The notes under the pieces are model-generated. The model searched no databases. It had not been told where the DNA came from and saw only the letters and a list, made by a program, of their open reading frames with translations. Positions 1 through 58,904 of a DNA stretch of 58,904 nt are shown one piece after another (the first letter of the stretch is position 1; each line of letters opens with the position of its first letter). The stretch lies in NCBI GenBank assembly GCA_947628435.1, contig CANQZW010000001.1:76013-134916 (forward strand), written 5' to 3'. The DNA is from an uncultured Bacilli bacterium. GTDB taxonomy: Bacteria > Bacillota_I > Bacilli_A > RF39 > UBA660. Position numbers and translations under genes: made by a program.

Positions 1-391
1 TAAAACCTTTAATTGACTCTAATTTATCAATTGTACCACCAGTATGTCCAAGACCCCTGCCAGATAATTTAGCTACACTAACACCGCAAGATGATACAAT
101 AGGTGCTACAATTAAAGTAGTTTTATCTCCAACACCACCAGTTGAATGTTTATCTACCTTAATACCTGAAATACTTGATAAATCAATTACATCACCACTT
201 TCAATCATTGCTTTAGTTAAATAATATGTTTCTTCTTCATTCATACTATTAATACATATTGCCATTAACAAAGAAGCCATTTGTGCATCCGATATAATTC
301 CCATTACATAACCATTAACTGCATAAGTTATTTCATCTTCATTAAGCACTTTATTATCTTTTTTCTTTTCAATAATATTTACTATATTCAT
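1..391 (-). CDS. Pyrimidine-nucleoside/thymidine phosphorylase, N-terminal part (runs off left edge)
   Basis: Minus-strand translation [31 protein letters not shown]...[61 protein letters not shown] contains the [11 protein letters not shown] signature of the phosphorylase family. Confidence 0.9.
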
Positions 392-482
392 AATATCAGC
401 CCCTTACTATATAAACTAATATTATTATAACAAAAATATGCTTTAATTCATAATAAAATAATTATTAAAAAAATAAAACGGT

Positions 483-821
483 TTATTCCGTTTTATTTTG
501 TTTTTTAGAAGACAAAAACGTTACTTTTTCAGCGATTATTTCTGTTACTTGTTTAACTTTTTCATCATCGGTTTGTATTTTTCTTGTTTGGACCCTTCCT
601 TTTACTCCTAATAAATCTCCTTTTTTACAATACTCACTTGTTGATTCTGCAACAGTACTCCAAAGTACGCAATCAATAAAATCAGTTTCGTACTCACCAT
701 TAGAATTTTTATAACTTCTTGGTACTGCCAAAGTAATATTAGTAACGTTTTTACCACTTTCTGTTTGTCTTAATTCCGGGTCTTTTGCTAATCTTCCTAC
801 TACTACAAATTGATTTAACAT
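483..821 (-). CDS. ssb: Single-stranded DNA-binding protein (ORF track start is too long; true start likely MLNQFVVVGRL after AGGAGA RBS)
   Basis: MLNQFVVVGRLAKDPELRQTESGKNVTNITLAVPRSYKNSNGEYETDFIDCVLW is a typical SSB OB-fold. Confidence 0.93.
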   Translation of the reverse strand: MLNQFVVVGRLAKDPELRQTESGKNVTNITLAVPRSYKNSNGEYETDFIDCVLWSTVAESTSEYCKKGDLLGVKGRVQTRKIQTDDEKVKQVTEIIAEKVTFLSSKKQNKTE

Positions 822-1025
822 ATTATTTCTCCTTTCTTGATGTAATATACTAAAAATAAAAATATCTAACAAAAAGCAAAAAACCAATTCTTTACTTATT
901 TTATATCTTAAAACCAATATATTAGCACTATAAAAAACGTTTTTTGTAATTAATATATTTCAAAAAACCATTTTTAGTTATTCGTACGACAAATTACTAC
1001 ATTTTATATAAAAAAAAGAAATGTA

Positions 1026-2360
1026 TTATCTTTTACATTCCTTTATTGTTTCACCTTTAAGTAACTGATTTAACTCAACCGCATATTCAAGTGGAAGCTC
1101 TTCTTTAAATGCCTCAATAAAACCCATTATTAATAATTCTGTTGCTTTATTTTCATCTATTGCTCTTGTCATTAAATAAAACAACTGTTTAGGATCTATT
1201 TTACAAACCGTTGCCTCATGCTGTAAAAAACTTGTTTTATTTTCACAACAATTAGTAGGAAAAGTATCACTTTTTGATTTATCATCTAATAAAATTGTAT
1301 CACACTTAACGTTTGCGAAAGAATTTGATGCACCTTTAGTAATTTTAACTAATCCTCGATAGGTTGCATTACCACCATTTCTTGCAATGGATTTAGATAA
1401 AATATTACTTTTTGTATGCTTACCTATATGAATCATTTTTGCCCCAGTATCTTGAATTTGATTATTATCTGCTAAAGCAATAGTTGTGCAACTTGCCTTA
1501 GCGTAATCACCTTTTAAAATGCAGGCTGGATATTTCATGGTAACTTTAGAACCTATGTTACCATCAACCCATTGCATTGTAGCTCCTTCATAAACAATTG
1601 CTCTTTTGGTAACTAAATTATAAACGTTATTAGCCCAATTTTGAATTGTCGTATATTTACATTTTGCGTTTTTTTCTACAAATATTTCTACTACCGCAGC
1701 ATGAATAGAATCAGAAGAATAAGATGGTGCTGTACAACCTTCTATATAATGAAGCTCACTATTTTCTCCAACGATTATAAGAGTTCTTTCAAACTGTCCC
1801 ATATCTTTAGAATTAATTCTAAAGTAACTTTGTAGTGGTCTTTGTAATTTTGTATTTGCAGGTACATATATAAATGTTCCACCTGACCAAACACAACTAT
1901 TTAAAGCCGCAAACTTATTATCATCATTTTTAACTAAAGTAGCAAAATACTTTTTAAAAATATCAGGGTACCTTTTTAAAGCTGTATCAGTATCTAAAAA
2001 TATAACATTTTTCTCTTTTAATTCCTCTAACATATTATGATATAATGCTTCACTTTCATACTGTACATGAACTCCTGCTAAATATTCATCCTCTGCCTTA
2101 GTAAGTCCAATATCATCAAACGTTTCTTTTATGTTTTTATCCACGTTTTTCCAGCTGTCTTTTACATCATCAAACACTTTTTTATAATAAGTAATATTAT
2201 TAAAATCAAGGTTGATTAAAGGTCCAAAATTTGGCATTTTTAACTTCTTAAAAACATCATAAGAATCCAATCTAAACTTAAGCATCCAACTAGGTTCATT
2301 TTTTAACCTAGATATTTCTTCTACCTTTTTTCTATCCAATCCTTTTGATAATGTTTTCAT
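1026..2360 (-). CDS. sufB: Fe-S cluster assembly scaffold SufB
   Basis: GGTFIYVP..., LHYIEGCTAP, TKRA, LLDDKSKSDTFP motifs; suf gene context. Confidence 0.95.
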   Translation of the reverse strand: MKTLSKGLDRKKVEEISRLKNEPSWMLKFRLDSYDVFKKLKMPNFGPLINLDFNNITYYKKVFDDVKDSWKNVDKNIKETFDDIGLTKAEDEYLAGVHVQYESEALYHNMLEELKEKNVIFLDTDTALKRYPDIFKKYFATLVKNDDNKFAALNSCVWSGGTFIYVPANTKLQRPLQSYFRINSKDMGQFERTLIIVGENSELHYIEGCTAPSYSSDSIHAAVVEIFVEKNAKCKYTTIQNWANNVYNLVTKRAIVYEGATMQWVDGNIGSKVTMKYPACILKGDYAKASCTTIALADNNQIQDTGAKMIHIGKHTKSNILSKSIARNGGNATYRGLVKITKGASNSFANVKCDTILLDDKSKSDTFPTNCCENKTSFLQHEATVCKIDPKQLFYLMTRAIDENKATELLIMGFIEAFKEELPLEYAVELNQLLKGETIKECKR

Positions 2361-2395
2361 ACAATCATTCCTTATTATTTATTTAAATTTCAAAA

Positions 2396-2818
2396 TTATG
2401 ATCTATCTTTTTTAGTTTTTACATCAACATTATTTAATTCATCATCAATAAACTTAAAATAAAGACCTTTATTTCTTAAAACATCTTTTAACTCTTCAAT
2501 TTCTAAATACCCGTTTATTCCTAATTCAGATAACTCATTAGCATTTATTACGAATTTTTCATCTGATGCTTGTAAAATTTCTTGGGCTTGTGAAATAGTT
2601 TTAAAATAAGGATAAGGATTTTCGTCAGATAATAAATCTAAAAACATTAAATTACCATCTTTATCAACGTACTTTTCTCCTACTATATATCCTTGATGTG
2701 TACACGTTATATGAACGTTAAAAAGCTTATTAGCCTCAAAATCTTCACTTGTTAGCTCTGCTAAACTAGCATATAACATTTTACTGGTGTCTAACATTAT
2801 TTTTTTACTTCTTATCAT
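2396..2818 (-). CDS. Hypothetical protein (140 aa) inserted between SufU and SufB genes
   Basis: ORF overlaps the end of sufU by 14 nt and precedes sufB; no family recognised. Confidence 0.75.
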   Translation of the reverse strand: MIRSKKIMLDTSKMLYASLAELTSEDFEANKLFNVHITCTHQGYIVGEKYVDKDGNLMFLDLLSDENPYPYFKTISQAQEILQASDEKFVINANELSELGINGYLEIEELKDVLRNKGLYFKFIDDELNNVDVKTKKDRS

Positions 2819-3248
2819 TTTTTACTCCTTCTAATTTATCTATTACATCTTTTATACCCTCATATGGTAATAAAGCACACTTTTTTCTATTAGGCTGCTT
2901 ATATATTTCATCATAACAATTAGCCTCACCTAATAAATCCTTATCATAAGGAAGTTCATTTATCATATTTTCATAATTTTTAATTATTTGTTTTGCTTGT
3001 TTTATACTTTTACCCTTTAATAAATCACTCATAATCGAAGATGATGAGGTAGAAATAGCACAAGCTTCACCATCAAATTTGATATCTTCTATAATACCAT
3101 GATTTATTTTAAATTCAAAGTCTAAATTATCAATACAAGTTTTACTATTCATATTAATTTTTATATAACTATCATCATTAGTAAGTCCTTTATTAAGTGG
3201 ATTTTGATAATGTTCTAGTATAATACTTTTTCTTAAATTTACATCCAT
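2805..3248 (-). CDS. sufU: SufU-like Fe-S scaffold / sulfur relay protein
   Basis: Conserved Cys positions (GEACAISTSSSSIM, KKCALLP); located after sufS. Confidence 0.93.
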   Translation of the reverse strand: MDVNLRKSIILEHYQNPLNKGLTNDDSYIKINMNSKTCIDNLDFEFKINHGIIEDIKFDGEACAISTSSSSIMSDLLKGKSIKQAKQIIKNYENMINELPYDKDLLGEANCYDEIYKQPNRKKCALLPYEGIKDVIDKLEGVKNDKK

Positions 3249-3257
3249 AATAACCTC

Positions 3258-4454
3258 CTATAATGAATCATACAATATATTATCATTATCTAATGCATCA
3301 ACTAATTTATCAACATCTTCTTTAGTATTATAAAAATACAAACTAGCACGGCAAGTATTCTTAACTCCTAATACCTCAGATAGAATTTTAGCACAATGAC
3401 TTCCCACTCTTACACAAATTCCTTTTTTATTTAAATATGCCGCTACATCTTGTGCGAAAACTCCATTAACATTAAAGGTTATAATTCCGTTTGGAATATC
3501 TTTATTATAAATTACCACGTTCTTTAGTTTTGAAAGCCTTGATATCATATATTTTTTTAAATCAACTTCATATTTATGAACATTTTCCATACCAAGTGCA
3601 TTTAAATAATCAATTGCCTTTGAAAAGCCTATGATTCCAGATACATTAGGAGTTCCAGGTTCTAATTTTTCTGGTATATCCTTATATTCAACGTTCATTA
3701 AACTATCAAAAAAAGCATTCATTCCACCACCAGTTATTAATGGTTTTAAATCATTTAAATACTTAGTTTTACCATAAAGAACTCCAACCCCCGTCGGGCC
3801 AAGCATTTTATGAGCCGAAAATGCTAAAAAATCAACGTCTAAAAAGGTAACATCTATTTTTTCATGAGGAACACTTTGGGCAGCATCTATAACTACTAAT
3901 ATATTATTTTCATGAGCATATTTAATTATTTCTTTTATTGGCCTTACATCTCCAATTACGTTAGTTATATGAGCAAGAGATATTACCTTAGTTTTTTTAG
4001 AAATGGCTTTTTTTACATTATCTAAAGTAACTGTTAAGTCTGGATTTAAATCGATATATTTTATTTTAGAATTTGTAGTTTTTGCAACCTCAAACCAAGG
4101 TAAAATTAACGATGCATGCTCTGCTTTAGTAGTTAATATTTCATCACCATCTTTAAGATAATTACCAAAAAAACCCTTAATTATTATATTCAAACTTTCT
4201 GTTGCACCTGATGTAAATATAATTTCTTTTGAATCTTTTGCATTTATAAAATAAGCTACTTTTTCTCTTGTTTCACTTATTTTTTCATCTACTTTTCTAC
4301 TTAAATCATAATCACCACGATGGGCGTTAGCACAATAATTAGTATAATAATCATTAATCTCATCTATAACAACACTTGGTTTAAGCGTTGTTGCACAATT
4401 ATCTAAATACGTAATACCAGATGATAAAATTTTAAAATCTTTATTAAAATTCAA
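3258..4454 (-). CDS. sufS: Cysteine desulfurase SufS
   Basis: YLDNCATTLKP, VIDAAQSVPH, FSAHKMLGPTGVGVLYG (PLP Lys), RVGSHCA catalytic Cys. Confidence 0.96.
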   Translation of the reverse strand: MNFNKDFKILSSGITYLDNCATTLKPSVVIDEINDYYTNYCANAHRGDYDLSRKVDEKISETREKVAYFINAKDSKEIIFTSGATESLNIIIKGFFGNYLKDGDEILTTKAEHASLILPWFEVAKTTNSKIKYIDLNPDLTVTLDNVKKAISKKTKVISLAHITNVIGDVRPIKEIIKYAHENNILVVIDAAQSVPHEKIDVTFLDVDFLAFSAHKMLGPTGVGVLYGKTKYLNDLKPLITGGGMNAFFDSLMNVEYKDIPEKLEPGTPNVSGIIGFSKAIDYLNALGMENVHKYEVDLKKYMISRLSKLKNVVIYNKDIPNGIITFNVNGVFAQDVAAYLNKKGICVRVGSHCAKILSEVLGVKNTCRASLYFYNTKEDVDKLVDALDNDNILYDSL

Positions 4455-4460
4455 TTATAC

Positions 4461-5213
4461 TCACCTCCATTCATTATTTAATTTTTTCTTTAGTAGCTCC
4501 TTTTCATTAAAACATATATCTAACGTTCCAATTAATAAACCATTAATCAACAAATTCATTGATTCTTTTTTATTTAATCCCCTACTCATTAAATAAAATA
4601 ACTCATCTTTATTAAAATTACCAATAAAAGCAGCATGCTTAGCATTACACTCAAATTCATCTATTAATAAAACCGGGTTTATTCTATTTTCATTAGTATC
4701 ATTTAAAGTTATTATTTTACTGTTTTGATTAACATTACAATTCTTACTCTTATTAGGAACATAACTATAAACATCAAATAAAATTGAACCCTCTTCTTTA
4801 GTTACTCCGTTATTATATACATTACTATTAGTTAACATTTTATTATGATTAATATTTACAGTATATTTAACTTTTTTACTTGTGATAACACAATTATGAA
4901 CAACTATATTAGAATCCTTAGCATCAAGATTAGCATTTAACATAACATTTTTAGAATTATATGCGATGTTATTAAAAAACAAATTACCTTTATTAACATT
5001 TATATCATATACTACATCATCCATGTTATCTGATATTATTAAAACATTTAAATTAGCATTACTAACATTAAAAGTATATCTATTAAATAAATTATCTTTT
5101 ATTAAAATATTAGTATCACTATTTATATTAATAATTACAGTATTATCTTTTATTACGCTTATTTTATCATTATCGCTTCCTATTAATATCCTATTCACTT
5201 GCGTCACTTCCAT
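4461..5213 (-). CDS. sufD: SufD-like Fe-S assembly protein, unusually short (250 aa)
   Basis: C-terminal IDEFECNAKHAAFIGNFNKDELFYLMSRGLNKKESMNLLINGLL resembles the SufB/SufD C-terminus; position between sufC and sufS. Confidence 0.8.
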   Translation of the reverse strand: MEVTQVNRILIGSDNDKISVIKDNTVIININSDTNILIKDNLFNRYTFNVSNANLNVLIISDNMDDVVYDINVNKGNLFFNNIAYNSKNVMLNANLDAKDSNIVVHNCVITSKKVKYTVNINHNKMLTNSNVYNNGVTKEEGSILFDVYSYVPNKSKNCNVNQNSKIITLNDTNENRINPVLLIDEFECNAKHAAFIGNFNKDELFYLMSRGLNKKESMNLLINGLLIGTLDICFNEKELLKKKLNNEWR

Positions 5214-5961
5214 TAAATACGTTTGACACTACTTTCTCAAAGTTAAAGCCTTTTGTTTCAATTTCTTTTGCCAAAGTATAATCACCAGTTTTAACTATTT
5301 TTCCTTCTTTTACAACATGTACAAAATCCGGTTTAACATATTTTAATAAATGTGTATAATGTGTAATAATTAGATAAGATGATTGTATATGTTTTTTTCT
5401 ATACATATTAATATTATCCGCAACTATTTTTAAAGAATCAACATCAACACCTGAATCTATTTCATCTAACATTATAAAAGATGGTTCTAATATTTTCATT
5501 TGAAGTATCTCATTTTTCTTTTTTTCACCACCTGAAAAACCTTTATTTATACTTCTATGTACCATTTCATCAGGCATTTTTAAATCAATCTTAGCCTCGT
5601 CAATCTTCTTAATAAAACTATATAAATTAATATTTTTATTTTCTTTACTAGAAAGTGCTGTTCTTAAAAAATCAGCATTAGTAACACCATCTATTTCAAG
5701 TGGGTTTTGCATTGCAAGAAAAATTCCTAACTTTGCTCTTTGGTCAGTTGTAAGCTTTAAAATGCTTTTTTTATTAAATAATATATCTCCACTTACAATT
5801 TTATAGTTAGGTTCATTCATTATTGCCTTAGTAAGAGTTGATTTTCCAACACCATTAGGACCCATTATAACATGAACCTCACCATCATTTATAACAAGGT
5901 TAAACTTATCTAAAACTATCTTATTTTCTACTTTAACTGTTAAATCTTTTATTTCTAACAT
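5191..5961 (-). CDS. sufC: Fe-S assembly ATPase SufC (start likely at MLEIKDL)
   Basis: Walker A GPNGVGKST, signature SGGEKKKNEI, Walker B IMLDEIDSG. Confidence 0.96.
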   Translation of the reverse strand: MLEIKDLTVKVENKIVLDKFNLVINDGEVHVIMGPNGVGKSTLTKAIMNEPNYKIVSGDILFNKKSILKLTTDQRAKLGIFLAMQNPLEIDGVTNADFLRTALSSKENKNINLYSFIKKIDEAKIDLKMPDEMVHRSINKGFSGGEKKKNEILQMKILEPSFIMLDEIDSGVDVDSLKIVADNINMYRKKHIQSSYLIITHYTHLLKYVKPDFVHVVKEGKIVKTGDYTLAKEIETKGFNFEKVVSNVFNGSDASE

Positions 5962-6072
5962 ATAAATCAGCTCCATATCTACCTTATTTTATCACTTTTT
6001 TAATATTTTTTATATAATAACAATTAAAAATAGAGAAAAATCTCTATTTTATTTATTCTTAGATAACATGGT

Positions 6073-6400
6073 TCATTGCTCCTTATTATTTTGTTCATTA
6101 TTTACAAAATATGTTTCCGGATTAAATTTATTATAAACTGATCCATATTCCAAAGCCTTATTAAAATCTTTTTCTTTTAACAAGTTAGTAAAAGGAGCAT
6201 AAAAAACCGAATAATTTAATAAATGGTCTTCATATAAATTATATGTATTATCATATCATACATCATAAAACTTAATTTTTTCTCTGTTATTTTGAATATA
6301 TTCGTATAATTTCTCACCCTTACAAACATTATCCTTATCAATTAAGGTAATGGCACTTAAAGGATTACCACTTTCATTATATAAACTTATCTTTTTTAAT
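6073..6400 (-). pseudogene. Gene remnant of unknown family, 5'-truncated, with one in-frame TGA
   Basis: Minus frame reads ISLYNESGNPLSAITLIDKDNVCKGEKLYEYIQNNREKIKFYDV*YDNTYNLYEDHLLNYSVFYAPFTNLLKEKDFNKALEYGSVYNKFNPETYFVNNEQNNKEQ*; coding-like, but no start codon and an upstream run of TAA codons. Confidence 0.55.
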
Positions 6401-6425
6401 TATTATTATGAACTACTACTGTGAC

Positions 6426-7472
6426 TTAATGCGGCATATCCCTTTTGATATTTAAACCACTTTTAATATTGTTTTTATCAAAATCTTTATATTTTACCGG
6501 GTTTAATTTACTATATAAATCCTCAAAATTAGTTTTCATAAACATTTGGGTTGTAACACCATCAAACTTACTTAACAATAATTCTTCAAGCTCAATTTTT
6601 ATGTTATATATATCAAAAGTTTCAAGACCATGATATGAGCAATCAGGATTAAAATTCATATCATCTGTTGCCAATAATATCCTATCCTTTGGATATTTTA
6701 AATCATCAACCACATATGATATCATTTCTAAGTATTTTTGTTTTCTTTCTTTTTTCGAAATACTTTGTCCCTCAAGGCTAACAAAATTACAATTTGAAAA
6801 TAATCCTAAGTAACCACCTGCATTTTTAAGTCTTTTTATCTGTTCATCTGTCAAATTTCTACTTCTATTACATATCTTTCTTGCATTAGAGTGAGATGCT
6901 AAAATAACTGGTTGTTCTCCTTTTAATATATGCATTTCTACCGTATCCATTATGTCGCTAAAAGTTTGTTTGTTAGCATGTGATAAATCAATAGCAATAC
7001 CTAAATTAATAGCTAACTCAATAAGTTCTTTACCTAAATATGATAATCCATAGTTTTTTCTATTTCCAGATCCAAACTTATTTCCATTATTCCATACCGG
7101 TAATATAACCCTTAAGCCCTCATTATATAAATCTAATAATTCTAACGGATTATTTATAAAATCGCAACCTTCTATACTAAAAATAAACTTTCTGTCCTTA
7201 GGAATAACACCATCGTCTTGCAATCGTCTTAGATTATTTATAGAAGTTCTAAACATATCTTTAACATTTTGACATTCGCTTTTAGTAATTCCAAGTTCTT
7301 GATACATTTCATAAGAAGACATAAAATATAAATTAATTATACCACCATCAACGTTTCCTTCTTTATAAATATTAATGCAATCGTTTATTAGTTTTTCTTT
7401 ATTTGACTTAGAATTAATCTTACTTAGATTAAAGTATATTGTTGTTAGTAAATCATAATGTGCGTCATACAT
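6426..7472 (-). CDS. Membrane dipeptidase (peptidase M19 family)
   Basis: DAHYDLL, SIEGCDFI, LASHSNARKICNRSRNLTD and LATDDMNF motifs. Confidence 0.9.
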   Translation of the reverse strand: MYDAHYDLLTTIYFNLSKINSKSNKEKLINDCINIYKEGNVDGGIINLYFMSSYEMYQELGITKSECQNVKDMFRTSINNLRRLQDDGVIPKDRKFIFSIEGCDFINNPLELLDLYNEGLRVILPVWNNGNKFGSGNRKNYGLSYLGKELIELAINLGIAIDLSHANKQTFSDIMDTVEMHILKGEQPVILASHSNARKICNRSRNLTDEQIKRLKNAGGYLGLFSNCNFVSLEGQSISKKERKQKYLEMISYVVDDLKYPKDRILLATDDMNFNPDCSYHGLETFDIYNIKIELEELLLSKFDGVTTQMFMKTNFEDLYSKLNPVKYKDFDKNNIKSGLNIKRDMPH

Positions 7473-7474
7473 AT

Positions 7475-8926
7475 TTAATATCTTCTTTGCTTAGAATACG
7501 AAATATCGTCTTTGGCTAACTCATTCTTATATATTTCTTCTAAAAACCTATATTGAATTGCAAGCTTAATAACTGGATGAACTAATGCCGAATCCCTATC
7601 CCACGCATATCTTGATGAATCTATCTTCTCAACACCATTTGGTAAAATAATTGTTTTTTTGCCATCTTCATGCGTTTTTATTAATGATTTTTTATCAGCA
7701 TCTATAAATGTCATCCTGTTATAACTTCTATTTGATAATAATGAATAAAAAATTTCGTTATCTGGGTCAATCGTTAATTGCGTTCCACACCAACCCGCAG
7801 AAGCAATTGTTCTACCTCCTAATGGATGATAAACCTCAGAATCTGGCTGAGAAGGGTTTTTTGAATAGCATAATTTACCTAAATATTGTATAGATAAATT
7901 CTTTTTTCCAGTCTCATTATCTGCCATATGATAAAGTTCATCGCTAGTTAAAATATGTTTTTCTAGCAAATTTTGGCACAATAAACTCATGTCATAGGAA
8001 TTTGAAAACAAACCAGCATGACCACTTAAATTACCATCTTTTTGGCCCATAATTCTTGCTTTTTCATCATAACAATCTCCTGGCTTTACACCATCATTGA
8101 TTCTAAAATTACCATCTTTATAATAAAATCCATTATAACCCGTTGGAGCAATTGTACTTAATTTATCATCTGGTATACTTACGTAAGTATTACACATATT
8201 ACAAATGTTTAATATGTTGCTTTTAACGAAATCGTAAAAATTTACACCACTTACTTTCTCAACCAAATATTTTAATACCATTGCACCCATATCAGTATAT
8301 GGTCTTTTTCCATCATTTTGACTATCAAATGTTATAGTTCTTATAATTTTTTCAGCCTCTTCTTTATCTTTTGCCCTATCTATTCTTCCATCTGTTTTAA
8401 TTGGAGCATTAAAGGTAAGAAGTTGATAAATTGTGATATTACCTAATCCCTTAAAATCTGGTAAATAATAACTAACCTTTTGATTTAAATCAATAATGTT
8501 TTTTCTAGCTAAAATTAGCACACTAATGGAGGTGAATATTTTAGTTACTGAAGCCAAATCATAAAGGGTATTAGAATCAACATGATTTATTGTATTTTTT
8601 AAATCATCCCTGTAACCTATACTTAAAATTTCATGGTAATTTTTTGTACCAAAACTAATAACTGCTCCTGGGGTCATTTGTTTTTTGTATATAAAATCTT
8701 TTATTACTCTTTCTACACCAGAACCTTTATATAATTCATCCCTTAATTCATCTAAGTTTTTATCTTTGTTATTTTCAATTAAATCTACGACTGGTTTTAA
8801 TATTTCTAAATAATCCTCTTTAGTTAGTAAGTTTCTTTGCTCTTCTTCTTTAGCTTTATTATGATTTTTAAGTAATTCTAAAGAGTAAGAATCCAATATA
8901 CGTTCTAAAACTGTCATTACTACCAA
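7475..8926 (-). CDS. Serine hydrolase, beta-lactamase/penicillin-binding-protein family
   Basis: SxxK motif in LASVTKIFTSISVL, YTDMGAMVLKYLVEKVSG, SGHAGLFSNSYDM. Confidence 0.88.
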   Translation of the reverse strand: MVVMTVLERILDSYSLELLKNHNKAKEEEQRNLLTKEDYLEILKPVVDLIENNKDKNLDELRDELYKGSGVERVIKDFIYKKQMTPGAVISFGTKNYHEILSIGYRDDLKNTINHVDSNTLYDLASVTKIFTSISVLILARKNIIDLNQKVSYYLPDFKGLGNITIYQLLTFNAPIKTDGRIDRAKDKEEAEKIIRTITFDSQNDGKRPYTDMGAMVLKYLVEKVSGVNFYDFVKSNILNICNMCNTYVSIPDDKLSTIAPTGYNGFYYKDGNFRINDGVKPGDCYDEKARIMGQKDGNLSGHAGLFSNSYDMSLLCQNLLEKHILTSDELYHMADNETGKKNLSIQYLGKLCYSKNPSQPDSEVYHPLGGRTIASAGWCGTQLTIDPDNEIFYSLLSNRSYNRMTFIDADKKSLIKTHEDGKKTIILPNGVEKIDSSRYAWDRDSALVHPVIKLAIQYRFLEEIYKNELAKDDISYSKQRRY

Positions 8927-9012
8927 CTCCTTTTAATAAATTGAGGCTTATTCTATCATTTTTTTACTATTTAGTCAAGTTTTATGATACAATCTTAACT
9001 AGAGGTGATAAA

Positions 9013-9411
9013 ATGGATACTTGCATTTTTTGTAAGATAATAAATGGTGATATTCCTAGTATGAAAGTATATGAAGATGATTTATGTTTAGCTTATTTAG
9101 ACATTAATCCCGATAGTGATGGGCATACGCTTATAATACCTAAAATTCATTATAAAGACATCAATGATATTCCGGATGATATTTTATTACACATTTATAA
9201 AATAGCTAAAAAAATAATGAAAATTTTAGAAGAAAAGCTAGGTTGCAACGGATTTAGTTTACTGCAAAATAACGGAGACATTCAAGAGGTAAAACACTAT
9301 CATCTTCATATTAAACCATATTACAAAAATAAAAAAACACATGAACTAATAAAACATAGTGAACTAATTAAAGATCCAAAAGAGATTTATGAAATTATAA
9401 AAGAAGCTTAA
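9013..9411 (+). CDS. HIT family hydrolase (start at MDTCIFCKI)
   Basis: CIFCKIINGDIPS ... HYHLHIKP histidine triad; AGAGGTGATAAAATG start context. Confidence 0.95.
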   Translation: MDTCIFCKIINGDIPSMKVYEDDLCLAYLDINPDSDGHTLIIPKIHYKDINDIPDDILLHIYKIAKKIMKILEEKLGCNGFSLLQNNGDIQEVKHYHLHIKPYYKNKKTHELIKHSELIKDPKEIYEIIKEA

Positions 9412-9423
9412 AAAAGCTCCTTT

Positions 9424-10812
9424 TTAATTTATACCTAAATATTCTTCTAGAGTAAGTCCACTTTGTTTTACCTTTTTTGCAATATCAATTCCTAAGTATC
9501 TAACGTGCCATGGTTCATATATATACCCTGTAACCTCCATTTTATCTTTAGGGTATCTTACTATAAAACCATATAAATAAGCGTTTTTATCAATCCACTT
9601 TGCTTCATTAGTATTTTCAAAAGAGCTATCAACTCTTCCGATATCAAAGGCAAGACCCGTTTGATGTTCAGAATGACCTGGTAAAGCAGAATAAGTACTA
9701 GCCTTTTTTTCACCATCTTTTTTTACATATTTATTATATAATTGTTTTTGAGTATTATAAGATCTATATGCTGATACTAAGGTCAAATCAAGTCCTAAAG
9801 CACTTGCATCAGCTTGCATATTCTTTAAAGCTGATAATGCTTCTTTGTTAACTTTTGGATCATAATTTTTAGGTAGTGAATAAGTTTTATTAACTATTAA
9901 TATACCATTAACGTATGTAATACCATCTTTTACTTTTATATCAGGCTTTATTGTACTCGTGTTTTTAGTTTCGTTTACAACAACAATTCTTTTTTCAGTT
10001 GTGTAATTACCACTAGAATCACTAACCTTATAATTAATTTTATAAGTTCCTGGTTTTTTTGTATTAACGTTTTCTTTTACTGTTACTTTATCTGTAATAT
10101 CTCCATCATAATTATCAACCGCCTTATATCCTGGTTCATTATACTTACTTAAATAATTTATAGTTATATTTTTATCACCATTTAAGGTTAAAGCTGGTTT
10201 TTGTTCATCAACAATATTAACTAATCTATAAAGTCTTACTTTATACGTATCAGATACATTAACCTCATATTTTATGAAATATTTTCCTAACTTATTTTCA
10301 TTTAAATTAGTAATTTTATTTACTTCTTTAATACTTTTATTATTTATTTTTATCGTTACATATTCATCATTAAATTTATTACCAAATAATAATTTCTGGT
10401 TACTATTACCATTTAATTTAAAATAAACATAGTTATTTGAATGAATTTTTTTATAATACTTTGTTTTATTACTACAAGTACCATGATTTTTTATGGTTCT
10501 AATATATTTATCTTTATTTTTTATAAAACCATCTTCTAGCAAGTCTTTTTCAATAAGTTCATTTAAGTACTTATTATTTGCATCAATTTTAAATTCTTCT
10601 TTTGTATTACAACTTAACCAATTATTTTTAAATGTAACATTTGCATTTATCTTATAATTACCACCATTAAAATTATATTCGTATGTTTTTTTAAAAAAAG
10701 GCAACATAAAAAATAAACAACCAATTAAATATATAATAAATAACACTAATAGTATAAAAATCAACCAATTAAAAGGTTTTATTTTTTTATTTCCTATTTT
10801 AATAGTAAGCAT
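9424..10812 (-). CDS. VanY-type D-alanyl-D-alanine carboxypeptidase with an N-terminal TM and an extracellular DUF5011/Ig-like domain
   Basis: SAYRSYNTQKQLYNKYV, PGHSEHQTGLAFDIG, EPWHVRYLG; Ig-like GYKAVDNYDGDITDKVTVKENVNTKKPGTYKINYKVSDSSGN. Confidence 0.93.
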   Translation of the reverse strand: MLTIKIGNKKIKPFNWLIFILLVLFIIYLIGCLFFMLPFFKKTYEYNFNGGNYKINANVTFKNNWLSCNTKEEFKIDANNKYLNELIEKDLLEDGFIKNKDKYIRTIKNHGTCSNKTKYYKKIHSNNYVYFKLNGNSNQKLLFGNKFNDEYVTIKINNKSIKEVNKITNLNENKLGKYFIKYEVNVSDTYKVRLYRLVNIVDEQKPALTLNGDKNITINYLSKYNEPGYKAVDNYDGDITDKVTVKENVNTKKPGTYKINYKVSDSSGNYTTEKRIVVVNETKNTSTIKPDIKVKDGITYVNGILIVNKTYSLPKNYDPKVNKEALSALKNMQADASALGLDLTLVSAYRSYNTQKQLYNKYVKKDGEKKASTYSALPGHSEHQTGLAFDIGRVDSSFENTNEAKWIDKNAYLYGFIVRYPKDKMEVTGYIYEPWHVRYLGIDIAKKVKQSGLTLEEYLGIN

Positions 10813-10911
10813 AAAACCTCCCTTAAACATCTATTTTTATTTTATATCATTTTCTTAAAATTAACAATAAAATTAAAAAATAGAAAAAAGAAGCAAAATT
10901 TTGCTTCCTTT

Positions 10912-11050
10912 AGCATATAAATGAACCAACTATTATTGCAAGTAAAATATAAAGAACAATTACTAATAAAAATCCATTACCTCTTGTTCTTGATCCTGTA
11001 TTTCCACAAGGATTGCAAGAGCTAGTTGTTGTTGTTCCGCAACATGCCAT
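10912..11050 (-). CDS. YjcZ-like small Cys-rich sporulation-type membrane protein (46 aa, absent from ORF track)
   Basis: Minus-strand translation MACCGTTTTSSCNPCGNTGSRTRGNGFLLVIVLYILLAIIVGSFIC*. Confidence 0.75.
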
Positions 11051-11079
11051 AGTTTATAAACCTCCTTTTTTTATATTAA

Positions 11080-11161
11080 ACGTAAGCACCTATTATGATT
11101 ACTAATAAGATGAATAATACTAATATAATTCCAGCACCAGATGCATAATTGTTTCCCATAA
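11080..11161 (-). CDS. YjcZ-family small sporulation protein (27 aa, absent from ORF track)
   Basis: Minus-strand translation MGNNYASGAGIILVLFILLVIIIGAYV*; preceded by AAAGGAGGAATGAATT. Confidence 0.78.
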
Positions 11162-11299
11162 TTCATTCCTCCTTTTTGTCTTTTCAAAGTATTTTATGGT
11201 ATATATGACAAAAGTGTGAGTATGTTTTATCAAAAAAGTTGCATGAAATCATATAATTTGCTATGATATATAAGTAAAATTATTAGGAGGATCAAAGAA

Positions 11300-12529
11300 A
11301 TGGACGAAAAAAAGAAAGTATCAAATAAAAAAAGTACTACTAAAAAAACTACTAACAAAGTTTCAAAAAAGTCTCCTGCAAAAAAGCAAGAAACAAATAA
11401 CATAAATAAAAAAACTGTTAGTAAGGCAAATGAAAAAAAAGCTGCTAGTGAAAAACAAGTAGTTGTAGAAAGCAAAAAAACTAAGATTAAAAAAGAATCA
11501 AAAATTAAAAAATGGTTTGATAATTTAACTTTAGAGCAAATAATAATTTCTGGAGTTATTATAATAGCTGTATTATTAATCATATTAATTTTTGTATCAA
11601 CTAAAAATACTAAAACAAAAAATGGTGATGATATAGTAGTTAGTGTTGATGGTAAAACTATAACTGCAAATGAATTATATACACAATTAAAAAAAGCAAA
11701 TGGTAAAGATGTTGCAATAAATTTAATTGATGAATACATTTTAAATAAAGAATATAAAACAACGGATGATATGAAAAAGCAAGCTGATGCAACTATTGAA
11801 AATTATAAGAGTACGTATTCTGATAATTTTGAAGCATTCTTAGAATACAACGGAATAAAAAGTGAAAGTGAATTAAAAGATCTTTTAATAAAAAATAGTA
11901 AATTAACTCTTGTTACTGAAAAATACATAAAAGATAATCTAACAGATAAAGAAATGAAAGAATATTATGAAAATAATATATATGGCGATATATCTGCAAA
12001 ACACATATTAATTTCATTTGATTATGAAGATGATGCAACTGATGAAGAAAAAGAAGCTAAAGAAAAAGAGGCTTTAGAAAAAGCAGAAGAAATAATTAAA
12101 AAACTTAAAAATGGTGAAGATTTTAGTGAGTTAGCTAAAAAATATTCAACTGATGACAACTCCAAAAAAAATGGCGGTGACTTAGGTTACTTTAATACTG
12201 GTGACATGGTTGAAGAATTTGAAAAAGCTGCATATAAACTTGATGTTAATGAATATACTACAACTCCAGTAAAAACTACTTATGGTTATCACATAATAAT
12301 GAAAACTGGGCAAAAAGAAAAACCAAGTTATGAAAAAGCTAAAGATACAATAATTGAAAAATTAGTAGAAGAAAAAAAAGAACAAGATACTACTATAAGT
12401 GTTAAAGCAATGATTAATTTAAGAGAAAAATACAAGATTAAAATAAAAGATAAAACCGTTAAAAAAGACTATAACAGCTATATAAAAGAAGCAACTACAA
12501 CAACGACTACTACATCAAGTAATAGTTAA
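11300..12529 (+). CDS. PpiC/PrsA-type peptidyl-prolyl isomerase with a long Lys-rich cytoplasmic N-terminus and TM anchor
   Basis: AKHILISF...ELAKKYSTDDNSKKNGGDLGYFNTGDMVEEFEKAAYKL...TTYGYHIIM parvulin domain; TM IIISGVIIIAVLLIILIFV. Confidence 0.92.
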   Translation: MDEKKKVSNKKSTTKKTTNKVSKKSPAKKQETNNINKKTVSKANEKKAASEKQVVVESKKTKIKKESKIKKWFDNLTLEQIIISGVIIIAVLLIILIFVSTKNTKTKNGDDIVVSVDGKTITANELYTQLKKANGKDVAINLIDEYILNKEYKTTDDMKKQADATIENYKSTYSDNFEAFLEYNGIKSESELKDLLIKNSKLTLVTEKYIKDNLTDKEMKEYYENNIYGDISAKHILISFDYEDDATDEEKEAKEKEALEKAEEIIKKLKNGEDFSELAKKYSTDDNSKKNGGDLGYFNTGDMVEEFEKAAYKLDVNEYTTTPVKTTYGYHIIMKTGQKEKPSYEKAKDTIIEKLVEEKKEQDTTISVKAMINLREKYKIKIKDKTVKKDYNSYIKEATTTTTTTSSNS

Positions 12530-12558
12530 AAAATCAGTTCAAAAAGAACTGATTTTTT
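12529..12558. terminator. Bidirectional intrinsic terminator between convergent ppiC-like gene and recX
   Basis: aaaaaatcagttcaaaaagaactgattttttt. Confidence 0.85.
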
Positions 12559-13325
12559 TAATTTTCAATTATAATCTGTGATATATCTTTTTTTGTATAA
12601 CCTTTAGAGTATAATTTTTGACTTATAATATATTTAAGATTATCCTCTTCATACTTATCCTTATACTTATTATAAATTTTAATATAATCTTTTTTTAATT
12701 TATTTTTATCTGAGGTAAGTTCATACTTAGAAAGCTCTTTTAATATCATATCCTTGTCATATCCTAAATTTATAAAATAATTAATTAATTTTAATTTAAT
12801 ACTATTAGAACTACCTTTTTTTATTTTTATTTGTTTAGAAATTAAGTTAGAAAGTTTTTCTTCAACTTTTTTTTGTTCTATATTTTTTATTACCTCATTT
12901 ACTATATCGTTACAAATCCCATATTTTACTAAAGATTGCTTTATTTTATAAGGTCCCCAATTAGATAATAGCATTTGATCATTTGCGTATAAAACGGCAA
13001 ATTTAAAGTCATTAATGTATCCTTCTTTTTCTAATTTATCTATTATTATATTTATAAGTTTATCTGATATATTTTTATTTTCTAAGTATTTTTTAACTTC
13101 TTTTTTACTTCTTATTCTAATAGAAATAAAGCGAATTGCTATTTGATAAACATAAACTTGATCATTTTGTTTAATTAATTTTTTTAATAACTCATCAGTT
13201 ATTTCTTTAGTTATCAATAAATTATTTTCTAAAATAACATCTTCAAATAATAAAATGTCACTACCATTGTCAAAATATATTTTATATTTGCCTTTAGTCA
13301 TTTTCTTAAATTTAAGTATTTTCAT
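12558..13325 (-). CDS. recX: RecX-family regulatory protein
   Basis: Three-helix repeats (AIRFISIRIRSKKEVKKYL, YINDFKFAVLYANDQMLLSNWGPYKIKQSLVKYGI). Confidence 0.85.
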   Translation of the reverse strand: MKILKFKKMTKGKYKIYFDNGSDILLFEDVILENNLLITKEITDELLKKLIKQNDQVYVYQIAIRFISIRIRSKKEVKKYLENKNISDKLINIIIDKLEKEGYINDFKFAVLYANDQMLLSNWGPYKIKQSLVKYGICNDIVNEVIKNIEQKKVEEKLSNLISKQIKIKKGSSNSIKLKLINYFINLGYDKDMILKELSKYELTSDKNKLKKDYIKIYNKYKDKYEEDNLKYIISQKLYSKGYTKKDISQIIIEN

Positions 13326-13354
13326 AAAAACCTCCATAAGAAAAAAACATAATA

Positions 13355-13558
13355 CTATTTAATATGTATTAAGTCTTCCATAACCTCTTCAAGTACCCTA
13401 CCTATGTTTTTACTACATTTATACTTACTTTCAGGCATTTGATAATGACCAGTTTCTGCCATTTGTTTAGATCTTTTAGCAGCAACTTGTACTAACAAAT
13501 ATTTTGACCCTACTTTTGTAAGTAACTTATCTATTGATGGATAAATCACTAATATCAC
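13355..13558 (-). CDS. rpoZ: RNA polymerase omega subunit
   Basis: YPSIDKLLTKVGSKYLLVQVAAKRSKQM...AVLEEVMEDLI-like pattern typical of Firmicute RpoZ. Confidence 0.85.
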   Translation of the reverse strand: MILVIYPSIDKLLTKVGSKYLLVQVAAKRSKQMAETGHYQMPESKYKCSKNIGRVLEEVMEDLIHIK

Positions 13559-13617
13559 ACTCCCTATTATTAGTATATATCAAGTGTAATATAAATATCA
13601 ATAGATTGTACAATATT

Positions 13618-14352
13618 TTACATTTTTTTATTTTTTTCTATTCCTAAAACATCTTTGGTAACCATTTCGTATAAATTATTAAAGTGCTCAAAACTACCAT
13701 GTTCTGTTTTAGCTATTTCATTGCATTGCTTATTTATACCTGCTAATATATATGGCTTTAAGTAATCACTATAACTTTCTATTGCGGACATAAATACCTC
13801 GGGATTACTATCTTTACTAAACTCATATAGTTTTTCCATTGCATCATTGAAATTAACCATTTCATCAGTTTCATTATTTTCAGTTACTTCGCAAAACCTT
13901 TCCCAAAGTTTTCTTCTATCACTTACTGATAAGATTAATGTATCTAGTCCAAAAATAATTTCTAAAATAGCAAATAACTTATCATTAGGAGTATAGTCAT
14001 CTAATTCTACCCGTTTTGGATTACCATACTTAGTTTCAATTAAATATGTATTTATAATTGTTGATATTGCATTATTATCTTTAACAGACTCAACTAAAGC
14101 ATCATGAAGCTTTTCCTCTTCGTGTAATCCAGTTTCATCATTACAAATGAATCTTAAAGCTTCTAAATTTTCTAGTGCTTTTAGCGCAAATTTATTATCA
14201 AATTCTCCATTGTCAAAAGTAAAAATTTCTATAAAACTATCAAGGTGTCCAATATACAATATAAAATCCTGAAAAGAATCTGTTTTCTTTAGTTTATCCT
14301 CTATTATTTTATAAGCAACGGCTTTGTTATATTTTCTATTACCATATTCCAT
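13618..14352 (-). CDS. Hypothetical protein (244 aa)
   Basis: Intact ORF; no family recognised. Confidence 0.7.
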   Translation of the reverse strand: MEYGNRKYNKAVAYKIIEDKLKKTDSFQDFILYIGHLDSFIEIFTFDNGEFDNKFALKALENLEALRFICNDETGLHEEEKLHDALVESVKDNNAISTIINTYLIETKYGNPKRVELDDYTPNDKLFAILEIIFGLDTLILSVSDRRKLWERFCEVTENNETDEMVNFNDAMEKLYEFSKDSNPEVFMSAIESYSDYLKPYILAGINKQCNEIAKTEHGSFEHFNNLYEMVTKDVLGIEKNKKM

Positions 14353-14418
14353 AATTCTTCTCCCATATTACTTTATAAGTATATCATAAAAAGAAAAAAA
14401 TTCCTAGATAGGAATTTT

Positions 14419-14694
14419 TTAGAAATTTTGTCCGCTGCAACCTGGATCTATATTAGTTACTGTATTTTCTTCTGAGCATGTATATTCTGGTCTGTAAGTA
14501 TGTTCTATTATATGATTATTAATAACTCTAGTATGTATAGGACAAACATGTTCTACTTGATGACATATATTTCTTTCTACACATCTTTCGATTGTTGGTT
14601 CTATAATTGGTCCACATCCACATGGATCTTGATTACAGCATCCTTCTTGTTGCCAATTGTTTTGGCAGCAACATTTGTTATTATTAAAAAACAT
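14419..14694 (-). CDS. CotD-like spore coat protein
   Basis: Cys/His-rich NKCCCQNNWQQEGCCNQDPCGCGP...QVEHVCPIHTRVINNHIIEHTYRPEYTC. Confidence 0.82.
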   Translation of the reverse strand: MFFNNNKCCCQNNWQQEGCCNQDPCGCGPIIEPTIERCVERNICHQVEHVCPIHTRVINNHIIEHTYRPEYTCSEENTVTNIDPGCSGQNF

Positions 14695-14702
14695 TTAAAA
14701 TC

Positions 14703-14740
14703 CCCCTTACCTACTTTATAGTATGAGAGTTTTAAATGTT
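14703..14740 (-). promoter_or_regulatory. Candidate sigma-K-type promoter upstream of cotD-like gene (-10 CATACTATA)
   Basis: Minus strand ...TTTAAAACTCTCATACTATAAAGTAGGTAAGGGGG..ATG; CATACTATA fits CATANNNTA, but the AC -35 spacing is not clean. Confidence 0.4.
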
Positions 14741-14774
14741 TGAATAGGTTATTGTTTAATAAATCAATTTATTT

Positions 14775-16082
14775 TCAAAATGGTAACTTTAAATTTCCGT
14801 TTTTCATCATTTTCATCATTTTTTGCATTTGTTCAAACTGATTTAATAATTTATTTACATCTTGTACGCTACTACCACTACCTGTTGCTATTCTTTGCTT
14901 TCTTGATGCTTTTATAATATCAGGATTCTTTCTTTCCTTTTTTGTCATTGATGATATTATGGCCTCAAGTTTTGAAAATTGTTTTGGATCTATACTTATA
15001 TTATTTAATCCCATTTTTCTAGCACCTGGTAGTAATTTAAGTAAATTTTCTAATGGCCCTAATTTTTTTATTTGTTTTAACTGAGCTAAAAAATCTTCTA
15101 AATCCATTTTTCCAGCTTGTATCTTTTTTGCCACTGACATAGCCTCTTTTTCATCAATAACACTTTCTGCTTTTTCTATTATTGACATTATATCGCCATT
15201 TCCTAATATTCTAGATACCATTCTTTGAGGGTTAAAATAATCTAAACCATCTAACTTTTCAGATACACCGATAAATTTAATTGGAACACCAGTTAAATGC
15301 TTAGCCGATAAAGCAACACCACCTTTAGTATCACCATCCATTTTAGTTAAAATAGTTCCAGTAAGAGGTAAAGCATCATTAAAACCGTTTATTACGTTTA
15401 TTGCATCTTGTCCTATCATTGCATCAATTACTAATATGATTTCACCAGGATTTACTTTTTCTTTAATATTTTTTAACTCTTGCATAAGTTCATTATCAAC
15501 ATGTAAACGACCCGCAGTATCTATTAAAACTAAATCATGATTATTTTCCTTAGCATACTTAATTCCATTTTCTACGATTGAAACAGCATCTGATTGTCCT
15601 TGTTCATACACTTTTATATTTAACTGTTTTCCAATGGTTTTAAGTTGTTCAATTGCTGCTGGACGATAAACATCTGCTGCTATAAAAAGAGGGTTTTTAC
15701 CATTTTTCTTTCTAAGTAAATTACCTAATTTACCAACGGTTGTTGTTTTACCACTACCTTGAAGACCTATTAACATGATAATTGATGGGTTACCTGACAA
15801 ATTAAGTTCAGCCTTATCATTACCTAACAAATTTAATAATTCATCTTTAAGAATCTTTAAAAATACATCTGCTGGTTTTAATGATTTTTTAACTTCCTCA
15901 CCTAATGCTTTTTGTTTAACATTATTAGTAAACTCCTTAACTACTTTATAATTAACATCAGCCTCTAATAAAGCAAGACGCACCTGCCTTAATGCGCCAG
16001 ATATATTCTCTTCAGTAATTACCCCATATCCTCTTATTTTACTTACCGCATTTTCTATTTTTTCAGTTAAACTTTCAAACAT
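14775..16082 (-). CDS. ffh: Signal recognition particle protein Ffh
   Basis: GLQGSGKTT, DTAGRLHVDNELM, TKMDGDTKGGVALS; Met-rich M domain. Confidence 0.98.
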   Translation of the reverse strand: MFESLTEKIENAVSKIRGYGVITEENISGALRQVRLALLEADVNYKVVKEFTNNVKQKALGEEVKKSLKPADVFLKILKDELLNLLGNDKAELNLSGNPSIIMLIGLQGSGKTTTVGKLGNLLRKKNGKNPLFIAADVYRPAAIEQLKTIGKQLNIKVYEQGQSDAVSIVENGIKYAKENNHDLVLIDTAGRLHVDNELMQELKNIKEKVNPGEIILVIDAMIGQDAINVINGFNDALPLTGTILTKMDGDTKGGVALSAKHLTGVPIKFIGVSEKLDGLDYFNPQRMVSRILGNGDIMSIIEKAESVIDEKEAMSVAKKIQAGKMDLEDFLAQLKQIKKLGPLENLLKLLPGARKMGLNNISIDPKQFSKLEAIISSMTKKERKNPDIIKASRKQRIATGSGSSVQDVNKLLNQFEQMQKMMKMMKNGNLKLPF

Positions 16083-16091
16083 TTTATCTCC

Positions 16092-16388
16092 TTAATTAAA
16101 TATTTTCTTAATTTTATTTTTTAAATTTTCATCTTCTATACTTTCTAATATATTATTAATTTCTTTTTCTTTTTGACACAATTTTAATTTATCTTCAAAA
16201 AATAAAAGCTTATTTTCCGTACTTTTAATATGCTTATGAACTGCATTACGACTTATTTTAGCATTATCTGCTATCTCACTTAATGATAGATTATCAAAAT
16301 AATAATCCTCAAAATACTTTTTATTATCTTCGTTTAATAATTCACCATAATAATCATATAAAATAACTAAATAATTTCTTTGATTCAT
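16092..16388 (-). CDS. ylxM: YlxM-family SRP-associated HTH protein
   Basis: HTH LSLSEIADNAKISRNAVHKHIKSTENKLLFFE; between ftsY and ffh. Confidence 0.93.
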   Translation of the reverse strand: MNQRNYLVILYDYYGELLNEDNKKYFEDYYFDNLSLSEIADNAKISRNAVHKHIKSTENKLLFFEDKLKLCQKEKEINNILESIEDENLKNKIKKIFN

Positions 16389-16389
16389 A

Positions 16390-17361
16390 TTACATCATAT
16401 CCTTAAATAATCCATATATATATTTTTCAATATCAAATACCTGTAAATCCTCTTGTTTTTCTCCTAAACCAATATATCTTACAGGTACGTCTACTTCTTG
16501 TTTAATAGCTAAAACTATCCCACCTTTGGCAGTACCATCTAACTTAGTTAAAATTATTCCGGATAAATTTGTAATTTCCTTAAAAGCTTTAGCTTGGCTA
16601 ATACCATTTTGACCAGTTGTTGCATCTACTACTAAAAATGTTTCATGCGGAGAACCTGGTATTATCTTTTGTGCTACATTATTTATTTTTTCTAATTCTT
16701 TCATTAAGTTAACTTTATTTTGCAACCTACCTGCTGTATCTATTAAAACAACATCAAACTTATCTTCTAAAGCTTTGGTTAATCCTTTATAAACAACACT
16801 AGCAGGATCAGATGTATTAGTATCACTTACTAATTTACAACCTATTTTTTTTGACCATGCATCAAGTTGCTCAACCGCACCTGCTCTAAAAGTATCTGCT
16901 GCAACTAATAAAACTTTTTTACCTTCTTCTTTAAACTTGCTAGCTAATTTAGCAATTGTAGTTGTTTTTCCAACACCATTTACACCAACAAATAAAATAA
17001 CCGTTACACCATCTTTGTTATAATTAATTTTATTTGTTAATATCTGATCATTTACGTAAATTATAAATAACTCATCAACTATAATTTCAGTTAACATAGC
17101 AGGATCAGTTATATTTTCTTTAGTAACCCTAAGTTGTAATTTGTCCATAAAATCCATTACTGTTGAAACACCAATGTCAGCATTTATTAATAACTCTTCT
17201 AACTCTTCAAAATAATTATCATTTATTTCGCTATATTCCTTAGATAAATTAGCCAATTTATCAACAAAACCCTTTCTTGTTTTTGAAAGACCTTTTTCAT
17301 ATGTTAGAACACTTTTATCTTCTTTTTTAAACGCACCTTTTATCTTACTAAATATTCCCAT
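16390..17361 (-). CDS. ftsY: SRP receptor FtsY (start likely at MGIFSKIKGAFKK)
   Basis: GVNGVGKTTTIAKLA, DTFRAGAVEQLDAW, DTAGRLQNK, TKLDGTAKGG. Confidence 0.97.
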   Translation of the reverse strand: MGIFSKIKGAFKKEDKSVLTYEKGLSKTRKGFVDKLANLSKEYSEINDNYFEELEELLINADIGVSTVMDFMDKLQLRVTKENITDPAMLTEIIVDELFIIYVNDQILTNKINYNKDGVTVILFVGVNGVGKTTTIAKLASKFKEEGKKVLLVAADTFRAGAVEQLDAWSKKIGCKLVSDTNTSDPASVVYKGLTKALEDKFDVVLIDTAGRLQNKVNLMKELEKINNVAQKIIPGSPHETFLVVDATTGQNGISQAKAFKEITNLSGIILTKLDGTAKGGIVLAIKQEVDVPVRYIGLGEKQEDLQVFDIEKYIYGLFKDMM

Positions 17362-18283
17362 ATGTATCTTCATCCTCTTTTCTATCAAGTTGCTTAATAC
17401 CAATTATAATATTAATTATATCATTTACGAAAGTAAAATCTAAATTACCACTCTCAATTTGATCATTAATATTAGTAAGTAAATTTGTTAAATCTAAAAA
17501 TTCCGCCGTACTTGATAAATCATTTACGTCATTATTAAAAAATTTTTTAATCTTATCATTTAAAACACCATGTTCATAATTTATATTAAAATCAGCACAA
17601 AATATTAAAATCATCAATATTAATATAGAATATAATTTATAATCTTTAAATTGTTTATCACCACATATTTGTTTTATTATACTATCTGGTAATTTATCTT
17701 TATTATTTAATAATTTTGTTGTAATTATTTCATCATTTTTTAACTTATCATTACTATATCCTATGTATATACCATAATAAACAATATACATAATTTGTTT
17801 ATTATAAGTATCCCCAATATCTAAAAAGGATAAGAGACGATTAGCATCATAAACTTTTGCATCATTTAACATTTGCTTTATAATAAAAATTGATCTTAGC
17901 ATAATTGCAGCTTGCATCTTAATAGAAAAATCTTTTTCCAAAGTTTTCCTTAAATCAAAAATTTTATCATAAAACCTTTGTAATGAATTACTATTACATA
18001 AATTTTTAAAATTATTTATTATGTACAATGATATTAACTGTTCAATATCGTTTTTATCATCTAATTTTGATACGTCATTTTTTAAATTATCTAAAATTAA
18101 ATTATAAAGATTTTTAGTATCTTTTAACATATTATATAATTTTTTTGTTTTTTGATTAACATCACTTTCTTTTACTTGACTATAAAAATTATTATAATCA
18201 AGGATTGCTTTTGCCAAAAAATCTTTTTCTGATAATTCTTTTAAAGCATCTTTAATTAATCTATAATTTAAAAATTGATTCAT
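17348..18283 (-). CDS. Hypothetical protein (311 aa), overlapping the ftsY start
   Basis: Intact ORF; no recognised family. Confidence 0.7.
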   Translation of the reverse strand: MNQFLNYRLIKDALKELSEKDFLAKAILDYNNFYSQVKESDVNQKTKKLYNMLKDTKNLYNLILDNLKNDVSKLDDKNDIEQLISLYIINNFKNLCNSNSLQRFYDKIFDLRKTLEKDFSIKMQAAIMLRSIFIIKQMLNDAKVYDANRLLSFLDIGDTYNKQIMYIVYYGIYIGYSNDKLKNDEIITTKLLNNKDKLPDSIIKQICGDKQFKDYKLYSILILMILIFCADFNINYEHGVLNDKIKKFFNNDVNDLSSTAEFLDLTNLLTNINDQIESGNLDFTFVNDIINIIIGIKQLDRKEDEDTYGNI

Positions 18284-18404
18284 ATTTGCTCACCAACCAG
18301 TTAATATTATATCAAACAATAGACAAAAGTTCAAAAAAATAGTATAATCTTTTCGTTAATTCTTTTTTGATTATTAACTATATAGAAAGGAGTTATAAAT
18401 ATAA

Positions 18405-20084
18405 ATGAAAATTTTTAATACTAATCGTGCAGAAACATTAGTAGTAGCATTAGGCGGTTTAGGTGAAGTCGGTAAAAATATGTATGTAATAATGCACGAT
18501 GATGAAATAATTATTATTGATGCAGGAGTAATGTTTCCTAAAGATGAATTAATGGGTATTGACTATGTGATTCCAGATTTTTCTTTTCTTAAAAAAAACG
18601 AAGATAAAATAAAAGCACTTTTTATAACCCATGGCCATGAAGATCATATTGGTGGTATTACGTTTTTATTACAAACGGTAAACATACCATTTATATATGC
18701 TCCAAACCAAGCTTGTGGTTTAATAAAAAGAAAGTTAGTAGATAGAAATATAAGTTATGATAATTTAAAAACTTATAATGAAAATACAAAAGTAAAATTT
18801 AAATATTTTACCGTTGAATTTTTTGCAACTACTCACTCGATACCGGATTCACATGGTATTATAATTAGTACCCCAAATGGAAAAATAGTTGAAACAGGAG
18901 ATTTTAAATTTGATTTAACACCAATTGGACCTATGAGTAACATTCATAAAATGTCAGATACAGGAAAATCTGGTGTAAGATTACTAATGAGTGAATCAAC
19001 TAACGCTTTATCTTCAGGATTTTCAATGAGCGAATCAAAAGTTGAAGAAGAATTACAAGAAATATTTGAGAAGAAAAAAGGAAGAATTATAGTAGCTACT
19101 TTTGCATCTAACATATATAGGTTAAAGCATATTGTTGAAACTTGTAAAAAAAATAATAGAAAAATAGCTTTATTTGGAAGAAGTATGGAAAATAATATTG
19201 AAATATCTATTGAAGGTGGTTATATAAATGATGATAAAATTTTTGTATCACCAGAAGTTGCAAACACCCTTCCTAAAGAAGAAATATGCCTACTTTGCAC
19301 TGGATCACAAGGAGAACCTTTAGCAGCTTTATCACGAATTGCAAATGGCACTCATAAACAAATAAAATTAATGCCAACTGATACTGTTATATTCTCTTCT
19401 AACCCTATTCCAGGTAATAACGCTAGTGTTGCTAAGACTATAAACCAACTATATTTACAAGGAGTTGAAGTCTTTGTAAATAATTCTGAAAATGAAATAC
19501 ATACATCAGGACATGCTAATCAAGAAGAATTAAAATTAATGATAAGATTATTAAAACCAGAATATTTCATGCCTATTCATGGTGAATATAGAATGTTAAA
19601 AGCACATCAAGATCTAGCAATAGATTGTGACATACCAAAAGAAAAAACTTTTCTACTAGAAAATGGTGACGTTCTTGCACTAAACAAAAAAGAAATTAGA
19701 AAAGTCGGAAATATAGGTGTAGATGATGTATATGTTGACGGAAATAGAATTGGTGATATAGGAAACATCGTAATTAGAGATAGAAAAATAATGGCTAATG
19801 ATGGTATATTAGTTGCAATATGTAACATTAATATGGAGACACATAAATTATTAGGTAAAATAAACATAACAACAAGAGGATTTATTTTAGTAAATGAAAA
19901 TGAGGCATTACTAAATGAAATTGAACAAGTTGCAACAAACGTAGTAAATAGTGAATTAAATAAAAGAAATGTAAATTATAGTGAATTAAAAGGACAAATA
20001 ATTAGTAATTTATTAACATTTGTTTTTGAAAAAACTGGTAGAAGACCAATTATATTACCAGTAATACTAGACATTAAAAAATAG
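18405..20084 (+). CDS. rnj: Ribonuclease J
   Basis: FITHGHEDHIGGITFLL metallo-beta-lactamase motif, beta-CASP region, IPGNNASVAKTINQLY, HTSGHANQEELKLMIRLLKPEYFMPIHGEYRML. Confidence 0.97.
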   Translation: MKIFNTNRAETLVVALGGLGEVGKNMYVIMHDDEIIIIDAGVMFPKDELMGIDYVIPDFSFLKKNEDKIKALFITHGHEDHIGGITFLLQTVNIPFIYAPNQACGLIKRKLVDRNISYDNLKTYNENTKVKFKYFTVEFFATTHSIPDSHGIIISTPNGKIVETGDFKFDLTPIGPMSNIHKMSDTGKSGVRLLMSESTNALSSGFSMSESKVEEELQEIFEKKKGRIIVATFASNIYRLKHIVETCKKNNRKIALFGRSMENNIEISIEGGYINDDKIFVSPEVANTLPKEEICLLCTGSQGEPLAALSRIANGTHKQIKLMPTDTVIFSSNPIPGNNASVAKTINQLYLQGVEVFVNNSENEIHTSGHANQEELKLMIRLLKPEYFMPIHGEYRMLKAHQDLAIDCDIPKEKTFLLENGDVLALNKKEIRKVGNIGVDDVYVDGNRIGDIGNIVIRDRKIMANDGILVAICNINMETHKLLGKINITTRGFILVNENEALLNEIEQVATNVVNSELNKRNVNYSELKGQIISNLLTFVFEKTGRRPIILPVILDIKK

Positions 20085-20110
20085 GAATTTTTTATTAATT
20101 CCTATTTTTT
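20075..20110. terminator. Bidirectional terminator between rnj and pnp
   Basis: aaaaaataggaattttttattaattcctattttttt. Confidence 0.85.
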
Positions 20111-20121
20111 TATAAAAATTA

Positions 20122-22299
20122 TTATTCTGATTTACGGTCTTTTTTATTTTCATCATTTATTTTGTCTTTAACTAAAACATCTTTTCTTGATAAATTAAGT
20201 TTACCATTTTTAAATCCCGTAGCTTTTACAATTATTTCATCGCCTTCTTTTACTACGTCAGATGTTTTTACAACCCTTTTATCTGATAATTGGGAAATAT
20301 GTACTAATCCCTCGCAACCTTCCCATAATTCAACAAAGCAGCCTAATTCATCAATTACTTTTACTACACGTCCGGTATATATTTTACCAATTTCTACTTC
20401 TTTTACAACGTTTTTAATCATTTGGGCAGTACGATCAATTATATCTTGATTAGTATGATAGATTATTACTTTTCCATCCTCTTGAATATCTACTTTAACA
20501 GCGTTAATATCAGTTACGGTTTGTACGTTTGAAGATTCAAGAATTATCTTTGTAATCATTTCTCCACCCTTACCAATAACATCTTTTATTTTTAATGGGT
20601 CTATTTCAAATGTCATCGTTTTAGGTGCATACTTACTTACCTCTTTTCTTGGTTCTTTAATTTGTTTTGTTATTGTCTTTAATATTTCCATTCTAGCTTT
20701 TTTAGCTTGAGCTAGTGCTTCTTTTAAAATATTTTTAGTAATACCTTTAATTTTAATATCCATTTGCAGTGCACAAATACCATCTTTAGTACCTGCTACT
20801 TTAAAATCCATATCACCTAAATGATCTTCCATACCTTGAATATCAGTTAAAATTGTATAATCATCATTATCAGTTATAAGTCCCATTGCAATACCTGCAA
20901 CTGGAGATTTAATTGGAACACCAGCAGCCATAAGAGCCATGCAACCTGCACAAATAGATGCTTGCGATGAAGACCCATTTGATTCTAATATTTCTGATAC
21001 AACCCTTATTGTATAAGGAAATTCATCTTCTGAAGGAATAACCTGTAATAATGCTCTTTCTCCTAAAGCACCGTGACCTATTTCACGACGACCTGGAGCT
21101 CCATACCTTCCTGTTTCACCAACAGAAAATTGTGGGAAATTATAATGCAACATAAATCTTTTTTCATCTTCTGGTGATAACCCATCTATTATTTGATGTT
21201 CTCCTAAAGCTCCTAGTGTTACTACCGATAAACTTTGAGTTTCACCACGAGTAAACAAAGCAGAACCATGGGCTCTAGGAAGTAAGTCTATATCAGTTGA
21301 AAGAGGTCTTATTTCAGTCATTTTTCTTCCATCTGCTCTTTTCTTTTCCTTAACAACTATTTTCCTAAACACTTCATATTCAACTTTTTCTAAACATAAT
21401 TTAACCTTAGTTATTAACTCATTAAGTTCATCTTTATCTAACGATTCATTTTCATACTCAAATTTTGCTACTACATCTTCTTTTATCTTATCAATCGCAG
21501 CATATTTTTCTATCTTATCTTTAATACGCATTGCACCATCTAATGGTTCTTTAGCAAGAGCATAAATTTCATCTTTAAGTTCATCTGTTATTTCAAGAAC
21601 CTCATAATCCATTTTCTCTTGTCCAACTTCTTTTATTATTTTTTCCTCAAACTTAATAAGTTCTTTTACCGCATCATGTCCAAACATTAAAGCATCTAAC
21701 ATATCATCTTCAGATACTTCTTTTGCACCTGCCTCAACCATATTTATAGCATCAATTGTTCCTGCAACAGTTAAGTCTATATCACTTTCTTCTGCCTCAC
21801 TTACGGTAGGATTAATAATAAATTTACCATTAACCCTTCCTACTTTAACTCCCGCAATAGGACCATCAAACGGAATCTTACTAATTGATGTTGCCAAACT
21901 AGATCCAAGCATTGCAGTTAATTCTGGAGAATTATCAGGGTCAACTGATAATACGGTATTTACGATTTGAACTTCATTTCTAAAATTTTCTGGAAATAAA
22001 GGTCTCATAGGCCTATCTATCATTCTGGCTGCCAAAGTTGCAGCATCTGTTGGTCTTCCCTCCCTTTTAATAAATCCACCTGGTATTTTACCTACTGAAT
22101 ATAATTTTTCTTGATACAAAACCATAAGTGGGAAAAAATCAGATAATATATTAGCAGTTTTACTAACGCATACCGTAGATAAAACAACCGTATCACCATA
22201 TCTTACAAGTACTGCACCATGAGCTTGTTTAGCTAATTCACCTACTTCTACCGTTAAATTCCTTCCTTTAAATTCTGTTTGAAATATTCTTTTTTCCAT
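20122..22299 (-). CDS. pnp: Polyribonucleotide nucleotidyltransferase
   Basis: [54 protein letters not shown] and S1 domains. Confidence 0.98.
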
Positions 22300-22356
22300 T
22301 ATTACATCTCCTTTTTATATAAAAAGACACCCAAAAAAGAGTGCCTACTTTTATTA

Positions 22357-22623
22357 TTACTTTCTTAATCCTAAACTCTTAATTAACACACGATATCTAT
22401 TAATATCAGTATTTTTAAGATAGTTTAATAAGTTACGTCTTTTACCAACCTTCATTAATAATCCTCTTTTAGAATGAAAATCGTGAATATTAACTTTTAA
22501 ATGTTCAGTTAAAACGTTAATTTCTTCTGTAAGTACAGCAATCTGAACCTCTGGAGAACCAGTATCACCTTCATGAGTTGCATACTTCTTAATTATAGCT
22601 TGTTTAACTTCCTTTTTTAACAT
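22357..22623 (-). CDS. rpsO: 30S ribosomal protein S15
   Basis: [55 protein letters not shown]. Confidence 0.98.
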
Positions 22624-22644
22624 GTTTATTCCTCCTTATTTAAA

Positions 22645-22704
22645 ATATTCGCCTTACCTAAGAATATGGTTAGGAGTACTTTCCAATACCTGAGATAAGG
22701 TAAC
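22645..22704 (-). ncRNA. Candidate rpsO leader RNA (possible S15 autoregulatory element)
   Basis: Minus strand GTTACCTTATCTCAGGTATTGGAAAGTACTCCTAACCATATTCTTAGGTAAGGCG can form TACCT/AGGTA, CCTAA/TTAGG and alternative TTACCT/AGGTAA helices just upstream of the RBS. Confidence 0.45.
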
Positions 22705-22891
22705 AATAATAATATACACTTATTTTGCTAAATATGCAAGATTTTTTGAGATTTTTTATTATTTATTACTTTCTTATGTTGTTTTAACATCATAATCTAT
22801 TTAATAATTAAACTTAATTTCTTTTGTTTAGTTTAATTTATAAAAAGACAACTACTTAATATTAATACGATATAATTAGTTTAAAAGCTTA

Positions 22892-23743
22892 TTATATAAG
22901 CATCTTATATGGTTTCATTTTAGAACTATCTTTATCATAAATTTTATAAATTGCAATTACCTTATTATTATAAATAAATGTTACGTAATTTTTATTATAA
23001 ATATTATCTATTAAACCACCATTTTTAATTATATTATATAATTTATCATCTATCGTAATACTGTTTTCATCTTTTAAAACATCAGTTATAGATAATATTT
23101 TATAATTACCATTTTTTATCTCATCTAACGTATATGATTCATTTATATTAAAATTTCCTTGTTTAATACGTACTAAATCGCTCATAGATCCTATTACATT
23201 AAGTTTATCATTAATATCTTTTATTAAACTTCTTATGTAAGTTCCCTTAGAAACTGTTACTTTAAAACTATACTTATCATAAGAAAAGTCTAACAACTCT
23301 ATTTTATAGATAGTAACTTTTCTTTTTGGTAATATAACCGTTTTTTTATCTCTTGCATATTCATATAGTTTTTTTCCATTTATTTTAACGGCACTATAAA
23401 TAGGAACCTCTTGATCATACGTACCAACAAAAGAATTTAAAACATCTATTAATTTATCTTTATCTAAATATTCTTTTTTTTGTTTTAAAATTTTACCATC
23501 AGTATCTAAAGTATCTGTTAAAATACCAAGTTTTACCGTTGCTATATATTCTTTATTAGTACTTGTTAAAACATCTACCAACTTAGTAGCTTTACCAATA
23601 CATAAAACAAGCAGTCCACTTGCAATTGGATCAAGAGTTCCCGTATGTCCTATTTTTTTAGTTTTAAATACTTTACACAAACAATTAACAACATCTCTAC
23701 TTGTAATTTTTTTTGGTTTATTAACAATTATTATTCCATTCAT
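22892..23743 (-). CDS. truB: tRNA pseudouridine(55) synthase TruB
   Basis: GIIIVNKPKKITSRDVVN, KTKKIGHTGTLDPIASGLLVLCIGKATKL, SKGTYIRSLIKDI. Confidence 0.97.
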   Translation of the reverse strand: MNGIIIVNKPKKITSRDVVNCLCKVFKTKKIGHTGTLDPIASGLLVLCIGKATKLVDVLTSTNKEYIATVKLGILTDTLDTDGKILKQKKEYLDKDKLIDVLNSFVGTYDQEVPIYSAVKINGKKLYEYARDKKTVILPKRKVTIYKIELLDFSYDKYSFKVTVSKGTYIRSLIKDINDKLNVIGSMSDLVRIKQGNFNINESYTLDEIKNGNYKILSITDVLKDENSITIDDKLYNIIKNGGLIDNIYNKNYVTFIYNNKVIAIYKIYDKDSSKMKPYKMLI

Positions 23744-23785
23744 TGTATCACCACATATATTTTAACATAAAAAAGAAAGTATTAA

Positions 23786-25783
23786 CTACTTTCTTTTTAA
23801 ATATCTACTTGGTCTAATAATATTACTTTCTTCGCTATCAAAATATTTAATTACGTTATCTACTTCAAATTCCCCGTTATCATTATTCATATGATAAGGA
23901 ATTCCATTATTATTTCTACGATAATCATTAATAATGTTAATTTCTTCATAATATCCAAGATATTCATTTGGTTCTAAAACATCTTTTACACTCTCTAAGT
24001 AATCAAATGAATCAGTAACATCATCTTCATTATAAATACCAGACGAAATTAACTCTAAGTATTGATCTAGTATATTAATAACACGCTTTTTACTTTCGAT
24101 AATTGTTTCATCATTTAACTTTTTATTTAAACCTTTTCTTAATATTTTAGAGATTTTTTTAATAGCTCTTGATTCATACAAATTACCATATTTATTTAAA
24201 TTAATACTATCAGATTGATATATTTTGCACTTTTCATTTGCTAATCTATTTCTTGAGCAGAATAATCTTACTCCTCCTATTATATCTGAATCTGAAATTC
24301 TTTTTTCATACTTTTTAATTTTATCTTTAAGAATTGATCTTTTTTGTTCATCAGTTTCTTCTTCTAATAGATGCTGGTTCTTTGCTATCATCTTTTTATT
24401 AAAGTTTTTAGCAATTTTAGTTCCCGCAACAAAAGTAACAATACCACCTAAAGCCTCTTTTATTCTAGTAGATAAACTATACTTTTTAAAATCTTTTGCT
24501 GTTAGTTTATTTTGATACTCATCTTGAACAAAATTATTATAAGTTGTTAAAACGTTATTATACTTTTCTTCAATTGTTAATTCTTCAATATTATCTTGCT
24601 TTTTATTAATATAATCATCAGGTAAATATTGATATCTATCTTTTAATTCTAACATTTTTTCTTCTTCTGGTTTAAAATCATTTGCTAAGTCATTTTCTAT
24701 TTTACTTAATAATTTTTCAAACTTAGATTGATTATTTTCCATTATTTGTTTTATTATTTCAAATAAATCATCTTTTACATATCCATCTTCTAATTCTTTA
24801 ACAGCGTTATATGCATTTTTAAAATCTATTGCTTTTTCAGTTTTTTGAGCTTGATTTACTAGGTCTTGAGCTTGTTTTTCTTGTAAACTTAAACCGCTTA
24901 TTTCTTCATTTATTTGTGCACTATTAGCTTGTAAATCATTTCTTATGTTTTCATCTTCTATTTTTTCAATCAAACTAATAGCATAATCTAATGCTTTTTT
25001 ATTCTTATTATTTTTTGCTATATCAAAATAATATTCAACTTCGCTAACTTTATTTTCTAAAGAATAATCTTCATTTGATTCTTCAGGAGTAACATTATTT
25101 TCCTTTTTAGCAACTGAATCATGTGTATTTATAATATTATTAATTTCATCAAAGAAATTTTCTACATTTAAATTTTTATTATCATTTAATAAATTTTCAA
25201 ATGCAATTTTCATATTATTTAATCTCATGATTTCTTCAATATTATTTTTCATGTTTTCTAATTCGTCATTATTAGAATTAGATAATTTATCAGTATTTAA
25301 AGCACTTGCAATTTCTTGTTTTTTATTATTTATTTCATCAATTAATTGTTCAACAGCTTTTTTTGCTAATAATATTTTTTCAAAATTATTATAACTTACT
25401 TGTTCTTTAGCTTGTTTTATAGCATTTTCCTTTTTTAAATAAGCTTCATCATAAGACATAATAAACTTATTTAATGAATCTAATTTTTTTCTTAATTCAA
25501 TTCGTTCCTCGGCAGTACAACTACTATTTGCTAATTTACGAGTAATTATTCTACATTTTCTTTTTGCAAATTCAACAGCTTTAATACCTCTTATATTTTT
25601 ATCATCACTACTAGATTTTATAACAAAATTAGCTTTTATTACAAACTTATCTAAAGTATTATTCCAATCATTTTCTATTTGGTTAATTGATTTTTCTAAT
25701 AAATCTTTAGAATCTTTTTCTAATTTTTCTATTTCGTTTTTTGTATTTTCAATTATAGATTTAAATGTGCTTTCTATATTCAT
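23786..25783 (-). CDS. Large coiled-coil protein of unknown function with internal helical repeats (start likely MNIESTF)
   Basis: Lys/Glu/Asn-rich; degenerate repeats KALDYAISLIEKIEDENIRNDLQ and AIDFKNAYNAVKELEDGYVKDDLFE; moderately hydrophobic LGGIVTFVAGTKIA. Confidence 0.8.
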   Translation of the reverse strand: MNIESTFKSIIENTKNEIEKLEKDSKDLLEKSINQIENDWNNTLDKFVIKANFVIKSSSDDKNIRGIKAVEFAKRKCRIITRKLANSSCTAEERIELRKKLDSLNKFIMSYDEAYLKKENAIKQAKEQVSYNNFEKILLAKKAVEQLIDEINNKKQEIASALNTDKLSNSNNDELENMKNNIEEIMRLNNMKIAFENLLNDNKNLNVENFFDEINNIINTHDSVAKKENNVTPEESNEDYSLENKVSEVEYYFDIAKNNKNKKALDYAISLIEKIEDENIRNDLQANSAQINEEISGLSLQEKQAQDLVNQAQKTEKAIDFKNAYNAVKELEDGYVKDDLFEIIKQIMENNQSKFEKLLSKIENDLANDFKPEEEKMLELKDRYQYLPDDYINKKQDNIEELTIEEKYNNVLTTYNNFVQDEYQNKLTAKDFKKYSLSTRIKEALGGIVTFVAGTKIAKNFNKKMIAKNQHLLEEETDEQKRSILKDKIKKYEKRISDSDIIGGVRLFCSRNRLANEKCKIYQSDSINLNKYGNLYESRAIKKISKILRKGLNKKLNDETIIESKKRVINILDQYLELISSGIYNEDDVTDSFDYLESVKDVLEPNEYLGYYEEINIINDYRRNNNGIPYHMNNDNGEFEVDNVIKYFDSEESNIIRPSRYLKRK

Positions 25784-25914
25784 TTGAAATTCCCCCTTTG
25801 TTTGAATGTCCAATATGTTATCACTATTTTTATATTTTGTCAATACCTATTTTTTTCTTTATAAATTAAAAAAAGCATACACTTTTTGTGCATACCTTAA
25901 ATCATTATTAATAT

Positions 25915-27294
25915 TTAACTGTTTTTTTTCAATACAACGTAACCAATAACAGCAATTACAACCATGATAAATGATAAAATTATAACACTTATTTTACCAC
26001 TTTTTTTATCTTGCTGTTCTTCTGAATCATTAGTATACATTTCATTTAAATACTGTTCATAAGAATCAGTTAAATAATATCTGTCTTTTCCCTTAAATAT
26101 ATGATCATAATAATTTTTAAAACTTACTGGCAATTTATTCTTATTTTTATTATATATTTTTTCAATTTCTGAAAAACTAGAATCATCTGGAATGTTAACA
26201 TCAATTAAAAGTTGTAAAGTAGTGATTGCAAACGCATATAAATCAGTTTTTTCACTTACAATTTTATTTAACGGATCGCGATACTTTTTAGCAACTTCAT
26301 TATTAATTACGCTATCTTTAATAACAAAAGCATCGCAATCTATTAATTTAACATTTCCATTTTTATCAAAGAAAATATTATCTGGATTAAGATCACAAAT
26401 ATATATTTTATTTTTGTGAAGTTTTTTCATTACTTTTTCTATTTCTTTTATTTTATCTATTTTTTCTTCAAAACTATAACTTTCACTTTTATTCCATAAA
26501 GCTTGTCCTTCAGGCAAATATTCCATAATATATCCAACAAATATACCATCATAATAAACTAAGTGCTTTGGTTTTATAATTTCAGGAATATCGATATTTT
26601 TAATATATTTTATCGTTTCTTCTCTATCTTTAACATACGTAAATGAAGTTGATGTAAACATTTTAAGAATTCTTCCATCTTGCGTTAAATATATATTACC
26701 AGATCTTCCAGATGCTATTTTTTTAACTAATTTTAAATCTTTATAATCCACAGAATCTGCTGGAATATCCCTGAATTTATCATTTAACATACGCATTCTA
26801 ACAGCAGAAATAACGTTAATACTTAATAGATTACCATCCTCATTAATACCCACTTCATAAAAACCAAGGGATTGATAAATCTTAAGCACATCTAAATTAT
26901 GCTCATCAACCGTAACAATAACGTTTCTAGAGCCTACCTCTCCTGCAATATATATAACCGCCTCAATTAAAAGAGCTTCCATATTTTTGTTTTTAAATTC
27001 ATCTAAAACATATACTTTATTTATTTCAACTTGAGAAACATTATTATTATTCTTAAATTCAAAGGTGGTGTATCCGATAAGCATTTTATTAGTTTGTATA
27101 ACCAAAGTTATTTTATTCCTAAAATATTCAGGAATAATATAATCATCTAAATCAAGCAAACAATCTTTTTTTATTGTTTCACTTGAAAAAGTATTGACAA
27201 TATCTGCAAAAACATCAAAATCTGTTTCTAATATCCCTAGGTTTAGATTTTCCTTTTTAACTAAATTTATCACTATATACCACCTACCTATCAT
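25915..27294 (-). CDS. GNAT acetyltransferase-like domain fused to a Ser/Thr kinase-like domain with C-terminal TM anchor
   Basis: GNAT-like VEINKVYVLDEFKNKNMEALLIEAV...IYQSLGFYEVG; kinase Gly-loop IASGRSGNIY, ILKMF, catalytic loop ICDLNPDNIFFDKNGNVKLIDCDAF; C-terminal VIILSFIMVVIAVIGYVVL. Confidence 0.82.
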   Translation of the reverse strand: MIGRWYIVINLVKKENLNLGILETDFDVFADIVNTFSSETIKKDCLLDLDDYIIPEYFRNKITLVIQTNKMLIGYTTFEFKNNNNVSQVEINKVYVLDEFKNKNMEALLIEAVIYIAGEVGSRNVIVTVDEHNLDVLKIYQSLGFYEVGINEDGNLLSINVISAVRMRMLNDKFRDIPADSVDYKDLKLVKKIASGRSGNIYLTQDGRILKMFTSTSFTYVKDREETIKYIKNIDIPEIIKPKHLVYYDGIFVGYIMEYLPEGQALWNKSESYSFEEKIDKIKEIEKVMKKLHKNKIYICDLNPDNIFFDKNGNVKLIDCDAFVIKDSVINNEVAKKYRDPLNKIVSEKTDLYAFAITTLQLLIDVNIPDDSSFSEIEKIYNKNKNKLPVSFKNYYDHIFKGKDRYYLTDSYEQYLNEMYTNDSEEQQDKKSGKISVIILSFIMVVIAVIGYVVLKKNS

Positions 27295-27373
27295 TAATAT
27301 AATTATACATTGTTTTTAATCATATTTCTACAAAAAATACACGTTTTAATAAAAAAAAGAAATAAATTTCAAA

Positions 27374-27712
27374 TTATTCATTTATTTCTTTTATAATTTT
27401 TTCAATATTATTTGCATAAGATATGGACTCATCATATATAAATTTAAGATCTGGTATTTTTCTTATTTCTAACTTTCTTTTTGCTAATTCAGTTTTAATA
27501 AAACCTTTAGCAGCATTTAAGTCATGTAAACATTTTTCTTTTTTAGACTCATCAAGAACCGTACAATAAATTTGAGCAAGTGATAAATCAGTGTCAACTT
27601 TACATGCGGTTATGGTAACAAATTTAATATCTGAATCATAAACTTCATTTTGTAATATATCACTAATTTCTTTTATTAGTAAATTTGCTATTCTTTGTGT
27701 TTTAACACTCAT
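27374..27712 (-). CDS. rbfA: 30S ribosome-binding factor RbfA
   Basis: RIANLLIKEISDILQNEV...FVTITACKVDTDLSLAQIYCTV. Confidence 0.95.
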   Translation of the reverse strand: MSVKTQRIANLLIKEISDILQNEVYDSDIKFVTITACKVDTDLSLAQIYCTVLDESKKEKCLHDLNAAKGFIKTELAKRKLEIRKIPDLKFIYDESISYANNIEKIIKEINE

Positions 27713-27715
27713 ACG

Positions 27716-29860
27716 TTACCTCTTTATTTCCACCAATTCATATGCTTCTATGATATCTTTTTCTTTTATATCTTGATAATTTTCTAAAGTAATACCACAT
27801 TCATAACCAGATTTTACTTCTTTTACTTGATTTTTTTCTCTTTGTATCGTATTGATATTACCATCATAAACAACAATACCATCTCTTATTAATCTTGCTT
27901 TAGCATCTGATTTTATAATACCATCTAAAACAAAGCACCCAGCAATATTACCAGTTTTAGAAAATTTATATATCTTTCTTATTTCTGCTTGACCTATTAC
28001 CTTTTCTTCATATAAAGGATCTAGCATTCCTTTCATAGCTGATTCCATCTCTTCAACAACTTTATAAATAATATTATGAAGTCTTACATCAACGCCATAT
28101 TCTTTTGCAATATCTAATATTTTACTAGATGGTCTAACATTAAAACCAATTATTATTGCTTTTGAGGCATTAGCTAGTACTATATCACTTTCAGTAATAG
28201 TTCCAACCCCACTTCTAATAATGTTTAGTTTGCATCCCTCAACCTCAATTTTAGATAAAGTATTTTTAACTGCTTCTTCACTACCTTTAACGTCAGTTTT
28301 TAATACGATATTAATTTCTTTTAATCCCTCGGATATCTTACTAAACAAATCATCCAAACTAATCGAATTTGATGACGTATTAGCTTTTAATTTTGCAACC
28401 TCACTTCTTTGCTCAGCAACACTATGAGCTTTCTTTTCAGAATCAAAAGCCATAAATTTATCACCAGCTGTTGGAACACCAGAAATACCAGTGACCTCAA
28501 CTGGCATTGAAGGAGCAGCCTCAACTACTTCTTCTCCTAAATCATTTTTTAAAGTTCTTACCTTTCCAAAATATTCTCCTACAACTATTGGATCTCCTAA
28601 TCTTAAAGTACCATTTTGAATTAATAAAGTTACTTGTGAACCAACATTTTTATCTAACTTCGATTCAATAACAGTACCAATTGCATAACGTCCAGGATTT
28701 GCTTTTAATTCTTGCATTTGTGCAACAAGTAACAAATTATCTAACAAATTATCTATTCCCTCATGAGTTTTTGCTGAAATATTAACAAATAAAGTATCCC
28801 CACCCCAAGCTTCAGGAGTAAGACCATTTTCACTCATTTCTCGCATAACTTTATCTACGTTAGCACCTGGTTTATCTATTTTATTTATTGCAACAATTAT
28901 AGGCACATTAGCGGCTTTAGCATGATCAATTGCCTCTTTTGTTTGAGGCATAACACCATCATCCGCTGCAACTATTATAATTACTATATCAGTAATAGAT
29001 GCACCTCTTGCTCTCATCTCAGTAAAAGCTGCGTGTCCTGGAGTATCTATAAAAGTAATTAACTTATCATTATATTTAACTTGATACGCACCAATATGCT
29101 GAGTTATACCACCAAATTCACCATCTACAACACTACTTTTTCTAATTGCATCTAAAAGCGATGTTTTACCATGATCAACATGTCCCATGATAGTAACAAC
29201 CGCAGGTCTTTCTTTTAAATCTTTTTCATCATCATTTACTTCATACTTCTCAAAATTTGTAATGTCCACAGACTCCTGTTTTTTTAAAGTTTTATTAAAT
29301 TCAAGTGCAATAACTGATGCATCATCAAAACTTATCTTTGCGTTCATATTTGCCATAACACCTAAACTCATAAGTTTTTTTAATAAATCAGAAACAGAAA
29401 CATTAAGACTCTCAGCGAAATCCTTAATTGTCATTGCATCTTTATACAATACAACATTATCTAAAGATTCTCCCTCATTAGAAACTAACTTTTCTTTATT
29501 CTTATACATTGCCTTTTTAGCATCTTTTATATCTTTTTGTTTATTCTTATTCTTTTTCTTCTTTAAAGGAGCAGGTTCACTACTATAAATAGTATCTTTC
29601 TTATCAATTAATGTATCAACCACCTCATCATAGTAGTCATCTTCTTCCATCTTTTTTATTATCTCTTCATCTTGTTTTATTTCCTCATCCAAAGATTCTT
29701 CTTGTTCTTCATTTGAAAAAGCATTGTCTAATAAAACTATCGCATCATCATCAAGTAAATCATCTTCATTTGACACATCAATGTTCAATTTTTTACACAT
29801 TTGTAAGATGTCATCAACATTCTTATTCATATCATCTGCGTATTCTAAAACACTCATCAT
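27716..29860 (-). CDS. infB: Translation initiation factor IF-2
   Basis: RPAVVTIMGHVDHGKTSLLDAIR, DTPGHAAFTEMRARGA, NKIDKPGANVDKV. Confidence 0.98.
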   Translation of the reverse strand: MMSVLEYADDMNKNVDDILQMCKKLNIDVSNEDDLLDDDAIVLLDNAFSNEEQEESLDEEIKQDEEIIKKMEEDDYYDEVVDTLIDKKDTIYSSEPAPLKKKKNKNKQKDIKDAKKAMYKNKEKLVSNEGESLDNVVLYKDAMTIKDFAESLNVSVSDLLKKLMSLGVMANMNAKISFDDASVIALEFNKTLKKQESVDITNFEKYEVNDDEKDLKERPAVVTIMGHVDHGKTSLLDAIRKSSVVDGEFGGITQHIGAYQVKYNDKLITFIDTPGHAAFTEMRARGASITDIVIIIVAADDGVMPQTKEAIDHAKAANVPIIVAINKIDKPGANVDKVMREMSENGLTPEAWGGDTLFVNISAKTHEGIDNLLDNLLLVAQMQELKANPGRYAIGTVIESKLDKNVGSQVTLLIQNGTLRLGDPIVVGEYFGKVRTLKNDLGEEVVEAAPSMPVEVTGISGVPTAGDKFMAFDSEKKAHSVAEQRSEVAKLKANTSSNSISLDDLFSKISEGLKEINIVLKTDVKGSEEAVKNTLSKIEVEGCKLNIIRSGVGTITESDIVLANASKAIIIGFNVRPSSKILDIAKEYGVDVRLHNIIYKVVEEMESAMKGMLDPLYEEKVIGQAEIRKIYKFSKTGNIAGCFVLDGIIKSDAKARLIRDGIVVYDGNINTIQREKNQVKEVKSGYECGITLENYQDIKEKDIIEAYELVEIKR

Positions 29861-29878
29861 ATTACCACGTCCTTTCTA

Positions 29879-30148
29879 TTAGCTATTATTACTTATAACA
29901 CTCCTTAATTCATCATAAATATCATCTGATATTTGTGTGTTTAAATAACGTTCTAAGACTTTAGTTTTTTTGGCTAAATTAACGACTTCTAAATCTTTTT
30001 TTAAATATGCTCCGTGACCATTTAACTTGCCAGTTAAATCAACTGCTACATTACCTTTATTATCCTTAACTACTCTTATAAGATCTTTTTTAGGAAATTT
30101 TTCCTTGGTAACAACACACGAACGCATTGGTATTTTTCTTTGTTTCAA
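29879..30148 (-). CDS. ylxR: YlxR-family RNA-binding protein
   Basis: RKIPMRSCVVTKEKFPKKDLIRVVKDNKGNVAVDLTGKLNGHGAYLKKDLE. Confidence 0.93.
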   Translation of the reverse strand: MKQRKIPMRSCVVTKEKFPKKDLIRVVKDNKGNVAVDLTGKLNGHGAYLKKDLEVVNLAKKTKVLERYLNTQISDDIYDELRSVISNNS

Positions 30149-30163
30149 AATTAATCACCAACC

Positions 30164-31258
30164 TTAAGATATTGCATTAGATAAATCAATATTTTCTTCT
30201 TTTACTTGCTCTTTTGTTTTTACATCTATTTTATAATGAGTTAAGCGTGCAGCTAATCTAACATTTTGACCTTTTTTACCAATGGCCAAAGACAAATTAT
30301 CTCCTTCTGCAATTGCTAAGGCCTCATTTTTCTTTTCATCTAAAATGTATACCTCAACATCCTTAGCTGGAGATAAAGCATTCTTAATAAATTTTATTGG
30401 ATCTTTATCATATAAAACTACATCTATTTTTTCTCCATTTAATTCATTTGAAACATTGTTAATTCTTGTTCCTTTTTCACCAATACAAGCCCCTATTGCA
30501 TCGACATTATTATCCTCAGAATATACAGCTATTTTACTTCTTAAACCAGCATCTCGTGCAACACTATATAATATTACCGTTCCATCATTTAACTCTGGTA
30601 TTTCTTTTTCAAGTAGTCTTTTTACAAATCCATAATGAGATCTAGATAATAATATTAATGGGCTTTTACCTGAATCATCTATTTTTGTAACATATACTTT
30701 AACCATTGATCCCATTGTTAAAGACTCACCCTTTATTAATTCTGTCTTAGGAAGAATACCATGCATTCTACCTAAATCTACATAATAATTTTGTGAATCT
30801 TCCCTAGATAAAGTACCAACTAATAACTCACCTTGTTTATCTTCAAACTCAGACATTATACTTTGTCTTTCAGCTTCCCTTACCTTTTGAACTAATATTT
30901 GTTTTGCAGCCATCGTTGCAACACGACCAAAATCTTTTAACACTACTTCCTCTTCTATTGTCTCACCTGGTTTAATATCTGGAACAATTTTTTTAGCATC
31001 ATTAAGTAGTATTTCAACAGATTCCTCACCGTCTTCATCTTCCTCACCATCAGTATATTCCGTTACTACCTTTTGATATGAATAACCCTTTATTTCCCCT
31101 GTATCTTTATTTATATCTATTCTAATATTTGGAAGACCAGTTTCCTTAGTATATGCCTTTTCTAAAGCTACTTTCATTCCATCAAATATAACATCCTCAC
31201 TTATTTGTTTTTCAGCACAAATATTTTTTAAAGCTTTTATAAATTCTTCACTATTCAT
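30164..31258 (-). CDS. nusA: Transcription termination/antitermination protein NusA
   Basis: S1 and KH domains: SRSHYGFVKRLLEKEIPELNDGTV, ACIGEKGTRINNVSNELNGEKIDVV, SLAIGKKGQNVRLAARLTHYKIDVK. Confidence 0.97.
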   Translation of the reverse strand: MNSEEFIKALKNICAEKQISEDVIFDGMKVALEKAYTKETGLPNIRIDINKDTGEIKGYSYQKVVTEYTDGEEDEDGEESVEILLNDAKKIVPDIKPGETIEEEVVLKDFGRVATMAAKQILVQKVREAERQSIMSEFEDKQGELLVGTLSREDSQNYYVDLGRMHGILPKTELIKGESLTMGSMVKVYVTKIDDSGKSPLILLSRSHYGFVKRLLEKEIPELNDGTVILYSVARDAGLRSKIAVYSEDNNVDAIGACIGEKGTRINNVSNELNGEKIDVVLYDKDPIKFIKNALSPAKDVEVYILDEKKNEALAIAEGDNLSLAIGKKGQNVRLAARLTHYKIDVKTKEQVKEENIDLSNAIS

Positions 31259-31260
31259 TT

Positions 31261-31512
31261 TTACCTATCTCCTTTTTCTACCGAACATACATCAAGTACG
31301 TACGATTCATCAAATTCATCTTCTAGGGTATCAATTATTGGATTAATAACCTCAGTTGCACTAACACAAGTATCAACATCAACATATGGTTCTTTATCAA
31401 TTATAACCCTTAAAAAATACATAGTACCTTCCTTTACATATTCAACCTTAGAAAGCTTAATGTTAATTTTTTTAAGAGGTTCTTCAATTAACGCTCTTAC
31501 TTTAGCATCCAT
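31261..31512 (-). CDS. rimP: RimP-like ribosome maturation factor, N-terminal domain only (83 aa)
   Basis: VEYVKEGTMYFLRVIIDKEPYVDVDTCVSATEVINPIIDTLEDEFDESYVLDVCS then stop; immediately upstream of nusA. Confidence 0.85.
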   Translation of the reverse strand: MDAKVRALIEEPLKKINIKLSKVEYVKEGTMYFLRVIIDKEPYVDVDTCVSATEVINPIIDTLEDEFDESYVLDVCSVEKGDR

Positions 31513-31535
31513 ATTTAATACCTCCTTTAAATATA

Positions 31536-31561
31536 AAGAGCAGGACTTTTGTCCTACTCTT
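31536..31561 (-). promoter_or_regulatory. Hairpin in the 5' leader of the rimP-nusA-infB operon
   Basis: aagagcaggac-tttt-gtcctactctt: 11-bp stem with one mismatch. Confidence 0.6.
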
Positions 31562-31628
31562 GGTTGCTATATGTATTATAGCATAAAATATATATATTGC
31601 AATGTTTTTTTATTACTATTTAAAATTT

Positions 31629-32987
31629 TTATTTCTTAATAACATATTCATTATAACAACTATCTACATATGTTTTTAAATCATTTACGTAAGAATTTTC
31701 GATACTCTTTATTTGTTCTTCTAATTGTTTTTTAAGAAAATCAACCTCTTTATCTTTCTTAGGTTCGTTTTCCATTAAATATTTTCTAATTTCATTTTTA
31801 TATCTATCTCTTTTATTTTTATCATCAAAAGATTTTTCTATTGTTTCATTATTTATTGATAACTTAAACGAATATAATAACTCCATTGTTTTTATATCTA
31901 CCATATATTCATTATCAAAAATAATCATTCCATCACTAATTTTAATTGAATCAAATGTGCAATCTATTATTTGATTTCCCTCTTTATTTATTACACCACT
32001 TTTGCCATTTAAACGAACGGTTGCTAAACCATCTTGAAAATCAGGTGCATCATCATAAATTGGTTTTACTACTTCTTTTCCTTCTTTATTTATATAACCC
32101 CATTTTCCATTTAAACATACTGATGCTAAACCATCATAAAAATTAGATACATAATCATATTTTTTATTTAGTTTTATTACTTCTTTTCCTTCTTTGTTGA
32201 TATAGCCCCATTTACTATTTAAACATACTGCTGCTAGGCCTTCATGAAAACTAGATGCAAAATCATAAATTGGCTTTACTACTTCTTTTCCGTCTTTGTT
32301 AATATAGCCAGATTTTTTATTTAATCTAACTTCTGCTAATCCTTCATTGAAATCACGTACATTATCATAAATTGGTTTTATTACGTATTTTCCTTCTTTA
32401 TTTATGTAACCCCATTTACCATGTAATTTAACTGCTGCTAGGCCTTCACTAAAATTAGATACACGATCATAAATTGGTTTTATTACTTCTTTTCCTTCTT
32501 TATTAATATAACCCCATTTTCCGCCTAAACAAACTGCCGCTAGGCCCTCATGAAAATCAGATGCATGATTAGAAAAATCAGTTCCAAGATGATAATAATA
32601 AGATACACTATCATAAATTGGTTTTACTACTTCTTTTCCTTCTTTATTAATATAACCATATTTTCCATTTAAACGAACTACCGCTAAACCCTCATGAAAA
32701 TCATGTACATCATCATAAATTGGTTTTATTAAGAATTTTCCTTTTTTATCTATCACACCATATTTTCCATTTAGTTTAACTGATGCTAATCCTTCGTGAA
32801 AATCACATACAATATCATAAATTGGTTTTACTACTTCTTTTCCTTTTTTATTGATATAACCCCATTTTCCATTTAATTTAACTCTTGCTAGTCCTTCTTG
32901 AAAATCATATACATAATCATACTTTGATACATCTATCTTATTTTTTATTATAGTGCTATAACTTATAACAGCTTTTTCCATTACCAA
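31629..32987 (-). CDS. WG-repeat protein
   Basis: Repeating unit ~F(H/Q)EGLA.V.LNGKWGYINKEGKEVVKPIYD, about 9-10 copies. Confidence 0.92.
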   Translation of the reverse strand: MVMEKAVISYSTIIKNKIDVSKYDYVYDFQEGLARVKLNGKWGYINKKGKEVVKPIYDIVCDFHEGLASVKLNGKYGVIDKKGKFLIKPIYDDVHDFHEGLAVVRLNGKYGYINKEGKEVVKPIYDSVSYYYHLGTDFSNHASDFHEGLAAVCLGGKWGYINKEGKEVIKPIYDRVSNFSEGLAAVKLHGKWGYINKEGKYVIKPIYDNVRDFNEGLAEVRLNKKSGYINKDGKEVVKPIYDFASSFHEGLAAVCLNSKWGYINKEGKEVIKLNKKYDYVSNFYDGLASVCLNGKWGYINKEGKEVVKPIYDDAPDFQDGLATVRLNGKSGVINKEGNQIIDCTFDSIKISDGMIIFDNEYMVDIKTMELLYSFKLSINNETIEKSFDDKNKRDRYKNEIRKYLMENEPKKDKEVDFLKKQLEEQIKSIENSYVNDLKTYVDSCYNEYVIKK

Positions 32988-33096
32988 AATCTCCTTTTTA
33001 ATTTTGGCCTTATTATATTTAAATTACTTATCAATGTCAATAATCACTAGCAAATAAAAAAGTATCACTAGCAAATAAAAAAGTATCAAATATACT

Positions 33097-34338
33097 TTAT
33101 TGATACTTTTTATAATAACTATTTGCCATTTCTAATGCATCATCTACGTAAGATTTTTCAATACTCTTTATTTGTTCTTCAAATTGCTTTTTAAGTGCCT
33201 CAAATTGTTTTTCATATTCATCTTCATTTTCGTCTATCTGTTTTTCTTTTATAGTTTCCTTTTCTTTTAAATATTTTTCTATTTCATTTTTATAGCTATT
33301 TCTTTTATTTTTATCGTCAAAGAATTTTTTTATTGTTTTATTACCTAATGATAATTTAACTAAATATAATAATTCCATTGTTTTTATATCTACCATGTAC
33401 TTATCATCAAAAATAATCATTCCGCCATTAATCTTAATTGAATTAAACGTACAATCTATTATTTGATTTCCTTTTTTATCTATTACGCCTGTTTTGTCAT
33501 TTAAACATACTGCTGCTAAACCATTTTGAAAATCAAATGCATAATCATAAATTGGTTTTATTACGTATTTTCCTTCTTTATTAATAAAACCATATTTTCC
33601 ATTTAATTTAACTCTTGCTAAACCTTCATGAAAACTAGATGCAAAATCATAAATTGGTTTTATTACGTATTTTCCTTCTTTGTTGATATAACCCCATTTT
33701 CCATTTAAACATACTGCTGCTAAGCCTTCATGAAAATCAGATACATAATCATATTTTTTATTTGGTTTTATTACGTATTTTCCTTCTTTATTGATATAGC
33801 CATATTTTCCATTTAATTCAACTACCGCTAAACCCTCATGAAAATTAGATACATAATCATATTTATTTTTTAGTTTTATTACTTCCTTTCCTTCTTTATT
33901 GATGTAAACCCATTTTCCATTTAAACGAACTGCTGCTAGTCCTTCATGGAAACTATGTGCATAATCATAAATTGGTTTTATTACGCATTTTCCTTCTTTA
34001 TTGATATAGCCATATTTTCCATTTAATTCAACTACCGCTAAACCCTCATGAAAATTAGATACACTATCATAAATTGGTTTTATTACTTCTTTTCCTTTTT
34101 TGTTGATATAACTCCATTTTCCATTTAAATAAACTGCTGCTAATCCTTCTTGAAAATCAGATACATTATCATAAATTGGTTTTATTACTTCTTTTCCTTC
34201 TTTATTTATATAGCCCCATTTTCTATTTAAATAAACCCTTGCTAATCCTTCATGAAAGTCAAATACATAACTATTATACTTTGATATATCTATCTTGTTT
34301 TTTATTATTGTGCTATAACTTATAACAACTTTTTCCAT
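33097..34338 (-). CDS. WG-repeat protein, paralogue of neighbouring gene
   Basis: Same repeats; near-identical N-terminus (EKVVISYSTIIKNKIDISKY) and similar C-terminus (GMIIFDDKYMVDIKTMELLY). Confidence 0.92.
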   Translation of the reverse strand: MEKVVISYSTIIKNKIDISKYNSYVFDFHEGLARVYLNRKWGYINKEGKEVIKPIYDNVSDFQEGLAAVYLNGKWSYINKKGKEVIKPIYDSVSNFHEGLAVVELNGKYGYINKEGKCVIKPIYDYAHSFHEGLAAVRLNGKWVYINKEGKEVIKLKNKYDYVSNFHEGLAVVELNGKYGYINKEGKYVIKPNKKYDYVSDFHEGLAAVCLNGKWGYINKEGKYVIKPIYDFASSFHEGLARVKLNGKYGFINKEGKYVIKPIYDYAFDFQNGLAAVCLNDKTGVIDKKGNQIIDCTFNSIKINGGMIIFDDKYMVDIKTMELLYLVKLSLGNKTIKKFFDDKNKRNSYKNEIEKYLKEKETIKEKQIDENEDEYEKQFEALKKQFEEQIKSIEKSYVDDALEMANSYYKKYQ

Positions 34339-34384
34339 ATAACCAAAATCTCCTTTTGAACTTTATTTTTATTATTTTATTATA

Positions 34385-34560
34385 TTGAAATTATTTATCA
34401 ATGTCAATAATTACTCCATCGCTAATCTTAATAGAATTAAATGTACAATTTATTATTTAATTTTCCTTCTTTATTTATTACACATATTTAATTTAAGTGA
34501 ACTTTTACTAATACCTTATGAAAACTAAATACATAATCATAAATTGGTTTTACAATATTT
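34385..34560 (-). pseudogene. Decayed third copy of WG-repeat gene
   Basis: Minus frames give VKPIYDYVFSFHKVLVKVHLN*, VINKEGKLNNKLYI and the DNA of NSIKISDG, with stops and frameshifts. Confidence 0.7.
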
Positions 34561-34663
34561 AAAATTTTTATAACTATAAACTGATGTTTATGTCAAATTT
34601 ATTTCATAAATTTAATATAAATATTTTATATAAGAAATATTTTTGTTATAATTTATAATAGAG

Positions 34664-35398
34664 GTGAGGCAAATGACAGATGATATAATTAAAAAAGTTT
34701 ATAATAAATACCTTAAGAATTGGTTTAAAAAAAATTATAAGTTTTTAATAACAATATTATTGTATATTTTATATCAAAGTAATTTTATTATTTCTTTTAT
34801 TAGTTCCTTTGGAATAAACTTTAATAAAATACCTAAGCACCCTAGAATATTTTGTTTTTTTCTATTTGACTTAGTTTATGTATTAATTTTACTAATACTG
34901 TTTAAAACAGATATAAAAAATGGTTTAAAAGATCTTAAAAAAAACTTTAATAATAGAGCAATAATATCTCTTAATTGTTGGATTATAGGTTGTCTTTTAA
35001 TGACCTTTTCTTCTATATTAATTAGTATTATTTCAAAACAAAATATCTCTGCTAACGAGGCTCTTGTTAGACAAAGTATTAAATTAGCACCACTTTATAT
35101 GTTATTTACATGTTGTTTGGTTGCACCAATATTTGAAGAATTAGTATTTAGAAAATCTCTTTATGGTCTTATTAAATTTAAATGGTTATTTATAATTTTA
35201 AGTGGACTTATCTTTGGTCTTTTACACGTTTTAGGTAGCTACAATACTCCTTTTGATTTACTATACGTAATACCTTATGGTTCTATGGGTTGCTCATTTG
35301 CTTATCTTCTTACAAAAACCAACAATATTACATTACCTATTTTAATTCATATGCTTCATAATACTATACTTGTTTTATTACAAATAATTAGAGGTTAA
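34664..35398 (+). CDS. CPBP-family intramembrane metalloprotease
   Basis: APIFEELVFRKSLYG, FGLLHVLG, ILIHMLHNTILV motifs. Confidence 0.9.
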   Translation: MRQMTDDIIKKVYNKYLKNWFKKNYKFLITILLYILYQSNFIISFISSFGINFNKIPKHPRIFCFFLFDLVYVLILLILFKTDIKNGLKDLKKNFNNRAIISLNCWIIGCLLMTFSSILISIISKQNISANEALVRQSIKLAPLYMLFTCCLVAPIFEELVFRKSLYGLIKFKWLFIILSGLIFGLLHVLGSYNTPFDLLYVIPYGSMGCSFAYLLTKTNNITLPILIHMLHNTILVLLQIIRG

Positions 35399-35399
35399 A

Positions 35400-36224
35400 A
35401 TGGCTAACAAAGAAATAAAAAAAAGTAAAAGGAAATTAAGATGGCAAATAAAATTAATATTAATTATTACATTAATAATTTTATATGCATTTTTTATAGG
35501 AACAAAAGGTATTTTTATAAAAGATTACGTTATTAAAACAAATAAAATTGATAATAGTATGCATGGACTTAAAATATTACAATTTTCAGATATACACTAT
35601 GGCTCATCTGTAAATGATAAAATGATATTACAATTAATTAATAAAATAAATGATGCAAAACCCGATATTGTAATTTTTACTGGAGACTTAATAGATGAAA
35701 GACATAAATTAAAAGATGAAGAAAAAAAATATATTATAAAAAATCTTTCAAAAATAGAAGCTGATCTTGGAAAATATTATATAACTGGTGAAGAAGATTT
35801 TAAAGATGCAACGTCAATTCTTGATTTAGCTGATTTTATAAATCTAGATTCAAAAAATCAACAAGTATATTTAAATAGTAAAATACCAATAGAATTAATT
35901 GGTAAACAAATAGATGAAAGTTATTTTAACGACAATGATAAAACACCTTATTTTAAATTATTAATATTACATAACCCAGATGATATAAAAAAATATAAAA
36001 AATACAACATAGATATTGCTATTGCAGGTCATACACATAATGGTGGTATAAATATACCTAAATTAAAAGATATATTAATTAGTAGCGATTATAAAAAAAC
36101 TTATCAGAAAGTAAATAAAATTAAATTTTATATTAATCCAGGCATAGGAACTAGCAACATAAACGTAAGATTATTTAATCATCCTACGATTTATTTATAC
36201 AGGCTAAATAAGACGTCTAAATAG
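35400..36224 (+). CDS. Membrane-anchored metallophosphoesterase
   Basis: LKILQFSDIHYGS, IVIFTGDLIDE, LLILHNPDD, IAGHTHNGGINIP. Confidence 0.93.
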   Translation: MANKEIKKSKRKLRWQIKLILIITLIILYAFFIGTKGIFIKDYVIKTNKIDNSMHGLKILQFSDIHYGSSVNDKMILQLINKINDAKPDIVIFTGDLIDERHKLKDEEKKYIIKNLSKIEADLGKYYITGEEDFKDATSILDLADFINLDSKNQQVYLNSKIPIELIGKQIDESYFNDNDKTPYFKLLILHNPDDIKKYKKYNIDIAIAGHTHNGGINIPKLKDILISSDYKKTYQKVNKIKFYINPGIGTSNINVRLFNHPTIYLYRLNKTSK

Positions 36225-36234
36225 ACGTCTTATT
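36207..36234. terminator. Perfect inverted repeat spanning both convergent stop codons
   Basis: AATAAGACGTC-TAAATA-GACGTCTTATT. Confidence 0.7.
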
Positions 36235-37428
36235 TATTGGAATTACTATCTTAACCGTAGTACCTTTTTGTTCTTTAGAAAAATAAGTAATAGTACCATT
36301 ATGTCTTTCAATTATCTCTTTTGATAAGCAAACACCTAACCCCGTACCATTTTTCTTTGTTGTATAAAACGGAGTACCAATCTTTTTACAAGTTTCTTTA
36401 TCCATACCCTCGCCGTTATCTATTATTGTTATAACGTAATTTTTATTAACAACTTTACTTTCTAAAATTACTACCCCTTTTTCTTTTATTGATTCTTTTG
36501 CATTTTTAATTATATTAATTAACACTTGCTTAAGCCTATTATAATCAGCATTTATTAAAATTTCTTGATCAGTTATACGACTTTTAAATTTAATATTACC
36601 ATTAAAAGAAAGACTTACCTCATCACAAACATCTTCAATTAGCATTGTTATGTCCATCAAACTTTTTTCAACACGTATTTTAGATACATCAGAAAAATCT
36701 TTTAATAATATTAAAGTTCTATCTATTTCTTGATTAATTATGTTTATGTATTTATTAGCTTTTTTTTGATCTTTTATATTAAACATATCAAGGTATCCTT
36801 TGCAAACTGCTAAGGGGTTTTTTATTTCATGAGTTATTTTAAATAATGATTCATATAATTTTTTTTCTTTTGATATACTTTCAAGAGAATAATACATATT
36901 AACCATATTCTCTACTTTTTCATAAAACGAAGTTATTAAATAAGATATAAAATACATAATTAAAAGTACGTATATTACATAAAATATTTTAAAGGAATCT
37001 AAAATGATACTTTTAGTTGAAAAAATAATTATAAAACTAAAAATAGTATTAAATATGATAAAAACATTAATCACTTTATATTTTGATAAAAAGCAAATTA
37101 AAAGTATGATTATGTACAAAGATAATAAAAAATAAATTGAAATATCATATAACCCTGATAAAAATAAAGGTATACAAATAGATAGTATTAAAGATGGAAC
37201 TATTCTTTTTTTATATAATGCTAGTAAAAGTGGAATATTAATTATAAACGCATACAAATTAGATATATGTCCAAACCTATTACATATGTAATAACTAGAA
37301 AAGATAGCTAAATCTAAAAATAAATATCTTTCTTGTTTAAACTTAACTTTACTATAAATTAAATATAAAAAATAGCATGCTAACGGAAATAATAAATAAA
37401 TAAGATTTAAAAAAATATAAATAGCCAT
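36217..37428 (-). CDS. Orphan sensor histidine kinase (multi-TM; possible sporulation kinase)
   Basis: H-box ITHEIKNPLAVCKGYLDMF, N-box INIIKNAKESI, G-boxes DNGEGMD, GTGLGVCLSKEIIERHNG; hydrophobic N-terminus. Confidence 0.9.
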   Translation of the reverse strand: MAIYIFLNLIYLLFPLACYFLYLIYSKVKFKQERYLFLDLAIFSSYYICNRFGHISNLYAFIINIPLLLALYKKRIVPSLILSICIPLFLSGLYDISIYFLLSLYIIILLICFLSKYKVINVFIIFNTIFSFIIIFSTKSIILDSFKIFYVIYVLLIMYFISYLITSFYEKVENMVNMYYSLESISKEKKLYESLFKITHEIKNPLAVCKGYLDMFNIKDQKKANKYINIINQEIDRTLILLKDFSDVSKIRVEKSLMDITMLIEDVCDEVSLSFNGNIKFKSRITDQEILINADYNRLKQVLINIIKNAKESIKEKGVVILESKVVNKNYVITIIDNGEGMDKETCKKIGTPFYTTKKNGTGLGVCLSKEIIERHNGTITYFSKEQKGTTVKIVIPINKTSI

Positions 37429-37516
37429 AAAATCACCCTTTACTAGAAATGATTATACAACTATTTATTTTATTTTTTTGTCGAATTTTGTTTGATAACA
37501 TAAAAAATTGTAAAAA

Positions 37517-37831
37517 TTAATCTTCATTTAGTTGTTCAATGTATTTTTTAAGTTTTTTTGCATCTTCTTGGAAAATAATCTTAAGAGTATTATCTATTTC
37601 AACAATACCTCTTGCTCCTAATTTTTGTATTCCTTCTTTATTTACTTTGCTAACATCCTTTACGGTAACTTTAAACCTTGAAACGCTAACTTCCATATTA
37701 GTTATATTTTTAATGCCTCCTAAATATTCTACTAGCTTGTTTGCTTCATATTTAAAGTCTGGTTTATTAGCTTTAATTACAACTAAAGCAATAATTATAA
37801 GAACTGCAACAATAATAACATACTTTAACAT
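37517..37831 (-). CDS. Membrane-anchored PTS EIIB-like domain protein lacking the catalytic Cys
   Basis: N-terminal TM; LVEYLGGIKNITNMEVSVSRFKVTVKDVSKVNKEGIQKLGARGIVEIDNTLKIIFQEDA resembles EIIB(glc); the usual ACxTRLR Cys position reads VSVSRFK. Confidence 0.75.
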   Translation of the reverse strand: MLKYVIIVAVLIIIALVVIKANKPDFKYEANKLVEYLGGIKNITNMEVSVSRFKVTVKDVSKVNKEGIQKLGARGIVEIDNTLKIIFQEDAKKLKKYIEQLNED

Positions 37832-37984
37832 ATCATCACCCTAAAACAAATTATATAACAACATTAATAAAAAAGCAAGATAACAAAATAATTACAGATT
37901 AACAAGACTAGGGCTTTTAAAGTGGTACTAATTACCATTATTTGAATAAGCTAATAGTGAAAAAGATAGAAAGGGTGAAATATT

Positions 37985-38392
37985 ATGTGTGAAAATTCTA
38001 ATCCTAGTTCAAAATGTAACTGTATCGCAGAAATATTAAAAGTTATAAACATTCTTCAATGTGAAGTATGTCCTGGTGATTCTTGTTTAGAAACTTGTAC
38101 AAGAGCTTTCTTCGGACCTGCTTCATCAGTTGATTTTAACACAAGACCTGTAACTTTATATACATGTAATGGTACACAAGTTGCAATACCAGTATCAAAT
38201 ACGCCTGGTGAAACAACTACCTCAGGAACATTCAGAGTTGAAAAAGTTGATGGTTGTTGTGCTACATTAAGAGTATTAACGTATGATGAGGCATCATCAA
38301 CATATACTGCAACTAACTCATTCTTTACAATAAATACAGATTGCTTATGTGCTATAAAATGTCTAGGAGACACTTACGTTGAAGGAGTTTAA
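37985..38392 (+). CDS. CotY/CotZ-like spore coat protein
   Basis: CNCIAEILKVINILQCE, FFGPASSVDFNTRPVTLYTCNGTQVAIPVS, TSGTFRVEKVDGCCATLRVL pattern. Confidence 0.8.
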   Translation: MCENSNPSSKCNCIAEILKVINILQCEVCPGDSCLETCTRAFFGPASSVDFNTRPVTLYTCNGTQVAIPVSNTPGETTTSGTFRVEKVDGCCATLRVLTYDEASSTYTATNSFFTINTDCLCAIKCLGDTYVEGV

Positions 38393-38414
38393 AAAAGGCC
38401 ACTTATGTGGTCTT

Positions 38415-38744
38415 TTATTTTATGTCATAAATTTCATCTATATAAATCTTTTCTCCTTCAAGCGTTAATAAGTAATTATCCTTAACACCAACTACTTTTT
38501 TATTCATACTTTCTCCGTTTTTGTACAAAATAATAATATCAGCTTGATAAACATAATCTGGTCTTGAAAAAATATTGTTTATTTTTTTTAAAAGTGTCAT
38601 TTTATCTACGTTTTTATCTGGTTGTTCTTTTGGTTTTTCATCTAAAGTTACATCATCTTTGCTATGATAATAAAATTCATTTTGAACTTTACTTTTTAAC
38701 TTATCAACCTTATTTTTAAAAATCTCTGGAAATTTATCACTCAT
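38415..38744 (-). CDS. Hypothetical protein (109 aa)
   Basis: Intact ORF; C-terminal IILYKNGESMNKKVVGVKDNYLLTLEGEKIYIDEIYDI. Confidence 0.65.
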   Translation of the reverse strand: MSDKFPEIFKNKVDKLKSKVQNEFYYHSKDDVTLDEKPKEQPDKNVDKMTLLKKINNIFSRPDYVYQADIIILYKNGESMNKKVVGVKDNYLLTLEGEKIYIDEIYDIK

Positions 38745-38768
38745 AATATAATCCTCCTATGTAATTTT

Positions 38769-39926
38769 ATGTTAGTAAAAACAAAACATGATATAAAGGT
38801 GGCGATTAAAATATATAAATATAAAAAAACAAAATACTATTTATTAGTCTTTTTAATGGCTTTTTTCATTATAAGCATAATAACTATATATAGCACCTGC
38901 TCTTTTTCATCTAGTACTATGGTTTTTTCAAGACAAATAATGTGGTATTTAATTGGCCTTTTTTTAATATATCTATTATCAAAATTTAATTGTAAAAAAA
39001 TATTAGATATATCATTATTTTTATATATAATTATAAACATATTACTATTTTTATTACTTATATTTGGAAATGAAATAAATGGTTCTAAATGTTGGTTTAT
39101 GATACCAGGAATTGGTTCTTTTCAACCTAGTGAATTTGCAAAGATAATTTTAATACTAATTAACGTAACAACATTTAAATGGTTTGATAAAAAACATCCA
39201 AAAAGAAGCTTTTTAAATGACTTACAACTTTTTATAATAGTTATATTAATTACGCTAATACCTAGTATATTAACATTTCTAGAGCCAGATACAGGAATGG
39301 TAATAATTTATTTTTTAATATCACTTATTATGCTATATGTATTTGGAATAAGAAAAAGTATATTTTTTATAACGATAATAATCTTATCAATTTTTATATT
39401 TGGATTCTTATATTATTATTTTAACTATGAAAATAGTTTTATAAATACCTTTGGAACATCATTTTTTTACAGAGTAGATAGATTACTTGATTGGTCAAAT
39501 AATAGCGGTATGCAGCTTACTAACGCGATGGCCGCAATAAAAACAGCTGGATGGTTTGGTTTTGGAATAGGTAAAACTCCAATTTATATTCCTGAGGCAC
39601 ATACTGATTTTATTTTTTCAATATACGCAAGTAACTTTGGTTTAATCGGCACAATAATATTATTAATAATAATAGTATTATTTGACTATACCCTATTTAA
39701 ATTAGCTAAAGATACTAATGATAATAATTATCGTTTTATAATAACTGGTTTTTTAGCAATGATAATATATCAGCAAATACAAAACATAGCTATGAATATT
39801 GGACTGCTACCAATAACTGGAATAACTTTACCTTTTATAAGTTACGGGGGCTCTTCTTTAATTAGTTATATGATAGGCATTTCAATTATTTTAAATTATG
39901 ATAGAAAAAAAATTACACAAAAATAA
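38769..39926 (+). CDS. FtsW/RodA/SpoVE-family cell-shape/division protein
   Basis: MIPGIGSFQPSEFAKIILI, LEPDTGM, IPEAHTDFIFSIYASNFGLIG, LPFISYGGSSLISYM. Confidence 0.94.
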   Translation: MLVKTKHDIKVAIKIYKYKKTKYYLLVFLMAFFIISIITIYSTCSFSSSTMVFSRQIMWYLIGLFLIYLLSKFNCKKILDISLFLYIIINILLFLLLIFGNEINGSKCWFMIPGIGSFQPSEFAKIILILINVTTFKWFDKKHPKRSFLNDLQLFIIVILITLIPSILTFLEPDTGMVIIYFLISLIMLYVFGIRKSIFFITIIILSIFIFGFLYYYFNYENSFINTFGTSFFYRVDRLLDWSNNSGMQLTNAMAAIKTAGWFGFGIGKTPIYIPEAHTDFIFSIYASNFGLIGTIILLIIIVLFDYTLFKLAKDTNDNNYRFIITGFLAMIIYQQIQNIAMNIGLLPITGITLPFISYGGSSLISYMIGISIILNYDRKKITQK

Positions 39927-39950
39927 AAACCCTTATAAAATAAGGGTTTG
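39927..39950 (+). terminator. Intrinsic terminator after RodA-like gene
   Basis: aaacccttataaaataagggttt. Confidence 0.7.
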
Positions 39951-39958
39951 TTTTTATT

Positions 39959-40035
39959 TGGTGACGCGTATGGGATTTGAACCCATGAATGCCGCCGTGA
40001 AAGGGCGGTGTGTTAAACCACTTCACCAACGCGCC
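39959..40035 (-). tRNA. tRNA-Glu (TTC)
   Basis: Minus GGCGCGTTGGTGAAGTGGTTTAACACACCGCCCTTTCACGGCGG...GGGTTCAAATCCCATACGCGTCACCA; cloverleaf and encoded CCA. Confidence 0.95.
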
Positions 40036-40049
40036 AGTTTAATATAAAA

Positions 40050-40126
<77 letters not shown>

Positions 40127-40293
40127 ATTTCATAATACTGGTAAAACTGACTATTTAATTCTACTATATAAAAGTTAAAAATGCAATATGTTTTTTAATT
40201 TTTTTGAAAATTTAAATAATTATTTAAAAAAAATATGTCGTAAATATTTATTAAATTTTTATGTTTAAATATCATAAGTTTTAAAGAAAGAAG

Positions 40294-41211
40294 ATGATTA
40301 TAATACTAACTGTTGGAATACCAAGAGGTCTTTTATATTATAGATATGAAACATTATGGAAAGAATTTTTTAATAATTTAAACGTTAAATATATAATTAG
40401 TGATAATAGTAATTTTAAAATACTTAAAGATGGTAAAAATAAATGTATTGATGAGGCATGTCTTTCATTAAAACTATTTATAGGACATGTTATTTCGCTT
40501 AAAGATAAGTGTGATTGTATTTTTATACCAAGGATATATTCATTAGAAAAAACTGAACAAGTTTGTACTAATTTTAATTGTCTTTATGATTTGATACATA
40601 ACTTATTTCCTGATTTAAAAATAATTAACTACAACATCGATGTTAAAAGAAAAAATACGGAAATAAAGGCTTTTATAAATTTAGGAAAGCAACTAGGTTT
40701 TAATAAAAAAGATACTATAAAAGCATATAAAATGGCTAAAGAAAAAGAAAATATTAAACAAACTTATATACAAAATTCTGCGGAACATAAATTATCTTCA
40801 AATAAGAAGAAAATATTATTATTAGGACATCCGTATAATTTAAATGATAATCTTATTGGAAAAACAGTTAGTAATTATTTATCTAAAAATAATATTGAAA
40901 TAATTTATAGTTATGAATTACCTAAAAAATACATAAATGAATACTATAAAAAAATTTCACCAAAGGTACACTGGACGATGAACAAAGAACTTTTATCAGC
41001 ATTTATGTACTATAAAGATAAAGTAGACGGAGTTATTGTATTAACCGCATTTCCATGTGGGCCTGATTCACTTACTAATGAAATGATTCTAAGAAAAAAA
41101 GGAAAAAGCAAAGTATTATTATTAACTTTTGAAGAATTATCAAGTGATGTTGCCGTAATAACAAGATTAGAAAGTTTTATCGACATGATAGAAGGATGTG
41201 TTTATGCATGA
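40294..41211 (+). CDS. COG3580-like acyl-CoA dehydratase activase-related protein (DUF2229-type)
   Basis: Conserved TVGIPRGLLYYRYETLWKEFFNNL, CIDEACLSLKLFIGHV, VLTAFPCGPDSLTNEMI; gene context with COG3581/COG1924-type genes. Confidence 0.82.
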   Translation: MIIILTVGIPRGLLYYRYETLWKEFFNNLNVKYIISDNSNFKILKDGKNKCIDEACLSLKLFIGHVISLKDKCDCIFIPRIYSLEKTEQVCTNFNCLYDLIHNLFPDLKIINYNIDVKRKNTEIKAFINLGKQLGFNKKDTIKAYKMAKEKENIKQTYIQNSAEHKLSSNKKKILLLGHPYNLNDNLIGKTVSNYLSKNNIEIIYSYELPKKYINEYYKKISPKVHWTMNKELLSAFMYYKDKVDGVIVLTAFPCGPDSLTNEMILRKKGKSKVLLLTFEELSSDVAVITRLESFIDMIEGCVYA

Positions 41212-42278
41212 AAAAAATAATAAGCTTTCCACATATTGGACAATACTATCACCCTATTAAAAAATTTGTTAAGCGTACAACTAACATAAAGACCATTGAG
41301 TCCCCTTTTATAACAAAAAAAACAATTGAACTAGGTAGTAAGTATAGCCCTGATTCAGCGTGTGTACCTTTTAAATATAATTTAGGTAATTATATAGAAA
41401 CATTAGAAAATGGTGCCAACATTTTATTACAAGCTGGTGGTGGATGTAGATATAGATATTACGCAGAAGTGCAAGAAACTATTTTAAAGGACTTAGGATA
41501 TGACTTTAAATTTATTCAAATAATTGGAAAAGACCACTTACGAATTAATGAGATTTTTAATATTTTTAAAGAGTTGAATCCTAAATTATCTAAAATATAT
41601 TTTATTCATGAATTATTAAGTACTTTACTTTATATAAAGTACTTAGATGATATAGATGAATTAATAAGACACAGAATTGGTTTTGAAGTATATAAAAACT
41701 CATTTATTAAATTAAAAAATGATTTTTTAAATGAACTAGATAACACTGGTGGAATTTTTAAATTAACTTATTTATATATGAAGTATGAACATAAATTAAA
41801 GAAAATAAAAATTAAAAAACCTAAAAATACATTAAAAGTTGGAATAATTGGAGAATTATACACTGCTATGGAACCTTTTTGTACTTATGAACTTGAAAAA
41901 ATGCTTGCTCAGTATAATATAGAAATTAAACGTTTTACAAATCTTACATATTTACTTTGGAAAAAAGCTCTTTTACGGCCTTATATAAAAAGAAAAACTA
42001 AAAAATATTGTAAATATACTTTAGGGGCTGATGGACTTGATAACGTATATAGGGTTCTTTGGCTTAAGAAACATAACTATGATGGCATAATACACACAAA
42101 ACCTACTGGTTGTACACCGGAAATAGGTGCTATACCTATAATCATGAGAGCTGCTTCTGATAATAAAATGCCTATTATATTTTTATCTTTTGATGAACAA
42201 ACAAGTAGCGAGGGAATGAAAACTAGAATTGAGGCGTTTTACGATCTTTTAAACACTAGAAAGGAAAAAATAAAATGA
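41208..42278 (+). CDS. COG3581-like activase-related protein
   Basis: FPHIGQYYHPIKKFV, SPDSACVPFKYNLGNYIETLENGANILLQAGGGCRYRYYAEVQ, KPTGCTPEIGAIPIIMRA, SFDEQTSSEGMKTRIEAFYDLL. Confidence 0.82.
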   Translation: MKKIISFPHIGQYYHPIKKFVKRTTNIKTIESPFITKKTIELGSKYSPDSACVPFKYNLGNYIETLENGANILLQAGGGCRYRYYAEVQETILKDLGYDFKFIQIIGKDHLRINEIFNIFKELNPKLSKIYFIHELLSTLLYIKYLDDIDELIRHRIGFEVYKNSFIKLKNDFLNELDNTGGIFKLTYLYMKYEHKLKKIKIKKPKNTLKVGIIGELYTAMEPFCTYELEKMLAQYNIEIKRFTNLTYLLWKKALLRPYIKRKTKKYCKYTLGADGLDNVYRVLWLKKHNYDGIIHTKPTGCTPEIGAIPIIMRAASDNKMPIIFLSFDEQTSSEGMKTRIEAFYDLLNTRKEKIK

Positions 42279-43222
42279 ATGGATATTTAGGAGTTGATAT
42301 TGGTTCTATATCTACTAAGGCAGTCGTAATTGATGATAATAAAAAAATAATTGCCAGTTCTTACATTTGGACAGAAGGAAATCCAATAAAAGCTGTTAAA
42401 AAAGTTTTAAATAATATAAAAGAACAACTTGAGGATAAAAACATTTGTATAATTGGTGTTGGAACTACTGGATCAGCTAGAAAGTTAATAGGAACAATGA
42501 TTGGTGCAAATAGCATTAAAAATGAAATAACAGCACATGCAATAGGAACATTATCATTACACAAAAACGTTAGAACAATAATAGAAATAGGAGGACAAGA
42601 TTCAAAAATAATATTATTAGAAGATGGAATTGTAACTGATTATGCAATGAATACGCTATGCGCAGCAGGAACAGGTAGTTTCTTATCTAGTCAGTCAAAA
42701 AGATTAGGAGTTAACGTAGAAGACTTCGGAACTATTGCATTAGAAAGTAAGCACCCTACTAATGTAGCGGCAAGATGTACGGTATTTGCTGAAAGTGATT
42801 TAGTCCATAAAATACAAATGGGTTATAAAAAAGAAGACATAATAGCAGGATTATGTTATAGCGTCGCATCTAATTATTTAAATAACGTTGCAAAAGGAAA
42901 AAAAATTAAAAGTCCTATAATATTTCAGGGCGGTGTAAGTAAAAATATTGGTGTTAAAAAAGCATTTGAGCAAATATTAAAAGAAAAGATAATAACAGAT
43001 GAAAACGGACATTTAATGGGAGCTTTAGGAAGTGCAATACTTTCAATGAACAACAAACTTAAAGAACCATTCAGTTTTAAAATATCGGATAGTAATTTTG
43101 AAACAAATGCACAAGAATGTAATAAATGTCCCAATCACTGCGAGATAATTATTGTAAAAAAAGATGGTAAAAAACTTGATGCTTGGGGCAATAGATGTGA
43201 CAATGGAAAAATAGCAACATAA
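42275..43222 (+). CDS. BadF/BadG/BcrA/BcrD-type ATPase (acyl-CoA dehydratase activase, COG1924)
   Basis: YLGVDIGSISTKAVVID, IEIGGQDSKIILL, MNTLCAAGTGSFLSSQSKRL, ARCTVFAESDLVHKIQMGY, IIFQGGVSKNIGV. Confidence 0.93.
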   Translation: MNGYLGVDIGSISTKAVVIDDNKKIIASSYIWTEGNPIKAVKKVLNNIKEQLEDKNICIIGVGTTGSARKLIGTMIGANSIKNEITAHAIGTLSLHKNVRTIIEIGGQDSKIILLEDGIVTDYAMNTLCAAGTGSFLSSQSKRLGVNVEDFGTIALESKHPTNVAARCTVFAESDLVHKIQMGYKKEDIIAGLCYSVASNYLNNVAKGKKIKSPIIFQGGVSKNIGVKKAFEQILKEKIITDENGHLMGALGSAILSMNNKLKEPFSFKISDSNFETNAQECNKCPNHCEIIIVKKDGKKLDAWGNRCDNGKIAT

Positions 43223-43283
43223 ATTTTATTATTAACTACTTACTCTTTTATAGAAAGTATTCTTAACTTATTTATAGTAATAT

Positions 43284-43313
43284 AAAAACGACTTTTTGGT
43301 AAGTCGTTTTTTT
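43284..43313 (+). terminator. Intrinsic terminator
   Basis: aaaaacgactttttggtaagtcgttttttt. Confidence 0.75.
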
Positions 43314-43355
43314 TATACATACTCGAATCATAAAAGTTCGAGTTTCCTATCTATC

Positions 43356-43432
43356 TGGTGGAGCTTAGGGGATTCGAACCCCTGACCTCCTCGGTGCAAG
43401 CGAGGCGCTCTAGCCAGCTGAGCTAAAGCCCC
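43356..43432 (-). tRNA. tRNA-Ala (TGC)
   Basis: Minus GGGGCTTTAGCTCAGCTGGCTAGAGCGCCTCGCTTGCACCGAGGAGG...GCTCCACCA. Confidence 0.95.
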
Positions 43433-43523
43433 AAAAATACGCATTAATTAAATGCATATTAATAATAACAAAAACAATTATAAAAATCAATACCTAAATT
43501 TAATTTTTTTATTATTATATTAT

Positions 43524-43832
43524 TTATAATTGAGATAATTGATTTTGCATTTCAATTATTTTTTCATTAATTTTATCTTCATTTGCTATTTCTAAATAAT
43601 TCCAACCTTTTTCAAATAATAAGTTATATATTTCTCTTTGAAGATCACTTATATCATTAAACATATCATGATAATCTTCATAAAGATTACTATTACTTGC
43701 ATCTTCTAATGCTGTTAAATAAGTTGTTAATAATTCTTTTTCTATTTTTAATATTGTTATAAGATAATCCTTTTCATTCATTTGTTTTGAGTTTTTTATC
43801 TTTGTTATGGGGTTACATATTTTATCACTCAT
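43524..43832 (-). CDS. CotF-like / ferritin-like spore coat family protein
   Basis: MNEKDYLITILKIEKELLTTYLTALEDASNSNLYEDYHDMFNDISDLQREIYNLLFEKGWNYLE pattern. Confidence 0.65.
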   Translation of the reverse strand: MSDKICNPITKIKNSKQMNEKDYLITILKIEKELLTTYLTALEDASNSNLYEDYHDMFNDISDLQREIYNLLFEKGWNYLEIANEDKINEKIIEMQNQLSQL

Positions 43833-43843
43833 TATTATTCTCC

Positions 43844-44050
43844 TTATTCTAAAATATTTATTATTGCTTTACAATGTTCTTTATGAATTTCAGAGGTTTT
43901 AATTAATAATTCTTTAACTTTTAAATCATTAACCTTTTTTATAAATGAATTAGCTAATTTGCAAGCATTAAAATTAGAATCATATATATTACCTAGATGA
44001 TTTAAATCTATATTTGATATTATATTAGGAATAGATTGATAATTTTTCAT
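43844..44050 (-). CDS. Small helical protein, possible partner/half of CotF-like protein
   Basis: 68-aa ORF with strong RBS (AAAGGAGGAAAA); adjacent to CotF-like gene. Confidence 0.55.
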   Translation of the reverse strand: MKNYQSIPNIISNIDLNHLGNIYDSNFNACKLANSFIKKVNDLKVKELLIKTSEIHKEHCKAIINILE

Positions 44051-44120
44051 TTTTCCTCCTTTATTTTTATTATGTTAATATATTTAATTTTATAAACAAT
44101 AAAAGGGTAAATTTACCCTT

Positions 44121-44471
44121 TTATTGCAAACAATTAACCGCACTTTCAATTAAGATTTCAAGTTCTGTATCACTAATGTTTAATTTTTTTTCTTCCATCC
44201 ATTCTAATGATTTTTCTAATGCTTTATTCTTTTTTTCATCACAAGATAATCCTTTACATGTTTGTTCTACATACTCAACTGTTTTTTCAACAATTTCCTT
44301 CTTTGTCCTATCCTGAATGAATTCTTGATAAATATTTTTTATTTGTAAACCAACATAACCTAAAATGGCAGTAAGTATTGTTCCAAAAATATGGATAAGA
44401 TTATCAGAAATTGCATTCAAAATATCACTCAAACCAAATTCCCCCAAATTTAAATAAAGATGCATCTTCAA
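44121..44471 (-). CDS. Phage holin of the LLH-like type
   Basis: Single N-terminal TM (ILNAISDNLIHIFGTILTAILGYVGLQI) then charged helix VEKTVEYVEQTCKGLSCDEKKNKALEKSLEWMEEKKLNISDTELEILIESAV typical of holin_LLH. Confidence 0.75.
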   Translation of the reverse strand: MKMHLYLNLGEFGLSDILNAISDNLIHIFGTILTAILGYVGLQIKNIYQEFIQDRTKKEIVEKTVEYVEQTCKGLSCDEKKNKALEKSLEWMEEKKLNISDTELEILIESAVNCLQ

Positions 44472-44538
44472 TAATATATTATTCTAATAAAAAAAAGCAG
44501 ACATTACGTATGCCCTTTTATATAAATGATTTTTAAAA

Positions 44539-44615
44539 TGGTCGGAAAGACAGGATTTGAACCTGCAACCTCTACGTCCCGAACGTAGTGCTCTACCAAA
44601 TTAAGCTACTTTCCG
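44539..44615 (-). tRNA. tRNA-Pro (CGG)
   Basis: Minus CGGAAAGTAGCTTAATTTGGTAGAGCACTACGTTCGGGACGTAGAGG...TCTTTCCGACCA. Confidence 0.93.
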
Positions 44616-44619
44616 ATTA

Positions 44620-44696
44620 TGGTGCTCACGAAAAGATTTGAACTTTTGACCTTTACCTTCGGAGAGTAATGCTCTATCCAACTGAGCTACGTGAGC
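44620..44696 (-). tRNA. tRNA-Arg (CCG)
   Basis: Minus GCTCACGTAGCTCAGTTGGATAGAGCATTACTCTCCGAAGGTAAAGG...CGTGAGCACCA. Confidence 0.92.
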
Positions 44697-44705
44697 AAAA
44701 AAGCT

Positions 44706-45464
44706 TTATTTAAGCTTAATATCTATTCCTATTGGGCAGTGATCACTACCAAAAACATCACTATATATGATAGGATTAAACACCTTATTTATAATTGATT
44801 TTGATACTATAAAGTAATCAATCCGCCATCCAATGTTTTTTAATCTAGAGTTTCCTATATAACTCCACCAAGAATAAGCATCTTTCTTATTTGGATTAAA
44901 ATATCTATACGTATCAATAAAACCACTTTCTAAAAGTTTAGTAAACTTATCTCTTTCTTCGTAAGTAAAACCAGCATTACCTATGTTAGCCTTAGCATTT
45001 TTTATATCATTTTCGGTATGAGCAACGTTAAAATCACCACACACTACTACAGGTTTTTTCTTTTCTAAGTTTTTTATGTATTTTCTAAAATCATCTTCCC
45101 ATTTCATTCTATAATTTAGTCTTGATAAATCTCTTTTTACATTTGGTACGTATTGATTAACTAAATAATAATCTTCAAACTCCAAAGTTATTACCCTACC
45201 TTCTTTATCATGCATGTCAATTCCAATACCATAAGAAACACTTATTGGCTTATATAACGTGTAAATTAAAGTACCAGAGTAACCCTTTTTTAATGCTGGA
45301 TTTATATAACAATAATAATCTTTTGGTTTAAAATCTATTTGATCTTCTTGTGCTTTTACTTCTTGAAGACAGTAAACATCAGCATCACAGGTATAAAAAA
45401 AGTCTTCAAAACCCTTTTTTAAACATGCTCTAAAACCTGCTACATTCCAAGATACTAACTTCAT
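44706..45464 (-). CDS. xth: Exodeoxyribonuclease III
   Basis: MKLVSWNVAGFRACLKKGFEDFF, CLQEVKAQ, VCGDFNVAHTENDI, WRIDYFIVS, GSDHCPIGIDI. Confidence 0.97.
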   Translation of the reverse strand: MKLVSWNVAGFRACLKKGFEDFFYTCDADVYCLQEVKAQEDQIDFKPKDYYCYINPALKKGYSGTLIYTLYKPISVSYGIGIDMHDKEGRVITLEFEDYYLVNQYVPNVKRDLSRLNYRMKWEDDFRKYIKNLEKKKPVVVCGDFNVAHTENDIKNAKANIGNAGFTYEERDKFTKLLESGFIDTYRYFNPNKKDAYSWWSYIGNSRLKNIGWRIDYFIVSKSIINKVFNPIIYSDVFGSDHCPIGIDIKLK

Positions 45465-45970
45465 TTTGCCCTCCTTCTTTTGCTTTCATAACAAAGACTT
45501 TCTTTATAAAAAACCATTTTACCAGTAAAACCCCTAGATTCATACTCTTCTTCATCAAATAGAAAATCACAAGCTTGTGCTGCTAATATACTATTTTTAT
45601 TACTAGGATCAATATCTAGTTTAACAACTCTTATGTTATGATTAACAAATAAATAATCGCATACCTCATTAATTATTTTCTTTGCCTTACCCATACCACG
45701 AAATTCTTTAAGAACAGATAATTCTAAAAACACCTCATCATTAAACATATTAGAAATAAATACGTATCCTATTGGTATGTTATTTTCTAAAACAACATAA
45801 GCACTTTGAAAACTAAAATCCTTGCAATTACTAAAATTACTTAACCTATCACTAACGTTATGAATAAAATTAGACTTTGATTCATTTTCAAAAGATCTTT
45901 TTAAAGAACTATGTTTATTTTCATCATATCTACATAAATTTAAAGTTTCTAATTTTATCACTAAAATCAC
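45461..45970 (-). CDS. GNAT family N-acetyltransferase
   Basis: IPIGYVFISN...VFLELSVLKEFRGMGKAKKIINEVCDYLFVNHNIRVVKLDIDPSNKNSILAAQACDF. Confidence 0.85.
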   Translation of the reverse strand: MILVIKLETLNLCRYDENKHSSLKRSFENESKSNFIHNVSDRLSNFSNCKDFSFQSAYVVLENNIPIGYVFISNMFNDEVFLELSVLKEFRGMGKAKKIINEVCDYLFVNHNIRVVKLDIDPSNKNSILAAQACDFLFDEEEYESRGFTGKMVFYKESLCYESKRRRAK

Positions 45971-46030
45971 CCATATTCATTATATCATATAAAATAAAAA
46001 ACTATTCAAAGATGAATAGTTATTTTCAAA

Positions 46031-46107
46031 TGGTCGGAAAGACAGGATTTGAACCTGCAACCTCACGGTCCCAAACCGCGTGCACTACCAAATTGTGCTA
46101 CTTTCCG
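46031..46107 (-). tRNA. tRNA-Pro (TGG)
   Basis: Minus CGGAAAGTAGCACAATTTGGTAGTGCACGCGGTTTGGGACCGTGAGG...TCTTTCCGACCA. Confidence 0.94.
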
Positions 46108-46168
46108 AAATGCAGTATGATTATATCATAATGATTTTAAAAAATCAATACCACGTACTTTTATAAAG

Positions 46169-46245
46169 TGGCGCACTCGAAGGGATTCGAACCCCTGACC
46201 CCTTGGTTCGTAGCCAAGTGCTCTATCCAGCTGAGCTACGAGTGC
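46169..46245 (-). tRNA. tRNA-Arg (ACG)
   Basis: Minus GCACTCGTAGCTCAGCTGGATAGAGCACTTGGCTACGAACCAAGGGG...CGAGTGCGCCA. Confidence 0.95.
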
Positions 46246-46355
46246 ATTTTTTTATACAAGGAGTAATCAATTCCTGTAACGCCACTAATTATATCATTTA
46301 TTATTTTTTTTTTCAATAGTATTTTATGATTTTATTTATGCTATTGATACTATAA

Positions 46356-46847
46356 TTATTTTAATATTTTTTTAACAAAAACTTTTGCGGACTCTTCTAA
46401 TTTTTCTAAAGTATCATTTTCAATAATATAATCATAATCATAATTTTCTACATTTTTATCTGATAAGTTAGATTTTATTAATTCATAATTATTCCTTTTT
46501 ATTAATAATGTTTCAGCATTAAATTCTAAAACAATTCTTTTAATTTCTTTTGGTTCTCTTATATGAATAAACATAATATCTGAATTATTATTATAAAATT
46601 CAGAAATAGCCTTTAAAATGCTATTATATGGCAGATCATTATAATTAGTTGCAAGAGCTTTTAAATCAGATAAAAATTTTCTATCTTTTTCTGTTTTTCC
46701 ACCATCCCAACCCATTAATTTAGCAATCTGTTTTATTTTATCAATGGAAGAAAAGTTAAAAACGGTACAATATTTTGAACAATAAGTAACAAAAGTATCC
46801 TTACCACTACCACCAGTTCCATTAATTACAATTATTTTTTTACTCAT
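46356..46847 (-). CDS. P-loop (deoxy)nucleotide/nucleoside kinase-like protein
   Basis: KIIVINGTGGSGKDTFVTYC Walker A; MFIHIREPKEIKRI. Confidence 0.8.
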   Translation of the reverse strand: MSKKIIVINGTGGSGKDTFVTYCSKYCTVFNFSSIDKIKQIAKLMGWDGGKTEKDRKFLSDLKALATNYNDLPYNSILKAISEFYNNNSDIMFIHIREPKEIKRIVLEFNAETLLIKRNNYELIKSNLSDKNVENYDYDYIIENDTLEKLEESAKVFVKKILK

Positions 46848-46927
46848 ATATACCTCCAATTATCTTATGCAATAATTATATCATATAATGTAAAAATATG
46901 ATATAATTAGCGTTAAGGAGGTATTAA

Positions 46928-47350
46928 ATGTTAAAGGAATTTAAAGAGTTTATATCAAAAGGAAACGTAGTTGATTTAGCTGTTGGTGTTATTGTTGGTA
47001 GTGCATTTGGAAAAATAGTATCTTCACTTGTTAATGATATACTAATGCCTGTTATTGGAGTTATTATTGGTGGGGTTGATTTTAGCGATTTATCAATTAA
47101 AGTTGGTGGTGCAAAAATAGCATACGGAATGTTTATTCAAAACATTATTGACTTTTTAATAATAGCTTTTTGTGTGTTCTTATTTGTTAAAACAGTTAAT
47201 AAATTATCAAACATGACACATAAAAAAGAAGAAGAAAAAGAACAAATAGTAACAGAAACAGAATTAGATGTTTTAAAAGAGATAAGAGAAGAATTAAAAA
47301 AGAAAACAAAAACTACTAAAAAAACAGTTTCAAAAAAGAAAAAAGATTAA
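46928..47350 (+). CDS. mscL: Large-conductance mechanosensitive channel MscL
   Basis: [44 protein letters not shown]. Confidence 0.98.
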
Positions 47351-47371
47351 GCAAAAAAATATGAACATTTT

Positions 47372-47398
47372 AAAAGGTGTACGTTTTGTACACCTTTT
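47372..47398. terminator. Intrinsic terminator between mscL and convergent thioredoxin-like gene
   Basis: aaaaggtgtacgttttgtacacctttt. Confidence 0.85.
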
Positions 47399-47417
47399 TA
47401 TTTATATATGTAAATGA

Positions 47418-48122
47418 TTAGCAACCTTTATCATGTTCAGCATCACAAGCATCATCATTTACTTTTGTTACTATTTCATCAAAAATTATTTTTAAAGTAT
47501 TTTGTTGTTCTTTAGTTAATTTATCGTATGGTGTTTGACCTTCTGGTAAATCTACCGTATCAGCATGATATCCTACAATTTTTCCATCTTTAACACCTAT
47601 TACTAAAGGTACATATATTCTTTTTTCTCCTGTTTTAACATTATCTACCTCATATTCATCTAAAATAGAATCTAAGGATTTAAGCATTTGATAATACTGT
47701 TTTGTACCCTTTTTTGTTTGGGTTAAAGTACCATCCACTAATTCATATAAGTCCCTTTGATCAGTCATGTTTAAATATAATATTTTATCAATATTAACGT
47801 ATTGTAAAACATTAATTGCATTACGACACCAAGGACAATTAGGAAATCCTAAATATATTAATCCCGTACCATTATTTAAAGTATCAACTACTTCTTTTGC
47901 AGATGCATACACAAAAGGATTATCACTATTTAACTTAACTTCTGGATAAGTATTTCCAGAAGAAGTTTTTTTATTATTTAATGCTTCATATTCTTTTTTA
48001 AATTTAATAGCGTCAGTATCTTTAACTTGTTTTTTATCTTTTAATCCAAAATATAATATAATACCTAAAACTAATATAGTTAATAAAAGTATAATAATTA
48101 ATTTTATTTTATTTTTTTTCAT
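47418..48122 (-). CDS. Membrane-anchored thioredoxin-like protein
   Basis: N-terminal TM; LIYLGFPNCPWCRNAINVLQYVN CxxC motif. Confidence 0.85.
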   Translation of the reverse strand: MKKNKIKLIIILLLTILVLGIILYFGLKDKKQVKDTDAIKFKKEYEALNNKKTSSGNTYPEVKLNSDNPFVYASAKEVVDTLNNGTGLIYLGFPNCPWCRNAINVLQYVNIDKILYLNMTDQRDLYELVDGTLTQTKKGTKQYYQMLKSLDSILDEYEVDNVKTGEKRIYVPLVIGVKDGKIVGYHADTVDLPEGQTPYDKLTKEQQNTLKIIFDEIVTKVNDDACDAEHDKGC

Positions 48123-48179
48123 CTTACCACTTCTTTCCTTTTTTATTATACCATAAATATTAAATATTTAAAATAAAGA

Positions 48180-48746
48180 CTATTTAAATATGTAAAATCC
48201 AAATATAAAACCACATATTGCTCCTATTATATGACCTATGTGTGATACGTTATCATCTTTTTTAAAAATACCAGAAATAATTTCATTTATAACATAAAAA
48301 ATACAAATTAGAATTAAAGTAATTGGTATTTTATCTGCTGTAATATTAACAAATGACGAAAGAATAATTAACATAAAAACTATGCCACTTGCTCCTAATA
48401 TTGATTTGTTCTTACTAAATAAAGAGTTTAATATACCAGTTACTAACGCTGTTATTAGTATCATGATAATTAAATTTATACTTCCATACTTTTCCTCTAT
48501 CATTGGTCCAATTAATAATATATATAAAAAATTATTCATAAAATGAGACCAATTTGCATGACCAAATATATGGGTTACTAATCTTACGTACGTAACAGGG
48601 TTAGATAAATTACTTCTGTATGAAGAAAATAATAATTTATTACTTTTTCCTTTTGTAAAGTAATTAATAATAAGTACAAATAATGATATAAAAAAGAAAG
48701 ATAATATAACAACTGAGTTATAACTAAAATAATTTACTAACTTCAC
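48180..48746 (-). CDS. Rhomboid-family intramembrane serine protease
   Basis: FGHANWSHFMNNFLYILLIGPMIEEKYGS, GASGIVFMLI, SHIGHIIGAICGFIFGF. Confidence 0.88.
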   Translation of the reverse strand: MKLVNYFSYNSVVILSFFFISLFVLIINYFTKGKSNKLLFSSYRSNLSNPVTYVRLVTHIFGHANWSHFMNNFLYILLIGPMIEEKYGSINLIIMILITALVTGILNSLFSKNKSILGASGIVFMLIILSSFVNITADKIPITLILICIFYVINEIISGIFKKDDNVSHIGHIIGAICGFIFGFYIFK

Positions 48747-48779
48747 TTATCTCACCTTCTTCTTATTAACGTATTTAAT

Positions 48780-49889
48780 TTACAAATACCATAGTTTTTT
48801 ACCATTTTTTCTTACCTCTTTAATTATTCCGCCACCTAAACATATTTCATTACAATAAAACACGCAAGCTTGACCTGGGGTTACTGATTTTACTCCTTGT
48901 GGAAACTTAACCAAAATTTCATTATTTTCTAACCACTCTAATTTTACATCAACATCCTTTTGTCTATATCTAAATTTAGCGGTGCATTTGGTAAGTTTCT
49001 TATAATAAGTCCAGTTAATTTGATCCACTAAGCAAGAGTCCGTAATTAAGTATTTATTATCATCTCCAGTTGCAATATATAATACATTTTTATTTAAATC
49101 TTTTCCTACAACAAACATTCTATCTTTAGTACCACCAATGTTAAGCCCTCTTCTTTGACCTATTGTATAATGCATAAGACCAATGTGCTTTCCTACTTTT
49201 TTATTTGTTTTAATGTCAATTACATCACCAGGCATATTTGGTAAGTAATTTTTTAAAAAATTAGAGAAATTTCTTTCACCAATAAAACAAATTCCAGTTG
49301 AGTCTTTTTTATCATAGGTTACCAATCCATATTCTTGAGCAATTTTTCTAACGTCTTTTTTTAACATATCCCCAATTGGAAATAATACGTTTTTTAATTG
49401 TTTTTTAGATACTTGCGACAAAAAATATGATTGATCTTTGTTATCATCTTTCGCCCTTAATAATTGTCCGTTTTTTATTCTGCAATAATGACCTGTCGCG
49501 ATAAAATCGGCTCCTAGTTTTTCAGCTTCTTTTATAAACTGATCGAATTTAATATATTTATTGCACATTATATCTGGATTAGGAGTTCTACCTTTTTTAA
49601 GTTCATCTAAAAAATAGGTAAATACATAATCCCAGTATTCTTTTATAAAATCTTTTCGATAAAGTGGTATTCCTAGTTTATCACATACTTTTTTAGCGTC
49701 ATTATAATCGACTTCTTGTGGGCATATTCCTTCTTTGGTTGTTGGAGCACCATTTACCTCACCATCCGCAAACGAATCCCAATTACGCATGAAAAGACCT
49801 ACTACTTCATATCCTTGTTTTTGTAATATTATTGCAGCAACTGAGGAATCAACACCCCCACTCATTCCAATTACAACCTTTTTTTTCAT
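48780..49889 (-). CDS. mnmA: tRNA 2-thiouridine(34) synthase MnmA
   Basis: VVIGMSGGVDSSVAAIILQKQGYEVVGLFMRNWD, TGHYCRI, DSTGICFIGER, TIGQRRGLNIGG. Confidence 0.97.
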   Translation of the reverse strand: MKKKVVIGMSGGVDSSVAAIILQKQGYEVVGLFMRNWDSFADGEVNGAPTTKEGICPQEVDYNDAKKVCDKLGIPLYRKDFIKEYWDYVFTYFLDELKKGRTPNPDIMCNKYIKFDQFIKEAEKLGADFIATGHYCRIKNGQLLRAKDDNKDQSYFLSQVSKKQLKNVLFPIGDMLKKDVRKIAQEYGLVTYDKKDSTGICFIGERNFSNFLKNYLPNMPGDVIDIKTNKKVGKHIGLMHYTIGQRRGLNIGGTKDRMFVVGKDLNKNVLYIATGDDNKYLITDSCLVDQINWTYYKKLTKCTAKFRYRQKDVDVKLEWLENNEILVKFPQGVKSVTPGQACVFYCNEICLGGGIIKEVRKNGKKLWYL

Positions 49890-49981
49890 AAATAACACTT
49901 CCATTTTTTGTATATAATCATAGAACTCATAATAATTATTTAATAAAACGTATAAATAAATCTATTTATTCTTACTTAATT

Positions 49982-50461
49982 TTATAATATTGAAGAAATA
50001 ATTTTTATAACCTCATTTATTACTAACTGTTTATTTTTTAATCTGGTATTTTTAACGGCTAATACCTCTTTATTATAGTATTTATTATTTTCTTTATCAT
50101 AAACACTAATAAAAATTATGTTATTTTTTCCATACGGATTTGCATCGTCCTTTTTATTTAACTTTCCAGTAACACCAATTCCATAAGTAGAATTAGTAAA
50201 ATAAGAAATCATTTTACTCATTTCATCAGCGGTATTTTTACTATAAACCGTATATTTATCTATAATTTCCTTACTAACTCCCATTTTTATCTTAAACTCA
50301 TTTGAGTATGTAACCGCACTAAACTTAAGTACTTTAGATGCTCCTTCGACATTTGTTATGGCATTAGAAATAGCACCACCAGTACATGATTCCATAGTCG
50401 AAATGGTTTTATTACTTTTTATTAATTTTTCTACTAATTTTTTAACATTCATCTTTATCAT
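49982..50461 (-). CDS. CinA C-terminal-domain nicotinamide-nucleotide amidase-like protein
   Basis: ISTMESCTGGAISNAITNVEGASKVLKFSAVTYSNEFK, YGIGVTGKLNKKDDANPYG. Confidence 0.88.
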   Translation of the reverse strand: MIKMNVKKLVEKLIKSNKTISTMESCTGGAISNAITNVEGASKVLKFSAVTYSNEFKIKMGVSKEIIDKYTVYSKNTADEMSKMISYFTNSTYGIGVTGKLNKKDDANPYGKNNIIFISVYDKENNKYYNKEVLAVKNTRLKNKQLVINEVIKIISSIL

Positions 50462-50470
50462 TCTTTCAAT

Positions 50471-50833
50471 CTAATTATAAGTTTTACTTTTTCTATTTGA
50501 ATATATTATTGTTAAAAGAAAAACAACAATCATCATTATAATTGGCAAAATACATTTAAAATAATTAATTTCCGTATAATTAACTGAATACGTTGCTATT
50601 AAAAAGTTAACTACACCAATAAAAGTTTTTTGCCATTTAGTTAATTTAACTTTAAAATGACTTAAAATATTATCTAAGTACGTAAAAAATAAAAAACTTA
50701 ATAATATTAGCATCACACCTAAAATAATAAAATAAGGTCCTTTAAAAGTAAATGATTCAATTCCCATACAAAACAAAAATAAAAACATTGTATTTTGAAG
50801 AATTTTTTTTATGAAAATTAATACTTTTTTCAT
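50471..50833 (-). CDS. Hypothetical membrane protein (120 aa)
   Basis: Multiple hydrophobic segments; no family recognised. Confidence 0.6.
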   Translation of the reverse strand: MKKVLIFIKKILQNTMFLFLFCMGIESFTFKGPYFIILGVMLILLSFLFFTYLDNILSHFKVKLTKWQKTFIGVVNFLIATYSVNYTEINYFKCILPIIMMIVVFLLTIIYSNRKSKTYN

Positions 50834-50846
50834 TATAAACCTCTAT

Positions 50847-51623
50847 TTATTTTAATATTACTCCTTTTATATTACTATCTAATGCATTAACAAAGTTTTC
50901 TGCATTTATATAAGAACCAGTCTCACCATAATGAATAGGCACTGCATATTTTGGTTTAATTTCATTTACTGCTTCTGATGCTTGTTTATCACTCATCGTA
51001 TATGTTCCACCTACTGGAATAAATATTACATCACACTTAACGTTTTTTAACTCATCAGTTAAATCACTATCACCAACCACATAATACTTAACATTATCTA
51101 TTAAAACATTATATCCAACCCAATTATATGATTTTTTATGATATGATTTATCAACGTTATAAGATGGTATTGTATCAAACTTTATATCATCTATTACATA
51201 CGTTTTACTTGGATAAACAACGGTAATGTTATCTTTTTTAATTCCTAATGATAATACTTTATTTTCTAAATCATTAGTTATAATAAATTTAGTATCATCA
51301 TTCATTACTTTTTTGATATCATTTTGTGAATAATGATCATAATGTGAATGCGTAATAAATATATAATCAGCATCATTTACTTGATCGTTTATTTTAAATG
51401 GATCAAAGTATATTACTTTTCCATTTTTTTGCATCCTTATTGAAGCATGATAATTAAGTGTTATCCCGTCCATTATTATCTCCTTAAATTTAGTTGTTAC
51501 AACTTTTTTCTCATTTGTTTTATTATTTGATTTTTTTTCTTCTTTATTAAAATTCTTATTAATAAACAAAAAGCCTACCAAGAAGATTATTACTATAATT
51601 GGTACTAAAAATATCTTTTTCAT
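50847..51623 (-). CDS. MBL-fold metal-dependent hydrolase (UlaG-like), membrane anchored
   Basis: YIFITHSHYDHYSQNDIKKV, VGDSDLTDELKNVKCDVIFIPVGGTYTM, AVPIHYGETGS. Confidence 0.9.
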   Translation of the reverse strand: MKKIFLVPIIVIIFLVGFLFINKNFNKEEKKSNNKTNEKKVVTTKFKEIIMDGITLNYHASIRMQKNGKVIYFDPFKINDQVNDADYIFITHSHYDHYSQNDIKKVMNDDTKFIITNDLENKVLSLGIKKDNITVVYPSKTYVIDDIKFDTIPSYNVDKSYHKKSYNWVGYNVLIDNVKYYVVGDSDLTDELKNVKCDVIFIPVGGTYTMSDKQASEAVNEIKPKYAVPIHYGETGSYINAENFVNALDSNIKGVILK

Positions 51624-51625
51624 AA

Positions 51626-52120
51626 TTAGTTACCTTTTTCTTGATATCTTTTTTTACAAGTTTCAATTAATTTTAATGCTTCTTGTTTATTATGATATCC
51701 ACCTACTTTAACCTCTATTTTTTGAAGTGTTTTATAATTTTCAAAAAAGTTCTTTATCTCATCTAATATAAATGGTGATAAATCTTCTAATTGATTTATT
51801 TCGTTATATCTTGGATCAACATCTACTACTGATATTAATTTATAATCTTCAAATCCATTATCTATTGCCTCTAAATATCCAATTACTCTAGCAGGAACAA
51901 CACAACCTGGATATGTTGGTTCTGTTCCTATTACCAATATATCAAGAGGATCACCATCTAAAGCTAGAGTGTTTTCTAAAAAGCCATACTCTGCTGGATA
52001 ACCCATTGCAGAATATAAAACCCTATCTAACTTTATCTTTCCAGTGTCATGATCTACCTCGTATTTATTTCTAGATCTAAAAGGTATTTCTACTATTGCG
52101 TTTACAACATCATCTTTCAT
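51626..52120 (-). CDS. ppa: Inorganic pyrophosphatase (family I)
   Basis: VVNAIVEIPFRSRNKYEVDHDTGKIKLDRVLYSAMGYPAEYGFLENTLALDGDPLDILV. Confidence 0.97.
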   Translation of the reverse strand: MKDDVVNAIVEIPFRSRNKYEVDHDTGKIKLDRVLYSAMGYPAEYGFLENTLALDGDPLDILVIGTEPTYPGCVVPARVIGYLEAIDNGFEDYKLISVVDVDPRYNEINQLEDLSPFILDEIKNFFENYKTLQKIEVKVGGYHNKQEALKLIETCKKRYQEKGN

Positions 52121-52177
52121 AATATTATCTCCTTTACCATAATAATTATAGCACAAAAAAGATTAGAAGAAAATCTT

Positions 52178-53587
52178 CTAATCAATATATACCTCATCAC
52201 CATCTTTAAATTCTACGTTTTTGTTATATGCGTTTTCTTCATCATCATCATAGTTATATTCTTTATCTTGGCTTTCTTTTATTTTTTGCATTGACTCGCT
52301 ACTTAACTTTATCGTTAAATTAATATCATTTAATTTACCATAATCATGAAACTTTCTTTTTCTTAAATCACTTATTATAAGATTATAACCATCTTTAAAT
52401 GAATATTTACTGTTTTCTTTTTTCTTATATTCTAAATCATCATTAAATTCATAATCTTTATTAAAATCATAATACGTGACGGTTGCAAGAATATTATCTT
52501 GCATACTATCATCTATTTTATAATAACAAGATGTATGATAAATACTATTACAAGTAAGTTTGGTATCTTCCGTGTATTTTTCTTCCTTTTTCTTAACTAT
52601 TTTCTTATACTCATTTGGTGCTCCATCAACATACGTTGTATTAATTATTTCATAAAATGACAAACCAATTCCAATAACAAATAATATTACCGTTGTAATT
52701 ATGCTTCCTAATAATAATTTCGAGTTTAACTTTATATTAAATATAAATCTAAACAATATATCTAAAAAAATATAATTTAAACTTACGTAAGTTAACCCAC
52801 ACATAAATATCCCAACGTAAGGAACACCTTGTAAAAGCAAAATAAAACCAATTATTAGAAATGAAAATGATAATAATAAACTAAATACGGCTGGTATTAT
52901 TATAAATATTAAGCTAACCTTTATTATGGTTATTACTATTTTTCCAAAAGATCCTTGTTTTTCACTTTCGTTTTTACCATTTTTTTCTTTTACGATTATT
53001 TTTTTATTTTCTTTAACAGAAGTAGAACTTACTAAATCCTCGTTAAAATATCTTTTTTTAACGAAATTTACTATTCCAACGATTGATAAAATTAAATAAA
53101 TTATTTCTATCATGTATTTCCATATAATAGCAAGTAAAGAGCCAAATGGAGATATTAGTTTTTCTAAAAATAAGCAACCGATTTTTTGAATTATTGTAAC
53201 TGGTAATTTTAAAATAGCAATAAAGAAAATTAATAAAATAAATTCGACAATAAATCTAATAACATCTTTTTTTGATTTTTTTGAAATTTGTTTAACGAAG
53301 TCTTTAACAAAGCATACCATACCTTCTATAAAATCTTCAAATGCATTTTTTTCTTTTATTTCTTTTTCATAATCTTTATTTATCTTATAAGCAGATAAAA
53401 TTTCCTTTACCAATTCATCGAAATCTCCAAAATCTTTTATTGCTTCTTCTTCGGTTTTACCAGATGAAATTTTTTCATTAATATGTCCTTCATATTCTTC
53501 AATTATATCCTCGATTTCATCTTCATTTAGTATTTTAAGTTTTTTTCTTAACTTGTCTAAAAAAGTTTTTTTATTCATTATGCTCAC
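52178..53587 (-). CDS. HAAS/DUF1700-type membrane protein
   Basis: N-terminal FLDKLRKKLKILNEDEIEDIIEEYEGHINEKISSGKTEEEAIKDFGDFDELVKEIL followed by TM segments; paired with PadR regulator. Confidence 0.88.
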   Translation of the reverse strand: MSIMNKKTFLDKLRKKLKILNEDEIEDIIEEYEGHINEKISSGKTEEEAIKDFGDFDELVKEILSAYKINKDYEKEIKEKNAFEDFIEGMVCFVKDFVKQISKKSKKDVIRFIVEFILLIFFIAILKLPVTIIQKIGCLFLEKLISPFGSLLAIIWKYMIEIIYLILSIVGIVNFVKKRYFNEDLVSSTSVKENKKIIVKEKNGKNESEKQGSFGKIVITIIKVSLIFIIIPAVFSLLLSFSFLIIGFILLLQGVPYVGIFMCGLTYVSLNYIFLDILFRFIFNIKLNSKLLLGSIITTVILFVIGIGLSFYEIINTTYVDGAPNEYKKIVKKKEEKYTEDTKLTCNSIYHTSCYYKIDDSMQDNILATVTYYDFNKDYEFNDDLEYKKKENSKYSFKDGYNLIISDLRKRKFHDYGKLNDINLTIKLSSESMQKIKESQDKEYNYDDDEENAYNKNVEFKDGDEVYID

Positions 53588-53924
53588 ACTCCTTTATAAA
53601 TTTACTAACGTTTTCATTAAATTTAATCCACTCACCTAATAATTTATCTTTTCTTTCTTTTCCTAATACCGTTAAATGATAATACTTTCTAGGAGGTCCT
53701 TCGGTTGATTCTTTTAAATAAGTTTCAAAATAATTTTCGTTGGTAAGTCTTTTTAAAATAGGATATATAGTTCCCTCATTAACATCAACTATTTTAGATA
53801 CTTCTTCAACTAATTCATACCCATACTTATCTTCATTTTCAACCATAAGCATTACCAGTAATTCTAAAACCCCTTTTTTAAATTGAGTATTAATAATAAT
53901 CACCTCTTGCTCTAATAATAACAC
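53571..53924 (-). CDS. PadR-family transcriptional regulator
   Basis: QFKKGVLELLVMLMVENEDKYGYELVEEVSKIVDVNEGTIYPILKRLTNENYFETY. Confidence 0.93.
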   Translation of the reverse strand: MLLLEQEVIIINTQFKKGVLELLVMLMVENEDKYGYELVEEVSKIVDVNEGTIYPILKRLTNENYFETYLKESTEGPPRKYYHLTVLGKERKDKLLGEWIKFNENVSKFIKECEHNE

Positions 53925-53985
53925 CTAGTACTATGCATTGTCAAGTACTAAATTATGCAAAATAAAAACAGTAAATATTAATTTA

Positions 53986-55017
53986 CTATTTTTTTATTTT
54001 TTTTAAAGTAATAATATCAAGTATTTGCTTTTTTAATTCATCAGCATCTTTATAAATAGCAGGACAAGATGCACTAACGGTATTACCTCCACCGTTATTT
54101 AAAATATACATAATATTATTTATTCCAATTTTATCTACTACCTTACCTCTTGCACTAACATCATAACTTCCATCTTTTGTTTTTGCTGCAACTATTGCGG
54201 CATCACACCTATAATTTAATGCGTAATCAGCCGCTTTAGCTATTTCTTCCTTAGTAAAAACTCCATCATCACAAACTGATATAAACACCGTTATATTAAC
54301 AGGAAAAGCTTTATCAACTAATAAATGAACTTTTCTATCACTTTCAAAGTCAAGAGCAAAATAATCATCTACCCTTAACTGATCCGCACCCTTATTGATA
54401 AGACCTGCTACTGCTTCTAAAGTACTAACAAATTTATTTTTATTAAGTTTATTAGTATCAAGATATATGCCTGCTAACAAAAACGTATAATAAAAAGTAT
54501 CACTTGAAGTAATGTTATACTGCTTAAGTAAATAATACATTATTTCACTACAACTTGAAACATTTGTCAAAATTAGTTTATTTTTTGTTTTTATCGTATT
54601 ATCATCCTCAGTATGATGGTCAACTACTATGATATCTTTAAATTGCTTATACTTACCATCTAATGCAGTTTTAAATGTTTTATTAACATCAACAGTTATT
54701 AAAAGATCATTTTGTGTTTTACTATTTTCGTAATCATCAACTGATATAATAATAAATTTTTCTTTAATCTTATCTATCATTTCTTTTACTTCATCTGATA
54801 AATCATCTTCAGAATCATTTATTATTATGTATGGAGCTTTTTTATGTCTTTTGCATATTAAAGCCATTGCTCCTAAAGATGCTATTGCATCAAAATCTAA
54901 TTTTTCATGCGCAATTAAAAACACTTGATTAGATTTTTTAATATTTTCAGTTAAATTAGTTTTAAACTCATTTATTGTTTGTTTTAATACATCTTCTTGT
55001 TTTTCATTTGATTTCAT
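53986..55017 (-). CDS. DHH-family phosphoesterase (NrnA-like)
   Basis: LIAHEKLDFDAIASLGAMALI, IIVVDHHTEDDN, NNGGGNTVSASC. Confidence 0.9.
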   Translation of the reverse strand: MKSNEKQEDVLKQTINEFKTNLTENIKKSNQVFLIAHEKLDFDAIASLGAMALICKRHKKAPYIIINDSEDDLSDEVKEMIDKIKEKFIIISVDDYENSKTQNDLLITVDVNKTFKTALDGKYKQFKDIIVVDHHTEDDNTIKTKNKLILTNVSSCSEIMYYLLKQYNITSSDTFYYTFLLAGIYLDTNKLNKNKFVSTLEAVAGLINKGADQLRVDDYFALDFESDRKVHLLVDKAFPVNITVFISVCDDGVFTKEEIAKAADYALNYRCDAAIVAAKTKDGSYDVSARGKVVDKIGINNIMYILNNGGGNTVSASCPAIYKDADELKKQILDIITLKKIKK

Positions 55018-55082
55018 AATATTCCTCGTAGCAATTATAATACTACATTTCTAAAAAAAGTCAAACAATCAAACTAATTTTA

Positions 55083-57242
55083 TTAAACATTTTTAATCAA
55101 ACTTAAAGCAACTTTTTCTTTATCTTCAAATATTTGTTCAACATAACAATCAACTATATCACCTACGCTTAATACATCAGACGGATGTTTTATGTAATCT
55201 TTTGATATTTTAGATATATGTACTAATCCATCATTATGAAGACCAACATCAATAAAAGCTCCAAAGTCTACTACGTTTCTAACGGTACCTTGTAATTTCA
55301 TACCAACTTTTAAATCTTTAATATTTAAAACATCACTTTTTAATATTGGCTGTGGATATTCATCTCTTGGATCTCGATTTGGTTTTTTTAAACAATTTAT
55401 TACATCTTCTAACGTATAAATATCAGTATCCAATTTAGTTAAATAATCTTTCGCAGATATTTTATTTAAACATTTAATTAAACCATCAGTTCCAACATCA
55501 CTTAAATCAAAATTAAGCTCCTTAAGTAATTTTAAGGCAATTTGATAACTTTCTGGGTGAATACTTGTTTGATCAAGTACATTATTACCTTCTGTTATTC
55601 TTAAAAAACCAATTGATTGTTCATATACTTTATCACTTAAAATTTTATTTTTCTTTATTTCTTCTCTAGAATTTATCCTACCATGTTTTTGTCTATAATC
55701 TATTATTTTTTCTATGTTATTTTTCTTTATTCCAGATACATACTTTAGTAGTGATGCAGATGCCGTATTTACGTTAACTCCAACACTATTAACTGCTTTT
55801 GATACGATAAAATCTAAACTTTCGGATAATTTTTTTTGAGAAACATCATGTTGGTATAAACCAACGCCAATTCCTTCTGGTGGAACCTTAACAAGTTCAG
55901 AAAGAGGATCTTGTAATCTTCTTCCTATTGATACCGCACTTCTTTTTTCAACTGCTAAATCTGGAAATTCTTCAATTGCTACCTTACTTGCACTATAAAT
56001 TGATGCACCAGCCTCAGATACTATAACATATTTACAATCTAAATTGTTTTCCTTAATTAGATCAGCACAAAAACGTTCTGACTGTCTTGATGCAGTACCA
56101 TTACCTATTGCAATTACATCAACGTTATATTTTTTTATTAAAGAGATAACCTCTAATTTATACTTATTAATAACTTGCTCTGATATATCTTTTAAAAATG
56201 GTTTTATAACGGTAGAATCTAAGTATTTACCAGTTTTATCAATAACCGCTAATTTACATCCATTAACATATCCAGGATCAAATGCTAAAACAGTTTTTTC
56301 TTTCATTGGAGGAGTAAGTAGTAAACTTTCTAAGTTTTTACTAAAATTTTCGATTGCAACATCTTGAGCCTTATCAGTTAAATCACTTCTTATTTCTCTT
56401 TGAATAGATGGAAAAATAAGCCTTTTATAACTATCTTCTATTGCATCCTTTATTAATTGTGCACAAAAACTTTTATCATTTTTAATGTTTTTACTTTCTA
56501 AATATTCTTTTATTTTGGAATCATCAGCATCTATTTTAACAGATATTACTCCTTGATTTTCTGCTCTGTTTATAGCAAGTATTCGATGTGGCTTAATTTT
56601 AACTAATGGTTCACTGTAATCATAATACATCTCATATGTTTTTTTATCATCTAAGCCGTCTTTTTTTATATTAGTTTTTAAAATACCATACTTATATATG
56701 TTACTTCTAATATACTTTCTAAAAAACGCATTATCACTAATCCACTCTGCAATAATGTATTTAGCACCTTGTATTGCGGTATCAGCATCTTTAACAAAAT
56801 CATTTAAAAACCCATTTGAAATAGTTTTAAAATTTCCATTTAAAGGACACGACATAATTATTTTAGCAAGTGGTTCAAGACCATTTTTAATAGCTTCTGT
56901 TGCCTTGGTTTTTTTCTTTTCCTTATATGGCCTATATAAATCTTCTACTTCTACTAATTTATTAGCAGACATTATTTGATTTTTTAAATCATCAGTTAAA
57001 AGTCCTTTTTCATCAATTAATCTTATGACATCTTCTTTTCTTTTAAGTAAGTTTACTTGATAATCATATGCATCTTTTATTACTTTTATTTGTTCTTCAT
57101 TTAAGTTATTTGTTTTTTCTTTTCTATACCTTGCAATAAAAGGTATAGTATTACCCTCATTTAACATTTCAAGAGTTACTTCAACTTGTTTTTTTGTTAT
57201 TTTTAACTCATTACTTATATCATTAATAATTTGTTCATTCAT
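55083..57242 (-). CDS. tex: Tex-family RNA-binding S1 protein
   Basis: NTIPFIARYRKEKTNNLNEEQI, AFDPGYVNGCKLAVID, VEKRSAVSIGRRLQDPLSELVKVPPEGIGVGLYQHDV, C-terminal S1 domain. Confidence 0.97.
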   Translation of the reverse strand: MNEQIINDISNELKITKKQVEVTLEMLNEGNTIPFIARYRKEKTNNLNEEQIKVIKDAYDYQVNLLKRKEDVIRLIDEKGLLTDDLKNQIMSANKLVEVEDLYRPYKEKKKTKATEAIKNGLEPLAKIIMSCPLNGNFKTISNGFLNDFVKDADTAIQGAKYIIAEWISDNAFFRKYIRSNIYKYGILKTNIKKDGLDDKKTYEMYYDYSEPLVKIKPHRILAINRAENQGVISVKIDADDSKIKEYLESKNIKNDKSFCAQLIKDAIEDSYKRLIFPSIQREIRSDLTDKAQDVAIENFSKNLESLLLTPPMKEKTVLAFDPGYVNGCKLAVIDKTGKYLDSTVIKPFLKDISEQVINKYKLEVISLIKKYNVDVIAIGNGTASRQSERFCADLIKENNLDCKYVIVSEAGASIYSASKVAIEEFPDLAVEKRSAVSIGRRLQDPLSELVKVPPEGIGVGLYQHDVSQKKLSESLDFIVSKAVNSVGVNVNTASASLLKYVSGIKKNNIEKIIDYRQKHGRINSREEIKKNKILSDKVYEQSIGFLRITEGNNVLDQTSIHPESYQIALKLLKELNFDLSDVGTDGLIKCLNKISAKDYLTKLDTDIYTLEDVINCLKKPNRDPRDEYPQPILKSDVLNIKDLKVGMKLQGTVRNVVDFGAFIDVGLHNDGLVHISKISKDYIKHPSDVLSVGDIVDCYVEQIFEDKEKVALSLIKNV

Positions 57243-57320
57243 CTTTCTAACCTCCCAATGATGTACCTTATAATTATACCAAAATAATAAAAAAAGAGGT
57301 AATTAAAACCTCTTTTAGTA

Positions 57321-57635
57321 CTAAAATTTCTTTCTTTTGATAAATATTCTAATAACGTAGTATAAAAATATTGCCATTATTACAACATATGCAAATATTA
57401 AAACGGTTTGGAATATTCCGCTAGTATAATTTCTAATAACTCCTGGTACTGAAGATGGTATATAAGAATTAATAAGTGAAACTATATTCTTACTTGGTAT
57501 ATAACCTTTTATTATGTTAAGGATTCTAAATATAATATCTATCATACCAAAACCAAATATATATGTTTGAAACCTTTTTGAATAAATTAAAACAAATACA
57601 ATAAATGCTATTAAAACGATTAAATCTATGTACAT
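57321..57635 (-). CDS. Hypothetical membrane protein (about 104 aa)
   Basis: Several hydrophobic helices; ORF with RBS. Confidence 0.6.
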   Translation of the reverse strand: MYIDLIVLIAFIVFVLIYSKRFQTYIFGFGMIDIIFRILNIIKGYIPSKNIVSLINSYIPSSVPGVIRNYTSGIFQTVLIFAYVVIMAIFLYYVIRIFIKRKKF

Positions 57636-57788
57636 TATAAATACCTCCATATACTATAAAAATAATAACACAATATTTAAAATGTTACAAATACATAAAC
57701 TTACTTTGTGTAAACATAAAATAATATTATTTTTTATAATAATATTTATTTAAAAAAAACTGAATAACTCAGTTTTAAAAAATATATA

Positions 57789-58676
57789 TTATATTTCAAT
57801 TAATTCATAGTCAGTAGAACCTAAACCTAATTTTTCGGCATAAGGTAAAATCTCTCTTCCAAGCTGCCTATCAATTCTTTCTTGTAATTTTTTAGCACCT
57901 TTTTCCTTACTATTCCATACAAGATCTATAAAAGCTTGATCAACTGCAACAGGATCTAAGGAAGCAACTATTCCTAAATCATTCATAACTGGTTCAGACT
58001 GATTTGCATCACAATCACAATCAACTGATAAGTAATTCATAACAGCTATATAAACAATTTGTTTATTATTTTCTTGTAGATAATCTGCAACTGCTTTTGA
58101 AGCTTCTGCCATAGACTCAATAAAGTCAATTTGCTTATACGGTCTTGTCCATGCTGTTGTTGGATTTTCATCTTGTCCGCAGCTATGAATATAAGCTTTG
58201 CCATTACGAGATGCAATTCCAATTGACTGGTTTTTTAAGCAAGCTCCAAATCCTCCCATCATATGACCTTTAGCATGTGCTAAATTAATAATAGAATCAT
58301 ACTTTTCAAAGTTTTTACCAACTATATCATACTTCAAATGTTTACCATTTTTAACAGGAATTTTAAATTCACCATCAGCATCCATAATATCTACATCTGC
58401 AAATGATGTAAACCCATGCTTTTTTGCGACCTTCATATGATCTTCTTTAGTATTTCTAGCACCATCGTAGGCTGTATTACATTCTATAATTGTTCCGTTT
58501 AATTTTTTTACTAAAGGTCCAATCAAATCAGCCTTTAAATATCCTTTTGAGCCATCTTCACCAGTTGATACTTTTACTCCAACTTTCCCTTTTAATTCAA
58601 CACCTAACATCTCATATATTCTTATTAAATTTTCTGGTGTTATATTCTTTGTAAAATAAACCTTTGATTTTCTCAT
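57789..58676 (-). CDS. DUF362-domain protein
   Basis: VGVKVSTGEDGSKGYLKADLIGPLVKKLNGTIIECNTAYDGARNTKEDHMKVAKKHGF, INLAHAKGHMMGGFGACLKNQSIG, DCDCDANQSEPVMNDLGIVASLDPVAVDQAFIDLV. Confidence 0.88.
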   Translation of the reverse strand: MRKSKVYFTKNITPENLIRIYEMLGVELKGKVGVKVSTGEDGSKGYLKADLIGPLVKKLNGTIIECNTAYDGARNTKEDHMKVAKKHGFTSFADVDIMDADGEFKIPVKNGKHLKYDIVGKNFEKYDSIINLAHAKGHMMGGFGACLKNQSIGIASRNGKAYIHSCGQDENPTTAWTRPYKQIDFIESMAEASKAVADYLQENNKQIVYIAVMNYLSVDCDCDANQSEPVMNDLGIVASLDPVAVDQAFIDLVWNSKEKGAKKLQERIDRQLGREILPYAEKLGLGSTDYELIEI

Positions 58677-58766
58677 TTAAACATTCACCTCTATTATATT
58701 ATAACATAAATAACAAAGCCTAATGCATTTAAAAATATAAACAAAATAAAATTTTTTAAGTATTTT

Positions 58767-58794
58767 AAAACCTGAACTTTATTGTTCAGGTTTA
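58767..58794. terminator. Intrinsic terminator
   Basis: aaaacctgaactttattgttcaggttt. Confidence 0.75.
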
Positions 58795-58844
58795 TTATCA
58801 ATATGGTGCTCTAAAGGAAGAAGTACGACAACTTTTTAAAGCAC

Positions 58845-58904
58845 TTATTCTTTAATTTGTTCCTCATAAATAATATCATCTGCTGAATCAAAAGCAGGAC
58901 AATC
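58845..58904 (-). CDS. C-terminus of a gene running off the right edge (unidentified)
   Basis: Minus frame DCPAFDSADDIIYEEQIKE*. Confidence 0.45.
   Translation of the reverse strand, partial: DCPAFDSADDIIYEEQIKE

Follow-up and report, generated by a model that had tools for sequence, protein, structure and literature searches.

Genes between rbfA and truB

The window, a 58,904-nucleotide stretch of DNA from an uncultured Bacilli bacterium, belongs to a genome of 0.98 Mb in 28 contigs that is 94.8% complete. Related MAGs are labelled uncultured Bacilli, Erysipelotrichaceae or Clostridium, and 'Lapin' in the isolate names of several relatives suggests rabbit samples. On the minus strand, the genes run rimP-nusA-ylxR-infB-rbfA, a kinase gene, a gene for a coiled-coil protein, and truB-rpsO-pnp; the order rbfA / ORF / ORF / truB / rpsO / pnp given in the initial annotation is correct. 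The reported absence of ribF before rpsO was also confirmed: no ribF lies between truB and rpsO, and a search of the whole 94.8%-complete genome gave no FAD_syn domain.

Both ORFs described initially exist, with starts that probably lie further downstream. The longer reading of the kinase ORF, 459 aa (25915-27294, minus strand), begins at ATG 27294, a few bases downstream of a TATAAT box (27302-27307). Homologues start at 'MINLVKKEN', which corresponds to GTG 27264 in the window, and an SD-like GGTGG is found upstream of this codon. GTG 27264 is therefore the probable start, giving a coding sequence of 449 aa (25915-27264, minus strand). The 685-aa coiled-coil ORF (23786-25843, minus strand) is present and its product all-helical, as annotated. 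The TTG at 25843 with which this reading starts belongs to a conserved promoter, as its -35 box TTGACA. The conserved start codon is ATG 25783, where the gene probably begins, encoding 665 aa (23786-25783, minus strand).

Domains of the kinase-gene product

The description of the first product as a GNAT-like domain, a Hanks-type kinase-like domain and a C-terminal transmembrane (TM) segment was borne out by profile searches and structure prediction. Both PF00583 (3.2e-6, 27.9 bits against a Pfam cut-off of 20.7) and PF00069 (6.1e-11, 42.6 bits against 31.7) score above their cut-offs, and an AlphaFold2 model built from an 18-sequence alignment (mean pLDDT 75.8) recovered both folds and a terminal helix. 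The GNAT-fold domain (residues 1-150; 26815-27264, minus strand) has the element order beta-alpha-alpha-beta-beta-beta-alpha-beta-alpha-beta-beta, with residues 1-50 of low confidence; matches of this part to solved GNATs are weak but collinear. The protein-kinase-fold domain spans residues 177-400 (26065-26736, minus strand), and PDB kinases match the model in Foldseek at E~1e-9. Residues 425-448 (25921-25992, minus strand) form the predicted TM helix, a putative tail anchor with a hydropathy of 3.1.

The acyl-CoA P-loop of GNATs has the consensus Q/R-x-x-G-x-G/A (PMC4964394), which is lost in 18/18 kinase-gene products. In the window, this segment is the degenerate K91-N-K-N-M-E96 (26977-26994, minus strand), and across the genus it reads K-x-K-[NGSM]-[MA]-E. 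Because the last position is Glu in every one of the 18 sequences, the domain is probably a catalytically dead pseudo-GNAT; the lost P-loop is no proof of this, since active GNATs with atypical P-loops are known, such as MtAAC(2')-Ic (PMC4964394). A second GNAT in the window (45461-45970) has the P-loop R-G-M-G-K-A, which fits the consensus.

The kinase motifs quoted in the initial annotation are present as stated. The catalytic loop C290-D-L-N-P-D-N296 (26377-26397, minus strand) is the equivalent of HRDLKxxN, with ICDLN in place of HRDLK, and the metal-binding D309-C-D311 (26332-26340, minus strand) replaces DFG. K201, D291 and N296 are found in 18/18 sequences and D309 in 17/18, the DFG Asp being lost to Asn in one species (G002). 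The HRD arginine, the HRDLK lysine, the DFG Phe-Gly and APE are absent from the kinase alignment. The HRDLK lysine is typical of Ser/Thr kinases; because this position is Asn here, the substrate class is uncertain. We infer that the kinase domain is active.

In family searches, the product reached 27.1 bits for NF033483, whose cut-off is 450, and PHROGs returned weak, generic acetyltransferase and kinase matches only. It has no PASTA repeats and ends a few residues past the TM helix. As read from the sequence, a canonical kinase that has PASTA-like repeats is encoded separately in the same genome (G000:C19), next to a PP2C-type phosphatase.

The coiled-coil protein

The second product is all-helical in its AlphaFold2 model. 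Complete copies in the genus range from 594 to 874 aa, with no TM segment (maximum hydropathy ≤1.13) and no Pfam family, and most end in C-terminal [IVL]KR(K). A Foldseek search with the model gave nothing below E 0.05 and no PDB fold match. A PADLOC match to Csm3 (E 1.2e-4) was attributed to low-complexity helix. The weak matches outside the genus that were examined were set aside, being either degenerate helical repeats of unrelated secreted proteins or unrelated reading frames. The coiled-coil homologues in L065, L067 and L072 have an identity of only 15-21%, yet they are preceded by the same leader sequence (described below).

Rates of evolution were estimated by the Nei-Gojobori method across the closest five or six species. 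The kinase gene has a dN/dS of 0.072 overall (0.056 for the GNAT domain and 0.060 for the kinase domain), compared with 0.054 for rbfA, 0.073 for infB and 0.208 for truB, and the coiled-coil gene has a dN/dS of 0.72; with near-saturated synonymous sites and an uncertain coiled-coil alignment, only the contrast between these values is usable. Since the GNAT and kinase values resemble those of rbfA and infB, both domains are maintained under purifying selection, and the first is likely a pseudo-GNAT kept by it.

Distribution and synteny

All 18 genomes sampled from the genus have the GNAT-kinase fusion, with identities of 60-87%. Outside the genus it was not found in samples, as distinct from complete surveys, of genomes from the order (288), class (395) and phylum (392), which gave kinase-domain matches only. 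Plasmid and phage records were searched too and contained no match to the product. Paralogues in the window's genome were sought by search only. A literature search whose coverage was without most subscription journals found no report of a GNAT fused to a Hanks-type kinase.

The gene pair proposed initially is co-conserved: the kinase gene, the coiled-coil gene and truB follow one another on a single contig in 14 genomes, and two more fit this order across a contig break (two were unresolvable); the adjacency of the first two is kept in every genome with a readable interval. Neither outcome named as refuting in the initial annotation, a missing GNAT or kinase fold or a pair without co-conservation in relatives, was observed. 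The gap that they occupy is itself variable. Among the genomes of other genera examined, the rbfA-truB distance runs from 0 to >1.5 kb; the two genes are adjacent in some genomes and 0.5-1 kb apart in others, and most have no truB within about 1.5 kb of rbfA. Given this variability, an insertion between rbfA and truB is unremarkable in itself. Other, unrelated genes also occur in the slot in some species, among them a dapA-like gene with small TM genes in L071 and further extra genes in L062, L064, L072 and L073.

Promoters, terminators and a shared leader

A promoter conserved in the genus, TTTGTAGAAAT-N-TATAAT (27302-27334, minus strand), precedes the kinase gene. In 10/11 genomes, the form TTTTTTGTAGAAAT-N-TATAATT occurs a single time, at this gene alone. 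An intrinsic-terminator hairpin (25872-25898, minus strand; one found, 0.4 expected in shuffles) separates the kinase and coiled-coil genes and is the only terminator-like hairpin within 22.6-27.8 kb. A custom scan for hairpin-plus-T sites found them after the kinase gene in 5/18 genomes (0.2 expected) and in the rbfA-kinase interval in 9/18 (0.1 expected), the window's genome not being one of the nine.

The coiled-coil gene has its own conserved promoter, TTGACA-N17-TAACAT with an extended -10 (25815-25843, minus strand), followed by the leader GGCATTCAAACAAAAGGGGGAG. This leader, CATTCAAACAAA(A)GGGGG (25791-25808, minus strand in the window), is genus-specific: it has 29 matches in 11 genomes against one for a reversed control, and was absent, at one mismatch, from all 115 genomes sampled from the family's other genera. 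Its sites lie mostly at the coiled-coil gene and at genes of two families whose products are predicted to be envelope proteins anchored in the membrane. One family comprises proteins of ~440-500 aa with an N-terminal TM segment and a Thr-rich region; the other is a TM protein starting MEEKRGLTIKDLLIRL with Thr/Cys-rich repeats. We considered whether the palindrome CATTCAAA...TTTGAATG in the leader could form a hairpin with the SD in its loop and rejected the idea. Because several copies, the window's included, break the palindrome, the leader is conserved as sequence rather than as pairing.

The kinase and coiled-coil genes are thus predicted to be transcribed separately, each from a promoter of its own. 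Their location inside the translation operon, as described in the initial annotation, appears to be positional only, given the terminator after the kinase gene and the dedicated conserved promoters before both. These features argue against co-transcription with rbfA or truB; together with the family-wide variability of the rbfA-truB slot, they led us to reject a role as an operon regulator. Nor was the suggested link to IF-2, NusA and RbfA supported: the promoter and leader connect the coiled-coil gene with envelope proteins, and co-expression is therefore predicted with these instead of with translation genes. We infer that the leader marks co-expression and abundance.

Interpretation of the gene pair

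The reading that we tentatively favour is that a tail-anchored pseudo-GNAT kinase acts on an envelope-associated coiled-coil scaffold at the membrane. The kinase-gene product would be a tail-anchored signalling kinase whose GNAT and kinase domains both face the cytoplasm. On this reading, its pseudo-GNAT most likely serves in docking or sensing without catalysis, either presenting substrates to the kinase domain or controlling it. The coiled-coil protein is probably an abundant, rapidly diverging, cytosolic scaffold of the cell envelope, expressed from a promoter and leader common to predicted membrane-anchored envelope proteins. At the membrane, the kinase would most likely phosphorylate this scaffold or an assembly that the scaffold builds, as modelled on the action of PrkC on attachment-organelle proteins in Mycoplasma.

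It is synteny alone that suggests the coiled-coil protein as a partner or substrate of the kinase. Beyond synteny, the separate predicted transcripts with different promoters argue against such a link, and a kinase with a conserved substrate would not be expected beside a protein with a dN/dS of ~0.7 unless only short sites matter. The strongest rival is that the two are neighbours with no functional link, the rbfA-truB gap being a permissive slot for genus-specific genes. This is a real possibility: in addition to the separate promoters and the terminator, unrelated extra genes fill the slot in L071, L062, L064, L072 and L073, the gap varies in other genera too, and the coiled-coil leader points to envelope genes elsewhere whereas the kinase promoter is unique. 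Independence sits less easily with the fact that the pair stays together in all readable genomes despite the strong divergence of one gene and the turnover of other insertions.

Three other readings concern the nature of the kinase-gene product itself. The initial annotation took it to be bifunctional in the full sense, with acetyltransferase and kinase both active on a single membrane anchor. We judge an active acetyltransferase, and with it this reading, unlikely: the GNAT fold exceeds its Pfam cut-off, the domain is as constrained as the kinase domain and an atypical P-loop does not prevent activity in some GNATs (PMC4964394), but the P-loop signature is lost in 18/18 sequences, all of which carry the Glu, while the other GNAT in the window fits the consensus. 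It is very improbable that the product is a kinase of anti-phage defence or stress response like MAD6, PD-T4-6 or MkoA. The best PADLOC matches (MkoA, 1.2e-10; mad6, 1.3e-9; PD-T4-6, 8.9e-9) and the NCBIfam match to NF047741 (MADS6/MAD6; 2e-9) cover the kinase domain alone, the last at 36.6 bits against a cut-off of 460. We rejected this identity as resting on generic kinase matches; moreover, no other defence component was recognised in the gene pair, and the gene occurs in every genome sampled from the genus, evolves under purifying selection of housekeeping strength and has no match among plasmid or phage entries. A small-molecule-modifying enzyme of the AAC(6')-APH(2'') type would share the GNAT-then-kinase order and a similar length, and the two domains of known resistance enzymes come from these same superfamilies (PMC4964394). 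This identity was also rejected, and we consider it the most remote of the readings: PF01636 (APH) gave no match at E≤1 where PF00069 is above its cut-off, aminoglycoside-acetyltransferase models score far below theirs, the P-loop is lost and the chain carries a TM anchor.

Returning to the kinase-on-scaffold reading, the gene pair looks like a genus-specific cell-envelope control system. A more specific version, in which an envelope module evolved within the genus and a tail-anchored kinase controlled by a dead GNAT docks and phosphorylates a hypervariable scaffold co-expressed with envelope proteins via the leader, is rather doubtful as a whole. The novelty is a genus-restricted kinase with a novel partner domain, an architecture seen only in this genus in all samples searched. 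If the favoured reading is true, a pseudo-acetyltransferase that strong selection retains as a bacterial kinase's input domain would represent an unusual signalling architecture. The near-invariant kinase, the hypervariable coiled-coil protein and the envelope leader could together provide an entry point to how the envelope is built and controlled in uncultured gut Bacilli with reduced genomes.

Comparison with known systems

The kinase-gene product resembles Hanks-type kinases (PF00069; PrkC/PknB group) in its fold, its catalytic Lys, HRD-Asp, Asn and metal-binding Asp, and its link to the membrane. Unlike them, it has ICD for HRD, Asn for the HRDLK lysine, DCD for DFG and no APE. It departs from PrkC/PknB further in that its anchor sits at the far C-terminus and leaves almost nothing outside, a GNAT fold lies in front, and PASTA domains are missing. 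With AAC(6')-Ie-APH(2'')-Ia it shares the arrangement of a GNAT fold at the N-terminus and a kinase-fold domain behind it, in a single chain of comparable length; unlike that enzyme, it has no APH match, has lost the P-loop, carries a TM tail, and is chromosomal and genus-restricted.

Two further systems offer analogies. The pHAT domain of OGA (O-GlcNAcase) has a GNAT fold that no longer binds acetyl-CoA and has been retained for regulation or protein binding (PMC12494797). As a non-catalytic GNAT fold that regulates the enzyme it belongs to, it offers a precedent for the probable pseudo-GNAT; it is eukaryotic, C-terminal and attached to a glycoside hydrolase, so what would be shared is the working principle only, with no homology beyond the fold. 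In Mycoplasma pneumoniae, the Ser/Thr kinase PrkC alters the phosphorylation of cytadherence and attachment-organelle proteins (PMC4923136). The kinase architecture differs from that of the GNAT-kinase; the combination of a kinase with an envelope-linked, coiled-coil-scaffold structure in a reduced, Bacilli-related genome (PMC4923136) may nevertheless parallel the arrangement proposed here.

The gene for the fast-evolving, all-helical coiled-coil protein is preceded by a genus-specific promoter/leader with the pattern TTGACA-N17-TG.TA..AT-GGCATTCAAACAAAAGGGGGAG-ATG (window 25791-25808). The same element also stands before genes of two unrelated families, whose Thr-rich products are predicted to be envelope proteins with a membrane anchor; copies in the window's genome lie at G000:C12:11257-11274 and G000:C6:18377-18394. 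In four genomes, a second genus-specific family occupies the slot between the kinase gene and the coiled-coil gene (L063:348-2405, L064:6582-8426, L069:1952-3805, and L073:9366-11486, all loci of relatives). Its members share 55–68% identity, contain hydrophobic, TM-like stretches, and retain a conserved C-terminal 'SELLKGVGGK'.

Across the coiled-coil family (in the window, the 23786 end) and small TM genes of relatives (L062:8606-9247; L071:7232-7819), most proteins terminate in a hydrophobic residue followed by KR(K), as in RYLKRK, QYIKRK, and ARIKRRNF. This ending could possibly represent a C-terminal signal common to both groups.

A search of the window's whole genome (94.8% complete) returned no FAD synthetase/ribF domain (PF06574); the corresponding window locus is 22624-22891. 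Most relatives carry a 315–340-aa ORF in the truB-rpsO interval, the expected site of ribF, and the two such ORFs tested gave no Pfam match. Elsewhere in the window, two tandem WG-repeat proteins (31629-34338), the first with 11 WG_beta_rep stretches, lie directly upstream of rimP, a position held by unrelated ORFs in relatives.

Finally, in one species (genome G002, locus L061), the DFG-Asp of the kinase is replaced by Asn and the catalytic loop reads DLSLDN. These residues suggest that this kinase is decaying towards a pseudokinase.
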